A stretch of 64,000 bases of DNA, taken from contig BGKB01000010.1 in the NCBI GenBank assembly GCA_003116975.1, forward strand, positions 186,001 through 250,000, read 5' to 3'. This stretch comes from Aurantiochytrium sp. KH105. Its lineage: Eukaryota > Sar > Bigyra > Thraustochytrida > Thraustochytriidae. Made by a program: the position numbers and the translations under genes. Positions 1 to 64,000 of this stretch are shown here, in pieces; the stretch's first letter is position 1, and every line of letters starts with the position of its first letter. The notes beneath the pieces are model-generated. The model had not been told where the DNA came from. It searched no databases and saw only the letters and a program-made list of their open reading frames with translations.

Positions 1-1
1 G

Positions 2-3000
2 ATCCTCGGCATCAAGCTCCTCCGGTAGCGCGCTCAAAAGGAGATCGAGACAGAGATCCTCCGCACGTTTCGAATGCGCCACGGAAGCATAAAAGTTGAG
101 GAAAAAATTGCAAAGTGACGCGGACATGTGTCGCAGGTCAAGGCGGCCGAGGCAACGAAGTGCAATCTCGACGAGGGCGAATGCCTCGTTGTGCATAGCC
201 TGATGCGCGATGCGAAGCAGCGCCAAGATCTCGATGCGCCACGCCACGCTTTCATCCACCTCGGCAAAGCCTCTAACCAAATACAAAGGGCCCTCAATCT
301 TGGCGCGAAGCTTGGCATAGACAGCAAGACACCGATGCATAAGCTCTGGTTTCCAGCGCATTTGTTGCTGATAAAGTCCAAGGCCGTTGAGCAAAAGACA
401 CTGGCACCACAAATGCAAGAGGTCGCCGTCCGGGCTGCAGAGAGTCAGTAATTCGGCCATCGAAGACACAACCTCTTCCAGCACTTGGTCCGTGTACGAG
501 GAAGGGTCGAGTCGCGCGAGTTCGACAAGTCGAGCAGGCGAGGGTCCCAATAACTGCGATGGCAATACCATGGCGAGCGATGGGTCAGAAGAGGTCCTTT
601 GCGAAGCTTGACGAACCAAACGCTCGTGCGATAACGAACGGAGTAGCATGGCAATGCATTCGCCTCCAGCTCCATAGCGATGGCGTGGTGAGGACGAGTG
701 CAGACCAAGCGTCGAGCAAAGGCCATAGGTAATCATTTGAGGAAATGCCATGGCGCAATCCTTTCGCGCTCCGGCCGCGCACAGGGACAAGGCCTTCAAC
801 GCGCTTGCCTGCGTGCGTAAAAGCGAACGCATTTCTTCCTTCAGTCCATCTTTGTGCGTAATATAACCGCAAGGGTCTGCATCTTGAGCGAGAGCGAGCT
901 TGATCCAGGACTGCAGCACGCGGGGTCGACGCGAGGTTGGCGAGGCCGCCGAAGACGCGTACAGACCACGCGCGATCGATTCCACGCGCACCCGGTAAAG
1001 AACCCCGAGCACCAAACTGTTGACAATAATGCTGGGAGACGCTGCAAAAATGTCTGGCGCGATCGACGTCAAGAAAAAGGTCGCGATTTCTAGCTGCTTC
1101 ATCTCGCCCTGCGCCGCACTGTTCTCCACAATGCGCGCCAGCAAAAAGTCAACCACCGTTGGCGCGTGGTGGTCGCAGAGGGCGCGCCACAGGGGAAGCG
1201 TCAGGTCGAGAGCATTTCGCTGCTCGTCGCGAACGAGAGTCCGTACGCACTCCCATAACTCTTCCAGATTGAAGTGCGTCTTTTGCGCTCGTCGAATATC
1301 CTTTTGCACGCTTTGACGCATTTGAAGTTCCATTGTCCCGTGAGCCATGCGCTTCGAGCCGGATGCACTCTCGGCTGCGACGCCTGCGAGCTCGTTGGCC
1401 TCTGGGCCACGCTGCAAGCCGCGTGCGCTGTTGCTGCGCGACTTTCGGTTTCGCACAAACTGTCGCGGGGAGTCTACGCTGACGCTCTCGCCAGAAAGTC
1501 CTCCCGCATGGGCGACGGCTCGAGTTGACGCACTCTGTGCAAAGGCCAGACATGCCTGCACAGTGCGTGGGCCCAGGCCGGCGCTCTCGAGCACCGGGAG
1601 GCGCTTGCAGAGAATGCTTAGCACACTGGGTCCGAGTCCAGGGCAACGATTGGCGAGAATGATGGACGCTTGCGTTGCAGTTTGCTCGATCGTGCGCGAG
1701 TCGCTGGCCCACGTTTGTTGGCCGAGCAGACTGGCGCTATGAAGCTCAAAAGGCGTCGAGCTTCCGTCCAAGTTGCCGGTCGAAAGGGCTGCCCACGAAT
1801 CTGACCGCTCCACCACATCGAGCAAGCCAAATGCCCGCGCGCGCACTTCGGCCGATGCATGGCTTGCAGCCTGCACGAGCGCAAGCAAAGCAACTAACGC
1901 CATCGCGCTTGGTTCAAGGGGACGAACCATATTGCGCTCAGGCCCTCGAAACAGCCATACATCCACCGCATCTGCGAAGGATGCAAAAATGGCGTCTGCT
2001 CGGCTCTGCGATTTTGGCAGATTCTGCAATTCCACAAACCAGCGCTCGACAAAGGGGCGGAACGTCCCTCCGCCTGCGGCCTCCACGTCTCCGACGTGCC
2101 AGTGAGCCACCAAATAGTTTCGCAAAAGCGGGGAAGCGTCGCTGCTAGCGCGTGAACGATCGCCATCGTAGTAGAACCAGGACCACAGCATCTCGTCGGG
2201 TCGCGGTGCGACCGTGCCGAGAGACGTGGGCCCGAGATGAAGCATCTGCAGGCCAACGTCCGTCGCGAGCTCACGAAGAACCTTAAAGTTGTTCTCCGAG
2301 AGGACCTGGCGATCCGCTTGGACAATCGACCGCGCCCCTGATCCCGGAGTCTGGCTTTGGGACGAGGCGTGGGATCCGACGTTCTCGTTGCCCTGCGCCC
2401 GTGGTGACGCCTTGCGCTGGATTGAAAACAGCTTGACATCGTCAAAACCGACAATCGATTGCATGAGCGTCCAGACCCGCCTTCGTTCCGCCCGAAGCCA
2501 GATTTGGTCCGCGCGTTGCATAAGCATAGGAACCTCCATTTCCCTGCGCAAGATCGAACGCAAGGTGCGCGCAGCTTGCAATGCAAGTTTGGTGTATTCC
2601 AAGGTTACAGTCCATCCCGAGTTCCGAAGTCTCTCAGCCTGAGCGATGGCAGACATAAACTCAAAAATTTTCCGCAGCGTAAGCTCCCACCCTGGAAAGC
2701 CGCTTGTGGCCTTTTGTTGCTGCGATTGCTGCGCCACGCTGTCCAGCAGAATGCGCAAAGCAGCACAGCAAGTCTGCTCTACAGATGCAACATCTGCCTC
2801 TGCAAAAGAGGCAAGCTGCGAGATGGCATGGTCGCTCCCGCGGTGCCGCCTGAACTTGCCAAACTTGGACCGCTCCTCGCTGGGTTGGCTACGTGATGGT
2901 GAACTTGCTGCTGTGAGGCGAGTCTGTCGCCAGGACAGGCAAAGCGCAACAATGCGCGAGACGCAGCGTGGGTGCACGGTTTTGCCTGCGAGGTCCAGCA

Positions 3001-6000
3001 CGATGCGTCGAAGAGCAGACTGCTCGGGAGACACAGGACGAATGCGCGCCGCCGCGTCCCACAAGTCGTACAAGAGTGTTTCCACCTCGCTCTCCATTTC
3101 CCCGGGCCACGCTGCCGCTCCAGGTTCGAGAACAAGCGGAGAACGAGGCAAGGACTGGCTCGATCCAGCGCTGCCGAGCACGAAAGTTACTGCTGATTTG
3201 CGCAGGACCGCCTCAAAGTACGAAATTTGCTCCGCTTCCACCTGAAAGCCTGGAAGTCTCGAAAGCCAGTCAAGGAGAACCTGCGACGCGCTGTGTAAGA
3301 GTCCCCGTAGCTCGACAAGGCGAACAAGCTCACGCACGACTTTGACGAGCTCGTCGGCCCACTGATCTGAACGACCGTTGCCCGTTTTAGGATCGGTGTA
3401 GCTAGTGACGACGCCAGTTCCCTTGTACCACATAAAGAGCTCATCGCGGCTCACAAGTGGCGCATCGCGTGCCTTGATGTAGCTGAAGGCGCCCTCAAAA
3501 GAGCAGGTGCTACCTTTGATCAGCGTATCGGGCCGCGCGCTAGGAGTTCGTACCAGGGGAGGACGAGCCAGAGCTCCTGCGCTGGCGGATGTCACCGTGT
3601 GCGCGATATTTGACGCTGGCGCTGGCGGTGGCGCGGGAAGCGTAAAGCTCTCTCTTGTGTCCAAACTCGGTTTGGTTGGCGACATGGCAAAGGTCTTGGA
3701 AAGCGCGTCCAGCGACAAGGGGCTGCCACGCATACTTCCGTCTGCCGTAGAACTCCGCTCGTGCTGGCGTTGGCGCGCGGATCCCGTGAGAGGAGGCGGA
3801 GGACTTGCCGGAGGGTGCGGCTCGAATCGCTTGACTGGCTGCACATCGTCTGCCGTACGGCGACGGGAAATATCCGCTTCACTCGACACCGCGCCACAGC
3901 AGCAGGAAGTCTTTGCAGCACACTGATAGCCGAAAGGCGGATGCGCACGTAAAACGCCAGTGATGCGCTTGCACGCAGGACCAAAGTGTGGCCAAAGATG
4001 CTGCATTGCATCGATAATCTCCTGAACGTGCATCCGCACGCTTGCGCAGGGAAAGACAAGGAGAGCGAGAGATAGCGTGAGAAGAGGCTCTCCACCAGCA
4101 TCGTCCGGGTCAGGAAGCGCAGTCTCCTGCCCATCGGCGCTTTGCGCCTTGGACTGTCGCAAGCGCAGGTGCGACCAGAGTCGCAGCAAAAGAGCCATCT
4201 GCCGCACGTAGGTTAGAATGGCGCGCGTGCACTTGCCGGACCGCGACACGGCGTTCGAGGTCTCGTGAACAAGTTTGAGGAGCACGCGGATGCGAATCGT
4301 GTCATTCAATGCGCTGCCAATGATGCGCTGCAAAGCATGAGACACGGCTGTTGCAATGAACCAGTCCGCATGGAGCAGCAGTGTCACGTCTGGCAGCGGA
4401 GCTTCCGCTGGATTCTGGCCCTCTGCGACGGGAGAACAGGACAGAAGAGGAAGTGCGTAGAGGAACTCGCGGAAAACATCGAGAGCCGGATTAACACGCT
4501 TTTTGAAGAGTGCCGCGCGGGTACGCAGCGTTTGCGCAATCTGTAGCTCAGCGCCGTACTTGTCCGAGAGGTTTCGCGCGCGGAAAGCGATCTCGCTCCC
4601 GCCTTCAAATAGGTCATTGTGCATCTGAAGCTGCTGCAATTCGAGAACAAGACCGTTCGTCGTAAAGCTAAAAGCGTCGAGAACATGACCACGGCCAGCA
4701 TCGGCCCACGCAAACGGGTAGCCACGGGTGTCACCGACAGAATCTCTTAGGCCCCGCGGCCCCGCGCCGCCAACGCCTGAGGTCCCATCCCACAACAGCG
4801 TGGGCACGAGCGAATACTCTGCTTGGCCCATGACTCCAACGCCAAGTGCAGCCTGCAAAGAGCCAAACATTTGAGCGAACTTGCGCACCGTGAGTTTGTG
4901 AACATCCTTGAGTGAGGCGCGGTGTGCTTCGAACTGCCCGTGGTGCAGACAAAAGGCGGTCTCCCGAAAAACACTCGTACTCGGGCCCAGCACATCCCAG
5001 AGTGTCCGGATCCCAACAATGGCGCGGTTCGCTGCGACATGAGGACATTTGTTCAGATCGTCGGGAAGTTGCGTCACAAACGGCACCGCCTTGTCTAGAA
5101 GAATGGTGACATCGTGCGCTGCGAGCTGCAAAAGAATGTGCTTGCAGACAGCCAAGTTTTTGGGAAGCATTGGGAATCCGTGCTGCTGTGCAGAAGACAG
5201 AGACGGAGCGGTGCCAAAGGAGGCGCCCGAGACATGCGAAGCGCCCGAGCCGATGGAACTGAGGCTCAAGTGACTGCCAGTGGAAACTAGCGAGCCGATT
5301 GAGGTGGCCGCAACATCGCGTGAGGAGATCGAAAATCGGGCGGTCCCCAACGAGACACCCGCCAGCGACGGAGGTTCCGGCGAAGCAGGCGATGTCGAAT
5401 TAGGAGCAGCGGCAGCAGCAAATGTAGATCCAGATCCAGCAAAAGCGAGTGCGGCTGCCGGAGGTGGCATATTGGACGACGAGGTTAGTACTCCGTACGA
5501 CGAGGAACCACCAAGACTAGCAAAGGCTTTCGACTTTGATCGTTCAAAGACCTCGGTGTAAATCGACTCAAGCGCGCGACGATTCAGCGCAGAAATGCGA
5601 GACAAGGGGCCGAGCCCTTCGCGAAAGCGGGTCTCGAGCGGATTGTACATTTCAAAAGCGTCCCAAGCGACTGGGGGTCTCGCAAAACGTTGGCTTCGCA
5701 GAGACCGCAATATAATCTCCAAAGAGTGTGTCACCTTGCGCGGCTCCGAAAGGTGCCGAAGCACACGGCGCGAGAAGAAGGATGCGTAATTAGCCTCGTG
5801 AAAGGCAAGAGGTGCGCGAGCAAGAATAGTGAGCATGACACTGAGCGCCGCGGCCTTGAGTTCTTCGGTCTTGGCGAGCTGTTCGACAGTCTTGAAGAGC
5901 TGTTTTGTTACAACGTCGTTGAACGCTGCGGTCCAGGCAGGGTCGCGATCTGCAAGGCGCTGAAAATCGAGGTTCTCCAGCATGGGCTCCAGTGTGAGCA

Positions 6001-7135
6001 GCATGATGAGACGCGAAGCTTTGTCCTGTTTAGGCTGACCAAGTTGCTCCGCGAGCATGCCCAGGATTTCGCGTGACACGCCGGCGTTTGAGAGAGATAG
6101 ATCAATGAATAGCCAGGCGCAAAATGGAGGGCGCAAATTGAACAAATGTGTGATGAGCGCAGGCTTTTTCCTTACGGTAAAACCGAGCACGCTCGCCCAC
6201 ATTGTTTGCGTCTGTGCGATAACACGGTGGAGAACATCGCGAGGCAATTGCCCCCTGCCGCCGCCGCCGACGCTACTGCTGCTATTATCAGTCGAGCCAC
6301 TAGCAGAAGAGGATCTCCTCGTTCTGCTAATTAAGTGCTTGAGTGAGAGATCTTCCAGCATGCTCCAATCACGCTCGACATCCTCGCTCGCATAGCGCAG
6401 CATATGACTCAAGAGATCACCGGCACAGCGGGACCAAAGCAGCTCCACAAGATGAAGGCCTGCGACCTTGACGCCCGGAAGTTTCGTTTGAAGCGAGAAT
6501 GGAGGCTGGGCCCAGTCGAGAACAGTAACAAAGACTTTTTCAAAAAGCGGAGGTGGGAGCGCTAACCAGGCGCGCAAGCTTCCCACGAAAAAAGCGCACC
6601 GGCGAGGATAGTCTTCCCAGAGCGTTTGTAACAAAAAGGTGTCACTTGCGCTCGACCCACCGTCGTTCGTGTTGCCGCTGTTATCGTCAGCCGCGCTCGC
6701 GCGGTCCAGCTGCGCGAGCTTGCGGTCGATACCCGCGGCAAATTTTGACAAGAAGTCCGCAAAGAAAAACCATCCATCCACTTGGGCGTTGGGGCGGCCA
6801 GCGTCAGAGGCTGCCACGTCAGAGGACACTGGTAAAGCAGGTTTCTTGTCACCGCTCAGGTTCTCTGCCCTTTCGCTCTGGTTGTTGTTTTTGCTGCCAG
6901 AGGCATCGACGGTCCCCTTCTCTTTCTTGTCTTTGTCCGCGTCACTGCTTGGACTGTTTTCATTGCTGCTGTTGGTGCTACTGCTGCTGGCCCCGTTCCG
7001 CTCGGTGATGAGGTGATTTTCCTTGTGCTCGAGCGTCATGGTGTCGATTCCAAGCTGGCGACGAGGCTTGGGCGCAATCTGAGTGCTCCCCACTCCAAGC
7101 GGCAGCTTGCCAGCGGCCTCACGAGATCGAGACAT
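2..7135 (-). CDS. Giant Furry/Mor2-like cell-morphogenesis scaffold (partial, C-terminus beyond left edge)
   Basis: Read by hand on the minus strand, the frame opens at an ATG at 7135-7133 and has no stop for 2378 codons down to base 2, so the gene continues beyond the window. The first ~130 residues are Ser/Asn-rich and disordered. The rest is almost entirely helical HEAT/ARM-like sequence with Ser/Ala-rich loops (about residues 530-620 and 1060-1150). Blocks such as LMLLTLEP-like helices near residue 350, a segment starting NLAVCKHILLQLAAHDV near residue 655 and the later ASIILANRCPGLGPSVLSIL follow the order seen in Furry/Tao3/Mor2 proteins, giant scaffolds of NDR kinases controlling polarity. 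The family call rests on remembered pattern and size (about 3000 residues), not a search, so it is tentative. Other helical-repeat giants remain possible. The open frame itself is secure. Confidence 0.6.
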   Translation of the reverse strand, partial: MSRSREAAGKLPLGVGSTQIAPKPRRQLGIDTMTLEHKENHLITERNGASSSSTNSSNENSPSSDADKDKKEKGTVDASGSKNNNQSERAENLSGDKKPALPVSSDVAASDAGRPNAQVDGWFFFADFLSKFAAGIDRKLAQLDRASAADDNSGNTNDGGSSASDTFLLQTLWEDYPRRCAFFVGSLRAWLALPPPLFEKVFVTVLDWAQPPFSLQTKLPGVKVAGLHLVELLWSRCAGDLLSHMLRYASEDVERDWSMLEDLSLKHLISRTRRSSSASGSTDNSSSSVGGGGRGQLPRDVLHRVIAQTQTMWASVLGFTVRKKPALITHLFNLRPPFCAWLFIDLSLSNAGVSREILGMLAEQLGQPKQDKASRLIMLLTLEPMLENLDFQRLADRDPAWTAAFNDVVTKQLFKTVEQLAKTEELKAAALSVMLTILARAPLAFHEANYASFFSRRVLRHLSEPRKVTHSLEIILRSLRSQRFARPPVAWDAFEMYNPLETRFREGLGPLSRISALNRRALESIYTEVFERSKSKAFASLGGSSSYGVLTSSSNMPPPAAALAFAGSGSTFAAAAAPNSTSPASPEPPSLAGVSLGTARFSISSRDVAATSIGSLVSTGSHLSLSSIGSGASHVSGASFGTAPSLSSAQQHGFPMLPKNLAVCKHILLQLAAHDVTILLDKAVPFVTQLPDDLNKCPHVAANRAIVGIRTLWDVLGPSTSVFRETAFCLHHGQFEAHRASLKDVHKLTVRKFAQMFGSLQAALGVGVMGQAEYSLVPTLLWDGTSGVGGAGPRGLRDSVGDTRGYPFAWADAGRGHVLDAFSFTTNGLVLELQQLQMHNDLFEGGSEIAFRARNLSDKYGAELQIAQTLRTRAALFKKRVNPALDVFREFLYALPLLSCSPVAEGQNPAEAPLPDVTLLLHADWFIATAVSHALQRIIGSALNDTIRIRVLLKLVHETSNAVSRSGKCTRAILTYVRQMALLLRLWSHLRLRQSKAQSADGQETALPDPDDAGGEPLLTLSLALLVFPCASVRMHVQEIIDAMQHLWPHFGPACKRITGVLRAHPPFGYQCAAKTSCCCGAVSSEADISRRRTADDVQPVKRFEPHPPASPPPPLTGSARQRQHERSSTADGSMRGSPLSLDALSKTFAMSPTKPSLDTRESFTLPAPPPAPASNIAHTVTSASAGALARPPLVRTPSARPDTLIKGSTCSFEGAFSYIKARDAPLVSRDELFMWYKGTGVVTSYTDPKTGNGRSDQWADELVKVVRELVRLVELRGLLHSASQVLLDWLSRLPGFQVEAEQISYFEAVLRKSAVTFVLGSAGSSQSLPRSPLVLEPGAAAWPGEMESEVETLLYDLWDAAARIRPVSPEQSALRRIVLDLAGKTVHPRCVSRIVALCLSWRQTRLTAASSPSRSQPSEERSKFGKFRRHRGSDHAISQLASFAEADVASVEQTCCAALRILLDSVAQQSQQQKATSGFPGWELTLRKIFEFMSAIAQAERLRNSGWTVTLEYTKLALQAARTLRSILRREMEVPMLMQRADQIWLRAERRRVWTLMQSIVGFDDVKLFSIQRKASPRAQGNENVGSHASSQSQTPGSGARSIVQADRQVLSENNFKVLRELATDVGLQMLHLGPTSLGTVAPRPDEMLWSWFYYDGDRSRASSDASPLLRNYLVAHWHVGDVEAAGGGTFRPFVERWFVELQNLPKSQSRADAIFASFADAVDVWLFRGPERNMVRPLEPSAMALVALLALVQAASHASAEVRARAFGLLDVVERSDSWAALSTGNLDGSSTPFELHSASLLGQQTWASDSRTIEQTATQASIILANRCPGLGPSVLSILCKRLPVLESAGLGPRTVQACLAFAQSASTRAVAHAGGLSGESVSVDSPRQFVRNRKSRSNSARGLQRGPEANELAGVAAESASGSKRMAHGTMELQMRQSVQKDIRRAQKTHFNLEELWECVRTLVRDEQRNALDLTLPLWRALCDHHAPTVVDFLLARIVENSAAQGEMKQLEIATFFLTSIAPDIFAASPSIIVNSLVLGVLYRVRVESIARGLYASSAASPTSRRPRVLQSWIKLALAQDADPCGYITHKDGLKEEMRSLLRTQASALKALSLCAAGARKDCAMAFPQMITYGLCSTLGLHSSSPRHRYGAGGECIAMLLRSLSHERLVRQASQRTSSDPSLAMVLPSQLLGPSPARLVELARLDPSSYTDQVLEEVVSSMAELLTLCSPDGDLLHLWCQCLLLNGLGLYQQQMRWKPELMHRCLAVYAKLRAKIEGPLYLVRGFAEVDESVAWRIEILALLRIAHQAMHNEAFALVEIALRCLGRLDLRHMSASLCNFFLNFYASVAHSKRAEDLCLDLLLSALPEELDAED

Positions 7136-8854
7136 GCGATACCAGGGTTTACAGGGTTGCGCAAAGCTGAGGCGAGCTGCGGCGAGGCCGAGGCGAAGGC
7201 AAAGAGACAAACGTTGAAAAGCAGGAGCCAAATCTCAAAAAGTATAACTCAAAAACCAGGAGCCAAGGTCGAGACAGAGTTATTTCTCCGCAACAGAATT
7301 CAAGTGGACTGCCCGCGAAGACGCGTATCTACACGTGCGCTCCTCTTTTGAATCGCTCGACTTTGACTCTCCGTCCAGCCAAAAGCACGCAGTCCTTGCT
7401 CACGAGGTCGAGCAGGTCGTTTCCACCCCTCTTTTCCTTCTCGTGTTGCTCGCGCCAGACCACGCGGCGCGCGAGAGGAGAAGGCCCGAGTCGGGCCGCA
7501 CCCGAGAGGCTCCGGCGAGAGGGAGAAGGGGCCTCGCCTCGCAGGCCACCGGCCTGGCCGCGAGCAGGAGGCCGAGCTCGGCTGGGCTCGGTCGCTCGGG
7601 CTCGAGGGCCCCGCCCGCCCGCCAAGGCCGCGAGGTCCGGGCCCGGCGCCGGCGGGGGAGGACGGCGCGTCGCGCGCGAGGGGAGCCGGGCCCTCCGGCG
7701 AGAGAGAGACAGACAGCCAGCCAGCCAGCCCGCGCGCAGCCGCCGCGCGAGGCGCGCTCGATTCTGCTTGCGCGGGCGCCTTCGTCGAACTGGAGTCGAG
7801 CCTCGGCAACAGATCAGAGCGAGACTGACTGTTCGGAGAGAGGCGCGCCCGGAATTCCGGGAAGAGGCGTTCCCCGCGGTTCGATCACGCGCTCCAAGAT
7901 GCTTGTAACGGCTATGCGCCTTGCGGCCTTGCGCCTTGCCGGCACCGGCGTTGTCGTGTTCTTTATTGCAAGCTCGTCATCCATCCTGTGTCCTATTCTG
8001 GCTTTTGAGGGGGAGGGAGAGGAGAGGAGAGGAGAAGGGCGAGGGGGAACGACAGAGAGCTTGCCGAGGATGGCTGGCACGATACGATATCGATCATTCC
8101 TTTCGCGAGGGAAAGGTGTGGCTGCCTGAAAAGTTGCAAAGCGTAGCACAATTTGAGCAGCAGCCCAAGCTTTGGCTCGAGCTGCCGAGGCGGCGAGTGT
8201 CTCTGATTCGAGGAGGAAGAATCGAGGGGGGGGGTGCTAAAAGCACTTCGGCGTTAGGTAAGAAACCGCAAAAGTACAGGTGCAAAACTCCCAAAAAAAA
8301 CGTGACCGTTCGGCGCCCTTGCACGCCACCGGCGAGTCGAGGTAAGTAAAATGGCCGATCGGTTTGCAGCTGATGATGATGATTATGGCTATTGGACATG
8401 GCAGGAACGTGGGATTGGGCAGCAACACTGACATGACAGTCACTTCAAGAGCAAGAACACCCGACAGAAGTTGTTCGAGGGCCAGCGAAAACAATAGCAC
8501 GGTCGCGGCTCCAAGGCGCAAAGCCCAAGCGCGGCAGCGCAGCAGCGCGGCAGCGTGGCAGCGCGGGAGGGAGGTGAGGGCGCGCGCGCGCGTGAGGCCA
8601 AAACCGAACTTTGAGGTGCTTGTCAGAGGCTCTTTTCCTCTTGTTGAAAAGCCACGCAGACGCTGCTGCAAGCAAAGCAAATTAGAACCAGCGCGAGCAA
8701 CAAATCGTACGCACGTACGTGCTTGTGGTAAAGTAGTAGGCTTTGAGAGAAAGGCAAGCGAGCGGTTCCAATCTGCGCGCCACGAAAACGTGCAAGTCCT
8801 AACAAAGCCGCAGCACCACGCGCAACGCCAAGGCTAGGAGCGAGGCCGAGGCAA
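7136..8854. promoter_or_regulatory. Divergent intergenic region between Furry-like gene and channel gene
   Basis: About 1.7 kb separates two head-to-head start codons, so both promoters must lie here. Bases 7440-7760 are extremely GC- and purine-rich with short CAGC/AGCC repeats. Bases 8010-8050 are a GAGGGGA-type purine tract. Long overlapping frames exist on both strands, but they are Arg/Pro/Ala/Ser-rich, recognise nothing and look like GC-driven artefacts. I see no RNA gene. Confidence 0.5.
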
Positions 8855-11800
8855 ATGCCGGGGCGAGAGACCAAACCAGTCCGAGCGCTTCTGATTATTG
8901 ATTGTCAAAATGACTTTATTCCGAGCGAAGATGGCTCTCTTGCTGTGCCCGATGCCGAATCGGTCCTGCCGGTCATCAACAAGCTCCGAAGTAAGGAGTT
9001 TGACTTTGTATATCTGTGTTTAGACTGGCACCCGTACAATCATTGCTCGTTTCGTACCAACAATCCTGGCGCCGATCTCTTTGAGGTGGTTCACTTACCA
9101 ACCACAGGAAATGCTCAAATCATGTGGCCAGACCACTGCGTGCAGGGGACACACGGCGCCGAACTCCACAAAGACCTCAAGATCGAGGCTTCTGACATTT
9201 ACACATATGCAGGATGCAATCCGCAGCGCGACAGCTATTCTGTCTTCAAGGATAACGGTTCGACCGTCCTGACGGAAATGCGTGACCTTCTCGAAGAAAG
9301 CGCGGTGACAGAAATTTATGCCGTCGGTCTTGCGACAGATTACTGTGTACAGTACACGCTTCTCGATGCCAAGAGTCTCTTGCAAGGCGTCGAAGTGTTC
9401 TTCATTCAGGATGGCTGCCGCGGAATCAGCGACGCGGGCGTCAAGGGTGCTGTCGACGCTTTTAAGAGCGAAAAAGTCCACATCATTTCCTCTGGCGGAC
9501 CCGAACTCGGGCGCATTGCAGATCGCAAAATACGCATTGACGGTGGCCTGGAGCTTTTAAAGAGAAATGACCGCGTCACAATGTTCAGCGAGGTCGACAG
9601 GATCTACGAGTCCATCATCTTTCGTACGGCGCAGGGTAAGGCGTGGGAAGAGGACTTGGCGAATCTGGTTCGCAGCGTCATTGTCAATCAGCTTTGTTCC
9701 TGGAGTGGAAAGAATGCGCTGCATGCCTGCTGTGAAATGGGAGACATTCGCACGCTTGAGCATCTGATTCGTGTGGCCGGCAAGGGGCTCAACCTCGGCA
9801 TGCGCACACGCAAAGACGAGAATGCGCTCATGCTTGCCATTCAAAGCAAGGACCCCAAGCATCGCGCGGACATTGTTCGCCTCTTGCTCGATACTGCCGA
9901 CGAGGGCCAGCGCCGCGAGTTGCTCTTTGGCCAAAGCCTGCAGTTTCGTCTTTCTGCTCTCATGTTTGCATGCCGCGACGGTCTTCCAGACGTTGTAAGC
10001 ATCCTTCTCGAGGCAGAATGTTCGTCTTCCCTGAAGCTTCGTAGTGCGTTTGGCAAGACGGCGCTCATGTTTGCGTGCATTTCGAACACACAAGACCACG
10101 CTGCCATTACGGAAATGCTCTTGCGCTCGCAAGCTAAGCTCGAGGACCGCTTTGCGATGCTTCAAGAGACGGACAAGGAACGATGGAACAGTTTGCACTT
10201 TAGCGCCAAATCAGGATCATTCGCCCGGGTCGACTGGAGCAGGGCGCTCGATGGCTACGAGAACATGTCTCGCCTTCCCATCAATGCCAAGACGCTCTCG
10301 GGTATCACCTTTTTACACCTAGCAGCTTTTAACGGGCGATCTGAGGTCATTCGAGCACTCATTGACAACTGTGCCCCGAATCGCAAGCGACGCATGATGG
10401 AGGCCATTTTAAAGAAGGGGCTTCGCCACCGCGTCAAGGTCAACGTTCCTATCAAGGGTTTGGGACATACAGAACTCGATTTAGCGATCCAACGTCGTCA
10501 CCTCGAATGTGCAAGGCTGCTGCTGAGACTGGGTTGCTACGCAGGGACGTCGACGCAGGAGCAGATGCAGGAGCTCCTGCATCGTCTTGTGCTCATGGGC
10601 GACGTGGAGGCCTGCGAGAGCATCCTGAACTTTGCAGACGAGAATCGTGTCACGATCGATGACGCCCTCGTAGAGACAACGCAGCGCATTGAGCACCCGG
10701 AAACCTGCACGGTCTCATTTGCGAATCGGACGGACCCTGTCGCGCAGTTCTTGTACAAGTGCGAAATTTGTGGCGCCAGCGTTTGCCTTGTGTGCAAGGA
10801 CCGCTGTCATGGGCCCGCAGCGTGTCGCCAGGCTTACCTCAAGCTCGACTTTGAGCACTTTCCTAACAAAGGTTGGGAGCCCTGCGGCACGGTGGTGTCG
10901 CAATGTGGCTGCGATCGCGACACCTGCTGTGCCACCGCGGCTACGGACGTGCGCGAGATTGAGGGCTACCGATTTATTCCGCACCCAGTACGAACGAGTG
11001 CTGTTCACCTGAATGCAGAATTACTACGACTCTCGCACTCAATCGCAAGGAACATGCACAACGTCTGGGCGCAAAGCCTTAGCGAGCTGGGATGGAGGTA
11101 TGGTCGGGATAAAGACCCTGACGAAAAAGTGCATCCGCATTTGCTTCCATTTGACTCCCTCTCGATTGAAGGTGCCAAGTACAATATGGACATGTCCGTC
11201 GAGACACTCAAGGTGATCCTTTCGCTTGGATACGAAATCCATCGACGCGTCGAAGCCCCGCGCTTTGGGCGTGATGACACCACCACAACGGACCCTTCCA
11301 CGACGCCAAACGCTGGTTTGAGCTCGAGCCCCAGCAAGGAGCCTGTGCAGCAGGATCCCGTGATGCTCACTAAGGCATTGAGCATGATGGCGAGCGATTC
11401 AACAATGAAGCAGCGCAAGATAAAGCTCGGTGTGACTTCTGCAGATCTGCTCGCAGGAACAGGTAACAAGTACTCTGAGTTTGCGTGGGATATTTCACGC
11501 CCAGACTGCGTTCCGCTCAACACGAGCGGGGTGGAGCTGCCTAAAGAACTCGCAACGCTTACAGAACGGATTGCATCCAACTCGCACGAGGTATGGGCGA
11601 GCGAGAAGATTCGTCAGGGATGGCGTTACGCACCGAGCCGTAATATTCGCAAAGACCTCAAGCTCAACTCGTCGCTTGTCCCTTATTACGTACTCACTCG
11701 TGAAGAGAAAGAACAGCTTCTTCAAGGAGCGCGCGAGACCATGAAAGTAATTCTAATGACGGGCTGGGTTGTACATCCGAAAAACCGCGCGAGCGAAAGC

Positions 11801-14800
11801 AGCGGGTCCAAAGGTCCAAAAGCCAAATTTGCTGCCGGTTCTGGAGCCACGAATGGAAACGATAGCGACGAAGGCTCGAGCGACGATGACGACGATAATG
11901 GGGACGAGGATGACATGTCCGGGGATACGCGTGGATCAGGAAGCGAGAGACGCAACGCAGGAAACCAACTCATGATTCCCTTGCGCAGAAGAGACACTGC
12001 GCAGCCAACCCGCAGCACGCTTGCATTTCGTCAGCTGAAGCTGATTCGCCGCAAGCTCTTTAATCAGTACCTCTTTGCAGCAGTTCGTCGCGGCCAGATC
12101 CACTCTGTCAACATTTTGCTTTCAAAGCGATCGAGCATGCACGTGGGCGCCAACCTCAACGCCATCGACGAATATGGGCACACGCCTTTGTATATTGCCA
12201 TTAAGCGCGGCCAACTCGCCACGGCCAAACGGCTTCTAGCGCTTGGCGCCAATCTTGAGCTGCGTGACATCAATGGTCTCACGCCGCTGGCCCTATGCGC
12301 GTATCTGGGCAATCTCAAATTGTGCATGGAGCTCGTGCAGAATCAAGCACGCATTCTGGTGTGTGACGCCATGGGCTTCACACCGCTGCATCTTGCCGCG
12401 AACCAAGGCCACGTCGAAGTGTGCAAGTATCTCACGGAGCGTCTGCAGCAGGAGCATCAGAGCAACGAGATTGTTGACCTGAACGCAGACATGGTCGATT
12501 ACTCAGCAGCGGACGCCTTAGCGGAAGGCAACGTCATGGAACGGGACTCTGATGACGAGGGCAGTTCCGCGATGGGACGCTCGCGTCGAAGCTTTCGGAC
12601 GATGGCAACAGGGTCGACAAACGCGGGCCAAGCCCAGGCCCGATGGAAGCTTTTTCGAATCGTGTTCCGTTCCCGTGCCATGGGCAGTGAAAGGTCCAAG
12701 GTGGGCCGAATTATCCCTGCAGAGGGTCTCACAGCATCCAAGAACTGGCAAACGGACCAAGTTGACCAGGTCTCCCCACTGCGTCGAATGCCGACACGCC
12801 AGAGCACGCGGCTCTCCGGTCAATCGGAAGCCCTCTTCAATCAAAGCACGCCGCGCGAAGGAATCGCTTCGGTGCAAACAGGTTTGATGCCAAGCCGCAC
12901 TACGCAGAAACTCTTGCGGTCAGGAAGCGACCTGGGCGAGGCAGCGGCACAGTCGCGACTTTCGGGGTACCCGCCATTGTCGCTTGCAGTGCAATCAGAC
13001 AATATTGAGATTGTGGAGCTTCTCATCAAGTACGGAGCAAACCCGATGCTCGCCGACGGCCCGGCAGCTATGTTCAGTCCATACGTGCGTGCCCTGCTTC
13101 GGCATATTGAGATGTGCGCAAAGGTTGAATATCTGCAGGATCGGATCTCGCGGCGTGCGCTGTACGACTTGCAAACAGCTGGAACCGTCCGGGCAGATGA
13201 AAAACCGCCAAACAAGCTTGGACAAGATGGCCGCAAGGTTGGGCCCGGGGGAGCTTCCATGCGACAATCGGGTAGCTCGCTCATTCCGATGGACACCTAT
13301 CGCGGCGATCCAGTCTCGGGCGATCAAAATAGCTTTGACTACGTCGACCCCAACGCGCTGAATCTAACGAATCGTACGCAATCGCAGCGGACGCCCGGCA
13401 GCATGACCCCCAAGTCGTTGCCACCCATTGGCATTCCAGGTCGCAAACACTTTGGCATGGTCAAACGATTAGACACGCGAATTGGAAATCTTTTCGGCTT
13501 TGCTGGCGGTGACGGCGGCGTTCAAGACATGCAAGAGCGCGTCGCTCCTGATCTCGGTCCGGATGGCCCCTCGGGCATGACGGGAAACCTCAACACACAG
13601 CAAGTGAGTTCTACGCGCGAGCTCGATCAGTTATTAGAAAAGGCACAGGATGAGCGTGCAAAGGCAGCTCGCATGGTGGAGGTGATGAATCAATCATCCA
13701 AGGTGAGCGCATGGCGAAGGCGGACGGCCATCAAGATGTGTGTCAAAGAGACAAGTCTTTTGCTCATCCTTATCATCTCATTCGGTTGCCTTGTACAGCT
13801 CTCGCCAGACTACGGGATCGAATCCGAGGGGGAATGGGCGGACCAGCTACGTGGACATCTTGCGCAAAGCACTGCGAGTATTGACGGCCCAGCGGACTTT
13901 TTGGATTGGGTTCAACACAAGTTTGTTGGCGAGGAGCTCTTGCGGGCTGCAAATCGCACTGCATGGCGTGGGAAGAACTTTGTCTTTGGCGGGATTGCTC
14001 TCGATATGTATGAGCACAACGCACTTGAAGAGCTTGACAATGCCCAGCTGACCACAATCGCAAGTCTTGACACCTCGACAGAGTATCAGACGTCGCTGCT
14101 GCCGCAAGCTGACAAGGAGGAGCTCTTGGATATCCTGACCAGCGAGACAGGGAACTGGACCCAGAACGAAGTTCATATCCTCTCTCTCACCTTCAACCTG
14201 TACAACCCATTCTACGAAGTGTACGGCATCGCTGAAGTGCGGCAAACCTCCTCGTTTGTGGGTCTGAACAGCTTGGATGTGGATGTGAAACCCTTTCGAC
14301 TTCACTATGGCAGGTTTCCGCCGTCTCGATCATTTCAGCTGGCTGTGCTGATTATGGTCATTTGCTTCACCATCACCAAGCTGCGAAGCTGGGTTCGTGC
14401 TCGGCACCGTTCGCGAGGGCGGCGAACAGAGGAATGGGTGATTGAGTTTTTGCTTTTGGGCATTCTCATTTTTGACATTTACGTCTACGAGGTCACAAAA
14501 GATGTGACGCCGGACTACACATCGAGCGAGCGACTGGATCTGTCGCAAGCCTACCGCTTGCTTGAGGTTGAGCGGAGGTTTTTTGCCATCTACTTTTTGC
14601 TCAGTGTGCTGCCGCTGCTCAAGGCGACGCAGACGATTCCGTCGATAGGGCCCGTGGTCGTGGCGCTGCTGAGCACCATGACGAATACGGCCGTTCTCAT
14701 CTATTTGCTTGTTATTTCGACGGCGTGCTTTTTGCTCACGCTTACGTTTCACGTTGGCTTTGGCATTTCTGTCTCGCAGTTCGCCACCATGATTACAACC

Positions 14801-15304
14801 TTTGAGAGCCTTTTTCTCACGCCATTTGTGGAGACTTGGGACGGCATCATAACAAGTTCGCACTCTTCATATCTCGGTGCTGTGCTTGCGGTGTTTTACA
14901 TTCTCTTTGCGACAATTTCGCTCAATCTGCTCATAGCTATTGTAACAGACGTGTATCCGAGTGCTCGCGCTGCGTCGGATCGTGAGTGGGAGGAGATTAT
15001 CACGGGCGGAATCGAAGATAACCTGCGGGATTTGCTGCACCGGCAGAATATTTCGCAAAAGGATCTCCGCATCGAGACGTGGAATGAGGCCAAGCTACTC
15101 ACGGGTCGGGATGGGCGAAAGCATTGGGTCGCTTCGGATGCTGTGAACGACGACGACGAAGGTTGCGAGGCCGGAGCGGCAGCCATGGATGGGAGCTCTT
15201 CGCATCAAAGTACTAACGACAAGCTCGCAGCGCTTTCTGAACAGATTCGGCAGCTCACTTCGATTGTTAAAAGTTTGCGCGCAGCTCCAGGTGCAACCGA
15301 CTGA
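8855..15304 (+). CDS. Nicotinamidase-like / ankyrin / RyR-repeat / polycystin-TRP channel fusion protein
   Basis: Single 2149-residue frame without introns. Residues 8-215 are a nicotinamidase/isochorismatase fold: catalytic-type Asp16 (IIDCQNDF), metal ligands Asp57, His59, His63 and His94 (WPDHCV), and nucleophile Cys164 (GLATDYCV). The family lysine seems replaced by Tyr118. Then come ankyrin repeats (about 282-562), a Cys/His cluster resembling a UBR box (about 612-690), two ryanodine-receptor repeats (about 718-795 and 892-975, each with a WA...GW.Y and an ETLKVIL-like ending), an acidic linker, more ankyrin repeats (about 1069-1200 and 1370-1420), and a six-helix channel. TM1 lies near 1632; an extracellular domain of about 180 residues follows as in polycystins; TM2-TM5 lie at about 1828-1965; the pore helix is near 1978; TM6 (LNLLIAIVTDVY) is near 2010. 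A short C-terminal helix ends it. It is probably a cation channel gated or tuned by an NAD-related metabolite; that role is inference. Confidence 0.9.
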   Translation: MPGRETKPVRALLIIDCQNDFIPSEDGSLAVPDAESVLPVINKLRSKEFDFVYLCLDWHPYNHCSFRTNNPGADLFEVVHLPTTGNAQIMWPDHCVQGTHGAELHKDLKIEASDIYTYAGCNPQRDSYSVFKDNGSTVLTEMRDLLEESAVTEIYAVGLATDYCVQYTLLDAKSLLQGVEVFFIQDGCRGISDAGVKGAVDAFKSEKVHIISSGGPELGRIADRKIRIDGGLELLKRNDRVTMFSEVDRIYESIIFRTAQGKAWEEDLANLVRSVIVNQLCSWSGKNALHACCEMGDIRTLEHLIRVAGKGLNLGMRTRKDENALMLAIQSKDPKHRADIVRLLLDTADEGQRRELLFGQSLQFRLSALMFACRDGLPDVVSILLEAECSSSLKLRSAFGKTALMFACISNTQDHAAITEMLLRSQAKLEDRFAMLQETDKERWNSLHFSAKSGSFARVDWSRALDGYENMSRLPINAKTLSGITFLHLAAFNGRSEVIRALIDNCAPNRKRRMMEAILKKGLRHRVKVNVPIKGLGHTELDLAIQRRHLECARLLLRLGCYAGTSTQEQMQELLHRLVLMGDVEACESILNFADENRVTIDDALVETTQRIEHPETCTVSFANRTDPVAQFLYKCEICGASVCLVCKDRCHGPAACRQAYLKLDFEHFPNKGWEPCGTVVSQCGCDRDTCCATAATDVREIEGYRFIPHPVRTSAVHLNAELLRLSHSIARNMHNVWAQSLSELGWRYGRDKDPDEKVHPHLLPFDSLSIEGAKYNMDMSVETLKVILSLGYEIHRRVEAPRFGRDDTTTTDPSTTPNAGLSSSPSKEPVQQDPVMLTKALSMMASDSTMKQRKIKLGVTSADLLAGTGNKYSEFAWDISRPDCVPLNTSGVELPKELATLTERIASNSHEVWASEKIRQGWRYAPSRNIRKDLKLNSSLVPYYVLTREEKEQLLQGARETMKVILMTGWVVHPKNRASESSGSKGPKAKFAAGSGATNGNDSDEGSSDDDDDNGDEDDMSGDTRGSGSERRNAGNQLMIPLRRRDTAQPTRSTLAFRQLKLIRRKLFNQYLFAAVRRGQIHSVNILLSKRSSMHVGANLNAIDEYGHTPLYIAIKRGQLATAKRLLALGANLELRDINGLTPLALCAYLGNLKLCMELVQNQARILVCDAMGFTPLHLAANQGHVEVCKYLTERLQQEHQSNEIVDLNADMVDYSAADALAEGNVMERDSDDEGSSAMGRSRRSFRTMATGSTNAGQAQARWKLFRIVFRSRAMGSERSKVGRIIPAEGLTASKNWQTDQVDQVSPLRRMPTRQSTRLSGQSEALFNQSTPREGIASVQTGLMPSRTTQKLLRSGSDLGEAAAQSRLSGYPPLSLAVQSDNIEIVELLIKYGANPMLADGPAAMFSPYVRALLRHIEMCAKVEYLQDRISRRALYDLQTAGTVRADEKPPNKLGQDGRKVGPGGASMRQSGSSLIPMDTYRGDPVSGDQNSFDYVDPNALNLTNRTQSQRTPGSMTPKSLPPIGIPGRKHFGMVKRLDTRIGNLFGFAGGDGGVQDMQERVAPDLGPDGPSGMTGNLNTQQVSSTRELDQLLEKAQDERAKAARMVEVMNQSSKVSAWRRRTAIKMCVKETSLLLILIISFGCLVQLSPDYGIESEGEWADQLRGHLAQSTASIDGPADFLDWVQHKFVGEELLRAANRTAWRGKNFVFGGIALDMYEHNALEELDNAQLTTIASLDTSTEYQTSLLPQADKEELLDILTSETGNWTQNEVHILSLTFNLYNPFYEVYGIAEVRQTSSFVGLNSLDVDVKPFRLHYGRFPPSRSFQLAVLIMVICFTITKLRSWVRARHRSRGRRTEEWVIEFLLLGILIFDIYVYEVTKDVTPDYTSSERLDLSQAYRLLEVERRFFAIYFLLSVLPLLKATQTIPSIGPVVVALLSTMTNTAVLIYLLVISTACFLLTLTFHVGFGISVSQFATMITTFESLFLTPFVETWDGIITSSHSSYLGAVLAVFYILFATISLNLLIAIVTDVYPSARAASDREWEEIITGGIEDNLRDLLHRQNISQKDLRIETWNEAKLLTGRDGRKHWVASDAVNDDDEGCEAGAAAMDGSSSHQSTNDKLAALSEQIRQLTSIVKSLRAAPGATD

Positions 15305-15336
15305 TTTTTCCCCTTAGCCCTGGCTAGCCACATGAA

Positions 15337-15363
15337 ACCGAACGAAAAACCGAACGAAATTTC
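15337..15363. repeat. Left subterminal repeats of the piggyBac-like element
   Basis: Two tandem copies of ACCGAACGAAA (15337-15347 and 15349-15359) lie just inside the left end. Another copy follows at about 15565-15577. The same motif is inverted at the right end, as expected of transposase-binding sites. Confidence 0.7.
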
Positions 15364-15787
15364 ATTTGCCTGATCTCTTCCAGCGCGCTCAAAATTAACT
15401 CGCGCGCCTTGAAATTAAGCACAGGGAAGGATCTCTGCCCGTAGATTGCTGTGCCAAATTTTAAAGGCTTGGGAACCAGTTTTGGTCAAGGGGTAGGGAA
15501 AACTAGATTTGGGGGAAGGCGGCGGAGAAGCGGCCTATTTGGCCAGAATAGACCGATACAGTGAGACCGAACGAAATTAATTAGGAGTAATATGACTAAG
15601 ACTGTGTTAGGTGAGTTTCGCCTAGCCAAATTTTAAATTGCGTTGCGCTCGGGTGATCAAGATTTGCCGGGCTCCAAATGAGAGCACAATTGCTTAAATG
15701 AGCGAATGAGCATGCCAGGAGGTGCTGCTGAGTGACNGAGAAACCCGCTCATCGAGAGCCGTCTCCGAAGACCGCACTGTCGCGGTC

Positions 15788-16417
15788 TTAATTTTCAGAG
15801 CGAACACATATTTCTCCAACTGGTTGCACTCCGGCATGGTTTCTTCGAGACTGTCCGCATCGCTTTCCTCGAGCGAGCCTTTCGTTATAAATCGTTGCAC
15901 ATTCATTGAGCCATGTTTCGAAGATGTTAATAAAGTTTGGCGGCATGATCATGTGAAAGATCTCGGCGGGTTGCATGCCCTCATCGTCATCACTTTTGTT
16001 CGCTTGCTCGCGGAGACGCTTCACGACCACATCTGCCTCCCGTTTGAGCTTCTCGAGAGCCAAACTTCCGTACGGATTAAATTTCAAATCAACCGAGTCA
16101 AGAGGGCGTAGTGCCCCCGCGAGGTCACCGTGATACGCGGCGTTACGCCGTGAAAAGGACTCAAAGCTCCAGGAACCGCGTCCTGTCAGCTTGATCGATT
16201 CTCCAAAAGAATCATCTTGCTCGTCTTGCAGATCGGCATGATCCCAGTCAATATCATCTCGAGCGCCCTCATCGAGCTCATGTGCACGCTCCTCCTCCTC
16301 CTCCTCCGTGCTTGGGCTGACGTTGAGCTGCAGCGTCTCGACCAGCTCTCGACATGGGCCTCGCCATCGCTCGAGGCAGTTGCCAGCTTCAAACTCGCGC
16401 AACGGGCCGCTATGCAA
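15788..16417 (-). pseudogene. Remnant of piggyBac-like transposase N-terminus
   Basis: A 209-residue frame inside the transposon. It has an acidic N-terminal region (a run of Glu near residue 38, Asp-rich after residue 52), as in piggyBac-type transposases, and near residues 150-175 a segment PAEIFHMIMPPNFINIFETW followed by a helix. This resembles the family's entry motif (F..FF.DE.I..I...TN). The frame then stops after about 35 residues of unrelated sequence, so the DDD catalytic domain is missing. An ambiguous base (N) sits at 15737, just downstream. It is probably non-functional. The family assignment leans on the element's ends as much as on the protein. Confidence 0.5.
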
Positions 16418-16771
16418 ACAAATTGGACGCGATCATGCCAGGGGTACGATCGCAGAGCGTGACTCGCGACGCTGCCAAGCTTTTCTGCTCGCTGTAGCCG
16501 CTGTAGCGCTTGATGAAGCGCGGTCGTTAGGTCATGGTCAAGTTCGCCCTCACGGTACCCAACTTTGCAGAAGAACAACAACCCTTCCACCGGGAGAATT
16601 TGCCTGCAAACTTGCAGAGGGGTGCGGGGGCATCGTGGGAACGATCTGGCCAATCGGCAAGATTTAAAATTGAATAGAAGTATTTAATGCAATGCCTCGC
16701 GTGTTTGCCAGAGATTTCGTTCGGTCTCACTGACCCAGCCTGCCGCCGGATCGGGGAAACTATTTCGCCGA

Positions 16772-16802
16772 AAATTTCGTTCGGTTAGACCGAACGAAAT
16801 TT
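16772..16802. repeat. Right subterminal palindrome of the piggyBac-like element
   Basis: AAATTTCGTTCGGT and its complement ACCGAACGAAATTT face each other across a 3-bp centre (TAG), directly inside the right terminal repeat. A further inverted copy is at 16714-16732. Confidence 0.7.
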
Positions 16803-16907
16803 AGCCAGGGTTAGACTTGGAAAAGGGATTTAGCTCATCTTATAAGGAACGATCTATTTTGATTATCACCCACGTACGCGCGACGACAGTACTTTGATCG
16901 AAACGAG

Positions 16908-18746
16908 TCAGGTGGACTCCTCGTCGGATGAGTCGAAGACTGACTTTGATGGGCGCAAGCCGCCTTGGCGAGAGCTGTTGCGCGAACCTGAAGGAGGACG
17001 AAGGTCATCTGTCCTTGCATTCTCATCTTCACTTTGCTCGGACTCGCTATCAAAGAGACTTGCAAAGAGTTTGCGCTGATGCATCTTTTGCGCTGCTTTG
17101 GCGTCGATGGGCTCTTCTGCTTGGACGTTTTCGACAATGTCTTTTGCTTGGGTGGGGGGGGACTCTGTGTGTTCTTGCGTTGACGTATCGGGCTTTGGAA
17201 AACCAAACGTGCTTGTGGCCTCACTCGTAGCCAAAGGCAGCGGCACATTTTCAGAGGCAGTCTGCTGCCGCGTTGGTATTCGCGGAGGCAACTGACTTGT
17301 ACGTGCGGGACGCGGAGGTGGTTTGCCAAAAGCTGTTTGGGCGTTGTTCTGCGAATGATCCGATAGCGGCGACAAGTTAGATAGGTTCTGCGTGGGTCGT
17401 ACGGGTAGAGGTGTGCGTTCGGGAAGAGCCACTGCAGCTGGCTGACAGGGCGTAGTAACCGGAGACCTTTTATTCTGGTCAAGTTGTTTGGCTTCGCCAT
17501 GCACCCCCTCTTGATTCGGAGAATCACCTTCTTTTTCAGGATGGCCGAGAGTTCCACGCTCAACCCGCTCAGAAATATTTGTCGCCAAGAAGCTTGGTCG
17601 CACGGGCCGTCTGGCTCTCTCCATAGCAGCCGGCGCATTGAACGCATTTGGCGTCTTTTCATTCTCTGTTCGATCTGGCACTGTGTCCATCGAGGACCGC
17701 GCAGGATTGGAGGTCTGCTGGACGGGGCCTTCGACTGCGATAAGGTCCGCCAGCTTGCTTGAGGACTGCGGTGCATTTGAAACATCGTAGCTTTGTTGCG
17801 CACGTTTCGCGAGGGACTCAGCCAAGGCCTGCTGAAAGTCTGTGTGACGGCCAGAAGGTGATTCTTGCGCCCGGACCTCGACATTGCCAACGCTCAATTT
17901 GTGAGGAGAAGGTTCATTTTGAAGGTTTCCAGTGTGCAAAGCCGTAGACTCGCTTGTTGGAAATATACCCAGAGGTTCTGCATTGGAGATAAGTCCATCA
18001 AGGTCCGCTTCGGAGTCGTTTGGCGCGGATGAAGGAGATGATGTTGGTGGTGATGGTGGCCAGGGTTTAAATTTTCTTTGTTGGAACGATGCTGGGTCAA
18101 TGGGCGATGCAACGGCCGCATTGTGAAGCATTTGAGATATGGCGTCATGTGTGAGGTTTTCTTTGGGCTTGCGTGTCTCCTGGTTGTGCGCTTGTTTATG
18201 TTGATGGTCAAGATGTGGATTTGAATTGCCTCGGAGAACATCATCATCATCCTCATCCTGCACGCTGTTCTGTATAAATTGAGAGTGTGAGAGAAGGGCG
18301 AAGCGGTGACGTACAGCATCGAGATCGGTTGCTGTGGTGTAGACGTTTTCTTCCAAGCTCCTCACAGCCTCTTGCAGACCCTGTGCGCGAGCGCAAAGCG
18401 CGTCTGCGAAGGCGTCAAGATATGCTCGAAGAGGGTCTTGCTGTTGCTGGTGTTGGCTTTTGCGCATCGTTGGCGGGTTTTCGTGTGCGTGGTGTTGAGG
18501 GACTGCTCCGTCGGAGAGGTCGAGAGCAGTCGGGCTTGCACTGTCTATGGTAGCGTTAACTCCGTTGCCCTTGGCGACATCCTGAGCCTGAATGACTTGC
18601 GTCTCCTGAGGCAACGAAGACGACGACGACGGGTTGGGTTTGGGCTCTTGAGGGCGCGCAGGACTGTCTGTCTGGCCGCTGGGGCGAGCGAGGCTGCGCA
18701 AGAGGTCCCGGCGCCCAGAAAGCGGGGCAGCCACGTCGAGGTCCAT
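16908..18746 (-). CDS. WASHC2: WASH complex subunit 2 (FAM21) homologue
   Basis: 612 residues. The N-terminal helical head (about residues 105-165) contains FALLSHSQFIQNSVQDED, closely matching the FAM21 signature around LSNTQFIENRVYDEE that binds the WASH core. The remainder is a long disordered Pro/Ser/Gln-rich tail. It ends in acidic LFa-type motifs, LFASLFDSESEQSEDE and SVFDSSDEEST, the elements by which FAM21 tails bind retromer VPS35. It is much shorter than the animal protein (about 1300 residues) and has few LFa repeats. The role by homology is recruitment of the WASH actin-nucleating complex to endosomes. The N-terminal and C-terminal signatures together make the identification strong. 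Confidence 0.82.
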   Translation of the reverse strand: MDLDVAAPLSGRRDLLRSLARPSGQTDSPARPQEPKPNPSSSSSLPQETQVIQAQDVAKGNGVNATIDSASPTALDLSDGAVPQHHAHENPPTMRKSQHQQQQDPLRAYLDAFADALCARAQGLQEAVRSLEENVYTTATDLDAVRHRFALLSHSQFIQNSVQDEDDDDVLRGNSNPHLDHQHKQAHNQETRKPKENLTHDAISQMLHNAAVASPIDPASFQQRKFKPWPPSPPTSSPSSAPNDSEADLDGLISNAEPLGIFPTSESTALHTGNLQNEPSPHKLSVGNVEVRAQESPSGRHTDFQQALAESLAKRAQQSYDVSNAPQSSSKLADLIAVEGPVQQTSNPARSSMDTVPDRTENEKTPNAFNAPAAMERARRPVRPSFLATNISERVERGTLGHPEKEGDSPNQEGVHGEAKQLDQNKRSPVTTPCQPAAVALPERTPLPVRPTQNLSNLSPLSDHSQNNAQTAFGKPPPRPARTSQLPPRIPTRQQTASENVPLPLATSEATSTFGFPKPDTSTQEHTESPPTQAKDIVENVQAEEPIDAKAAQKMHQRKLFASLFDSESEQSEDENARTDDLRPPSGSRNSSRQGGLRPSKSVFDSSDEEST

Positions 18747-19222
18747 CCTCGTCGTTCAAGTTGTCTGGATATGAATTTACTACTTACTACTCCTCGACCC
18801 TACTACTACTACTCTTCGTGCTCGAATCCAAAGTGCAAGACACATGAACAGTAGCAGAAACGAGTGCAGAAGCCTGGCAAGCTTTTTCCCTGGCCACCAC
18901 CAAACACTTGGGGGCGGGCATGGCTATGGCGATCTACGTATAGGAATGAACAAACAAAAGGCAACGTAGCTTTCGGTCGTTGATCAATCAACTTCATTGC
19001 AAAATTTTGAGGTAGTAGGCACAATCTTGCAAGAAAACAACGGCACAGCGAGCAGACAAGAAACTGGGCAATTCGCACAAGAATGATGCGGCGCAAGAAC
19101 TTTTGGTTGGGAAAGGAAGAAGGGAAAAAGGGGGGCAGCTAGCTTTGCTCAAAAGGCTCAGGATAATCAGAAAAGGGTGTTGAATGCAGTTAGAAAGAAG
19201 GTCTGTCTGCACGCAAGCCCAC
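18747..19222. other. Intergenic region between FAM21 start and ETF-beta stop
   Basis: It holds the FAM21 promoter and the ETF-beta 3' UTR, both on the minus strand. Bases 18778-18812 carry short TACTAC/CTACTA repeats. I see no gene. Confidence 0.5.
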
Positions 19223-19981
19223 TTAGAGCACGCCGGTCTCCTTGAGCTTGCTGATGACATCATCAACAGACTCGACCTTGATACCGGCCTGGCGGACGGG
19301 GGGGTCCTCGACGGAGGTATACTGCACGTGGGGCTCGAGCGAGAGGCCGAGGTCCTCGGCCTTGATCTCCTCGATCTTCTTCTTCTTGGCCTTCATGATG
19401 TTGGGGAGGGTGGCGTAGCGGGGCTCGTTGAGGCGAAGGTCAGCGGTGACGACAGCGGGGAGACCAAGATCGATCTTCTGAAGACCGCCGTCGATCTCGC
19501 GGGTGACGTGGACCTTGTCGCCATCGACAGAGACCTCGGAGGCGAAGGCGGCGATGGGGGCGTCCATGAGGCCGGCGAGCATCTGGCCGGTCTGGTTGTT
19601 GTCACCGTCGATGGACTGCTTGCCCAGGATGTACATGTCGGGCGACTCCTTGGCGCCGAGGGCCTGGAGGACCTTGGCAACGGCGAGGGGCTGGAGCTCG
19701 GTGTCGTGGCGCATGTCAGTGACGACGTGAATGCCGCGGTCGGCGCCCATAGCGAGGGCGGTGCGGAGGGTCTCCTGGGCGGCCTTGGGACCGACGGTGA
19801 CGGCGATGACCTCCTTGGCGACCTTCTTCTCCTTGAGGCGGACGGCCTCCTCGCAGGCGATCTCGCAGAAGGGGTTCATAGACATCTTGACGTTGGCGAG
19901 GTCGACAGCCGACTTGTCGGCCTTGACGCGGACCTTGACGGCATAGTCAAGGGTGCGCTTGACGGCGACGAAGACCTTCAT
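19223..19981 (-). CDS. ETFB: Electron transfer flavoprotein beta subunit
   Basis: 252 residues, the normal family length. It starts [19 protein letters not shown], has the nucleotide-binding segment around GADRGIHV (about residues 100-106), then [10 protein letters not shown] (about 125-134) and the ETF-beta signature [20 protein letters not shown] near residues 178-197. It is followed by a Lys cluster (MKAKKKK) that forms the dehydrogenase-recognition loop. With ETF-alpha it carries electrons from acyl-CoA and amino-acid dehydrogenases to ETF-ubiquinone oxidoreductase in the mitochondrial matrix. Like other ETF-beta proteins it lacks an obvious cleaved presequence. Codons end almost exclusively in C or G, more so than in most neighbours, suggesting high expression. 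Confidence 0.97.
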
Positions 19982-20055
19982 TCTAGCTTGGGGTTGTTTG
20001 TGACTGGCTGCGAAGGGACTCTAGCACAACCTGTTTGTGTGTTTGCTGTGAATTC

Positions 20056-20112
20056 CGATTCAATACAATTCAATTTGATTCAATTCGATTCGATTCGATT
20101 CGATTCAATTCG
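20056..20112. repeat. (ATTCGATTC/ATTCAATTC) tandem repeat
   Basis: Imperfect 5-bp units ATTCG and ATTCA alternate for nearly 60 bp in the ETF-beta upstream region, about 75 bp before its start codon. Confidence 0.85.
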
Positions 20113-20582
20113 CCCGAAGATGTTCAAAGAAAAGTAAGCAAGTAGGCGATCAATTGATCAATCAATCTCTGGTCAGTCAGTCTCGCTGTTCGCCTCGCAA
20201 GTTATAACCCGCTAGTTCACCCAGCCCCTCGTCCTGCTCTCGGGTCTCCGAGCGCTTCCTCTTCTTCTCCTTCTCCTTTTCCTTTTCCTGCCCCGCTTCG
20301 CTGCTTCGCACATGCTCGCGTGTTGTTGTTGTTGTGCAGCCGGCGAGGCCGAGCAGGAAGAAAAGAAAAGAAAAGTAAAGAAAAGGGAAGGAAAGAAAAG
20401 AGGAAAAGAAAAGACAAGAAAGTCATTTCCGTGCTTGCAACGCCCCGCCGCATCGTGCTTCACGGCGCCGCCCTCCCGCCCTCCTTTCTCCGACACCGCC
20501 TGCACCACCGCCGCCAGCAGCCTGCGCCGACCGCCTCGCCTCGCCTCGGCCCTCTCCCTGGCCGCGGGAGGCGCGCGTCCAG

Positions 20583-20650
20583 CCAAGCACGCACGCACGC
20601 AGGCAGGCACGCAGGCAAGGCAGGCACGCAGGCAGGCAGGCCGACGCAGG
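20583..20650. repeat. (GCAC/GCAGGCA) tandem repeat
   Basis: Interleaved ACGC and AGGC tetranucleotides run for almost 70 bp. Confidence 0.8.
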
Positions 20651-21183
20651 CAGACCGCGCAGCCCGCCATCGTCGCATGCCGCCTCCGCGCGCCCGCTCC
20701 CTTCCTGGCCCGCCTTCTTCTCTCCCCGCGCGCGCCAGCGCCTCCGCGCGGCGCGCCCGCCCGCCCGCGCGCGCCGCCGCCCTCCCTCCTCGCCGCGCCC
20801 CGCGCCTCGCCGCCAGAACGTACGCGCTGCCGAGATACGAGTTTGGCGGCCTCCCTGGATCTGCGGCCTCCGCGGCGCCTGCAGTGCTGCCCGCCTGCCT
20901 GCCTGCTGCATTACATCGCGCCGCATTACACTGGCGCCTGCTCTGCACCGCATTACATGCCGCCTGCACCGCCCTGCCGCGCTGCATTGCATTGCGCTGC
21001 GCTGCATTACATCGCAGCTCATTACACCGCCCGCTTCCCACTGCGGCGGCTGCACTGGGCTATGGGCGGATAGTCCAGTGCGGCTGCGCTTGCTGCACTT
21101 GCGCGGCAGCGGCCAACTGCAGCGCGGAGCAGCGCAGGCCCGCGTGTAATGGAGGCGCGGTGTGCAGGGAGACAGGGAGGAAG

Positions 21184-21215
21184 GGAGGCGAGGCGAGGCG
21201 AGGCGAGGCGAGGCC
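21184..21215. repeat. (GAGGC)n repeat
   Basis: Six consecutive GAGGC/AGGCG pentamers. Confidence 0.85.
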
Positions 21216-21598
21216 AGCAAGACGGCGGTGCGGCGGCGCGGCGAGGCGAGGCGCGCGGTGACTGCAGGCAGGCAGGCAGGCAGCCAGGGAGACAACGCTC
21301 TGCTTGCTTGGTTGCTTGCTTGGTTGCTAGCTTGGTCGCCAGCTTGCCTGCCTGCTTGCGTGCTCGCTTCCTTTGCTTGCTGCAGGCCTGGAAAGATCGA
21401 GAGGGAGCTGGGAGAGACTAGGCTAGGCGCTGCAGCTGGCAGACACCGCGCGTCGGCACGGCACATATACATAGGGCCTACATGCGAGCGAGTAACTTAG
21501 AGCGGGATGAAGCGCTGCTGCTGCTGCATGCAGACATAAGCGACGGCAAGAGCGCGAGCAAGGGCGAGCTCGGGCAGGCCAGGCGGAGCGCGGAGGGA

Positions 21599-21690
21599 AA
21601 GGAAGGGAGGGAGGAAGGGAGGAAGGTCACCGTCGAAGGGATGAAGGAAGGAAGGAAGGAGGGAAGGAAAGAAGGAAGGAAGGAAGCTGC
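21599..21690. repeat. Purine (GGAA/GGAG) repeat
   Basis: GGAAGGA-type tetramers alternate with GGGA units for about 90 bp, leaving a strongly strand-asymmetric purine tract. Confidence 0.8.
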
Positions 21691-21798
21691 CTCGAAAGGC
21701 GAGAGCGGGATGAAGGCGGTGGAGAAGGCGAAGGCCCCGCTGCCGCTGGCGCCTTTCTTTCGCTGTTGTTTCCGCCGACTGCTGCTGGCTGTTGTTGT

Positions 21799-21864
21799 AG
21801 ACGAAGAAGAAGAAGAAGAAGAAGATGATGATGATGATGTTGTTGCTGTTGCTGTTGCTGTTGG
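21799..21864. repeat. Trinucleotide array (GAA, GAT, GTT/GCT)
   Basis: Successive runs of GAA, then GAT, then GTTGCT repeats abut one another. Confidence 0.85.
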
Positions 21865-21949
21865 TGGGTGGGCGGGCGGGCGTTGTTGTTCAAGAGGGTC
21901 GTTTGTTGGTCGTCTTCGCCACATTCTTCGCAACTGCGCCGCCTGGGGG

Positions 21950-22000
21950 CATCGCATCGCATCGCATCGCATCGCATCGCATCGCATCGCATCGCATCGC
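21950..22000. repeat. (GCATC)n pentanucleotide array
   Basis: About ten uninterrupted CATCG pentamers. Confidence 0.9.
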
Positions 22001-22979
22001 GAGCGGCGGCGGTGCACTTCCCAAGGGAGATCGAGAGGAGATGACTCAGTCCTAACAGCAGAAAAAGATCACACGAGACTTCATCTCTCCACGGCGGCGC
22101 ACGCGCGAGCACGTGCGGCTTGTTGCAGGCACCTGTGGCTGTGATGGGATGGGATGGGATGTGAAGCAGCCACGGGAGGAAGCGCCGCGCCCGCCGTCTC
22201 GCCGAGTGAAGTCGAGTCGAGCGGAAATTTGAATTTTCTGCCGCCCGTGCCCGGAGCCCGCGTCCGGCGGCGAGGCGCCCTCGCAAGCAGCCGGTTGCGG
22301 ACCGAGTTCGTGTAGCTCGCGGACCACCGCCACCGTCGCTGCTGCTGCTGTGTCTCTCTATTGCAAGCATCGACCAGCGAGATCCACCTTCTGCGTACTA
22401 GCAGTAGTTATAGGCCCAGTGAACCGGGCGCCCCACCTATGATTTATATTGAAAAATGAGGGTCCACGGCGGCTGGGCCAGACGCGCGAGACGAGCCTTC
22501 GAGTCGCCGCACGCGACAGCGCCTGCTGCTGCTGCTGCGAGCAGAAAAAAGATTAGGAACTCGTCTTCCTGCACGCTCCTCGCATGTCCCATCCATCACC
22601 TTGCGCCGTAGTAGAATGTAGGACGCCCGCCCTCTTCCGCGTCCTCGTCCTCGGCCTCGTTCTCGTCGTCGTCGTCCTCGTCCTCATTTCATTTCTTAGC
22701 CCTCGCTCTCCTTTCTCACCTCGCGCCGCCTACGTGCGCAACCCTGATTCTTCCCCTCCACCACTTCCTCCCTGCCCCCCCCGCTAGAAAAGGCGCTTCT
22801 ATTCCCACCCGGACACCGCTGCCCCCGCACGGGTCGCCGCGGGAGTCTTCTCGTGCGTTCCGCCGCCCCGTTCTGTTCTCCCGCGGCGGGGCTCGCGTTC
22901 CGCACCTGGTCCGCAGCCGTTCCGCCGCGCGTTCTGTTCCGGCCGTTCCGGGCGTTCCCCGGGCAGCTCGGCATCGCTC

Positions 22980-23110
22980 GCCTCGCCTCGCCTCGCCTCG
23001 CCTCGCTCAGCTCTCAGCTTGCCGCCGCCGCGGTGCGCGAGGATGGCCGCTCGCGCGCCGCGCCCGCGCCCCGCGCCGCGCCCGCGCCCCGCGCCGCGCC
23101 GCTGCCCCAG
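22980..23110. repeat. CTCGC pentamers and a 22-bp CCGCGCCCGCGCC-type tandem repeat
   Basis: CGCCT pentamers at 22980-23005 are followed at about 23055-23105 by two near-identical ~22-bp units of CG-only composition. Confidence 0.7.
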
Positions 23111-23340
23111 CCCGCGCGGCCCGAGCCGGCCGCGCCGCGCTCGAGGCGGGAAGGGAAGGTTGCCGCAACGAGCGCTCAGAAGGGGAGGAAGGGAGGGAAG
23201 GAGGGAGGCAAAGCGCGAGGCAAAGCTAGCGAGAAGCCAACAAACAAACATACTACAAACACAGAGGCCGACGCGAGCGAGCCTGTTGCCCAGGCAGCAC
23301 CCGCCTCGGCGGAGCGAAGCCAAGGACCGCAGAGCTGCGA

Positions 23341-23383
23341 TTGCCTGCCTGCCTGCCTGCCTGACTGGCTGGCTGGCTGGCCG
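23341..23383. repeat. (TGCC)n(TGGC)n tetranucleotide array
   Basis: Runs of TGCC then TGGC, ending about 130 bp before the kinase start codon. Confidence 0.85.
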
Positions 23384-23511
23384 ACTGCGTGCTCTCGCGC
23401 TCGTCCAACTGCTTGGGAATCCTGTCCGTCAGCGCAGGCAAGCACAGACAGCTTTGCTGGCAAGCCCTGATCAGGTCAGGTCAGGTCAAGTCAACAGCCT
23501 ACGACAACAAC

Positions 23512-25075
23512 ATGCTCGCCTCAAGGTGCGTGCGACCTCGCGCACGTATGGCCGTGACGGCTCTTACAGCGGCAAGGCCGGTCGCGACGTCGCTGGCGCT
23601 GCCACCACCATTATCATCATCACCACCTCTACAACCACCACCGCCAAGGCGTCAGGACGGACACCATCAAGTGTACCACCAGAGAGGCTTCAGCGCGACC
23701 AGTACCGACGCCAGCGGAGAAAACATGTCCCTCAAGGAAATGCTCACCAGGTATGCAAATCGGTCGCAGACCCCGGTTGGTATTCGCACGCTCATCGACA
23801 CGGGCACCGGCAAGCTCCTGGGCAAAGGACAGGGCAACTGGAAAGAGACTGCTGAAATGCTCAGACAGCTCAACGGTGGCGAAAAGTCACGACTGCCCGC
23901 CGAGATCGGCGAAGAGGAACGAAGGAAACTCGCACGCGTGCAGATTGCAAGCTTTCTTCGTCGCGAGCTCCCCGTTCGCTTCGCACATCGCGCCCGAGAA
24001 CTGTCCCATGCTCCGTATGATCTCGGCTCAATGCCCGCAATCCAAGAAGTGAAAAATTGGTACGAACAAAGTTTCGAAGAGGTCATGTCCTTTGACGAGG
24101 CAAGGCTGGCAGGAGCGATCGACGCAGAGGACGAAGCTTTCAAAGACATGCTCAGTAGCATCTACCTGCGCCATCAAGACACCCTCGTCATGATTGCCAA
24201 AGGTCTCCACGAGTTCCAGCAGAGCGAGCGCGGCCGCGCTCTACTCCAGGAGCGAAACAAAGACCTCTCCGACGTTCGAGAGATTCACGAATACTTTGAC
24301 CGCTTCTTTCTCAGCCGTATTGCCATTCGCATCCTCATTGGTCACTTTCTAGAACTCTACGAAGAACAAGCCCCCGATTTTGTCGGCCTCGTCTGTCTCA
24401 AAACCTCGGCTGCCCAAGTGGCTCGGGCCGCCGCTGAGGACGCCCGCTACATGTGCGAGCGCCAGTACGGCGAGGCGCCCGATGTGGAATTCCTCGGCCG
24501 CGTCGACCTCACCTTTCCTTATATTCCCTCACACCTTTACTATGTGCTTTTCGAGCTTCTCAAGAACAGCATGCGCGCCGTTGCGGAGCGCCGTGTTGAT
24601 GATGAAGATATGCCCCCTGTCAGGGTTGTAATTGCTGATGGCGAGGAAAACGAGGACGTCGTCATTCGTATCAGCGACCTCGGCGGTGGCATTCCACGCT
24701 CCATTTCTCAAAAGGTCTTTTCCTACCTCTTTACCACCGCACATGATGCCTTTCCCGAACACCTTGAGGACCTCCACGACTTTGGCCGCGAAAATCCCAT
24801 GGCTGGCCTCGGCTATGGCCTCGGCGTGTAAGTTCTTGTTGTTTTCTTCGACAATTACGCTTCCTTGCGTTTCCTCGCATTTTTCATTCAACCGTCATTT
24901 GATCGACTGACCATCAGCTGTTCGCTTCATTTCGAACCCCATCGTTTTTGACATGTCATTTCTTCTTATTTATCACAGGGCGCGTGGCTACGTTCGCTAT
25001 TTCCAGGGCGACCTCACGTTAATGTCCATGGAGGGCTATGGCACGGACGTCTTCATTCATGTCCCTCACGTTTAA
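23512..25075 (+). CDS. Mitochondrial pyruvate/branched-chain 2-oxoacid dehydrogenase kinase
   Basis: Two exons: 23512-24827 and 24979-25075, joined across a 151-bp GT-AG intron (GTAAGT...CACAG) to give 470 residues. The ATG at 23512 gives an Arg-rich presequence (MLASRCVRPRARM) that ends near RGFSA, a typical matrix-protease site; an in-frame ATG at 23389 is less likely. The BCDHK N-terminal bundle contains LPVRFAHRARELSHAPYDLG. The GHKL ATPase domain has the N box (ELLKNSMRA), G1 box (DLGGGIP) and G2 region (GLGYGLGVARGYVRYF, which crosses the splice junction). The C-terminal SMEGYGTDVFIHV is the PDK family ending. It phosphorylates and inactivates a mitochondrial 2-oxoacid dehydrogenase E1. 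Sequence alone does not tell PDK from BCKDK. Confidence 0.92.
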
Positions 25076-25257
25076 AAAGTATCTTGTTGGGCTCTGTGCG
25101 AGCAAGAGAAAGAGAGTGAGAAAAGGGAGAGAAGACAAAAGAGAGAAAGAGTATAATTTTGCATTGCACAAATCCACAATCTACAATCCACGGCAAGATT
25201 CGAGTCGTCTTTGGTCTTTGGGGCACATCGGCCAATCTCCCGAACTGCAGCACGTCT

Positions 25258-28200
25258 CTACGGCGACTGCAGCACGTCAGACTCTGGCTCAGAAGTCGCG
25301 CCCTCGAGATTCAAGGTCGCCACGCTCGCCTCAAAAATGTAGTCCGCGCGCTCAGGATATATCATAGGCTCGTGCTTGCTGCGCAGATCCGCAAGCAAAG
25401 CAGGGTACGAGGCCCGACTGAAGCAGTTCGTGCACTTGGACCCGAGTAGCATTTCCAGCAGACAAATGAGCTTCTCCGAGAGAAAAGCGTCCGCGGGGAG
25501 CCCAAGTTCAACGAGCGCCGCGTCTTGCTGAAGCGCGTCGGCTAACCATACGAGCGCCTCGAGGAATTCTGTATAGCTAAGGGCATCGCTTGTATTACGA
25601 GCCCGATCGCGCACGTTCCGTACGAGTCTATTCCGGTCCATGGTCTGCGCCGACCAAAACGCCAGCCGCAACGCAAGCGGGCTGTACAGCGTCCCTCGTT
25701 TGCGATCACCCTGCGTATAGGCCGCTCTGCTCACACCCGTCGCCGCCAGCATCTCGAGCCAGTGGTCCTTTTTCATGAGTAAATTTGCGCCCGTCACACC
25801 AGCGTACTCTTTCCAAAGCCGATCAATTTTTAGCCGATATGTACTCAGCACCACAGTCACGTCATAGTAGTACAACTTGTCCCGTCGAAACGCGTTGCTT
25901 CGAATGCGCTTGCACCGCGGGAAAATGTTGTCCACGATAAGCCAGATGAAAGCTTCCCGCGGAGACGTTGCGATTCGCGTCGACTTTTTCTCATCCCCAA
26001 ACTTGCGAAGCGCCAGTCGCATCAGCGCCTCGATGAATTCGTACAGACAGAGCGCGTTGTCCGGATTGGCCTCCATGGCTCTTTGTTCCTGTTTCGATTC
26101 TGCCTTGAGCTCGACATTAGCAGCCACAAATGCCTGTTGCGCTGCATTATCGGGGCAGCTCGCATCAGAAATCTGGCACTCGAAAATAACTTCCATGAAC
26201 TCGTTGAAACCAATGCAGTCGTGATCGTTCCCCAGGGCAGAATAGTATCTGTGAACGTTGTGCAACTCGAGGTATGCCGCGTTGACCACCTCTTGCAACC
26301 CGCGGACCTTGTCTTCATCTTTGATAAACCGCTGCAACTTGGGCTCCAAAAACTGCCAATCCGTGTACATGGAGGCTTCCGCAACGGGAAGTGTGTCAAA
26401 AAAGGCGCGCGAGTCACCCTCTTTAGCGCGATCCTTAAAGATGCTGTTGGCAAGGTCCAGGTGACTATTCTCAGATTCCGCGCCGTCTCCGTCGAGCGCG
26501 TTGCTACCTGCACCAAGGTATGGAGAGTACCACCGGAGGCCCCCAATAAGATGCCGGAGCTGCTCTGGATATTCGACGCGGACTTCGATCGCCTCCTTGC
26601 AGCGGTACTGACGAAGAAGGTTCATGTGCTCCTTGAGCTCCCACGTGAATTGGACGAGTCCATCGCAAAATGTCGGAGCGCGCTCACCACTGTCGCTTTC
26701 AAAGACCATGCCCTCTTGTCCTTGAACAGAGACGTCGCTCGTCGTATTCTCGATCCACAAGGCCGCAAGAACCGGAGAGTCGATCACACTTGCCACGATC
26801 TGCAAAGTAGCATCGAGACCAAGGGCGTTGTAGCTCACCGACATATCTGTTACGGTCGTGTTGACTCGCAGTCCGGCCGCGAGATGAAGGCCGGCGGCAC
26901 CCGAAAGCCGATTGCAGGAGAGATCGATCTTTTGCAGTCGCTCGAGGGTATTCTTCTCGAGCAACTTGCGCACCGCTTCTGCACAGTCATCCGTCACACC
27001 ATTAAAGGCAACACGGAGCTCCGCAAGCGACACCGTTTCGGCGTCTGCGAGTAGGGTGCACAGCACTCCAACGCCCTCACCGCCCAATTCGTTCCAGGAG
27101 AGGTCGAGCGTCTCTAAGCTGAGTCGCATTCCGCATTCCAAGTCCGCAATGGCGGTTCCAAGCTCGCGAGCCATACCCACACCAAATCGATTCCGCCGCA
27201 GATCAAGAGTCTGCAGGCAGGGACATGCACGAAACGCCGCGACAAGATCCAATGCGGAATCGTCGTCCAAGGTGCTGGACGCAAGGCAGACCTGCCTTAG
27301 GCGCAGCATCATGGGCGCCGTCGTACACACCGCTCTAGCAAAGGGTGCCCCATGAAGGCACGGCTTGAGAAGACAGCAGTCTTTCGTTGTGTCGATATCC
27401 TCCGCCTGTATTTTGATTTTGGAGACGACGGTCTCCTTTGCGAGCAAGACACTCAGACCGTGCAAAGAAAGTCGGTCGATAGGACGCCATCCAAAGTTAA
27501 TGAGCACCTCGCTGCACGTTTCGAGAGACCCCGCGACGTCCAGGTGTCGTGCAAGCGTACAAAAGAGCACATAGAGCTGGATGGGATTGACTACCTTCAG
27601 AGAAACGAGATCGATGGAAGCTGTCTGGCCGCTTATTGCTGGCGCTGCTGCTGCGGCTGCGCCTGCTGCTGTTGATGGTGCTGTAACTTCATCCTGCGCA
27701 ATACGAGGAAGACGACTTTGAATCCCAATTCCAGCGAAGGCATCCCGCACAGTGCACAAGAGGTCAACTTCGGGCGAAGAAAGAAGCTCGGTGCATCCCG
27801 AGATGAATTCGCTCATAAAGGGAGACGCGTTGGCGGCACCTAGCGCCTCGACCTTTCTCTCGTAGCGAGATTTGCTTTCTCGAAAGATGCGCTCTTTCTC
27901 GGTCTTGGCCTTTTGGAGCAGCGTTCGTTTGCGCCGTGCCGCTCGAGAAGCATCGGTCTCACTATCATCATCACCATTATCTTTGTTGTTGTGGATCTCG
28001 GCCTCCAAGTTTGGGTCAATGCTGTGCTGTGTCGCTGCAGCGAACATTGCTGCAGCTGCGGTCGCAGTGCCCAGCGAAGCTCGTGAAGAGCTCCGTCGCG
28101 CATAGCTTCCTCCACGTAGAATGTGGACGGCGACGAAGCTTCCGAACTCGGTGTCGTGCACAGCGGAGTTGGCTTCTTCGAGCGAGTGCACGGGCCAATC

Positions 28201-29010
28201 ACCTATTTGAAGCACCATATCCCCCGTCTGCAGCAGCGACTTATGGCCTCGCATATTTGTGTTTTTCACAACAGGGCCACGATTGTCCGTATAGATTTGG
28301 GCAATACGGACGCGCGGCACAAAGTCTTCTGAGGCGTCTTTCGCAGCAGCCTCGGCGTTTTCGTCGTGCTGATACTTGCTTTCGTGGCTGCTGCCGTTGC
28401 TACTGCTGCTGCTGCTGCTATTGCTGCTACTGCTGTTACTGCTATTGCACTGATCCAGCTTACTTTTTGCAGGGCTCTCGTTCGTGATGTTTGCGGAAAA
28501 GGAAGAGCTTCGTCGGCCGGTGCTAAACGTCTCACTTTGCTGAGAGCCCTGCGTTTGCAAGTGATGTCGATTTGATGGCGAAGGCTGCTGCAAACCCTGA
28601 TTTGCGGAAGTGCTCTCCAGCATGAGGAACCCCAACCCAAACATGGTTCGTTGTACCTCGAAAATAAAGAGCTGCGGTGTCGACGACACTTCCTGCGCAA
28701 GTGCTTTACGCGCATAGAGTGGAACGAGTCGTTTCCTGCCGCTTTTGCAAAGTTCTTGTTGCACCTGCTGTTTAGAAATCAGCGTCGGTCTGCCCGTGAG
28801 AAGAAGAGATGATTTTCGGATAAATTCATGACCCGCTCGCGTCTTTCGAAAAGAGCGCATGCGCATTGAACTCAAGCTATCGCCCTGGGTATTGAGGGTT
28901 GTACGCTCTTCGTTCGCGTCCTGGTCGGCGGTCGAAGCTTGCTCTGGGTTTGGCATGCTGGCCGCGCACGGCATCTCACTTTCGGACGCGGATGCGGCCG
29001 CCCCAGACAT
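25258..29010 (-). CDS. PDZ-like and leucine-rich-repeat protein with helical C-terminal domain
   Basis: 1250 residues, no introns. The N-terminus is Ser-rich and disordered. About residues 228-300 look like a PDZ domain (GPVVKNTNMRG...LQTGDMVLQIGDWPV). Residues about 560-740 are ribonuclease-inhibitor-type LRRs with repeats such as LETLDLSWNELGGEGVGVL and LQKIDLSCNRLSGAAGLHL. The C-terminal ~350 residues are helical and contain two FIEALMRLALRKF / FLEALVWLADAL segments of the kind seen in EF-hand-like or flagellar LRR proteins, but I see no full canonical Ca-binding loop. Poly-Ser at 170-200 comes from a CTG/GCT microsatellite. It is a scaffold or adaptor of unknown role. It converges on the kinase gene with 182 bp between stops. 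Confidence 0.75.
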   Translation of the reverse strand: MSGAAASASESEMPCAASMPNPEQASTADQDANEERTTLNTQGDSLSSMRMRSFRKTRAGHEFIRKSSLLLTGRPTLISKQQVQQELCKSGRKRLVPLYARKALAQEVSSTPQLFIFEVQRTMFGLGFLMLESTSANQGLQQPSPSNRHHLQTQGSQQSETFSTGRRSSSFSANITNESPAKSKLDQCNSSNSSSSNSSSSSSSNGSSHESKYQHDENAEAAAKDASEDFVPRVRIAQIYTDNRGPVVKNTNMRGHKSLLQTGDMVLQIGDWPVHSLEEANSAVHDTEFGSFVAVHILRGGSYARRSSSRASLGTATAAAAMFAAATQHSIDPNLEAEIHNNKDNGDDDSETDASRAARRKRTLLQKAKTEKERIFRESKSRYERKVEALGAANASPFMSEFISGCTELLSSPEVDLLCTVRDAFAGIGIQSRLPRIAQDEVTAPSTAAGAAAAAAPAISGQTASIDLVSLKVVNPIQLYVLFCTLARHLDVAGSLETCSEVLINFGWRPIDRLSLHGLSVLLAKETVVSKIKIQAEDIDTTKDCCLLKPCLHGAPFARAVCTTAPMMLRLRQVCLASSTLDDDSALDLVAAFRACPCLQTLDLRRNRFGVGMARELGTAIADLECGMRLSLETLDLSWNELGGEGVGVLCTLLADAETVSLAELRVAFNGVTDDCAEAVRKLLEKNTLERLQKIDLSCNRLSGAAGLHLAAGLRVNTTVTDMSVSYNALGLDATLQIVASVIDSPVLAALWIENTTSDVSVQGQEGMVFESDSGERAPTFCDGLVQFTWELKEHMNLLRQYRCKEAIEVRVEYPEQLRHLIGGLRWYSPYLGAGSNALDGDGAESENSHLDLANSIFKDRAKEGDSRAFFDTLPVAEASMYTDWQFLEPKLQRFIKDEDKVRGLQEVVNAAYLELHNVHRYYSALGNDHDCIGFNEFMEVIFECQISDASCPDNAAQQAFVAANVELKAESKQEQRAMEANPDNALCLYEFIEALMRLALRKFGDEKKSTRIATSPREAFIWLIVDNIFPRCKRIRSNAFRRDKLYYYDVTVVLSTYRLKIDRLWKEYAGVTGANLLMKKDHWLEMLAATGVSRAAYTQGDRKRGTLYSPLALRLAFWSAQTMDRNRLVRNVRDRARNTSDALSYTEFLEALVWLADALQQDAALVELGLPADAFLSEKLICLLEMLLGSKCTNCFSRASYPALLADLRSKHEPMIYPERADYIFEASVATLNLEGATSEPESDVLQSP

Positions 29011-29438
29011 GGCTCAACTTGCTGTCTCTCCGACTCGCAAAAGTGACTCGTGTATGGTATGGTACGCACGTCGATTGCGAACTGGTAGGGGGCCGTCAAC
29101 GCAGCCCGAACCCAAAGCAGACGCGTCGAGGACGCGTGACTCCTGTTGCAGCGAGTCTGTCTCCCTCCTTTCCACCCTTTCCCCCTCCCTCTCCCTTCGC
29201 GTTTGCTTGCTCGCTTGCCAAGTGGAGAAGAAAACCAGGAACTCTAACTTTTGCAGCGAGTCCAAGCCGCGGGGGTCGCGAGATCCGCGCCGCCCCCAAA
29301 ATGGGTTGCGCGACATGTTCCCCTCCCCAAATGCGTTGCGCACTTTTTATGATTCCAAACACCTTTTGTCATTGGTTCTTTTGCGCAGACACCTTGCAAG
29401 ATCGTGTGCTTCCGTCACAAGACACCAAGCTAGTATAG
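29011..29438. other. Upstream region of the PDZ-LRR gene
   Basis: No gene seen. It contains a CCCTCC/CTTTCC pyrimidine tract (about 29155-29195) and presumably the minus-strand promoter. Confidence 0.4.
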
Positions 29439-29675
29439 CTGCACGGCGACGTGGCGCTGCGGAACGTTGTGCTTTGCCCAAACACGGGTGCTGTGCGTGT
29501 GATTGACTTTGCCCGCGCCGAGCTCGTGCGGGCCGAATCGGCGGAAGCGAAGAGCGCTGCTGCGGCTGAGATGGCCGATTTTCGGGAATGTATCGGGCTC
29601 GCGCCGGCGGACGTCTCCTCGCAGCCTCAGCCGGGTCCCGGCCAAGCCTCCTCTAGCACTTGCGACTCGGCATGA
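29439..29675 (+). pseudogene. Exon-like relic of a protein-kinase-like/phosphotransferase fold
   Basis: An open frame preceded by a splice-acceptor-like CTAGTATAG reads LHGDVALRNVVLCPNTGAVR then VIDFARAELV. This is the catalytic loop (HGD..LRN) and the DFG-equivalent (IDFARA) of kinase-like phosphotransferases of the type common in fungi and protists. The frame then degenerates into Ala/Ser/Gln-rich sequence and a stop. No upstream exon with the N-lobe can be recognised in the 430 bp before the divergent PDZ-LRR gene, so it is probably a fragment left by a duplication or rearrangement. A real last exon of a very short gene is less likely. Confidence 0.45.
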
Positions 29676-29776
29676 GAGATGAAAAGTAATGTAGCATTAT
29701 GTTATGTACTGTAGGCCTAGAAGGGAATGGAATGACTCGTCAACCTGGCTGCTTGCTAGGCACTCACAACTCACTT

Positions 29777-29992
29777 TCAGTACTTGTCGAGGATCCCGCT
29801 GTAGCCCAGCATGATGCTGATCTTCTTTTTGGCCAGCGTCAGCTCGCGGATGTCCTTTTGCATGATAAGGAGGTTCTTGATGTTGCTGTTGAGCGGCTCG
29901 ACCGTGATGTTGCGCACATTCCGCAGGAGCGCCGGAGAAAATACGCTGTTGCGGATTGTTGTGAGCACCTCGGGCTGCTTGCGGATCTCGTT
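29777..29992 (-). pseudogene. Isolated last-exon-like fragment, unknown protein
   Basis: On the minus strand a TGGTATAG acceptor-like site is followed by an open frame of 71 residues. It starts NEIRKQPEVLTTIRNSVFSP, continues with a helical, well-mixed composition (IKNLLIMQKDIRELTLAKKK) and ends SGILDKY before a stop. Composition and lack of bias look like genuine protein, but no initiator is present. The prolyl-hydroxylase-like gene ends at 30075, so there is almost no room for an upstream exon. I do not recognise the family. It may be a gene fragment or an alternative 3' exon of the upstream gene. Confidence 0.4.
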
Positions 29993-30074
29993 CTATACCA
30001 CAATTTTCCAAATAAGGCCTATTGTAAAAAACGTGTCAATTGCAGGCTATTTTGTCCGGAACTTCCAATGTACT

Positions 30075-31076
30075 CTAAGCGTGCAACTTGCAGACCGGTT
30101 TGGGGCCATGTGTCATGCGCCAGCATCCAGGTGTGCTACATACACCACCGCGAGGTGGTTCACGACGTTTGCGTTTTCGCGGTGATTCTTCTCCATTGCT
30201 ATTTTTATCGTTGCTCTTGCTAGCGTTGTCGGCGGCTTCAGGCTCGCTAGGATCCGCTTTAAGGCCCGGCTTGGGCAGCAGCGCAAGCCGAAGACCCGAC
30301 TTGCTCTGCGTGTATGCCAGTTGAGACACCGACGAGATCCACAAATTCATGCCAAACTTGGAAATGCCTGGTTGCGTCGGCTCAGCCTCGTGTTTAACGC
30401 GCGGATCAAGATTGCCTTTGGCGTCGATATTGCAAAATAAGACGGCAGCGCCTCGCTCAGGACGTACGCGGAGTCCTAGCTCAGGAAAACTTGTGCAGCC
30501 ACCTTGGTCGTCCTCCAACGAGTTCAGATACACGAAAAAGGTTACCAGACGTACTGGGTCCCCAGGTTCGGGCAGGGCAAGCGAGCCGTCCTGAAGGACT
30601 TCGCTACAGTCGTGATGTAGGCCAAAGTGTTGCCCGTTCTTGTATCGTACAATTTGTAAAGGTTCGACGTTGTCCACGGGCAGGCCAACATATCCCGCGG
30701 CGCGAGACTCTATCGCACGGATTTTGCCGTCCCCCATCTTGCGCAGACTCAGAAAGGTTGAAGTTCGATGCTCAGAAAAGACTCTGCCACCCCCTTTGTC
30801 CATCATATACGATTTTCTCCCAAAGTTCGCGGACTCTTTGCCGCTGCGAACCTGGTCCAGATGAACCAGCTCACTTTCGGTGAGGAAGTTGTGTATAACA
30901 TAGATTGGTGGCTCTTCGCAAACACGCTCCATTCGCCTTTTTGCCCCAGGTTTCTCGACCATGCTGCGATTTTGATCCTCGTCAAAGAACAAAGTCTTCA
31001 TTTGTCCCGAGTGCACGCGGCATAGTTGATTTACGGGCGTGCCGCGGCTCGACGTGCGCCGCTGCGTCTCAACCAT
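30075..31076 (-). CDS. Prolyl-4-hydroxylase-like 2-oxoglutarate/Fe(II) dioxygenase
   Basis: The P4H alpha-type fold starts at PPIYVIHNFLTESELVHLD. It contains the iron ligands in HFGLHHDC (HxD-type) and the distal His in RVKHEAEP, followed by the basic 2-oxoglutarate-binding position near KFGMNLWI. The order SSTFLSL-like turn, QIVRYKNGQHFGLHHD and TFFVYLNSLEDDQGG matches the family. A C-terminal tail after the domain is charged and ends with a small Cys-rich motif, CSTPGCWRMTHGPKPVCKLH, not seen in standard P4Hs. I chose the ATG at 31076 (MVETQRR); the frame stays open to 31403, but that part is simple-repeat-rich. No signal peptide is evident, so the substrate is probably cytosolic or nuclear; this is an inference. 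Confidence 0.85.
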   Translation of the reverse strand: MVETQRRTSSRGTPVNQLCRVHSGQMKTLFFDEDQNRSMVEKPGAKRRMERVCEEPPIYVIHNFLTESELVHLDQVRSGKESANFGRKSYMMDKGGGRVFSEHRTSTFLSLRKMGDGKIRAIESRAAGYVGLPVDNVEPLQIVRYKNGQHFGLHHDCSEVLQDGSLALPEPGDPVRLVTFFVYLNSLEDDQGGCTSFPELGLRVRPERGAAVLFCNIDAKGNLDPRVKHEAEPTQPGISKFGMNLWISSVSQLAYTQSKSGLRLALLPKPGLKADPSEPEAADNASKSNDKNSNGEESPRKRKRREPPRGGVCSTPGCWRMTHGPKPVCKLHA

Positions 31077-32144
31077 CAGCCTCCTTCTGGTGGAAATGCA
31101 GGTCCAACTGCCTCGAGCAACCTTTCGACAGCGAAGGCGGCTGCCGCGCTCGCGGTTGCGATTGCGGCGCAAGTGTTCGCGGCGGCGTTCGCGGGCCTGA
31201 CTCTTGTCCTGGCTGCCACCGCGACACGAGGATAGGTGACTGACGCCGATGGCAGATGAGACTCTGGCTGAAAGAGAAAGAGAGAGAGAGAGATTTACTC
31301 TTGATCTTTTCAGCTTGTGAAGGGCGGCCCCGAATGGAGGAATGTGCATTTGCGCACAGAAAAGAGGCGAAAGGGCCTTGCTCTCGACACAACGAGCTGG
31401 CATGAGAAACTCAAAGTCCCGATGACTAAGGTTGCAGGCGTCCTCGGCAGGCCTACAATATGAGGGCTCGTGCTGTCAGCCGGATAAACCTGCCTGGTAT
31501 ACAATGAGTACGTAAAACGTAAAACTATGAATTTTGCCATTCCACCCTCCCTCCTTTAAGCGAGAATGGGCCACCTCACATTTTCTTGTCGTGCAAGCCG
31601 TCGTACTATATATGGTCGCCGAGTTTGCTTTCGTTTGAGCAAAAACGTGCGTCTTTTTTGGCTCCTGTTGTTTCATTGCTCGGCAAAAAAATTGACCATA
31701 AATTCGATGACAATCCAGGCCTATACGACGCGTTCAACTTTGCGCATTCACATCAATCGCTTCCCATGCAACCGTCTGCATCTCGCTACTGGCAACGACT
31801 GGCAATCTAAGTAAGTTGTATGATAATTTTCCCCATCGAGTCCTGGTGGCATTTTTTGCCCTAGTGCAGAAGGAGCCTCAGCTGATCACGAGAGTGAGAT
31901 TTGCGGCATATTTTAGTTTGCACCCGGAGCTTGCGCGTGGCCCGCTCGCGAGCGGGCACGCGAGCGTGCGGGGCTAGTGCGGCGAAGCCACCGTGGCCCT
32001 TACTCCTTACGGTCGGGCCTGGCCTTCGACCAAGGTTATCTGTCTTGCGGCGAGTACGCCAAACGCAGGAGACGACAACCCAAGGGATCGGGAGGGTTTT
32101 CCTGCCTGTCTCCCGGTCTGCCCACGAGGACTCCGCTGACAACT

Positions 32145-32177
<33 letters not shown>

Positions 32178-32237
32178 GTGCTGCGAACCTAAAGCATTGC
32201 GCCGTGCGATAAAAAAAACGAGCCAGCGCGCCAAATC
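31077..32237. other. Divergent intergenic region, P4H-like and BAG6-like genes
   Basis: It holds both promoters. A GA-rich run (AGAGAGAGAG) lies at about 31278-31294 and a (GCTCGT)n hexamer array at about 32143-32180. No other gene is supported. Confidence 0.45.
32143..32180. repeat. (GCTCGT)n hexanucleotide array
   Basis: Six tandem copies, about 60 bp upstream of the BAG6-like start codon. Confidence 0.85.
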
Positions 32238-34397
32238 ATGGAAACAATTTGGACGATTCGCGTGAAAACGCTAAATTCGGAGACGTCGAGCCCAGTCCAG
32301 CTGGCATCGACGAGTTCCGTGCCAGATCTCAAGTCAAGCATCCATGAGGCGCTAGGAATCGCTACGGAGCGCCAACGTCTCATCTTCCGGGGCCGCGTCC
32401 TCAAAAACAGCGAGTCTCTAGTTGCATGCTCGCTAGAAGACGGTGTTACTATTCATCTTGTAGAAAGAGCGCAAGATGCCCCAGCTCTACCCCCAGGCGC
32501 ACAGGATGACGGATCCACAACATTTCCCAGGAGAAACAACGATATGAACACTACACGCGGGTCCAACAGCGCGAACGCTCGTCCTGGCGCACCCAGGACG
32601 CGCATTAGGATTGGTTTTGAGCAAGATTTGGGACAGCATCTCAGTTCCCAAGTGTTGAATGAACTTAACTCTCTCTTTGACCCCCCAACGACAGCGTTTT
32701 CACCATGGAGGCATCAAACAGCCGGGGCCGAAACAACAAATGCCCGGAGTCGTCTCCGCAGAAATGACAGAGGAAGCCATGCTGCAACCTCACGACAAAC
32801 GAGAACTGCAAACGCGCCAAGCCAAGAGTCGACGACATCCCGACGAACGAGACCACGGAGCCGACGTTCGAGACCTTTTATGTCCCATGTGCAACCGCGT
32901 TTTACAATCCTAGGCTTTCATTTGCCTCGGAGCGGTAACGCCTCGCCGCCGTTGCTTTCGGGAGGCCCTCCAGCTTATGCCCAAACGTATCCTGCTTCTG
33001 TTCCTTCCTCTGGAGAGCCGCAAAGAGATGACGTAGTGTCCTTTCCCATGGCAATACCTGTTCCCAGTATATCCAATTTGACCAGAAGCGCTCATCAAAC
33101 TTATGCAGGGACGACTCCTGACCAAAGGTCTTCTCAAGGCGCAGAAGGCACCCCCCACTCGCGCGCGAGTCCGGACGGAGAGCGCGCGAGGACTCCTGTC
33201 CCCAATATTGATTGGAGTGAACCTATTTTCCCTCCCCATCTCTTTGGAAGATTTCGAGGCCGTCGAGCAGCGTCTTCATCGTCGATGTTTGGGCCGTCAG
33301 CGCGTGCTATAAACATTCCTTCATCTCGCAATGACCGACAAACGCCAGCTTTGGCAAATACATTTTCACCTCTGTCACCGGTACATTTAGGCCGCCTATC
33401 AGATCTCCCGGAAAGCAATTCATCTGTGCAACAAGAGCAAGCAAGGTCATCCTTGAACGAGCTGCGACAGCAGGCCAATCAATTGCAGCGTTTGGCCGAA
33501 AACTTTCGTTCCGAAGCTGCCGCTGCCAGCGAAAGGGGTGTGGGTGCTCTGCTTGACGAAAGTGTGGGCGCACGGAATACTCCAAGCTGGATCGCGATCA
33601 GGGAAATGATTCAGGAGAGTGAAATGACGCTGCGGCCACTTTTTCGGTATCCGTATCAGTACCAAAGCAACAGAAGCCTTGCTGCCTTATTGAATCTCAT
33701 TAACGCAGGCATTGCGCAATTGATCGAGATGCAGTCGCGCGTTCTTCAACTTCCTCTCGGGTCGGGACTCACATCCGAGTCCGTTGTCAACTCAACGTTG
33801 GCATCATCATTGTCGACATCAACCGCGACACCGACAAGGCTTAGCCGCCCTGGAAGCACGTCTTCGACGCCGCGAGGCGCACATCATGGCACTATTAATG
33901 CTCACTGGTCGCAGCGCGTTGCGTTGCCGCCTCCATCTCCATCACATTTCGGTATTGAGAGGACGACGACGTCGACGCCGCCGCCGCCGCTGCTTCCGAA
34001 CATGGATGGTTGCGTGTTTCAGACACGGAGGCAGCTGGTGCAGGCGCGAATGGGGTCACGTGCATCGGCTTCTCTGCGCGAAGACGCTGCACCTGACGCG
34101 TCCGCGCAGTCAAGTGACATGCCGGCTTCGCGAGGGACGAAACGAAGGCGAGATTCAGCACGCTCGGATCGACGTCAAAACACTAGATCACGAAGGATGC
34201 TTGAAGAGACCTGTACCACTAGCAACAACGACAATGTGAGCACCAGCTCCAGCGCCAGCGCTAGAAGCGGTTGTGCCACTACAACCGCTTGTAGCAGCAA
34301 CAAATCCGGCCAAAGCGAGAGAAACCATAATAAGACGAACAACGACAACAACGACAAAAACCCGAACAACCAAAAGGGCAAAGACAACGATACCTAG
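32238..34397 (+). CDS. Ubiquitin-like-domain protein, BAG6/Scythe-like
   Basis: 719 residues. Residues 5-78 form a ubiquitin-like domain (WTIRVKTLNSE...VPDLKSSIHEALGI...QRLIFRGRVLKNSESLVACS...VTIHLVER) of the BAG6/ubiquilin kind. The rest is Ser/Pro/Arg-rich and disordered. A helical segment around residues 440-505 (RPLFRYPYQYQSNRSLAALL) could match the conserved middle domain of BAG6, and a basic nuclear-localisation-like stretch (GTKRRRDSARSDRRQNTRSR) lies near residue 635. No clear BAG-like C-terminal domain is visible. BAG6 holds tail-anchored and mislocalised proteins, working with GET4 and UBL4A. The next gene is GET4, which strengthens the call; without it, ubiquilin or another UBL shuttle would be equal candidates. 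Confidence 0.65.
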   Translation: METIWTIRVKTLNSETSSPVQLASTSSVPDLKSSIHEALGIATERQRLIFRGRVLKNSESLVACSLEDGVTIHLVERAQDAPALPPGAQDDGSTTFPRRNNDMNTTRGSNSANARPGAPRTRIRIGFEQDLGQHLSSQVLNELNSLFDPPTTAFSPWRHQTAGAETTNARSRLRRNDRGSHAATSRQTRTANAPSQESTTSRRTRPRSRRSRPFMSHVQPRFTILGFHLPRSGNASPPLLSGGPPAYAQTYPASVPSSGEPQRDDVVSFPMAIPVPSISNLTRSAHQTYAGTTPDQRSSQGAEGTPHSRASPDGERARTPVPNIDWSEPIFPPHLFGRFRGRRAASSSSMFGPSARAINIPSSRNDRQTPALANTFSPLSPVHLGRLSDLPESNSSVQQEQARSSLNELRQQANQLQRLAENFRSEAAAASERGVGALLDESVGARNTPSWIAIREMIQESEMTLRPLFRYPYQYQSNRSLAALLNLINAGIAQLIEMQSRVLQLPLGSGLTSESVVNSTLASSLSTSTATPTRLSRPGSTSSTPRGAHHGTINAHWSQRVALPPPSPSHFGIERTTTSTPPPPLLPNMDGCVFQTRRQLVQARMGSRASASLREDAAPDASAQSSDMPASRGTKRRRDSARSDRRQNTRSRRMLEETCTTSNNDNVSTSSSASARSGCATTTACSSNKSGQSERNHNKTNNDNNDKNPNNQKGKDNDT

Positions 34398-34706
34398 CAG
34401 CAATGAGACTATGTATGAGAATGACAAACGATGAGCACAAACACGGCAACCTTAAACCCGTGAGGCCTGCATGCTGTTCACCTGAGACCGTTTCAATGTT
34501 TGTGCGTGCACGTCTGTTCGAAACAAGAGTGATATCAATCGTATCAAGCGAAAATAGTTTCGAGAAAGAGGAGAGACGAATGTCACTGCGATCACGATGA
34601 AAACAATCCGCTGTAAAGAATATCAAATGATGTTAGCCGAAGCGAAAAGAGCGCCACTGCAACCAAGGTGGAGATGGGACTCCTTTGCAAAGAATAACAA
34701 ATGATG
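34398..34706. other. 3' intergenic region between BAG6-like and GET4
   Basis: Convergent 3' UTRs. The short motif AAATGATGTTAGCC occurs twice (about 34625-34638 and 34699-34712). No gene seen. Confidence 0.4.
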
Positions 34707-35591
34707 TTAGCCACCAAAACCCTGGAGCATGCTATCAATGATGGCCTGAAACCCACGTTTCTGGGCCTTGATTCCAAAATACATCTCGCTGATGCGATCG
34801 AGATACATTTGAAAATTGGCGTCGCGCTGGATTGATGGCTGGTACTTTTCGCAGAGCATTTTAAAGAGCGGATAGGCATCGCGCTCAACCGCGCGCAGCA
34901 GAAATTTCACAAAGTGCGCAAGCGGTGTATCCTGGAGAGGAGTCTTCTTCATGGCGAGCAGACCGACAAAGGTGTCGTACAGCGTGTTAGCGTCCTTAAG
35001 ATTCTCAAGAGCAAGAAGCTGCAAGACTGCGCGCGCAAGGAAAAGATCTCTCTCGCCCTGATAGCCCATGGAAGTCCACTGGTAGAGAAAGGTCGCGAAT
35101 TCCTTGGGCTCACGCGCGTGAAGGTAATGCGTGGCTGCGCCAGAGATGTCCCCCATACGAACTTTGGCACCAGCTGCGAGGCGATGCAGAGCAGGGTCCC
35201 CCTTTTCAAAATTTCCACAGTGCGAAAGTTGCGACCATACGATGCATGCCTTCAAGAAACGAGCTTGGTTCTTGGCGGCGTCCTTTTTATTTTCCACTTC
35301 TTCAAAGGCCTTGGCTACCTCGAGAACCACCGCCTTTGCATCGGCATCCTCTTCGATTTTTGCAGACTCGAGCGTCTCCACAAGGAGCAAAGCAAGCTCC
35401 GTACCAGCTGTAAGGTGCTGCTTTTTAAGCAGGATCGTGCTTCCAGATCTGCACAGATCCACAGCGCTCACGAAATCCTCTTTCTTGTTGGCGCGTGCAT
35501 GAAACGTCTTGTACGTTTGCAGTGCACCATATGCGTCGTCGTCTTCTTCCACGCTACGCACGAAGTTGAACGTGCGAGCAGTGACCGACAA
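34707..35591 (-). CDS. GET4: GET4/TRC35 homologue
   Basis: 294 residues, matching the family (about 310-330). It is an alpha-solenoid of helix pairs starting at YGALQTYKTFHARANKKEDF. Characteristic segments include STILLKKQHLTAGTELALLL followed by VETLES; ARFLKACIVWSQ; HRLAAGAKVRMGDISGAATH; and the conserved C-terminal block LCEKYQPSIQRDANFQMYLD followed by RISEMYFGI, which aligns closely with LCEQYQPSLRRDP...YLDRIGQLFFG in animal GET4. In the cytosol GET4 bridges SGTA/GET3 and the BAG6-UBL4A module in targeting tail-anchored proteins to the ER. The gene converges on the BAG6-like gene. Confidence 0.92.
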   Translation of the reverse strand: MSVTARTFNFVRSVEEDDDAYGALQTYKTFHARANKKEDFVSAVDLCRSGSTILLKKQHLTAGTELALLLVETLESAKIEEDADAKAVVLEVAKAFEEVENKKDAAKNQARFLKACIVWSQLSHCGNFEKGDPALHRLAAGAKVRMGDISGAATHYLHAREPKEFATFLYQWTSMGYQGERDLFLARAVLQLLALENLKDANTLYDTFVGLLAMKKTPLQDTPLAHFVKFLLRAVERDAYPLFKMLCEKYQPSIQRDANFQMYLDRISEMYFGIKAQKRGFQAIIDSMLQGFGG

Positions 35592-36289
35592 AATCGACAG
35601 GATCGATCGTAAGAAAAGAAATCCACAGGTGACGTCAGTCCTTTTCCCTCTCTACTATTTTTCGCGCGACGCTCGCTGGACATGTACAAGTGCAAAGTAG
35701 CCGTACTTGTCTTTCGGGCACATCGTTCTCGAGGGCCACGCCCTCAGCCCTCCGCCCTGCGCGTACGGCTCGCGCAGCGCGCGGCTCAGCCTGGCTGTTC
35801 TTCATGCCATGGCTCCTGTCACTCAAGCTTCCCTTCACCGCCCTTTGCTCGAGCGAGCCAAGCTCGGTGCAGTGAGAAGGGGGGGGGGGGGTCCGTCGCA
35901 AGCAAGCCCGTGTACGTACCGTTTCTCCAAGCGGCGGGCCTTGTCGCCGGCGGCGCCCACGAACCGGTTGCCCTCGCTCATTGGCCTTGGCTCAAGATTT
36001 TCACAATGTGTGTTTGTTTTCTCGCTTCTCACCACTTCTCTCTCTGTCACAGTCAATCCACCATTTTGAAACGATCAACCATGGCATGGCAATCTCGACA
36101 AATGACGATAACGTTGGGCTCGTCGTATTGTTTTTAAAATACTACTTGTTGTCAACGTCATGGCACACCGTGTTGTCAGAAAGAAAGAAAAAGCAATTGT
36201 TATTCCAATCTGTGTTCTCTTGGAGTGTGTATACCGGATAATACTATTGCGCAGTTGTCTTCAACAACCAGAGAGGCAAGATAAATAGG
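35592..36289. other. Intergenic region, GET4 upstream / acyltransferase 3' end
   Basis: It carries the GET4 promoter and a run of 13 G at about 35878-35892. No coding sequence seen. Confidence 0.4.
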
Positions 36290-37405
36290 TCACGCGGACG
36301 CACCAGTGGCCGTGGTCACATTCGCAGAGAGATCAGAGGGCGACACCTCTGTGATCACGCCAGCCTCAATAACGCGGCGCGCCTCTGCAAGGAGCTCAGC
36401 ACTATCGTGAAACTCTTCAACGTTGAGTGGGTCATGAACGCGAATTAGCACAGGTGCGTCCTCGCCCCTCTCGAGCCAAGTCTCTCCTCGATTCGCAGGC
36501 ATGAGTTTGCCAGTCCCACTAATCGAAATGGGTACAACAGGTACTCCGGCCTCTTTGGCAATCACGAAGGCCCCTCGCTTGAAAGGCTGCACAAAACCGT
36601 CCCGCGAGCGTGTACCTTCGGCAAATAGATAGACCGATACGCCGCTAGCAAGCTTATCCACGCAGGCGTCCACGACAGAGCTACGACTTTCTCGGTTGCC
36701 GCGGCGCACGCCGACATGACCAATGAGGCCCATGGCCCAGCCCACGAGCGGAATGTAAAAAATCTCCTCCTTGCTAACGAATCGGATTGGAAATGGCAGA
36801 CACAGCAGTGAATAAATGTCCGTCCAGCTCTGGTGATTTGACACGTAAACTACGGCGTGTCTTCCTTCTGTGAGATGGCGAATCTTGTCAATGCCCTCAA
36901 AGCGCGGTGTGAAAAAAGGCGCAATCGTCAGACGGGCCCATGCTCGCTGCACGTCGTCAAGAAGGTCTCTCCGGTGCGGGTCAAAAACACGAACAAACGG
37001 GTAAACAGCAAAAAGAACCATGGACAAGGGAATGGCCGTGAAACCCGTCCATGCAAAGAACAAATGTGCTCGGACAATTTGCTCCTGGTGTCCCACTACA
37101 TAGTGGTACGCCGCGGCGACTGTAAAGGAAGTTGGGATTACCGCCAACGTTCCGTAGAATATCTTAAAGGTCTTACCTAGCACGCGAAGGCTGCGCTGCG
37201 CCCATGTGCGCTCGACCCTGCCAAGCCCCGCGCTGCTTGTGCTCAGAGGGCTCGTCCCGCCCCTCTTTAACAGCAGGAATGTCGGTCGTCGGGACTGCAA
37301 CACCCGCTCGTGTCCGAGGACTCCACTCTCTGTGACGCCTTGAAAGACCGATCGACGGGCGCCTTGAAGCGCGGAAGCCCCGGCGCCCAAACTCGCGCGC
37401 AGCAT
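36290..37405 (-). CDS. 1-acyl-sn-glycerol-3-phosphate acyltransferase (LPAAT, PlsC family)
   Basis: 371 residues from the ATG at 37405; an in-frame ATG at 37447 adds an Arg-rich leader. The N-terminal ~85 residues are basic and Ser/Ala-rich, like an organellar targeting peptide. Two membrane helices follow (around YGTLAVIPTSFTVAAAYHYV and FAWTGFTAIPLSMVLFAVYP). The acyltransferase domain has motif I NHQSWTD, motif II (HVGVRRGNRESR), motif III FAEGTRSRDG and motif IV (VPVVPISISGTGKLMP). It acylates lysophosphatidic acid to phosphatidic acid in glycerolipid synthesis. The protein is bacterial/plastid-type in length. A mitochondrial or plastid-remnant location is inference from the leader only. 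Confidence 0.9.
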   Translation of the reverse strand: MLRASLGAGASALQGARRSVFQGVTESGVLGHERVLQSRRPTFLLLKRGGTSPLSTSSAGLGRVERTWAQRSLRVLGKTFKIFYGTLAVIPTSFTVAAAYHYVVGHQEQIVRAHLFFAWTGFTAIPLSMVLFAVYPFVRVFDPHRRDLLDDVQRAWARLTIAPFFTPRFEGIDKIRHLTEGRHAVVYVSNHQSWTDIYSLLCLPFPIRFVSKEEIFYIPLVGWAMGLIGHVGVRRGNRESRSSVVDACVDKLASGVSVYLFAEGTRSRDGFVQPFKRGAFVIAKEAGVPVVPISISGTGKLMPANRGETWLERGEDAPVLIRVHDPLNVEEFHDSAELLAEARRVIEAGVITEVSPSDLSANVTTATGASA

Positions 37406-38024
37406 CGTCGCGCGCCGTCCCGCGGCGCCTCCGCGTCGTCGCCGCAAGCAGGACTGGCGGGCGGGAGCGATCGCTCCATTCCCTCACACACGCCACGATT
37501 GGGCCTCGTGCGTGGGGGGTCAGTTCGCGACTTGCATCCCTTCTTCGGATCGATTTTCATTTATGAGTATGCGGGCTGTGCCACATTCATTTGGGCTTCG
37601 TACCCCCCAATAAAATAGCCGTTGATAGGGTGAAGTTGAACGTAGAAGTTGACGGAGTTCTATCTGCATAAAGCTGCCCTACTGACCCGAATAAGTCACG
37701 GCGTAGAGCACTCGGCCCTCGTCGCAATCTTAAAGGTTCTACCACTGCCGCTGCTGCTGCCGCTGCCGCTTTACCAAGTCCAAATTCCTCTCGAGGCGGC
37801 GGCACGTGACAGTGAGTTCGTTGCAAAGACGGGGCCGAGTTTCTTTGCGTCCTGCGCGGCGTCGAGGCTTGAGTCTACTTTGCGCAGTCACTGCTCGTGA
37901 GCGAAAAATAAAGGTCAAGACTCCATTGCAACGTGCAAGGCAGGGCAAAGCAGCTCGCGACGATCAACATTGGCGTCTCTGTCTTTGACTGAACTCGCAA
38001 CAACCTCAATCAAGGCCAAAAAGA
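37406..38024. promoter_or_regulatory. Divergent promoter region, acyltransferase / TKL kinase
   Basis: About 620 bp between head-to-head genes. There is a (CTGCCG)n run at about 37744-37770. No further gene or RNA seen. Confidence 0.4.
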
Positions 38025-39032
38025 ATGCAGCGAGAGGGCAAGACCAGGGATGAGGACGACCAGGTCGCAGGTCTGTCAGCCAGCTTCCGTAAACACGCGT
38101 GCGTAGATACTGTTGATGACGATGTTGAAGCGTCTGCGGAGTCCAAAGACGATCTCGAGGGCCAGTGGCGACAAATCGATATTCGCGAGGTGGAGGTTGG
38201 AGAGCAAATCGGAGGCGGCGGATTTGCAATTGTATACGAAGGCTTTTGGAAAGGCAAGCAGGTAGCACTCAAGACGCTGTTTGATCCGCGTGCTGATGCT
38301 GCCGTTAAGAAGGAGTTCATGGACGAGCTTTTCGTGATGAGCAAGCTCAAACATCCAAACATTGTGGAAATGTTTGGCGCCTGCACGCGTGCTCCTCGGT
38401 TCTGCATGGTGCTTGAGTTGTGCGAGTCGTCTCTCTTTCACATCCTACATAATTCCCGCGAGGAACTCCGCGAAAAGCAGCTGCTCGGCATGCAGATCGA
38501 GCTCGCGTCTGCCATGGAGTACCTGCATGCGCAGGTTCCCGCTGTCATCCATCGTGACATTAAGTCACACAACGTGCTCGTGAGCGAAGGTTATCACGTC
38601 AAGCTGTGCGACTTCGGACTGGTATCCACCTCCGTCACGGCCGCGGGTACTCCGGCGTACATGGCTCCGGAACTTCTGCAGAGCGGCCTCTTTTCCCGCA
38701 AGGTTGACGTGTACGCCTTTGCAGTTCTCATGTGGGAAATGTACACTCGAGCGATTCCTTTTGCTTCATGGGAACCCAGCGACGTTCGTAAATTTGTTGC
38801 CGAGGGCAAGCGCCTCGGGTTGCCGCATTCTGGGTACCCCAAGCAATGCGGCCAGCTCATTGAGCGTTGCTGGGCTTCGGAACCTGACCGGCGCCCCGAA
38901 TTCAAAAACATCACACGCGCACTCACGCGCATCTATTCAACCATTCGTGACGTCTCGCACCTTGACGAAGTCAGCGGTGGCGGTGACGGAGACGCTTTTG
39001 ATCTCCTTGAGCGCAATGTTTCTAAGAAGTAG
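38025..39032 (+). CDS. TKL-family protein kinase (Raf/MLK-like)
   Basis: 335 residues and essentially a bare kinase domain. The Gly loop is IGGGGFAIVYEGFWKG, the catalytic Lys is in VALKTL (about residue 81), the HRD loop is HRDIKSHNVLVSEG (about 176), the DFG is CDFGLVST (about 196), and the activation segment is short and ends TPAYMAPELL. The AFAVLMWEMYTRAIPF segment and the RCWASEPDRRPEF block after it are typical of tyrosine-kinase-like Ser/Thr kinases. The ~50 residue N-terminus is acidic and has no recognisable regulatory domain. All catalytic residues are present, so it should be active. Substrate and pathway are unknown. The TKL group is strongly expanded in many protists. Confidence 0.92.
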   Translation: MQREGKTRDEDDQVAGLSASFRKHACVDTVDDDVEASAESKDDLEGQWRQIDIREVEVGEQIGGGGFAIVYEGFWKGKQVALKTLFDPRADAAVKKEFMDELFVMSKLKHPNIVEMFGACTRAPRFCMVLELCESSLFHILHNSREELREKQLLGMQIELASAMEYLHAQVPAVIHRDIKSHNVLVSEGYHVKLCDFGLVSTSVTAAGTPAYMAPELLQSGLFSRKVDVYAFAVLMWEMYTRAIPFASWEPSDVRKFVAEGKRLGLPHSGYPKQCGQLIERCWASEPDRRPEFKNITRALTRIYSTIRDVSHLDEVSGGGDGDAFDLLERNVSKK

Positions 39033-39198
39033 CTTCGTCTTTACAAATTTTGCCTATGATCTCTGCATCCCTGCTGCTGCTGAATTATTCACATCATTGG
39101 TGGTACCCCAAGTGGTTTGTACGTACGAAATACCCTTTTTCTTCCCTTTTCTTTCCGTTGTTTGTTTGGTTTCCTCGTAGTCCCCATCCATATATCAA

Positions 39199-39255
<57 letters not shown>

Positions 39256-39497
39256 GACAAGCTAGCATTGCATATTGCAATGCACTTCGAGCCCATCCAT
39301 ATATCAATTGCTTGCTTGCTTGCTTGCTTGCTTGCTGACTAGCTAGCATTGCATATTGCAATGCACTTCGAGATGAAAGAGTTAAGTTTGTTTTTTTGTT
39401 TTTTTACGAGAAATCAGATCGAAAAAGCGTTGTGGTCTCAACCAACTTGAACTTGAAGCCTGAGCTGGCTGGCTGGTGTGCTGTCTCAACATCCTTA
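39033..39497. other. Intergenic region, TKL kinase 3' end to MCM3 3' end
   Basis: Convergent 3' ends separated by a duplicated unit containing a GCTT microsatellite (see repeat). No gene. Confidence 0.5.
39183..39372. repeat. Tandem duplication containing (GCTT)n
   Basis: Two direct copies, 39183-39291 and 39292-39372. Each begins CCCATCCATATATCAATTG, runs through a GCTT array and ends GCATATTGCAATGCACTTCG. They differ mainly in the number of GCTT units (about 13 versus 6) and in one base, TGACAAGC versus TGACTAGC. Confidence 0.95.
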
Positions 39498-42110
39498 CTA
39501 GATCATGGTAATCATGCCGTCACGGTACATGATGCGGTTACGCGCTTCGAGACGCTCCAAAATGAGGTCGAACTCACGTCGCGAGTACGGCCTTGCTCCA
39601 GGAAGAGTCTTTTTCAGCTCCTTGTTGGCAGCGTCAAAGACGTCGCTTGATTCGAGCATGTCGTTCCGCTGCTCGCGCGAGACCTTGAGCACGGTTGTCT
39701 TGACGAGCTTGAAGCGCTCCGAGTTCTCGTCGACCACCTCCTCTTCGTTGCTGCTGTGGTCCTCGGCCATGCCATCATCCTCGCTGTCGCTATCAAGAGA
39801 GGGCTTTTTGGATCGTCGACCAGCCGATCGCGGTGCAGAATCGAGACGCGAGCGCTTTCTGCGTTTGCGCGACGCGGGCGTTGCGCCTGCAGGCAAACTA
39901 CTATTCTGAGTCCCACGTGCGTTCTCATCGCCGTCATTGTCGTCGTTGCCACTGTCTCGACCATCTCCAGCATTTAAGCCATCGTCGCTCGAATCGTCGC
40001 TCATATCGTCGCCGGAGTGTCTCTGAACGCGATCTGTCGGGGCGGGGACTTCATTTCCTGGCTGCTGGTTGTGTAAGGCGTCGCCGTTAGCATCAGTTGG
40101 CGGCATGGTATCGTGGTACAGAGCGTAACGCATGGTACGAAGGGCCTCTTCTGCGTCGCAGACCTCGACCTCGCTCGAAAGCCGTGCCTTAGCGTGGGCA
40201 GTGGCGAGACGAATGAAACTTTCGAGCTGGCGCGCGGTCACCGGGAGAGTCTTTGTGGCTTGCTCCTGACGAAGCGAAGCGTACTCCTGATTGATAAAGT
40301 CAGACGCTTCCATGCTCAATACCGGTTTGATCCGACTCTTTGCGTAGTGAATGTATTTACGAATGAATTCCGGATGCAAGAGTTGATCACGACGGCCAGC
40401 ACCCGCGGCAAATCCACCGTGGAGCATGGGGTTGAATTTCTGATGCACTGGGGCGGTCATATCCTCGCGATCCTCCGTCTCCTCAAGAGCACTTGCGGTC
40501 ATGTCGCTCCCACCAGAGCGGAACGGGAGGCCCTCCTGCCCCGGACGTTGGTAGCGATGGAGCCTGAGGATATGATCGGAGATGGCTCGGTCGTGCTCCG
40601 GGTTGAGATTATCCAGCACAATGAAGAGCAGATCAAAACGCGAAAGCAAGGAGTCAGGAAGGTTCACGTTGCGTTGCGGGGAGAGATCCTTGTCGTATTG
40701 GCCATAAATTGGATTGGCTGCTGCGACAACGGAACAGCGGGCATTGAGCGACGCATGGATGCCAGCCTTAGCAATGGTCACCGTTTGCTGCTCCATGACC
40801 TCGTGAATGGCAACGCGGTCATTATCACCCATTTTGTCGAACTCGTCAATACATACCACGCCTCTGTCAGCGAGAACCATGGCACCAGCCTCGAGGCGGC
40901 GCTCGCGCGTCTCTGGATCGGTCGTGACCGCGGCGGTGAGGCCGACGCCTGTGGAACCGCGACCCGTGGTGGACACTGCAAGCGGTGCGATGCCCAAGAC
41001 AAAGCGCAACAGCTGCGACTTGGCTGTGGACGGGTCACCGACCATGAGAATGTTGATGTCGCCGCGCAGATGGGTGCCGTTTTCAAGGTTCTTTTCCATG
41101 CCTCCGAGAAGCAGGAGCAAAAGGGACTTTTTGATGAACTCATGACCATAAATGGAGGGTGCAAGAGAACGTGAGAGAACCTGGAAAACGTTGCGGTCCT
41201 GCGCAAGTTCCCTGATGTTCTGCAAGTCGCCCGTGGTCATGGTAATGCCCTGTACCTCGTCGCCGATAGTCTGCACTGAATTGGCCACGAGCTTGCTCAG
41301 GTAAGACTGGCCAACGCCAGTCCCCAAAGGAATGGCGCGGAAAACGCCAACAACCTTGACGCGATCGCCTGGCTTGCAACGGTCGACGAGGTCATGATCG
41401 AGGATGACGTCCACAGAACGTGGCAGCTGACCCATCGGAGCACGCTCTGGCATTTCCTGGATTGTGAGCGTCTGGAAGTCCTTAAAGGCAGAGTAACCAA
41501 ACTCGGTCTCGAGTGGGTTTCCTTCGGCGTCTACCTTGGGCTGTACAGTCGTGGTAGGCAAACCGTCGAGGGAGGTTGCGTCGCGGTAGTTTCGAATCAC
41601 GTGCTTGTTGGTCATCGGACAGTAGTGCACGCTTTTGACGAGCTTTGGACGCACAATCGACATTTTCGTGACAATACCTTCGACGCAGATGAGCTGCCCA
41701 AGACACCTAGCAAGCATGGCACGCGGTGAGACGTGATTGGCGCCAAAGCTGCCGATGAAGCCGACGTGAAACTTGACTTTGTCGTCGCGAAGCTCTTCCG
41801 CCTGGTGCTGCGCCAGCGTCACTTGCTCGATGGCCGATTCGAAGGCCTTAATGTACGGTAGTGGTGTACGAAGCAAGTTGCCCGTGAGCTCTGCGTCGTG
41901 TTTACGAAGATCGTTCATGTCCACGTGCAAGCGGTATACCTTACGCTCGACCATTTCTTCAATCTTGTCGGCGTAGACTTCTCGAAGGTCCGAGTCCCGC
42001 AGAAACGAGGTGAACGTGTTCACCAGCTCCTCATGGTCCAGGTCTTGGCCCTCATCCATGCCGACATCCTGGAGCTGGCTACCGAGGCCGTCCTGCAGGA
42101 CCGCGCTCAT
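39498..42110 (-). CDS. MCM3: DNA replication licensing factor MCM3
   Basis: 870 residues. The MCM N-terminal domain is followed by the AAA+ core: Walker A GDPSTAKSQLLRF (about residue 357), Walker B/MCM signature CIDEFDKMGD (about 421), and arginine finger LLSRFDLLFIVLD (about 490). MCM3 identity comes from the N-terminal segment (VYADKIEEMV, HYCPMTNKHVIRNYRD in place of a full zinc motif, TTVQPKVDAEGNP) and from the acidic C-terminal tail. That tail (about 680-800) carries a basic nuclear-localisation-type stretch (SRKRRKRSRLDSAPRSAGRR) as in MCM3 of other eukaryotes. It is one of six subunits of the replicative helicase MCM2-7. The C-terminus ends in a winged-helix-like segment, YSRREFDLILERLEARNRI. 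Confidence 0.96.
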   Translation of the reverse strand: MSAVLQDGLGSQLQDVGMDEGQDLDHEELVNTFTSFLRDSDLREVYADKIEEMVERKVYRLHVDMNDLRKHDAELTGNLLRTPLPYIKAFESAIEQVTLAQHQAEELRDDKVKFHVGFIGSFGANHVSPRAMLARCLGQLICVEGIVTKMSIVRPKLVKSVHYCPMTNKHVIRNYRDATSLDGLPTTTVQPKVDAEGNPLETEFGYSAFKDFQTLTIQEMPERAPMGQLPRSVDVILDHDLVDRCKPGDRVKVVGVFRAIPLGTGVGQSYLSKLVANSVQTIGDEVQGITMTTGDLQNIRELAQDRNVFQVLSRSLAPSIYGHEFIKKSLLLLLLGGMEKNLENGTHLRGDINILMVGDPSTAKSQLLRFVLGIAPLAVSTTGRGSTGVGLTAAVTTDPETRERRLEAGAMVLADRGVVCIDEFDKMGDNDRVAIHEVMEQQTVTIAKAGIHASLNARCSVVAAANPIYGQYDKDLSPQRNVNLPDSLLSRFDLLFIVLDNLNPEHDRAISDHILRLHRYQRPGQEGLPFRSGGSDMTASALEETEDREDMTAPVHQKFNPMLHGGFAAGAGRRDQLLHPEFIRKYIHYAKSRIKPVLSMEASDFINQEYASLRQEQATKTLPVTARQLESFIRLATAHAKARLSSEVEVCDAEEALRTMRYALYHDTMPPTDANGDALHNQQPGNEVPAPTDRVQRHSGDDMSDDSSDDGLNAGDGRDSGNDDNDGDENARGTQNSSLPAGATPASRKRRKRSRLDSAPRSAGRRSKKPSLDSDSEDDGMAEDHSSNEEEVVDENSERFKLVKTTVLKVSREQRNDMLESSDVFDAANKELKKTLPGARPYSRREFDLILERLEARNRIMYRDGMITMI

Positions 42111-42727
42111 GGTGGTTTACTTCGAACGATCTCGCTGTCTTGTCCTTGACGAGGAGCACGAGGACAGAAAAGAAGAAGAAGAAAGGCTCTGTACGCTTGG
42201 AGAGGGCCACCGAGCGCGCGCGCGCGACCGAAGCGCGAGCAACGCCGGCCCTGCGCGTTATTGCCCACTCGCGCACGCCGTCGAGCGGGGTTTGTCTTTG
42301 CATCACACACGGGCTCGACGACAGTTAGGTTAAAGGGAATACGGGGAACGTAGTCTCAGCAACTAGGTCTGGTTGCGAAAAGAAGAAAAAAAAAAATGAA
42401 GAAAAAAACCAATCAAAGTAAAGACCTGTCTGCGTGAAGGATGAACTTATCAAGCACACAGGCTTGGTTGCAGCAGGTAAGAGATCTCTGTGGAGAACGG
42501 CAGAAGGCATTTTTTTTTGAAAAGAAACAGCAATAAAATTCGGTTGATGAAAGTCTTCGTCTGAACCGAGCGTGGCCGGAAAGCATCGCAAAGAAACAGG
42601 TTCACGTAGACACGCACATAACAAGTGATGTCTGGACGTGAGTAAAACAAACACCTTGACACGAGAAAGATGGAAATCAAAGCAAGCACAAGGGCCGCGC
42701 AGGCTTTACGAAAAGGAGCCCAACGAC
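42111..42727. other. Intergenic region, MCM3 upstream / Hippo kinase 3' end
   Basis: It holds the MCM3 promoter. Poly-A/T tracts lie near 42380-42410 and 42510. No gene seen. Confidence 0.45.
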
Positions 42728-44095
42728 TTATTCCGGATCGTCGACCATCTTGAGCAGCGCAGCGCGGCGCTCGTCGTAGGCCTTTTTGAGCTCAGCAACG
42801 TCTCGCTGGAACTGATGGTCCAAGTTCTGAAGACGATTCGTGAGCTCAATCATCTCCTGCGCGTTGTCCGGGATGGTCCAGTCATCATCATCCTCATCCA
42901 ATTGCTGCTTGTGCGCCTTCTTCTTGGTTTTGTGTGACATAAAGTAGCGCATAAAGCTCGCTTCTCTGGGTTGCACCGTAGAGGTGGGCGGGGTAAAGAT
43001 GGAGGTGCCATAGCCAGAGCCATTGGCCACAAGTGTGCCAGAATCCTCATTCATTTCCATGGTGTCTCTTCCACTCCGTGCCTTGGAGGTTCTGCGCTGC
43101 ATGCTATCCACATAACGCGCCGTCTTGCCGCGCGTACCGGAAATGCTCGTAGCGATGCCCTGCGACCGGTTCTGAGACTCCACGAGGCGAGCTTCGTTGA
43201 TCTCCTGGAGGTGGTCGCTCACGAGCTTCTCGATGATGGGAGAATAGCCACGGTTCTCACCCGAGTCCAGCTCGTCGACTGTGTCCCGCACAAAGGGGTG
43301 CTCCATGAGCTCTTGCGCAGTAGGGCGTTTCGACGGGTCCTTTTGCAAACATTGCTTAAGAAAGTCTTGGAGTTCGTCGGAAAACTCATCGGGGTGCAAA
43401 AAGTTGGGAGGCGGCCGTGAGGGGATCATGAAGATGGCGCGCATGGGGTGAATGTTAGAGTACGGTGGTTCCTGATCGGCCATTTCGATAATCGTAATGC
43501 CTAGCGACCAGATATCGGCCTTGCCATCGTAGCTGCTCTCCGAGATGACCTCTGGGCTCATCCAAAAGGGCGTGCCGATGACGGTGCGTCTCTTCGACTG
43601 GTCGGCCTCGAGCCTGGCACTGACGCCAAAGTCGGCAAGCTTGGCGTGGCCAGACTCTGTCAAAAGGATGTTTCCGGCCTTGATATCACGGTGAATCATG
43701 CGCTGCGAGTGCAGGTAATGGAGGCCCAATAGCACCGACGCGCTGATGACGCGAATTTCGTTTTCCGTGAGAGAGACGTCGCAGATATGGATCAGGTCGT
43801 TGACAGAGCCGGCCATGCATAGCTCCATGACGATCCAGATGCGGTCTTGGTGGGCGTCTTTGTAGGCGCCGACGAACTCCACGATGAAAGTGTCCTTGGT
43901 GCTCTTGAGAATATCGATTTCTTTCTCAAGGTCCGCAATGTCATCTTCGATCGGAATAATCTTCACCGCCACGAAACCGTCGGACCCGTCCTTGTAGCTC
44001 GCCTTGAACACCTCGCCGTAGCTTCCCTCGCCCAGGCTCTCCTCCAGCTCGAAGAGCTCCTCCGGGTCGCCTTTCTCGAGGCCGCGCATGGTCAT
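42728..44095 (-). CDS. STE20-family MST/Hippo kinase with SARAH domain
   Basis: 455 residues from the ATG at 44095 (MTMRGLEKGDPEELFELEES); the frame is open to 44251, but that extension is Arg-rich and low-complexity. The kinase domain has the Gly loop LGEGSYGEVFKA, Lys in VAVKIIP, HRDIKAGNILL, DFGVSA and the STE20 signature GTPFWMSPEVI. The linker is Ser/Thr-rich. The last ~50 residues (TNRLQNLDHQFQRDVAELKK then YDERRAALLKM) form a SARAH-type helix, as in MST1/2 and Hippo. It would phosphorylate NDR/LATS-class kinases with a MOB partner, controlling polarity and division. Kinase plus C-terminal SARAH makes MST1/2 orthology much more likely than other GCK kinases. Confidence 0.92.
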   Translation of the reverse strand: MTMRGLEKGDPEELFELEESLGEGSYGEVFKASYKDGSDGFVAVKIIPIEDDIADLEKEIDILKSTKDTFIVEFVGAYKDAHQDRIWIVMELCMAGSVNDLIHICDVSLTENEIRVISASVLLGLHYLHSQRMIHRDIKAGNILLTESGHAKLADFGVSARLEADQSKRRTVIGTPFWMSPEVISESSYDGKADIWSLGITIIEMADQEPPYSNIHPMRAIFMIPSRPPPNFLHPDEFSDELQDFLKQCLQKDPSKRPTAQELMEHPFVRDTVDELDSGENRGYSPIIEKLVSDHLQEINEARLVESQNRSQGIATSISGTRGKTARYVDSMQRRTSKARSGRDTMEMNEDSGTLVANGSGYGTSIFTPPTSTVQPREASFMRYFMSHKTKKKAHKQQLDEDDDDWTIPDNAQEMIELTNRLQNLDHQFQRDVAELKKAYDERRAALLKMVDDPE

Positions 44096-44785
44096 CCTTC
44101 GCGCCGAAGCGCCGAGTCTCGCGGAGACGGGAGATGAGAAGCGCTTGCTCCTCCTCCTCCTCGGCACGCGCGGCTTCTCTTCCGGCCGCTCGCTCGCTCC
44201 TCCGCGTCGCCGCCACGGAGGCACGCGGTCGCCCTCGTGGAGCACGTGCACGAGCGAGCAAGCGCCCGCGGGCGTAGGTTACTTTCTCGCGCTCTCGCCC
44301 GGCCAGCGGGCGGCGCGCGCGCGCGGGCGGGCGGGCGCGCGGGGGCCGCAGCGGGCGTGCGCGGCGAGCGCGGGAGCGCGCGGGCGGGCGGGCGGGCGGG
44401 CGCGCGCGCGCGCGGTTCTCGTCTCCGGCGGGCGGGTTTGTCTGCGCGAAGGGGCCGCCCGGCCGCCGCCGTCGGGACCGCGCCGCCTTAACGCCCGCTC
44501 GAGTACCTTCTTACTCGCCAGCTTGCGAACCCGCACGTGTGCACAGCGTTAAGGCGGCCAGGCGGGGGACCACCCCGTGCGCGCACCCCTCGCGCACCAG
44601 TGTGTACTTGAGGGTGTGTGTGGGCACGCGCGTGTGCGCGGCTCTTTTTCTTTTCTCTCGCCCTCTATCTACACTACTGCCACTGCTGACAGACAGCGCG
44701 GACCTGAGAGCGCCCTCGAGCGAGCTCGAGAGCGCGAGAGAGCGCGCGAGGCAAGGAAAGCGAAAGTCGGGCGCGGCAAGGGGGC
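44096..44785. promoter_or_regulatory. Divergent GC-rich promoter region, Hippo kinase / ankyrin gene
   Basis: It includes an almost pure GC tract (44305-44410) with GCGC, GGGC and CGCG dinucleotide runs, capable of Z-DNA or hairpins, and CpG-rich flanks. Both neighbouring genes are transcribed outward from it. Confidence 0.5.
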
Positions 44786-46807
44786 GTGGAGATGCGGGAG
44801 GGCGTGAAGCGCGATGCGGGCTCGGACGTCGCGCCAGCGGGAGTGGCGGCCAAGAACGCAAGTCTCGCGGCGGTGTGGAGGCAAGACCGCACCATTAGGC
44901 TGGCGTCAGAGGAGCTCGCGCGATGCAAGGAAGAGCAGGCAGCTCTTGACCGTGGAGAGGCTCACGCGGGAGTCTTGCGCGAGACGCCGAGGCGGAGAGA
45001 CGAAAGAAACTTACTCTGGAGCGAAGCGCTGCGCGAGGAGCGTCGGCGACGCGAAAGAACCAAGGCCTACGACGTGATTTTTGAGCAAGAACAAGCTGCA
45101 GATGCAAAGCTGGCCGTCGCACACGGACGCGCGCACGTACGTGGTCGATTGCCCCGACTCCAAGACGACATGCTCCGCCGACCGGGTGTCGGGAATGATT
45201 CGAACGTCTTTGCAAAAGCCGCTACGCAAAATGTCAATATTTCTGGCCCGCACAAACTGGTACCTCTTCATCTTGCTATTTTGCAGCAAGAACCCAGAAT
45301 ACTAAGTCAACTTCTTGCACAAGCTGCATGCAGAGTTGACGCTCAGGACGCCGCAGGATATACGGCGCTTCATCACGCGTTGAGCCTCGGGAACAAAGGT
45401 CTGCTAATGGCCAAGATGCTGGTGGATGCCGGCGCAGATATGACGGTTCGAAATCGGGCGGGTCTCAATCCCATCGAGTCAGCGCTTGCTCTTCATCTGT
45501 ACAACGAAATGGCAATCTTTCTTGAGCAGTTTTCTACATGGGACCTAGCTTGCTGCATAGCAAGGCGTTTCTTCCTCGACTATTTCTCTGGTGACCCCGT
45601 CTACCATCATTACAAAAACCTGAATTACGAACATGCGATCTTCATGGCATACGCGGTGGTGATGCACCCTAGCGCTCTACGCGGAGGCCTGCAGATTCGT
45701 ATGAAACTGCGTCAATTTTTCAATAAGGAACGGACCATGAACAATCTCGAGCGTTTCTTTCACGACATTCGTGGAGATCATCGCTATGATGCATCCAAAA
45801 ACGGACGCTTTGACTTTCACACGCCGCTGAAGCAAAAGCATAAAGACGAACCCTTGAAAAAGCAGCTCTTGCAAGCGCACAAAAACTTAGAGGCCAAAGA
45901 GGCACTGAGGCGAGGAGGGTCCCAGAAAGCACTGAACACTGGCGCAACCGGAAATGGAGGCGGTGGCAACGACGACGACGACGACGACGACGAACGCGAT
46001 GAGCTTGATCTCATTCCTTTCGGTATGTTTGTCGAATTCAAACGTAGCAAGTTGCGCCGTTGGCACACCAAGGCACAAGCCTGGGACTTTAGCAAGTGCC
46101 CGGACCGAATTGCTCGATTTGCCTTCCAGGGCCGTCTCTCGTCAAAGGAGATTGCGGAAAAGCTTACGCAAGGCCGGCAAGCCTTTGCGGACTGGCGAGA
46201 TGCCAACCGACAAACGCTTCGCGACGATGAGGATCGCCGACTCCGTCAAGTTGCCGATGCCGTGCGCCTTCGGAAGCTTCGCAAGGATCGTGCGGCCAAA
46301 CTCGAGCAGCAGCGCATCGAGGAGGAGCGCATTCGACAGGAGCGTGCCAAGAAGGGTCTCGACAAGATGGATCCAGATGCAAAGGTTGTCCTTAGCGGCG
46401 CCGAGGTTGTCTATGACATTGACGAGGGACAAACCTCAGCCACGTACACGATTTGTCTTGGAACACGACCCGTTGCGCCTGTGCTTGTCAAGCTTTCCGT
46501 CATTTCTGCACCGACAGCTACCGCTCCTGATGCTGTTGACGATGGCACGAAAGATCTGACTCAATTTCTCATTCGCCCCACGTTGGTTACTTTTACCCCC
46601 AAGAATTGGGAAGAACCGCGACAGGTGGAGGTCTGGCCCAAAGATGACGACGCTCTTGTGCGTATGAAGCGCAAGGTTACTCAAGGCCCTGCGGGCGTGT
46701 GCGACCACAAACTTGTACATGTGATTCCGAGCACCACAGACTGGAGCTACAAGCATCCCGATCTTGTGTGGGAACCTGTACAAGACCCAGTTCTCAGCGT
46801 TGTGTAG
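44786..46807 (+). CDS. Ankyrin-repeat protein with Calx-beta-like C-terminal domain
   Basis: 673 residues. The N-terminus is charged and coiled-coil prone (RDERNLLWSEALREERRRRE). Ankyrin repeats occur at about residues 155-235 (LHLAILQQEPRILSQLL, DAAGYTALHHALSLGN). A helical middle follows, with a Gly/Asp-rich loop near 390-405 and a second charged coiled coil (about 500-535: KLRKDRAAKLEQQRIEEERI). The last ~120 residues resemble a Calx-beta/cadherin-like repeat (VVYDIDEGQTSATYTICLGT and LVTFTPKNWEEPRQVEVW), a module usually found extracellularly in tandem. Here it is single, and there is no signal peptide. Overall function is unknown. Confidence 0.75.
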   Translation: MEMREGVKRDAGSDVAPAGVAAKNASLAAVWRQDRTIRLASEELARCKEEQAALDRGEAHAGVLRETPRRRDERNLLWSEALREERRRRERTKAYDVIFEQEQAADAKLAVAHGRAHVRGRLPRLQDDMLRRPGVGNDSNVFAKAATQNVNISGPHKLVPLHLAILQQEPRILSQLLAQAACRVDAQDAAGYTALHHALSLGNKGLLMAKMLVDAGADMTVRNRAGLNPIESALALHLYNEMAIFLEQFSTWDLACCIARRFFLDYFSGDPVYHHYKNLNYEHAIFMAYAVVMHPSALRGGLQIRMKLRQFFNKERTMNNLERFFHDIRGDHRYDASKNGRFDFHTPLKQKHKDEPLKKQLLQAHKNLEAKEALRRGGSQKALNTGATGNGGGGNDDDDDDDERDELDLIPFGMFVEFKRSKLRRWHTKAQAWDFSKCPDRIARFAFQGRLSSKEIAEKLTQGRQAFADWRDANRQTLRDDEDRRLRQVADAVRLRKLRKDRAAKLEQQRIEEERIRQERAKKGLDKMDPDAKVVLSGAEVVYDIDEGQTSATYTICLGTRPVAPVLVKLSVISAPTATAPDAVDDGTKDLTQFLIRPTLVTFTPKNWEEPRQVEVWPKDDDALVRMKRKVTQGPAGVCDHKLVHVIPSTTDWSYKHPDLVWEPVQDPVLSVV

Positions 46808-47022
46808 ATTTGCTTCCGAATTCAGGGAAAATCATTGATGAAATCGACGCTGCGAATTATCGAGTTGCCAAGACGCACGACACAAAAGCATGTCGAACGT
46901 GATTTTAAAAAAAAAACTATCTTTCATGTATCATAAATGTTTGTATCTTGAGGACACAATCTAGCGCTTCGTGCGATCTTCACTGCACGTAAGAAAGAAT
47001 GAAAAAGAAAATGAATGCTCAA

Positions 47023-49653
47023 CTACTTGGATTCGCTCGTCGATGTTGTCTTTGGCGCAGAATCGAGCTCAAGTAATAAATCGAGAAGAGCATCGCCAAA
47101 TGCCGCGCCCATGCCAAGCAAATGAGCTTGGTTTATGTGCACTCCGGCCAAAGGCCCCGCGTCTACACCACCGAGTGACGCTTCGAGGGTATAGCTAAGG
47201 ATACGGCCCTTGAAGTCTTTGTGAATGCAGACGCGCCCGGTCGACTCTTTGGCTTTGGTCACCGCATTTTTACAATCCATCAGTGAGAAAAGTACGCTGG
47301 CCTCGGCAAGTTTTTGCGGGAAGATAGGAACAGGAACGGGAGCGTTTTTGGAATAGTCGGCAATCCTTCTCTTTGACTTGAGCGTTCCATTCGATCCGAT
47401 AAATACTGTTGGCGATGGTTCACGATTTGGCTTGTCGGCTGACACAGTTTTCTTTCCTGCGCTGCTTTGGCTACCATCAACACCCTTGTCGTGATCACAG
47501 TCGGTCACATCCTCATAATTCTCCTTCTCCTTGGTCAAAGTATCTTTGTTTCCTCCAAAAGCCTGTCGGTGCTTGATACTTGTATCATCGTCGTCGTCGT
47601 CATCATCGTCAACATCGTCGTCGTCATTCGTGTCGTCATCATCATTGTCATCATCATCATCATCATCATCATCGTCATCATCGTCGTCAGCATCAGCATC
47701 GTCGTCGACGTCGTTATGAGCATCAGCATCAGCATCAGCATTAGCATCAGCATCAGCATCAGTTCCAGCACCAGCACCAGCACCAGACTCAGCATCATTG
47801 TTGCGGCCACTGGCGTCGTTCTTGTCGCCATGGGAAGTCTTGGACAACCCATCAAGATTGAGCGTAGTCATGTGTTCCAAAGACGCCTCTCCGTCGTTCA
47901 AGGTCGCGAGTTCGTCACTGTTCGGCGTTGCTGCCGGCGCCCCGATGAGATCGAGAAAATCGCCCATTGCATCGGCAACATCTGCGCGGACAGGTTCATC
48001 AGGCTTAGCAGGCTCGGGTTTGACGACGACGGGGGTGACGGATGGAGATGGAGGCGCAAATTGATGTCTGCGACGACGAGCAGAGATGCAACCATAGAGA
48101 AAAATATTGTGGCGACGCGAGTGGCCGTGAAAATCACAATATAGAACGACCTGGTGGCTTTGCGCAAACTCGCGAATGAGAGTCTTGGTTTGAGCAATGG
48201 TTGGGTGATCGCGAGACGACGGCGTGGCATAGTTCCGATTTAGATCGACACCTGCAAGTGAGCACCTCGAGTTGCCGACAATTACGCCATCAGGGTTGAG
48301 CATGGGAATCACTTTAAAGACAAATTGGTCGCGAAGCAACTTGGCATCAAGACTAGGACCCGTAATGAATTCGAGAAAGCCCTGCATGATCCAGCTTGCA
48401 TTTGACTCTGCTGGGTGTACGCGTGCCGACAAAACGATGCCGCGGCGCTTGGAAAGCGGTTGCTCCTTTGTCTCTGGAGAGGTGATGGTGAGGACATCGC
48501 AGCGATTTCCAGCCACGGTCTTACACAAGAGCGCCCGTGTAAACCGCAACTGACGTGTCTCGTCTGTTTGCAGACGCCAAAGAAAGCGCTGAAGGTCAGT
48601 GTACCGATACGGGTAGCAAAATGCGAGAAAAAAAGGGTCCGTCGGGGTGCAATCACCCTGGGAGGTGAGGGCGAAACAGAGCGCAGTGTTATGATCCTTG
48701 ACAGGGCCATAATAGACGTCAGTTCCTACGCGGCGCCACGATCCCTGGCGCGCAGAGTAGAGAACTGGTTTGCAGCCACCTTGTCGGCCAAAGAGAGATT
48801 CGTTCTTTGTAAAATTGAGCAAGCGGAAACGGTATTCCTTGTTGGGACGGAGGTTGCGCATGCTGAAATAGAACCACTGTGCATGGGGTTTCTCGGATCG
48901 TGGATCCAGCTGAAGGTGGAGATCATAAAATGCCGAGCTTCGACGCACCGCACGAGCAAGATTTCCGCTCTCGAAACGCGACTCAAAGACGAGACAGCTC
49001 CCGGGCAGATTCCGTGTACGAAGGTTAGCAGCATCTCTTCGATCGTACACCGTCTCCCCGGGCCATGGCGGCGCAGCCCACGCTTCGGAAGAGCCAAACT
49101 CGTGCGCCTCGAGCAAAGGTTCCAAAGCGCCATAATCTTGCTCGCTGACGCCAGGATGATCCGCATTTGTGCTGGCAGAAGAGCTCTCACTCGCTTGGTC
49201 ATGATCCTTTTCGACAACAGTAGTATCTGCAGCAGCAAGCGCAGGTGTGTTGTCGTGTCTCTGGTCCAAGTTTGTGATCTTGTGAATGGGCACAGCCACG
49301 CTCAAATAGGAGTCGCCTAAAAATCCGCATCCGACGGCATCCGGCGATCTCGAGGGCGGCGAAAGAGGAACATCATCTTTGCTCGCAGCGGAGACGCCAG
49401 AGCATGGCCGTGATTTTTCCGTTTCGTCTTCTCGATTGTCGTTGCCATGATCTGCTTTGGCAGAGTTCTTGGCCGTGCTGGTTTCCTTCGGGTCGCCTCC
49501 TTCTTGAGCCTCTGCGTCGCAACCTGCGACTTCGAGTTCTGATGTGGCAGCTGCGTCCGGGCCGAAGAGGCCTCGCGCCCGCCAGTTGCGCACGAGCGCC
49601 TCGCGCAAAGCGGCAGCCGCATCGCGGTCCCCGGCGGCGGCGTCGTGCGGCAT
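47023..49653 (-). CDS. Cytosolic carboxypeptidase (CCP/AGBL, M14B) with acidic insert
   Basis: 876 residues from the ATG at 49653 (MPHDAAAGDRDAAAAL); the open frame continues upstream into the divergent TRAPPC6 gene. The CCP N-terminal beta domain (FESRFESGNLARAV, KPHAQWFYFSMRNL, TFTKNESLFG-like) precedes the M14 zinc carboxypeptidase. Zinc ligands are in HPAES (about residue 411) and DFHGHSRRHNIF (about 509). The substrate segment is NPDGVIVGN...GVDLNRNY, and the catalytic Glu is in SYTLEASLGG (about 824). Between the second zinc His and the catalytic Glu lies a disordered insert of about 250 residues rich in Asp/Asn/Ser. CCPs remove polyglutamate from tubulin tails in cilia and centrioles; this is consistent with the CEP90 homologue nearby. 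The Asp-rich stretch (47590-47790) is encoded by a CATCGT/CATCAT microsatellite. Confidence 0.9.
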   Translation of the reverse strand: MPHDAAAGDRDAAAALREALVRNWRARGLFGPDAAATSELEVAGCDAEAQEGGDPKETSTAKNSAKADHGNDNREDETEKSRPCSGVSAASKDDVPLSPPSRSPDAVGCGFLGDSYLSVAVPIHKITNLDQRHDNTPALAAADTTVVEKDHDQASESSSASTNADHPGVSEQDYGALEPLLEAHEFGSSEAWAAPPWPGETVYDRRDAANLRTRNLPGSCLVFESRFESGNLARAVRRSSAFYDLHLQLDPRSEKPHAQWFYFSMRNLRPNKEYRFRLLNFTKNESLFGRQGGCKPVLYSARQGSWRRVGTDVYYGPVKDHNTALCFALTSQGDCTPTDPFFLAFCYPYRYTDLQRFLWRLQTDETRQLRFTRALLCKTVAGNRCDVLTITSPETKEQPLSKRRGIVLSARVHPAESNASWIMQGFLEFITGPSLDAKLLRDQFVFKVIPMLNPDGVIVGNSRCSLAGVDLNRNYATPSSRDHPTIAQTKTLIREFAQSHQVVLYCDFHGHSRRHNIFLYGCISARRRRHQFAPPSPSVTPVVVKPEPAKPDEPVRADVADAMGDFLDLIGAPAATPNSDELATLNDGEASLEHMTTLNLDGLSKTSHGDKNDASGRNNDAESGAGAGAGTDADADANADADADAHNDVDDDADADDDDDDDDDDDDDDNDDDDTNDDDDVDDDDDDDDDTSIKHRQAFGGNKDTLTKEKENYEDVTDCDHDKGVDGSQSSAGKKTVSADKPNREPSPTVFIGSNGTLKSKRRIADYSKNAPVPVPIFPQKLAEASVLFSLMDCKNAVTKAKESTGRVCIHKDFKGRILSYTLEASLGGVDAGPLAGVHINQAHLLGMGAAFGDALLDLLLELDSAPKTTSTSESK

Positions 49654-49788
49654 GGCGCACAACTTTGCCAGCGCAGAATAGTATCTATCTCTATCCAAGC
49701 TTGGTTGCGGTTTGAGGTCTGCGCTCGGGTCGAGGCGAACTCTACGGCGCGCGGGCTGCGCCGGTGGCTGGCGCCTCAGAGCAACAGC
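49654..49788. promoter_or_regulatory. Short bidirectional promoter, carboxypeptidase / TRAPPC6
   Basis: Only 135 bp separate the two start codons, so a shared bidirectional promoter is likely. Confidence 0.55.
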
Positions 49789-50638
49789 ATGGCAACGCCC
49801 TCGGGCCACGCGGGTGCGCCGCCCCCGCCTGGCCAGCAGCAGGAGGAGGCGCAACAGGGTCGAAGCCAGACTCCGCAGCCCGACATGCCGCAGACGAGCC
49901 TGCCGGCAAGACCGGGCACGGCTTCGGCGGCGTCGACCTCGGAGGCGGCCCAGGTCGCGCTCGGCGTCAAGCCAACTGCGGCTCCGCAGACGCAGCAGCG
50001 ACGAATGCTCGCGACACCCAAGGCTCGCAGTAGAGCGTCGCAGTCGCGGGGTCCAATGTCGGCCATTGCGTACCGGATGCTTGCATTTGAGTTGGTACGT
50101 CACGCTTCGCAAGGGCTACTTTACTGCCAGCACTCTTTTAGCATCATGCTTGTTTACTTGCTTCTTTGCTTGCGTGCTTGGTTCTTACTAACGTCTCGTC
50201 AAAACTTTCACACAGGTTCGCATTTGCGATGCGCAAAACGATCTGGGCAAGCTGGAAATGCTCGGGTTCGGGATCGGGCACCGGTTTGTGGAGAGATTCA
50301 CGCGTACACACGCCAAGTTTACCAACACGCTCGAGGTTGTCAAGTTTCTGTGCAAGGACCTATGGCTCGCAATGTTTGGCAAACAAGTCGACAAGCTGCA
50401 GACGAATCACAAGGGTGTTTTCGTTCTCCATGACAACAAGTGCGCATGGGTATCTAGCGTTGATATTGACTACAGTGACGAGGAGAGCCTGGAGCAGGCA
50501 AAGAAGTTTCTCATTGCCCCCTGTGGCCTCATTCGGGGAGCCTTGTCTAATTTGGGCATCAAGTGCACCGTGCGGGCAGAGTTCTCGACGTTGCCAATGT
50601 GTTTCTTCAATATACAAATCAATGAAGAAATGTTGTAG
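49789..50638 (+). CDS. TRAPPC6: TRAPP complex subunit TRAPPC6 (Trs33)
   Basis: Two exons: 49789-50094 and 50216-50638, spliced across a 121-bp GT-AG intron (GTACGT...TTTCACACAG) in phase 0, giving 242 residues. The N-terminal ~85 residues are a Pro/Ala/Gln-rich extension absent from animal homologues. The Bet3-fold domain starts near AIAYRMLAFEL and continues across the junction into DAQNDLGKLEMLGFGIGHRF. Signature blocks are VERFTRTHAKFTNTLEVVKF, LCKDLWLAMFGKQVDKLQTN and the C-terminal LIAPCGLIRGALSNLGIKC. These match TRAPPC6/Trs33 (FICKDFW...KQIDNLRTNHQG, GLIRGGLSNLGIK). It is a subunit of the TRAPP tether and Rab-GEF complex in ER-Golgi and Golgi traffic. Confidence 0.93.
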
Positions 50639-51004
50639 ATGCTTTTTGTATTAGGTTGGATCTTGGTGAGCAAAGGTATTAAAATCAATTCTAGAGGTGT
50701 GATACTGGAGACTGACGAGATGCAGGGACGCAACGTTTCAGGATGAGAAGAAGATATCCACATTTTGCATAAAACCAAGACTGTTTACGTTGCAGAGCTT
50801 CGTAGGACACGCCTTGAAAGTCAAGCTGGAATGTCGCACGACTTTAAACGAATGAATGATTGAAGGAACGAAAAGTCAAGGTCGTGGTCATTAATCGGAA
50901 AAAACATAGTACCATGGTGTATGTGTGATCAAATGCTTTTTTCAAATTTAGAAAGGCAAATGGCTGGCTAGCTACGCATGCATGAATCGCAAGACTTTGC
51001 TCGT
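50639..51004. other. Intergenic 3' region, TRAPPC6 / GME
   Basis: Convergent 3' ends, relatively AT-rich. No gene seen. Confidence 0.45.
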
Positions 51005-52057
51005 TTACTTGAGCGAGTCGAGGGACTCAGTGGACTGGGTCACAACCTTGGAAGACTGGAAGTCAGCATCGCTGGCACCCTCCTTGCGCTTCTCCTCGAT
51101 ACGGTCGGAGATCCAGGCCATGGTGAGCTTGAGGCCAGACTTGAGGTCAATGCCGGGGGCCCAGCCGAGCACCTTCTTGATGAGGGTGTTGTCGGAGTTG
51201 CGGCCACGGACACCCTCGGGGCCCGGGACGTGCTTGTGCTTAAGCTGGCCGGTCTTGCCGGCGAGCTCAATGACCATGTCGGCCATCTGGTTCATGCTGA
51301 CCATCTCGTCGGAACCAAGGTTGATGGGCTTAAGGAAGTCCGAGTCCATGAGGCGCAGGATACCCTCAATGCAGTCATCGACGTACATGAACGAGCGGGT
51401 CTGCTCGCCGTTACCCCAGATCTCGAACTCCTCGGTCGAGGTAAGGGCCTTGCGGCAAAAGGCGGCGGGGGCCTTCTCGCGACCACCGGTCCAGGTACCG
51501 TGGGGACCGTAAACGTTGTGGAAGCGGGCGATGCGCACATCAAAGCCGAAGTCGCGGCCGTAGTGCATGGCGAGCTCCTCGGACGCGAGCTTCTCGAGGC
51601 CGTAAGCGTCCTGGGGCTGGGCGGGCCAGGCGTCCTCCTCCTTGAGGCCGGGGTTGGCCTCGTCCTCCTGCTTGGACTCGTTGTACACGCAAGCGGAAGA
51701 GGCGTAGAAGAAGCGCTTGGCGCCGGCGCGGCGAGCGGCCTCAACCATGTTGAACGAAATCATGGTGTTGTTGTAGAACAGCACAGAGTGGTTGGACTGG
51801 ATGAAGCCCATGCCACCCATGTCGGCGGCGAGGTTGTACACCTCCTGGCAGCCCTCGGTGGCGGCGACGCAGTTGCTCAGGTTGCGCAGGTCCAGAAGCT
51901 TGAACTCGTCACAGAACTCCTCCTCCTTGAAGAACTCCTGCTTCTTCCAGTCCACGGCAACGACATACTTGCCCTGCTCCTTGAGCTTCTTGCCGAGGTG
52001 GGCAGCGATGAAGCCGCCGGCACCGGTGATGCACACCTTGACCTTGTCGTCCGACAT
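51005..52057 (-). CDS. GME: GDP-mannose 3,5-epimerase
   Basis: 350 residues, close to plant GME (about 375). It is an extended SDR with the NAD-binding ITGAGGFIAAHLGKKL (residues 10-25). The active site matches plant GME: FYASSACVYNE (Ser and Cys), YGLEKLASEE (Tyr and Lys) and REKAPAAFCRKA (Lys). The block NLAADMGGMGFIQSNHSVL and RFHNVYGPHGTW are family signatures. It makes GDP-L-galactose (and GDP-L-gulose) from GDP-D-mannose, feeding ascorbate synthesis or cell-wall/sulfated polysaccharide assembly. Codons end almost only in C or G, as in the ETF-beta gene, suggesting high expression. It is single-exon. Confidence 0.97.
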   Translation of the reverse strand: MSDDKVKVCITGAGGFIAAHLGKKLKEQGKYVVAVDWKKQEFFKEEEFCDEFKLLDLRNLSNCVAATEGCQEVYNLAADMGGMGFIQSNHSVLFYNNTMISFNMVEAARRAGAKRFFYASSACVYNESKQEDEANPGLKEEDAWPAQPQDAYGLEKLASEELAMHYGRDFGFDVRIARFHNVYGPHGTWTGGREKAPAAFCRKALTSTEEFEIWGNGEQTRSFMYVDDCIEGILRLMDSDFLKPINLGSDEMVSMNQMADMVIELAGKTGQLKHKHVPGPEGVRGRNSDNTLIKKVLGWAPGIDLKSGLKLTMAWISDRIEEKRKEGASDADFQSSKVVTQSTESLDSLK

Positions 52058-52565
52058 TTTGCTTGCTTGTTTGCTATTTCTTCGAATCTGGAGATTGGTT
52101 GGGTCGTCATTGTCATTTCAATGTCATTATAAAGTCAGTCAGTCACTCAGTCCATCCATCAGAGTCAGGCTCGCGTCCTCCTTCTCCTCCACGCATGCAA
52201 GCAGACACACGTCGCACCGCCCGCACTCCTGCCCGCTATCCATCCAGGATCCATGGGTGACAACGGCCACCGTCGCCTCCAAGCCGTTCTTGCTCGGGAT
52301 CGGTCCCGAAGCCGTTCTTGGTGGGTGTCCGCCTTCCTTCGTCGGCTACCTGGCGATCTGGCGATCCCGCGACGAAGGGTCTCTCGGGCTCATCCGCGTT
52401 GTGCGAGTCCTTGTCCGCACGCCGCCGCACGCCGCCGCTCTCCGGGTCGCGCGCGAAGACGGCCTCGCGAAGCCACTCGGCCAGCCAAGCCAGCCTGGCG
52501 CGCCCAGGGCCGCACGATTTCCGCTCTCGGCAGCCTGCATCACAATCTATCCTCTCAAAACTTGC

Positions 52566-52620
52566 GCGCGTGCGTGCGTGCGAGCGAGCGTGCTTGCGAG
52601 CGTGCGTGCGTGCGTGCGGA
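52566..52620. repeat. (GCGTGC/GAGCGTGC) repeat
   Basis: GTGC-based units repeat for about 55 bp. Confidence 0.75.
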
Positions 52621-52730
52621 AGGCCTTTGGTCCCTCGATGGATCGATCGATCGTGCGTGCTGATGATGTCTTGCGCGAGCGCGCGGCTTTCGCTTGCTGG
52701 GACGTACCTGTCTTGCCTCGTTACGGCTTT

Positions 52731-52771
52731 GGATTCGAATTCGAATTCGAATTCAAATTCGAATCCAAATT
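52731..52771. repeat. (TTCGAA) hexamer repeat
   Basis: Self-complementary GAATTC/TTCGAA hexamers in tandem. Confidence 0.8.
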
Positions 52772-53181
52772 TCTTTCATTCCTTTTCCTTTTTCTTTTTC
52801 CTCTTTCAAACCGGATTCGAATCCAGGAAGGGGAAAGTGAAGGAAGCAAAAGCCAGACAAGCAAGCAAGCGCGAATCCAATCTCATCGTCTCCACGTGGT
52901 ACCGTGCCATGCATGCAACACACCCCCCGAGCCTCTCTCGCTGCGCCGCTCCGCAAAGCGCGCCCGGGACTGTCTCCATCTCGCAGCCTCGCGTCCATTC
53001 CCCTGAGATAAAGAAGCCTGAGAAACCCCTTTCCTGGATTCAAAAATCTAAACCAGCTTGCGCCTCCTGGACTCTCTCTCCCTCTCCTCTCGCACGCGCA
53101 TCAAGCCGGCCGCAGTCGCCCAGGAGTTTCCCGCTCCGCTCCGCGCCGAGCACCCGCGTCCGGAAGGAAGGCGCAGCAGCT

Positions 53182-53220
53182 GCACAAGCGCAAGCGCAAG
53201 CACAAGCACAAGCACAGCAG
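53182..53220. repeat. (GCAAGC/ACAAGC) hexamer repeat
   Basis: Six-bp units CAAGCG and CAAGCA in tandem. Confidence 0.8.
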
Positions 53221-53266
53221 CGAGGCCCCGTGAAACCCCCGCTCGCAGTCTTTCTCCCCCTTAGTC

Positions 53267-53345
53267 CCTATTCATTCATTCATTTATTCATTCATTTATT
53301 TATTTATTCATTCATTCATTCATTCATTGGTCGTTCATTCATTTT
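53267..53345. repeat. (ATTC/ATTT)n tetranucleotide array
   Basis: About 80 bp of ATTC units with interspersed TTTA. Confidence 0.9.
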
Positions 53346-53974
53346 ATCTCCTTCATTTATTCTCTCTCTGTCTCTCTCCCCTCTTTCCCGCTTTCGCGCC
53401 ACCGACCACCCCCCCTGCTCGCATGCGCCTCCTCACGCCCGGCTCTCGCGGTCCGCGCGTCCCCGCCGCGGCGTGTGATGCCTACTGTAAAACGTAGAAG
53501 GGTCTTACAAGGATCCGATCGCGCTGCTCACAACCGTAAAGACGGGCCCCCTCCTCGCGCACGGGGACGATTTCCAAACAATTTTTATTCTTTTTTCTGA
53601 TTTTTTGTTCTTGATTTTTTTTTCAATTTTCTTGTTGCAGAGGGAGACGATGATGACGATGATGATATGATGGTGATGGCGGTGCCGGTGGCCGTCATGG
53701 AGGGGAGGAGACGGGATGGACGGGCGTCACGCACGCGCGTGTCTTTTCAGGTGGGTGGCCGGGAGGGTGAAGGGCGAAAAGGCGCATGATCATGGGTTCA
53801 ACAGGTGGTGCCATGGGACGTGATGGGACAGAAAGCGGAGACGAGAGACGCAACAAGAGCTCGTCGTCATCGGCGGGAACGAATTTCAGCCAATCGGCCA
53901 GCTATTTATAGCCGGCCAGCCACTGCCTCTGGCAGACCACATGGTTCACCACAGAGGCGGTCCGGTCCCATCAG

Positions 53975-56824
53975 TCAGGGCTCTTGCCGAAGCTTACGAT
54001 ACCACTTGGGAAGCGGGATGCCTTGGTCGTCCTCCCTATGCAAGACGAAAGTCGACGACTCCACACTACCTACGCTGAGGGTGCTACGTCCAAGGGCGTC
54101 GGGCATGTCGACCTCTTGAATCGTATCGTCGTCGTTGTTGTCATGAAATAGCATGCCTTGACCGCTGAGAGCGCTCGCTCCTGCATCCACGACAAACGCA
54201 TCGTCGTCGTCGTCTTCTTCTTCGTCATCGTCGTCGTCACCATCTCCACCATCCTTGTCATACTCTTGATCGTTTCCCTCTTGCCCCTCCTGCTTGCCAT
54301 CATCATCCACATCATCATCATCGTCGTCGTCATTGTCGTCGTTGACGTGCACCACGAGGCCTCGGAACGGGTCGGTCTCACGGCCACGCGCGTGTTTTGC
54401 CATGCCCGGCAACGGTGCGGACTGCAGGCTTCGGCGACTTGCAGCTTTTGGATCCCCGCGACCCTGTGTCGCTGTCAAACTTGCGAGCGTCGGCGAGAAA
54501 TGTCCTCGGGAAGAGGCGGCGCCCCGGCCGCCGCCTGTGCCTTGCAGACGCGGAATGGCGCGCTCGAGAATGCGCCGATCACTAAGAACACGCTGCAAAT
54601 CGGCATGGAGGCCATCGCGCGTCGCTTCAACCTTGGCAAGCTCTGCGCGAAGGGCCTGAAGAGAGGTCTGCAGCTCGCGCGCCTCACGATGCGCACGTTC
54701 GAGTGCATTGTCTCTGTCCTTGAGCTTCTCCAAAAGATATGCCTGCGGTTGCTTGGCGCTGGCGGCAACATCAGCCGCAGCATGCGCTTCGGCCTGAGTC
54801 GAACGCAGCGCCGCTTCGAGCTCTCGCGCGTGCCGCTTCGAAGCCTCCAATTCCCGCTCAGTCCGCACAAGCTTTTCTGCGAGCAGTACACTTTGCTGCA
54901 CACGTCGCTGCGCAGCAATGGGCAACTGGGCCGAGAACCGCGACGCCGCCGCTGACGCATTGGCAACCATGGTTTTCGTGTTTTCGCTCTGTGCATCGAA
55001 TGCGAGTTTTGCGTCGCCTGCTGCTGGCGCAGCCGTCTCTTCGCGAGGCTCTTCGACAGCTTCAGCGCGTAACTTGGCCTGCTCCACCACGGCGGCATCG
55101 AGCTCGAGTTCAAGGGCCTCGTAAGCGTGAACCTTTTCTTCGAGCGTGGCGATGCGCGCGGTGCGTTCCACTATTGTCTTGGCTGTCGATGACTCGAGCG
55201 CGGCAAAGTCGTCGCGAAGAATGTCAAATTTGCTCCTGAGCATCTCGTTTTCGATCTCGAGCTTGCGCAAGGCGGCCATCTTGGCGTCCACCGTCGCGCT
55301 CAACGTCTCAATCTCAAAAACGCGGCGGTTCAGCTCGCCGCGAGCACGCGCTAGCGCCGCCTCATTCGAGGCGTCCTTGGTAGCCAGCTCTACGCGTGCC
55401 TCGTCGAGGGCGGTTTGCGCATCGCTCAATTGGGCGCGCAAATGCCCGGCATCAACAATGGCCTCCTCGCGGGCCGCGCGCATGGCTCGCGCTTCCCGTT
55501 CGGCCGTTTCGAGCTGGACTTCCTTGAGCTGTGCAATTTGTTTATTGTGTTCATTGCGCATCGCATCGACCTCGCGCGAAAGTCGCTCCTCGTATTCGGA
55601 ACGCGCTTGCTGCAAGCCCTCGTGCAGGTGTTCTCGAGCTTCATCGAGACGAACTTGGAGCGACTGCACGCGGTCCTGCTCACGCCCAAGCTCGCTGGTG
55701 AGACGGGCGGCCTCGAGTTTGCGCGCGTCAGCCTCTCGGGCCAGATAGTTCTTGTCTTGTTTCACAAGCTCGAGGTCACGAAGAGCGTGTTCGAGCTCGC
55801 TCGCCTTGAGCGCGAGCGTCTGCTGTGTTGCCTCGCCGTGCGCGACGGCCCCGTTCCCAACTTGACGTGCCTGTGCGAGTTCACGCTCCAAGTCAGAAAT
55901 GCGCGCACGCAGGGCCCCGGTTCGCTCGCTGTCTTCGCGCACCTTGTCGAGTTGGCGGAGGGCTTCGAGATGCTTGTCCTTGAACTGCGTGGCTTCATCC
56001 TGCGCTCGGGCAAGATCACTCTCGAGTTCGCGCGCACGCGCCTGCAGACGGGCCCGCTCGCTCTCGAGTCTGGCCTCGGCACTTTCGGTCCGCGCTTCGA
56101 GCGCTGTCTTGGCGGCAATCGCACGTTCCTGCTGTGTGGTCGCCTCGGCAAGCTGCGCGCGCAGAGAGGCTGTGAGCTCGAAAACCTTGACGAGCACAAG
56201 TTCGCGGATGGTGAGCTCTTCCTCGGAAAGCTTTTGCAGCTGCTCGTACTGGGACGCAGAACATTGGATCCCGCCGGCAAAGTCTGCGCGACTGGCGTCG
56301 AGTCTGCGCCGTAGCTCGGGAAGCCCGCGCTCCGCCGCCTGCACACGTTCTTTGAGCGTACGGACTTGGGCTTCGTACCGTCGTGTAGTTTCGCGAAGGC
56401 GCTGCGCGGCACTCTGCTCCATGCGTTTGAAGTTGACCTCGAGCAGGCGCTTCTCGTAGCGCACGGCCTCGAGCTCCTCGAGCAAAAGGTCCTGGGCTCT
56501 GTCGCCTGCCGCGAGGCCGCTTACGTTCCCGGCTCTACGAAGCGGCGTGGCCGCGAGCTCATCGTCTTCGAACAGGCTCGACCGCAGCGAGACCGATATC
56601 GACGCCGGCGACGACGTCGACGCCAGCGGCGACTCGAGCAGCGCGCTGCGCGAGGTCGTCGACACGTTTAGGACCGCTTCGAGCATCTCCTCGGAGAGCC
56701 CGATCCGTTCGCGCAAAAGCGACTGGACCGCCGCCGTGGTCTCGTCCGCATGCCCTCTTTCTGCCCCGGCCCTCGCGCCCCCTTCGCCGCCGCCCGCCGC
56801 GGCAGCCGCCGTCGCCGCCGCCAT
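53975..56824 (-). CDS. PIBF1: CEP90/PIBF1-like centriolar coiled-coil protein
   Basis: 949 residues from the ATG at 56824 (MAAATAAAAAGGGEGGARAG). The frame is open upstream to 57307 but there overlaps the divergent CENP-W gene. Nearly all of it is coiled coil. PIBF1-specific features, in order, are: SASQYEQLQKLSEEELTIRE then LVLVKVFEL near residue 195; the LVKQDKNYLAREAD block; EEAIVDAGHLRAQLSDA; YEALELELDAAVVEQAKL; and AQRRVQQSVLLAEKLVR and QAYLLEKLKDRDNALERAH (about 690-750). The animal protein has the same elements (LSIPEFVSVRFYEL, YEKLEKELDEIIMQ, AKRRLKQSVHLA). The C-terminus carries an Asp/Glu-rich run (about 835-900, microsatellite-encoded). PIBF1/CEP90 sits at centriolar satellites and distal appendages and is needed for ciliogenesis. 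Coiled-coil similarity can mislead, but the non-repetitive blocks support the call. Confidence 0.8.
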   Translation of the reverse strand: MAAATAAAAAGGGEGGARAGAERGHADETTAAVQSLLRERIGLSEEMLEAVLNVSTTSRSALLESPLASTSSPASISVSLRSSLFEDDELAATPLRRAGNVSGLAAGDRAQDLLLEELEAVRYEKRLLEVNFKRMEQSAAQRLRETTRRYEAQVRTLKERVQAAERGLPELRRRLDASRADFAGGIQCSASQYEQLQKLSEEELTIRELVLVKVFELTASLRAQLAEATTQQERAIAAKTALEARTESAEARLESERARLQARARELESDLARAQDEATQFKDKHLEALRQLDKVREDSERTGALRARISDLERELAQARQVGNGAVAHGEATQQTLALKASELEHALRDLELVKQDKNYLAREADARKLEAARLTSELGREQDRVQSLQVRLDEAREHLHEGLQQARSEYEERLSREVDAMRNEHNKQIAQLKEVQLETAEREARAMRAAREEAIVDAGHLRAQLSDAQTALDEARVELATKDASNEAALARARGELNRRVFEIETLSATVDAKMAALRKLEIENEMLRSKFDILRDDFAALESSTAKTIVERTARIATLEEKVHAYEALELELDAAVVEQAKLRAEAVEEPREETAAPAAGDAKLAFDAQSENTKTMVANASAAASRFSAQLPIAAQRRVQQSVLLAEKLVRTERELEASKRHARELEAALRSTQAEAHAAADVAASAKQPQAYLLEKLKDRDNALERAHREARELQTSLQALRAELAKVEATRDGLHADLQRVLSDRRILERAIPRLQGTGGGRGAASSRGHFSPTLASLTATQGRGDPKAASRRSLQSAPLPGMAKHARGRETDPFRGLVVHVNDDNDDDDDDDVDDDGKQEGQEGNDQEYDKDGGDGDDDDDEEEDDDDDAFVVDAGASALSGQGMLFHDNNDDDTIQEVDMPDALGRSTLSVGSVESSTFVLHREDDQGIPLPKWYRKLRQEP

Positions 56825-57140
56825 CGCGCGCGGGCGCTCGCGGTTTGGCGCTTTCTTGGCGGCCTTGGAGTTGCAACGAGGGAAAAAATCGCGGGCAAAG
56901 CGAGGCAAAGAAAGAAAGGCAAGCAAGCAGGGCAAGCCAAACAAACAAGCAACAACCAGCGCAACCGTCGCGCGCGCGCGCGCGCGAGCGAGCGAGCACA
57001 GGACGCGAGGCCGCGGGGAAGCGCGCGAGGAGCCCGCGGGAAAGTCGCGCGCACTGCGCCCGAGGCGCAGGCGCCGCGGACGCTTACGTTGCTGGAGCCG
57101 CAGGCGAAGAGCGGGTGAGGGGAGTGAGTCTGCAAGGGCG
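56825..57140. promoter_or_regulatory. Bidirectional promoter, PIBF1-like / CENP-W-like
   Basis: 316 bp between start codons, CG-dinucleotide-rich (run of CGCG at about 56968-56990). Confidence 0.5.
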
Positions 57141-57565
57141 ATGGCCAAACCGCCTCGAGCAGCCGTGCGCAAGATCTTGCGGCACCACGAACCCACCGTG
57201 CGCGTGGGGGAGAGCGTGGATCTCATGGTGAGTAAAGTGAAGAGAGAAAGCCCCCAGGGTAAAAGAAAGGAACGGGTAACGCAAATGTGAGACAGCAGCA
57301 AGCTCACGACGGCTGGTTCATTTTCGCAGGTTTACGTCAACTATCTCATGTTTCTACGCAGACTCGCAGAGGAAGCCGCCGTGGAGGCCTCAAAGGAAGG
57401 CGGAAAGCGCGTAGAGGATCAAGATGTAGAAAGTGCTGCACAGGTACGTGATGATCAACCCCCATTGCTTGTTTTCGTTTTAATGCGGCTATTCAAGACA
57501 TATGACACTGACGATGACTGCTTGGTTGATGTACGCAGAGAGTTCTTGACGAGTTCAGAGGATAG
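57141..57565 (+). CDS. CENPW: CENP-W homologue (histone-fold kinetochore protein), three exons
   Basis: Too small and too split to be an obvious frame. Exons 57141-57227, 57330-57443 and 57539-57565 are joined over GT-AG introns of 102 bp (GTGAGT...TTCGCAG) and 95 bp (GTACGT...TACGCAG), both in phase 0. They encode 75 residues. The protein reads MAKPPRAAVRKILRHHEPTV, then VGESVDLMVYVNYLMFLRRL, AEEAAVEASKEGG, VEDQDVESAAQ and RVLDEFRG. This parallels human CENP-W (RVFKRKKPQLRLEKSGDLLV, then LNCLLFVHRLAEES, then VINKEHVLAAAKVILKK) along its whole length, including the total size (88 in human). With CENP-T it forms a histone-fold dimer in the inner kinetochore. Exon order, frame and splice sites all agree, so the call is good even though divergent histone folds (e.g. 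NF-Y/Dr1-type) are alternatives. Confidence 0.8.
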
Positions 57566-58920
57566 AGATTTTGCCATATTCGCCAAGAGCTGCAGCTTTG
57601 TTTTTGCGCCTCTTGCGCCAAGTTCCTTCCACTCTTTCTTTGTATTTTGTTATTGTTCAGATCAGCCCCCGGCGACTGTATTGATATGTATACTCTATGT
57701 TTCGTGTTCGTCCCCCTCATCAGGCTACACACCCTTTCTGACCTTGTTCCTCGCTTTTGATAGTATACGAACGGAAGATCTCTTTTCACATGCCTTTTTT
57801 GCTTTCGGCCTATTCTCCAAACAATAAAGTAAAAAAGCGTTCATCGCCTCGTCCGCCAAGCCTCATGCGTGCGTATGCAACAGTCACACCCGCACTGCCG
57901 CTGCCGCTGCCGCTGCTGCTGCCGCACCGGCTGCAGTCTGCGTCTCAAGTTCGTGTCTCGAGGTGTCGAAGAAGCCGCGCCGACACCGTAATTTTTGGAA
58001 TAAGCGGCAGGGTTTGCCGGCGGAACGCATCGCCATGGCGAGGGCTATTGCCGACGCCGCGGCGCATGAGGCGTCGGTCGCTGTCAGTGCGATGATGATG
58101 ACCGATTCGTCAAGTTGCTCGGTCTTCCTACCTGCATGTACGACCTCACCGGGCCTCGTGGACCATACGGCCAACTCTTGGTGGGCCCCCAAACTAGCGC
58201 AGCAGGCACTTGAATGGAAAAGACCACCACGATCCATCCCAGTTCCCTGACGTCCTGATCGTGATGCGGCCTGCTGCTGCTCTAATCTAATCTCATCTCC
58301 TCTCATCTCATCTAAATTCTAATCTAATCTAGTCCGATCAAATTTGATCCGCGCCTGGGAATTGCGTTGAGGAAATGACGAGCGCAGAGTCGCGCTGCCA
58401 AACTGCGCAAAAATCGACCGCCAAGTGGACTTTCGCGACTTTCACTTGTCACCGGCCGGGCTTGACTGACTGTGAGCACTTCGTTTCCTCATTTGGCCGC
58501 CGACGCGGGGGGGGAGGGCGAAAGAAAGTCGAGCGCAGGCGCTCCGCAGCGGCTCGAGCAAACGGGGGTTGGCTCGAGCGGACCGGGCTGCGACGCGGGC
58601 GGCGCGGCTGCCTGCCTGCCTGCGCGCGAGCCAGCCTGCGAGCCTGCGCGCGCGCGAGCTCGGCCTGCGGAAGCGCGGGGACCCGCGTCGAGGGAGGGAA
58701 GGCGGCGGGGCCGAGGCCGCGGCCTGCAGGACTGCGTTGACCAGGCGCGAACGCGAGGCCCCGCGACGCCACGCCACGCGACGCCACGCGACGCCACGCG
58801 GGGCGGGGCGTGGCGAGGCGAGGAGACGAGCAGCTCCTCGCCCGATAGAATCTCTTTGGGTTCGCGCGTCGTTTATCCGTACGTTCCTTCGTTCATTCTT
58901 GCCGCTGCTGCAGCACGAGG
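57566..58920. other. Intergenic region, CENP-W 3' end to Ser-rich gene
   Basis: Mostly unexplained. An open stretch at about 57880-58250 (plus) contains a relatively well-mixed segment, SKKPRRHRNFWNKRQGLPAE and MARAIADAAAHEA, preceded by Ala from a GCCGCT repeat. It could be an exon remnant but has no start, stop context or family I recognise. (ATCTA)n and (ATCTC)n units occupy 58275-58335. GC-rich sequence with CGACGCCACG repeats (58758-58800) precedes the next gene. Confidence 0.4.
58275..58335. repeat. (TAATC/CATCT) pentamer repeat
   Basis: TCTAA and TCTCA pentamers alternate for about 60 bp. Confidence 0.8.
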
Positions 58921-60615
58921 ATGGACGGGGGCCTCAGTGACCTCGACGCCAATCTTGACGGCGACTTCTTGGAATGGGTCCAGGAGCATGGCGAACTCTT
59001 CCGCGATGAGGACACCAAGTCTGAGGAAGATAGGATGCAAAGTGCCGCTGCTTTCCCTTCTCTTGCTGCAGGGCTCGAGCAGTGGGCTCAAGACGTCGAA
59101 GATTTTAGCGGCCTGAAAGACACATTTACACAACAACATCGCAGCGTTGGTACAATGCCAACGGGCCATCATCCCCGATCACTGAAACGAGCCTCAAGCT
59201 CTACTTCGGACCGAGCTTCAAATGCATCTGGAACCGAGCAGAAACGTCCGGCAAGGGCTTCTAAACATCGAGCGACAGCAAAAGGGAAATACAAGAGAAA
59301 CTTACAGCGCGAGGATGACGTGGACGATAGCTTTGATGGAGAGACGCAGCGGCAACGACGGAAAAGAGGGCCTGAAAAGACGAGTAAATTCCAGCAGATC
59401 CCGAATTCTCTCGCCCCAACGAGCCGACGAAGCTCGAGCTCAAACTCAAACTCCCAAAGCGTGTCTTCTACATCGAATTTTGCAGCTTACTCAACGTCAG
59501 ACTCGTCTCAGCACGCGGAGCGAGACAAGGCTGGAAAAAGAGTATCCGTAAATTCATCCAGCGGACAAACGACCGGCTTTTCAAACGCCTGCGTCCCACC
59601 ATCGTATTCCAAGACGTCTCGAGCTTCAGAAGCGAACGCCACGGCATACGAGGACCAACTTTCTGCAGAAGGCCCATATACTTTTTCAAAGTCCGGATTC
59701 ACTTCCGGAACGACCGCGGAGTCAGCCAGTGGGGCATCTGCATTCGACAATGGCTATCACTCCACTTTGAAGAGTCGGCCACGGCAGCAGTGGTCTGAAG
59801 ATCAGGGGGGGGCACATGGATCATACTCTTCGCAGTCGCGATCACAATCGTCAAAGCAAACGCAGCATCGTGGCTACCCCGCTCGAGCCTCCGAGCGCGC
59901 CACTCTTCTCGAACGAATCAAGATGTTGCAGGCGGAAAAAGAGGTTTTATTAGCAAAGTTTGAGGCCACCCCGACGCGCTGCACCTCATCTCAAGACGCG
60001 CTCGATGCCCTCCGCGAATTGGGCGCCCAGAGGACGCAAAGATCCGACATTGACGCGTACATGTCGCGCTTCATGCAGCTGGGATCATCATGGGATGGAA
60101 CCCTTTCACAAATGAGTGCACTTGAGAAGAATCTGGAGCCGAGCGCCATTCTCAAGATGTTTCTATGGGCTCTTTTGCAGAACGAGTCTTTCTTTGCCCC
60201 ATCTCCATCGAGATCGCGCTCTGCGTCCCGTAGAGGCGCGGCGCGCACGGATCGCGATAGCGAAGGCACCGAGCAAGCGGCGCCCGAGGAAGGGATGCCT
60301 TGGCAAATGCTTTGCAACGCTCTTGAAATGGATCTCAGCCGCAAAGGAGCCAAGTTCCACGAAATGCGCCGAAAGGCGAAATCGCTGGCTTCTCAATTGT
60401 GGCTCGCCAAATCGAGACTTCGTATGTTACACGAGACGATCGTGACGAGTCGCGATGGGGTCGATCGCAAGTGTTCGTCGTTGCTTGAATCTCTCCCTGA
60501 AAAGGACTGCATCATGTTGCTCGAGCGCGTCGAGGCTGGAACAGGTCGACCACTTGATTCGCAAGCGCCGAGCAATTTTTTCTCGTCGATTTCACCCTGG
60601 AACAGTGAGTCATAA
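58921..60615 (+). CDS. Ser-rich protein of unknown function with coiled-coil C-terminal half
   Basis: 564 residues from ATG (MDGGLSDLDANLDGDFLEWV). The N-terminus is acidic and could be an activation-type segment. Residues about 80-330 are Ser/Gln/Arg-rich and disordered with basic clusters (RQRRKRGPEK), consistent with nuclear localisation. From about 330 it turns helical: ERATLLERIKMLQAEKEVLL starts a leucine-zipper-like coil, followed by a helical domain (about 365-445: YMSRFMQLGSSWDGTLSQMS then LEPSAILKMFLWALLQ) and a final helix-rich end. A short basic stretch just before the coil (AKRAS-type) does not form a full bZIP. I do not recognise the family. A nuclear or transcription-related role is a guess from the layout. 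Confidence 0.75.
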   Translation: MDGGLSDLDANLDGDFLEWVQEHGELFRDEDTKSEEDRMQSAAAFPSLAAGLEQWAQDVEDFSGLKDTFTQQHRSVGTMPTGHHPRSLKRASSSTSDRASNASGTEQKRPARASKHRATAKGKYKRNLQREDDVDDSFDGETQRQRRKRGPEKTSKFQQIPNSLAPTSRRSSSSNSNSQSVSSTSNFAAYSTSDSSQHAERDKAGKRVSVNSSSGQTTGFSNACVPPSYSKTSRASEANATAYEDQLSAEGPYTFSKSGFTSGTTAESASGASAFDNGYHSTLKSRPRQQWSEDQGGAHGSYSSQSRSQSSKQTQHRGYPARASERATLLERIKMLQAEKEVLLAKFEATPTRCTSSQDALDALRELGAQRTQRSDIDAYMSRFMQLGSSWDGTLSQMSALEKNLEPSAILKMFLWALLQNESFFAPSPSRSRSASRRGAARTDRDSEGTEQAAPEEGMPWQMLCNALEMDLSRKGAKFHEMRRKAKSLASQLWLAKSRLRMLHETIVTSRDGVDRKCSSLLESLPEKDCIMLLERVEAGTGRPLDSQAPSNFFSSISPWNSES

Positions 60616-60671
60616 TTTGTCCCTGACAAAATCGACAAATACAACGTTGAAGAGCAGCAACAGCAGCAGTA

Positions 60672-60708
60672 GGAGGAGGAAGAAGAAGAAGAAGAAGAAG
60701 AAGAAAAA
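60672..60708. repeat. (GGA/GAA)n trinucleotide array
   Basis: About a dozen purine triplets in a row. Confidence 0.9.
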
Positions 60709-61442
60709 GCGTTCGAGCGGAGAAGCAGCTGTTCACCCGATGCGCGAGCACGCGCGCACATCAATCGAGCTTTGTTGTAGTTGTTTACGTCGGTCCTCAC
60801 GCACTTATGCGTACATCCCCGTCGCCCTTGTCCGGAGTGTTAATAACTAAACCGCCATTGTCTTGGCGTAGCTGGAAGAGATGCACAAGAGCAATCTCAG
60901 CCATCAAAGACCCGCTCAGCATCTAGGGGCTGAAGCACACACTCCTTTCCATTTTGAAATATTATTTGCACATGCCTTTTGAATACATGTTTTCTTATGT
61001 ACAGGGGCCATCTGCGCATTATTCAAGCTATGGTAGCAGACGCCGTATGCTTAGAACGAGAGCGAGGCAGGACCTTATTGTAGATGAGTTTGTTCGTCAT
61101 GACCGAGCAGGAAAGAAGACAAAGACATTCTCTAATGCTTTAGTAAGTAATGGAACCCCAGAAGAGCGCGTGCTCACGAGCAGCCTGCCTCTGCATGTCG
61201 ACGGCGATGACATGACTGCGATGGACCGCAGCAGCAACCTTACGTATCTTAATCCTCTTTCGAGTCGCTGCTACAATAATCGACTTGTGACCTTGACACG
61301 TACACATGCACTGCTGCATTACCTCGCTGGGCTGACCAGGGCTGGGCAGGGCTGGGCCAGGCTATCCTGTCTTGCTTTGTCCTGTCCTGTCCTGTTCCGT
61401 CGTGTTGTGTTGCCCTAGCTGGGCGGGGTCTTTCTTTTCATT

Positions 61443-61472
61443 TCTTTTTTTTTTGGGGGGGGGGGGGGGGGG
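61443..61472. repeat. Poly-T/poly-G homopolymer tract
   Basis: About 12 T followed directly by about 18 G. The exact length is likely uncertain in sequencing. Confidence 0.85.
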
Positions 61473-61527
61473 TAGCAATATAAAGAATCACACGCACATA
61501 CACACAAGACCACGACCGTGATAATGT

Positions 61528-62610
61528 TCAAAGGAACTCATACCAATCAAAGTGCGCGCGTCCCGTTGCTTGGTCGCGTTCTTCAATCACGCCAAAAAGC
61601 TTGGGAGACGATTTACGGACTTGACGGTTGGGTGAATGAAGAGCCATGATAAGAAGCGAATGGGAGGACGGCGCAAATGCCGAACTAGAGCTCCCAGTGC
61701 TGCGCTGCAGCCCGACCCTTGCGAGCATGGCGTGGCCTCCATCACGCTGAAAGAGAGGCGAGGCATCGTGCACCCAGGGTCCTTTGAGCTTTCCGCTCGA
61801 AGAGCGAGCGATGCCGACGCAGTAGTTGTCGTTGCGGCCCCTAGAGGACCAGAGCATGATCAGTTCCCCGGTCGACGCGCATCGGTGCATGAAAGGCCCA
61901 TCTGTGATGTAGTTGCCTTGGCGCGAGGTCGAAGAAGAGTTAAAACTTTTGCACCATGATGCCTGCGACGCTGAAAAGAGCGTAAATGGGGCCGCGGCAG
62001 CTTGCGCAAGCGCAGGGGAAAGGCGCATCGCGCACATTTCGCCGTCGCCCACCTGGGTCCACTCTCTACAAAAGACCATGTATGGAACGCCGTCTTCCAT
62101 ATGAAGCGTGCCATCGAGGCATGACCAGGAAGGCGGTGTCGTCGGCCCGCTGGTGATGGGCACAAAGGGCCCTTCGGGTCGTGCGCCTGGCGACTCGAGG
62201 ACAACAACGCCGCGCTCGTTGGGCTTGCCCGATTTTTTCATGGTTGCAAACATAATGAGACGTCCGCGGTAGACGTACACCTCGGGAGCCCAGAACTGCG
62301 TGTCTGCCCAAAAGCCCTCGGGCCTTCGAAAGGCTGGAAACGGGCCCTCCCAAGTCTCCAGGTCCTCGCTGCAATAGCAGTTGAAGCCGATACCCGGAAA
62401 CTCCGAGTACGGATTGCCCACGTTATCCGGCGGTTTATCCGTGGTCCCGTACAGCCAGAACAGCTTGCCGTTCTTGTGAGCGGCGTCGAGCCCGGCTGGA
62501 AGTGCATCCTTGCTCGCCAGCGGGCCTGACCCAGGCGCGCCAGCGTCCTCAACGTCGCGAAGCGAGACCAGATAGGGGTCTCGCATCCAGAGGTCGTGCA
62601 GGCGATGCAT
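61528..62610 (-). CDS. Glycoside hydrolase family 43-like beta-propeller protein
   Basis: 360 residues from the ATG at 62610 (MHRLHDLWMRDPYLVSLRDV); the frame is open to 62781, but the extra part is Arg/Ala-rich. The five-bladed propeller pattern is present. The catalytic base Asp is in MRDPYL, the modulating Asp in SCLDGTLHMEDG, and the position of the usual GH43 acid Glu is in NYITDGPFMHRC, where the residue before GPF is Asp. Other conserved turns are FWAPEVYVYRGRLIMFAT, GPWVHDASPLFQRDGGHAML and MALHSPNRQ. It would act on arabinan- or xylan-like sugars, or bind them. No signal peptide is seen from this start. A separate frame just upstream (62631-62909) might supply another first exon. Confidence 0.8.
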   Translation of the reverse strand: MHRLHDLWMRDPYLVSLRDVEDAGAPGSGPLASKDALPAGLDAAHKNGKLFWLYGTTDKPPDNVGNPYSEFPGIGFNCYCSEDLETWEGPFPAFRRPEGFWADTQFWAPEVYVYRGRLIMFATMKKSGKPNERGVVVLESPGARPEGPFVPITSGPTTPPSWSCLDGTLHMEDGVPYMVFCREWTQVGDGEMCAMRLSPALAQAAAAPFTLFSASQASWCKSFNSSSTSRQGNYITDGPFMHRCASTGELIMLWSSRGRNDNYCVGIARSSSGKLKGPWVHDASPLFQRDGGHAMLARVGLQRSTGSSSSAFAPSSHSLLIMALHSPNRQVRKSSPKLFGVIEERDQATGRAHFDWYEFL

Positions 62611-63215
62611 CTTTTCTCCCTTTTCCAAAGCTAGGCGGCGCCCTGAGCTCGCAGCTGCGAGCAGAGCTCGCGTGTCGTGCGTGTGCGCCGCAGCCCCGGG
62701 ACCTCCGGGCCGCGCAAACCTGAAGCCTGCGCGTCGCACCGGCACGGTCCTTTGCTGATCTGTGTAAGAATTTTTTCCCAAACCTTATACATCATGTCGC
62801 GATGATCATGGTCATCCTGATCGAGTGTGAAGTGGGGATTCAGGCCTTTTGCAGCCCGAGCAGCCAGGCCAAAGGCCGAGAGCAATCTTTTCCCTTTCGC
62901 TGTACCCATTCATCGTCGAGCATGACATGGCAATCAATGGCACGGCATAGCATTGCGTTGGCTTTTAGATAATGAAAGTAAAAAGACACGGAGAAGGTTG
63001 TTTCAAGTAGGCCCTATAGCAAGTAATGAAATAGGAGGACAAAAACAAAGGAGTTGCGAGCGCGGCGGGAGACTCAAAAGACATGAAGGAAGCGACGTAA
63101 AGTAAGCAAAACAAGCGAATCAGGCAAATCGAGCAAACATGCGGGTTTCCGTATTCCGTTTCGTTCCTATGATATACCACTACAACACAACACCAGTAAA
63201 CCGCTGAGGCTACGC
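62611..63215. other. Region upstream of GH43-like gene and 3' end of the last gene
   Basis: It contains a 92-residue minus-strand frame (62631-62909; MGTAKGKRLLSAFGLAARAA) that could be an alternative 5' exon or chance. The rest looks non-coding and holds the promoter and the 3' UTR of the neighbouring gene. Confidence 0.35.
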
Positions 63216-63998
63216 TCATGAGGAGGAGAGCTTGGATTGTTTGGCCGAATTGGTGGCACATCGACTGATTTCTTGCTGGATGGTGTTGAAGGCATCCTGG
63301 AAAGCACGCTTTTTTGCAGGAGTTTCTTGCCCGGCAAGCTCCATGAGCTTGGGGTTAAAAGGCAAAACCATCGAACGATCAATTGAAGGCGAGGTCGGGG
63401 AACTCGAGCTGGAGCTGGATGTCATCCCTGCCGGGGAGAACGGCTGCGCGCCTAATGCGAGCGAGCTCAGGGTGCCGAGTCCAGCCCCAGCCCCCGGGGG
63501 CCCCGACTGTGCGATCGCCGAAGATGGAGAAGTTTTATTTGCCGTGGCTGCTGCGACTTGCGCGACAGCTTGTGCTGCAGCTTGATAGCCCGTCATGCCA
63601 CCGTGTGTTGAGCTGGCGACATTGCCGCCCATGCCACCTGCTCCAAAGCCCATGGGAATGGCCATATTCCCCATTCCATTGTTGTTATTGTTGTTATTGT
63701 TGCCGGCGAGAAGGAACATGTTCGCAAGTTTTGACGTGTCATTGGTGGGCGAGAAAGTCGTCGTCGTCGACGAAATGCTCATGGGCGACAATGTATCGAA
63801 CTGGGTGTTACCCTTGGGGGTGTTAAGGAGCATCTGGAGAGCGATCAAGTTGGCGGCGTCTCCCTGGGCGGCCAAGAAGCGCTTTTGGGCGGCGTCCGCG
63901 CTCGCTGCATCGGTTGATCCAGGGAGTTGCTGCGTGAGCTCCGACCCCGTCGACGAGCTGCTGTCGCTGCGATCAGTCCTGGCGCTCTTTGGCGAGTT
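63216..63998 (-). CDS. C-terminal end of an unknown Ser/Ala/Asn-rich protein (partial)
   Basis: The frame is open from the right edge of the window (base 63998) to a stop at 63216, giving at least 260 residues, so the start lies outside. It is low-complexity: Ser-rich, an Asn run (NNNNNNN, from an AAC microsatellite at about 63680-63705), Gly/Met/Ala-rich and Ala/Gln-rich stretches. A short helical tail, KKRAFQDAFNTIQQEISRCA, precedes the C-terminal SKLSSS. The look is that of a disordered tail of a nuclear or RNA-binding regulator, but no domain is visible and I do not name it. Confidence 0.7.
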   Translation of the reverse strand, partial: NSPKSARTDRSDSSSSTGSELTQQLPGSTDAASADAAQKRFLAAQGDAANLIALQMLLNTPKGNTQFDTLSPMSISSTTTTFSPTNDTSKLANMFLLAGNNNNNNNNGMGNMAIPMGFGAGGMGGNVASSTHGGMTGYQAAAQAVAQVAAATANKTSPSSAIAQSGPPGAGAGLGTLSSLALGAQPFSPAGMTSSSSSSSPTSPSIDRSMVLPFNPKLMELAGQETPAKKRAFQDAFNTIQQEISRCATNSAKQSKLSSS

Positions 63999-64000
63999 AA

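Follow-up and report, generated by a model that had tools for sequence, protein, structure and literature searches.

A channel gene of Aurantiochytrium sp. KH105 with a nicotinamidase-type domain that may serve as a ligand sensor

In the window, the 64,000-nucleotide stretch of Aurantiochytrium sp. KH105 DNA analysed here, one ATG-started frame of 2149 aa without an internal stop (8855–15304, forward strand) may encode a single polycystin/TRP-kind cation channel whose captured cytosolic nicotinamidase became a ligand sensor, a reading to which we give almost even weight. From its sequence, the hydrolase domain reads as a sensor derived from an enzyme, with nicotinamide the likeliest ligand, rather than as a working nicotinamidase.

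One frame in four copies

From N- to C-terminus the predicted protein consists of a nicotinamidase-type domain, ankyrin repeats, a Cys-rich box, two RyR domains, further ankyrin repeats and a six-helix channel. The Isochorismatase, RyR, ankyrin and Ion_trans matches come from a Pfam scan of the window protein. The features are as follows.

8855–15304, forward strand: whole gene, 2149-codon frame plus stop (open reading frame; copies on contigs C7, C41 and C16)
8885–9487, forward strand: nicotinamidase/isochorismatase-type domain, residues 11–211 (PF00857, E 1e-17)
8900–8902, forward strand: Asp16, catalytic Asp retained (alignment)
9209–9211, forward strand: codon GCA, Ala119, in the place of the catalytic lysine (alignment; Lys in bacterial relatives)
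9344–9346, forward strand: Cys164, catalytic cysteine retained (alignment)
9488–9694, forward strand: linker from hydrolase domain to ankyrin block (approximate; between domain limits)
9695–10624, forward strand: first ankyrin block (limits approximate, by eye; Pfam ankyrin models, paralogue alignment)
10706–10954, forward strand: Cys-rich box, possibly a UBR/IBR-type zinc finger (sub-cut-off matches)
10973–11242, forward strand: RyR domain 1 (PF02026, 88.8 bits)
11513–11776, forward strand: RyR domain 2 (PF02026, 84.2 bits)
12050–12454, forward strand: second ankyrin block (limits approximate, by eye; Pfam ankyrin models, paralogue alignment)
12950–13054, forward strand: further ankyrin repeat ahead of the channel (approximate; Ank_3, residues 1371–1397)
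13739–14944, forward strand: six-helix channel S1–S6 with long S1–S2 loop (hydropathy, sub-cut-off Ion_trans, hhalign)
13796–14326, forward strand: S1–S2 loop, probably extracellular (hydropathy)
14831–14842, forward strand: pore motif ETWD, residues 1993–1996, likely selectivity filter (kept in the paralogue)
15203–15301, forward strand: C-terminal tail containing a heptad-like stretch that may form a coiled coil (by eye)

An earlier note on this DNA had described such an uninterrupted frame with the enzyme-type domain at the N-terminus, and both points are borne out by our analysis. It had also placed ankyrin repeats and two RyR domains between enzyme and channel; these are present, with ankyrin repeats actually flanking the RyR pair on both sides. 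The Cys-rich box just before the first RyR domain is an addition to that earlier domain list and is possibly zinc-finger-like, of the UBR/IBR type, judging from matches under cut-off to IBR in the window gene (E 0.0018) and to zf-UBR in the paralogue (E 0.23). The Pfam RyR model matches the protein in two stretches (E 1.2e-47), and scans with family models gave no MIR, RIH or RyR-type channel domain. A relative of the ryanodine receptor was ruled out, the RyR domain being the only common part.

An open run of this length has a chance of about 10^-39 at the local base composition. A second copy, an allele or a duplicate, lies on contig C7 and is 99% identical to the window gene, and a diverged paralogue pair on contigs C41 and C16 has 36% identity to it. 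Because all of these repeat the domain order in uninterrupted frames, on four contigs in total, a misassembly or a pair of adjacent genes read as one frame is very unlikely, and the mis-assembly at the junction envisaged in the earlier note is not seen. In favour of such a join are an assembly N at 15737 and the weakly constrained hydrolase–ankyrin junction of the paralogue pair (four synonymous versus six non-synonymous differences). The N, however, falls outside the gene, 433 bases past the stop, and in the window gene the substitutions spanning the hydrolase–ankyrin junction are of the coding type, with five synonymous differences and one non-synonymous difference from the C7 copy over linker residues 216–280. 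We reject this explanation.

Active site and selection on the hydrolase domain

The domain scores 167.8 bits with the NCBIfam nicotinamidase model NF008623, just short of its 174-bit cut-off. Its best PDB match, at 157.8 bits, is the Acinetobacter nicotinamidase 2wt9, and nicotinamidases account for the best seven of 14 PDB matches, identified by name except for 3r2j, which is identified from the accessible part of PMC3581539. The Asp–Lys–Cys triad is incomplete, since Asp16 and Cys164 are present and the lysine is replaced by alanine (A119, codon GCA) in the window gene and the C7 copy alike. Of 33 bacterial relatives, 32 have this lysine; among the 30 with the metal ligands kept, 29 do. Also retained in the window domain are the aromatic residues Phe21 and Trp58, together with D57, H59 and H94, presumably the Asp-His-His metal ligands, a trio present in 30 of the 33 relatives. 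Compared with PncA (e.g. PDB 2wt9), the fold, the catalytic Asp and Cys and the metal ligands are thus alike, whereas the window domain has Ala for the catalytic Lys and is fused to a channel. The earlier description of a "full" nicotinamidase domain is therefore right for the fold but not for the catalytic triad.

In the paralogue, five of the six checked active-site residues are gone (Asp16, the Lys, the Cys, the metal Asp and one metal His). Since the catalytic lysine is lost and the paralogue has decayed further, turnover of NAD+ by the channel, as one may read the coupling of NAD+ turnover to cation entry in the earlier note, is unlikely, and sensing is preferred. Both versions of the domain are, by substitution pattern, under purifying selection, with dN/dS of 0.036 between the window gene and the C7 copy (15 synonymous, 2 non-synonymous differences) and 0.053 within the paralogue pair (11 synonymous, 2 non-synonymous); these low values are evidence of constraint, not of ligand binding. 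That the decayed domain of the paralogue is also constrained fits a purely structural role too, and is a counterpoint to the sensor reading.

Elsewhere in the genome, a stand-alone hydrolase has the Asp, Lys and Cys of the triad, and a nicotinate phosphoribosyltransferase pair was the sole return of a search for the NAPRTase family. Given these two, catalysis may happen elsewhere than on the channel. In a genome search with the nicotinamidase model, the fused pair scored 168 bits versus 28 bits for the stand-alone hydrolase (52.2 bits when its whole protein was compared with the model). With its higher score, and given a substitute for the lysine, the fused domain may yet turn out to be the organism's main nicotinamidase. 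A further stand-alone isochorismatase pair (C44 and C108; 76 bits) looks YcaC-like and was set aside. The genome gave 0 matches to PF00504, by which measure the organism is non-photosynthetic, and long PfaA-type matches that stay under the family cut-off (930 of 1010 bits), with a model that also matches in 11 of 14 control genomes; this profile is consistent with a thraustochytrid.

The channel and its known relatives

The ten overlapping runs of a hydropathy scan lie within residues 1624–2035 and were grouped by eye into the six membrane segments S1–S6, with an S1–S2 loop of about 177 residues carrying two N-glycosylation motifs. Pfam Ion_trans scored 23.0 bits on residues 1861–2038, slightly under its 25-bit cut-off, and a phmmer search against the PDB paired the ETWD motif with ESW, the pore motif in a NavAb fusion chain. 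Scans of the window protein gave no match to Pfam PKD_channel or Polycystin_dom, and none of the four gene copies is among the 45 PF08016 matches of the genome. Direct comparisons were weak: the best out-of-family blastp match of the channel was the four-domain channel L044 (E 4.6e-4), a four-channel profile search gave L042 as the top hit outside the family at best 9.1 bits, phmmer against the PDB returned bacterial ion transport proteins (E 0.0016), the NavAb fusion (0.0031) and TRPC3 (0.11), and the NCBIfam trp model scored 13.9 bits (E 0.01). Hence hhalign was needed to place the channel. Its profile matched that of six polycystins from the same genome at 96.8% (E 2.7e-10, 276 columns), but did not align with the ankyrin-polycystin set of this genome (3.7%), and gave 32% with L042 and 1.4 and 2.3% with two other channels. 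The channel would thus be of the polycystin kind, an assignment that is not secure, being backed by one profile comparison out of two. The six helices noted earlier stand, while the polycystin label is not fully settled. Other polycystin-like channels of this genome (L029, L033, L034 and L036 with ankyrin, L041 with DEP) likewise have a sensor-type N-terminus before the channel; none of the 20 own-genome channel frames scanned matched an isochorismatase or RyR model with E ≤0.001.

The closest known architecture, unmentioned in the earlier note, is oomycete PKDRR, a polycystin channel with a tandem RyR pair in one protein, which the accessible parts of PMC7399828 and PMC4820453 report in oomycetes only. 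Some of its members have further distinct domains, including an Albugo laibachii protein about twice the length of the others (same sources). PKDRR and the window gene have in common a channel and two RyR domains in one protein. They are set apart, by the published descriptions as far as accessible, by the RyR pair, which is near the C-terminus after the channel in PKDRR and before the channel in the window gene, by the nicotinamidase-type domain and two ankyrin blocks of the window gene, and by the pore motif (ETWD versus LGA or AG(D/E)).

The layout parallel to TRPM2 drawn earlier holds as an analogy, since the window protein, too, is probably a TRP-superfamily channel that carries an NAD-metabolism hydrolase fold on the same chain. 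In human TRPM2 the hydrolase domain lacks activity and is now a binding domain (PMC5671594, accessible part). The domain of TRPM2 is however a C-terminal Nudix fold for ADP-ribose, whereas that of the window protein is an N-terminal cysteine-hydrolase fold with a nicotinamide-type pocket; the two channels would belong to different TRP branches, and family scans of the window protein gave no Nudix (NUDT9-H) match. At most, the two may work alike. Nicotinamide opens the animal TRPV channels OSM-9/OCR-4 and Nan-Iav, which are TRP-superfamily cation channels but not polycystins; unlike the window protein they are described without mention of a nicotinamidase domain in the accessible part of PMC5064019. 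Among the matches listed from the open-access literature none has a nicotinamidase domain on a channel, in agreement with the earlier note, which knew of no described channel with such a make-up.

Possible roles of the domain

We suggest that the retained metal site and aromatic pocket would bind nicotinamide or a related pyridine without turnover, and that the ankyrin repeats and RyR domains would relay this binding to a pore formed by a tetramer. Cation entry through the channel, probably of calcium, could then change as NAD+ consumption frees nicotinamide. The paralogue, having no binding site, would join as a partner subunit that does not sense the ligand. The proposal in its complete form is a more tentative one: a nicotinamide-gated polycystin-type channel with a sensor made by lysine loss, perhaps with a dead-sensor paralogous subunit, giving a direct link between NAD+ breakdown and the entry of cations, with an origin independent of TRPM2.

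Alternatively, the old hydrolase fold may be purely a structural or assembly module, a cytosolic scaffold for subunit contacts without a ligand role. We regard this as unlikely, though a serious contender: structural constraint alone would suffice for the substitution pattern of the paralogue, which is constrained despite its lost active site, yet the retention of Asp16, Cys164, the three metal residues, Phe21 and Trp58 in the window copy is hard to explain if the pocket is useless. The isochorismatase-like superfamily takes several amides as substrates, and an unpaired reactive Cys by a metal site could sense redox, so that the domain might instead respond to a metal ion, to an oxidant that targets Cys164, or to some other small amide or carboxylate; with nicotinamidases as the nearest sequence relatives, we consider this quite improbable.

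A working channel-enzyme, in which deamidation of nicotinamide persists at a low rate or through an altered mechanism and gating is coupled to turnover, would have a precedent in the choanoflagellate TRPM2 chanzyme, whose gating can rely on a slow enzyme (PMC11479946, accessible part). Cys164, Asp16 and the metal site are still present, the domain is the highest-scoring of its type found in the genome, and a nicotinamidase may be needed somewhere in the cell because nicotinate phosphoribosyltransferase is the only NAPRTase-family return. Against this, the place of the lysine is Ala in both copies, and the same substitution in the homologous Oceanobacillus nicotinamidase (K104A) left 1.45% activity, in a protein solubilised from inclusion bodies (PMC3581539, accessible part); a stand-alone candidate with a complete triad also exists. 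A working nicotinamidase is thus disfavoured by the absent lysine, and a channel-enzyme seems rather improbable.

In TRPM2, the well-known case, gating goes through a hydrolase captured from NAD metabolism. If the enzyme-derived sensor is real, it would be a second, unrelated capture, involving another enzyme, the opposite terminus and a different TRP branch. It would show that such sensors arise repeatedly, and would allow one to examine in a natural protein how the loss of one catalytic residue makes a receptor from an enzyme. It would also put polycystin-kind channels with RyR domains outside the oomycetes, to which two surveys, in their accessible parts, confine them (PMC7399828, PMC4820453).

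A single frame and its copies

The single uninterrupted 2149-codon frame described in the earlier note, with a nicotinamidase-type domain, ankyrin repeats, two RyR domains and a six-helix channel, is borne out by Pfam and hydropathy. Its features are:

8855-15304, + strand: window gene frame, 2149 codons, no internal stop
residues 11-211: Isochorismatase domain (Pfam E 1e-17)
two stretches: RyR (Pfam E 1.2e-47)
within the window protein: ankyrin families, found by Pfam
within the window protein: Ion_trans (Pfam 23.0 bits, under the 25-bit cut-off)

Across the four copies of the gene the best Ion_trans E-value is 7.1e-7. The first RyR domain is preceded by a Cys-rich box resembling a UBR or IBR zinc finger, with scores below the cut-offs. 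A hydropathy scan returned ten overlapping runs, none starting before residue 1624, which we assigned by eye to six membrane segments within residues 1629-2030; two N-glycosylation motifs lie in the loop between S1 and S2, which is about 177 residues long. The highest-scoring RyR match in the genome (118.1 bits) lies in a small separate frame that holds a single RyR domain and occurs in two copies (L014:2911-3672, - strand, and L015:2602-3363, + strand).

By chance, an open run of 2149 codons has a probability of about 10^-39 at the frame's base composition. We searched the 76.0 Mb assembly (367 contigs; the window is C10:186001-250000) with the whole protein and, with 22 of 374 candidates scored, found full-length relatives at four places: C10 itself, C7 (99% identity) and the paralogue pair C41 and C16 (36% across the whole alignment). 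The remaining rows were ankyrin or single RyR matches only. Each of the four is one uninterrupted frame with its parts in identical order. The C10 and C7 copies differ at 136.5 synonymous and 33.5 non-synonymous positions (dN/dS 0.071), with 15 and 2 in the hydrolase domain and 5 and 1 in the segment that connects this domain with the ankyrin repeats, and are thus separated by differences of the coding type. Since the same frame and part order recur on four contigs and the coding-type differences include the joining stretch, it is very unlikely that an assembly join, which the earlier note had named as a possible refutation, or two adjacent genes have been read as one frame.

Between the two paralogue copies the counts are 4 synonymous and 6 non-synonymous at the hydrolase-ankyrin junction and 3 and 11 in the tail, so that these linkers are weakly constrained there. 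The paralogue (L011:2602-8946, + strand) also has a long extra tail that the window gene lacks; over its last ~270 residues it shows a heptad-like run and, at the C-terminus, a segment common to both copies.

Directly past the window gene's stop codon lies a dispersed repeat (window 15400-16700) with at least 58 genome matches including itself (40 of 55 candidates scored), six of those elsewhere being at 99-100% over 963 bases. At 15737, where two matching repeat blocks meet, the assembly has an N. Nothing in the compared C7 flank, 1.7 kb long, matches the first 1.5 kb past the stop codon.

A nicotinamidase-type domain without its lysine

The nearest solved relatives of the hydrolase domain are nicotinamidases (2wt9 top, 157.8 bits), and the nicotinamidase model NF008623 gives it 167.8 bits, short of the model's cut-off of 174. 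Asp16, Cys164, Phe21 and Trp58 are kept, as are D57, H59 and H94, which we take to be the metal residues (the pocket residues are likewise presumed). The claim of a full nicotinamidase domain therefore holds for the similarity and these residues, but not for the catalytic Lys, which is Ala119, with the codon GCA in both C10 and C7. When the domain was aligned with all 33 bacterial relatives found, Asp was present in 32/33, Cys in 31/33 and Lys in 32/33, and Lys in 29 of the 30 that have all three metal residues. Among these rows, L081-L083 (Pseudovibrio) are without metal residues and poorly aligned, L079 is partial, L061 is translated through a stop codon and L080 is itself decayed. The last (L080:1501-1671, an Erysipelotrichaceae relative of the nicotinamidase with Asp replaced by His, Lys by Ile and no Cys) is apparently a bacterial copy that has decayed. 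In the Oceanobacillus nicotinamidase the equivalent change, K104A, left 1.45% of activity; this was blamed partly on improper refolding, yet the authors assigned K104 to the triad (PMC3581539).

The paralogue's domain remains recognisable to the nicotinamidase model (E 7.1e-14). Here Asp16 is His, Phe21 is Val, Lys is Thr, the Cys is missing and two metal ligands are Arg and Glu; one metal His and the Trp are retained. Its two copies differ by 11 synonymous and 2 non-synonymous changes (dN/dS 0.053). By its sequence this domain can hardly be catalytic, but it is still under constraint.

In the genome, NF008623 matched C10 (168 bits), C7 (165.6 bits), C41 and C16 (52.5 bits each) and a stand-alone pair on C93 and C31 (28 bits; frames of 309 and 319 codons). 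The C93 protein has the Asp, metal residues, Lys and Cys, and resembles nicotinamidases weakly (NF008623 52.2 bits; best PDB match E 2.1e-6). The stand-alone hydrolase, perhaps the host's own enzyme, is:

L050:303-1229, - strand: stand-alone cysteine hydrolase, complete triad, weakly similar to known nicotinamidases

Another stand-alone pair, on C44 and C108 (Pfam Isochorismatase, 76 bits), looks YcaC-like. The NAPRTase family has one pair of places in the genome, and TIGR01513 (544.9 bits) and PDB 4yub identify the protein as a nicotinate phosphoribosyltransferase. Together with the stand-alone triad protein this makes nicotinamide recycling via nicotinate plausible, the C93 protein being a candidate for the nicotinamidase step. 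Counting against the non-cleaving role proposed below, the fused domain is far closer to known nicotinamidases than the C93 protein, and so may retain a residual role in catalysis.

The channel and its relatives

The assignment to the polycystin type stands in part. A profile of the four channels matched six polycystins of the same genome with 96.8% probability (E 2.7e-10), the 276 aligned columns starting at the end of the extracellular domain and reaching S6. But the genome's 45 PKD_channel matches include none of the four copies, and the profile gave 3.7% against an ankyrin-polycystin set. Against the host channel L042 it gave 32%, and against two others 1.4 and 2.3%; the top blastp hit beyond the family was L044, a four-domain channel (E 4.6e-4). 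We consider the window channel polycystin-like, without calling it a polycystin outright. Its pore motif, ETWD, is kept in the paralogue; in a NavAb fusion chain it lines up with the pore.

We scanned 20 frames from the 45 PKD_channel-matched places. None of the 20 bears an isochorismatase or RyR domain; ankyrin was found in five and DEP domains in one, so that several host channels bear added domains. The frame at L041:2040-5216 (+ strand) is a polycystin-type channel with two N-terminal DEP matches. L029, L033, L034 and L036 are long ankyrin-polycystin channels (1943-2320 aa) in which Pfam names ankyrin repeats and nothing else N-terminal to the channel.

Known systems and a proposed mechanism

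The oomycete PKDRR proteins combine a polycystin channel with two RyR domains, the latter near the C-terminus; PMC7399828 and PMC4820453 report PKDRR in oomycetes only, some members having additional domains and one, from Albugo laibachii, about twice the length. The main text of PMC7399828 contains neither "isochorismatase" nor "nicotinamidase", and that of PMC4820453 lacks "isochorismatase". In the open-access literature we found no report of a nicotinamidase/isochorismatase domain on a channel, in keeping with the earlier view that no such channel had been described, and no related report of an isochorismatase pseudoenzyme. TRPM2 bears a hydrolase related to NAD; the choanoflagellate form is active (PMC11479946), the human form inactive (PMC6461439). 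Worm and fly TRPV channels are activated by nicotinamide (PMC5064019).

The domain layout, the loss of the lysine and the constraint are established from the sequences. Most likely, the pocket of the window protein would bind nicotinamide or a similar pyridine and leave it uncleaved. The ankyrin repeats and RyR domains would then pass the signal of binding on to the pore of a putatively tetrameric channel, which may be calcium-selective and may pair with the paralogue. For the fused-domain family as a whole, the constraint kept by a paralogue domain so unlikely to be catalytic speaks for a role in sensing, assembly or structure.
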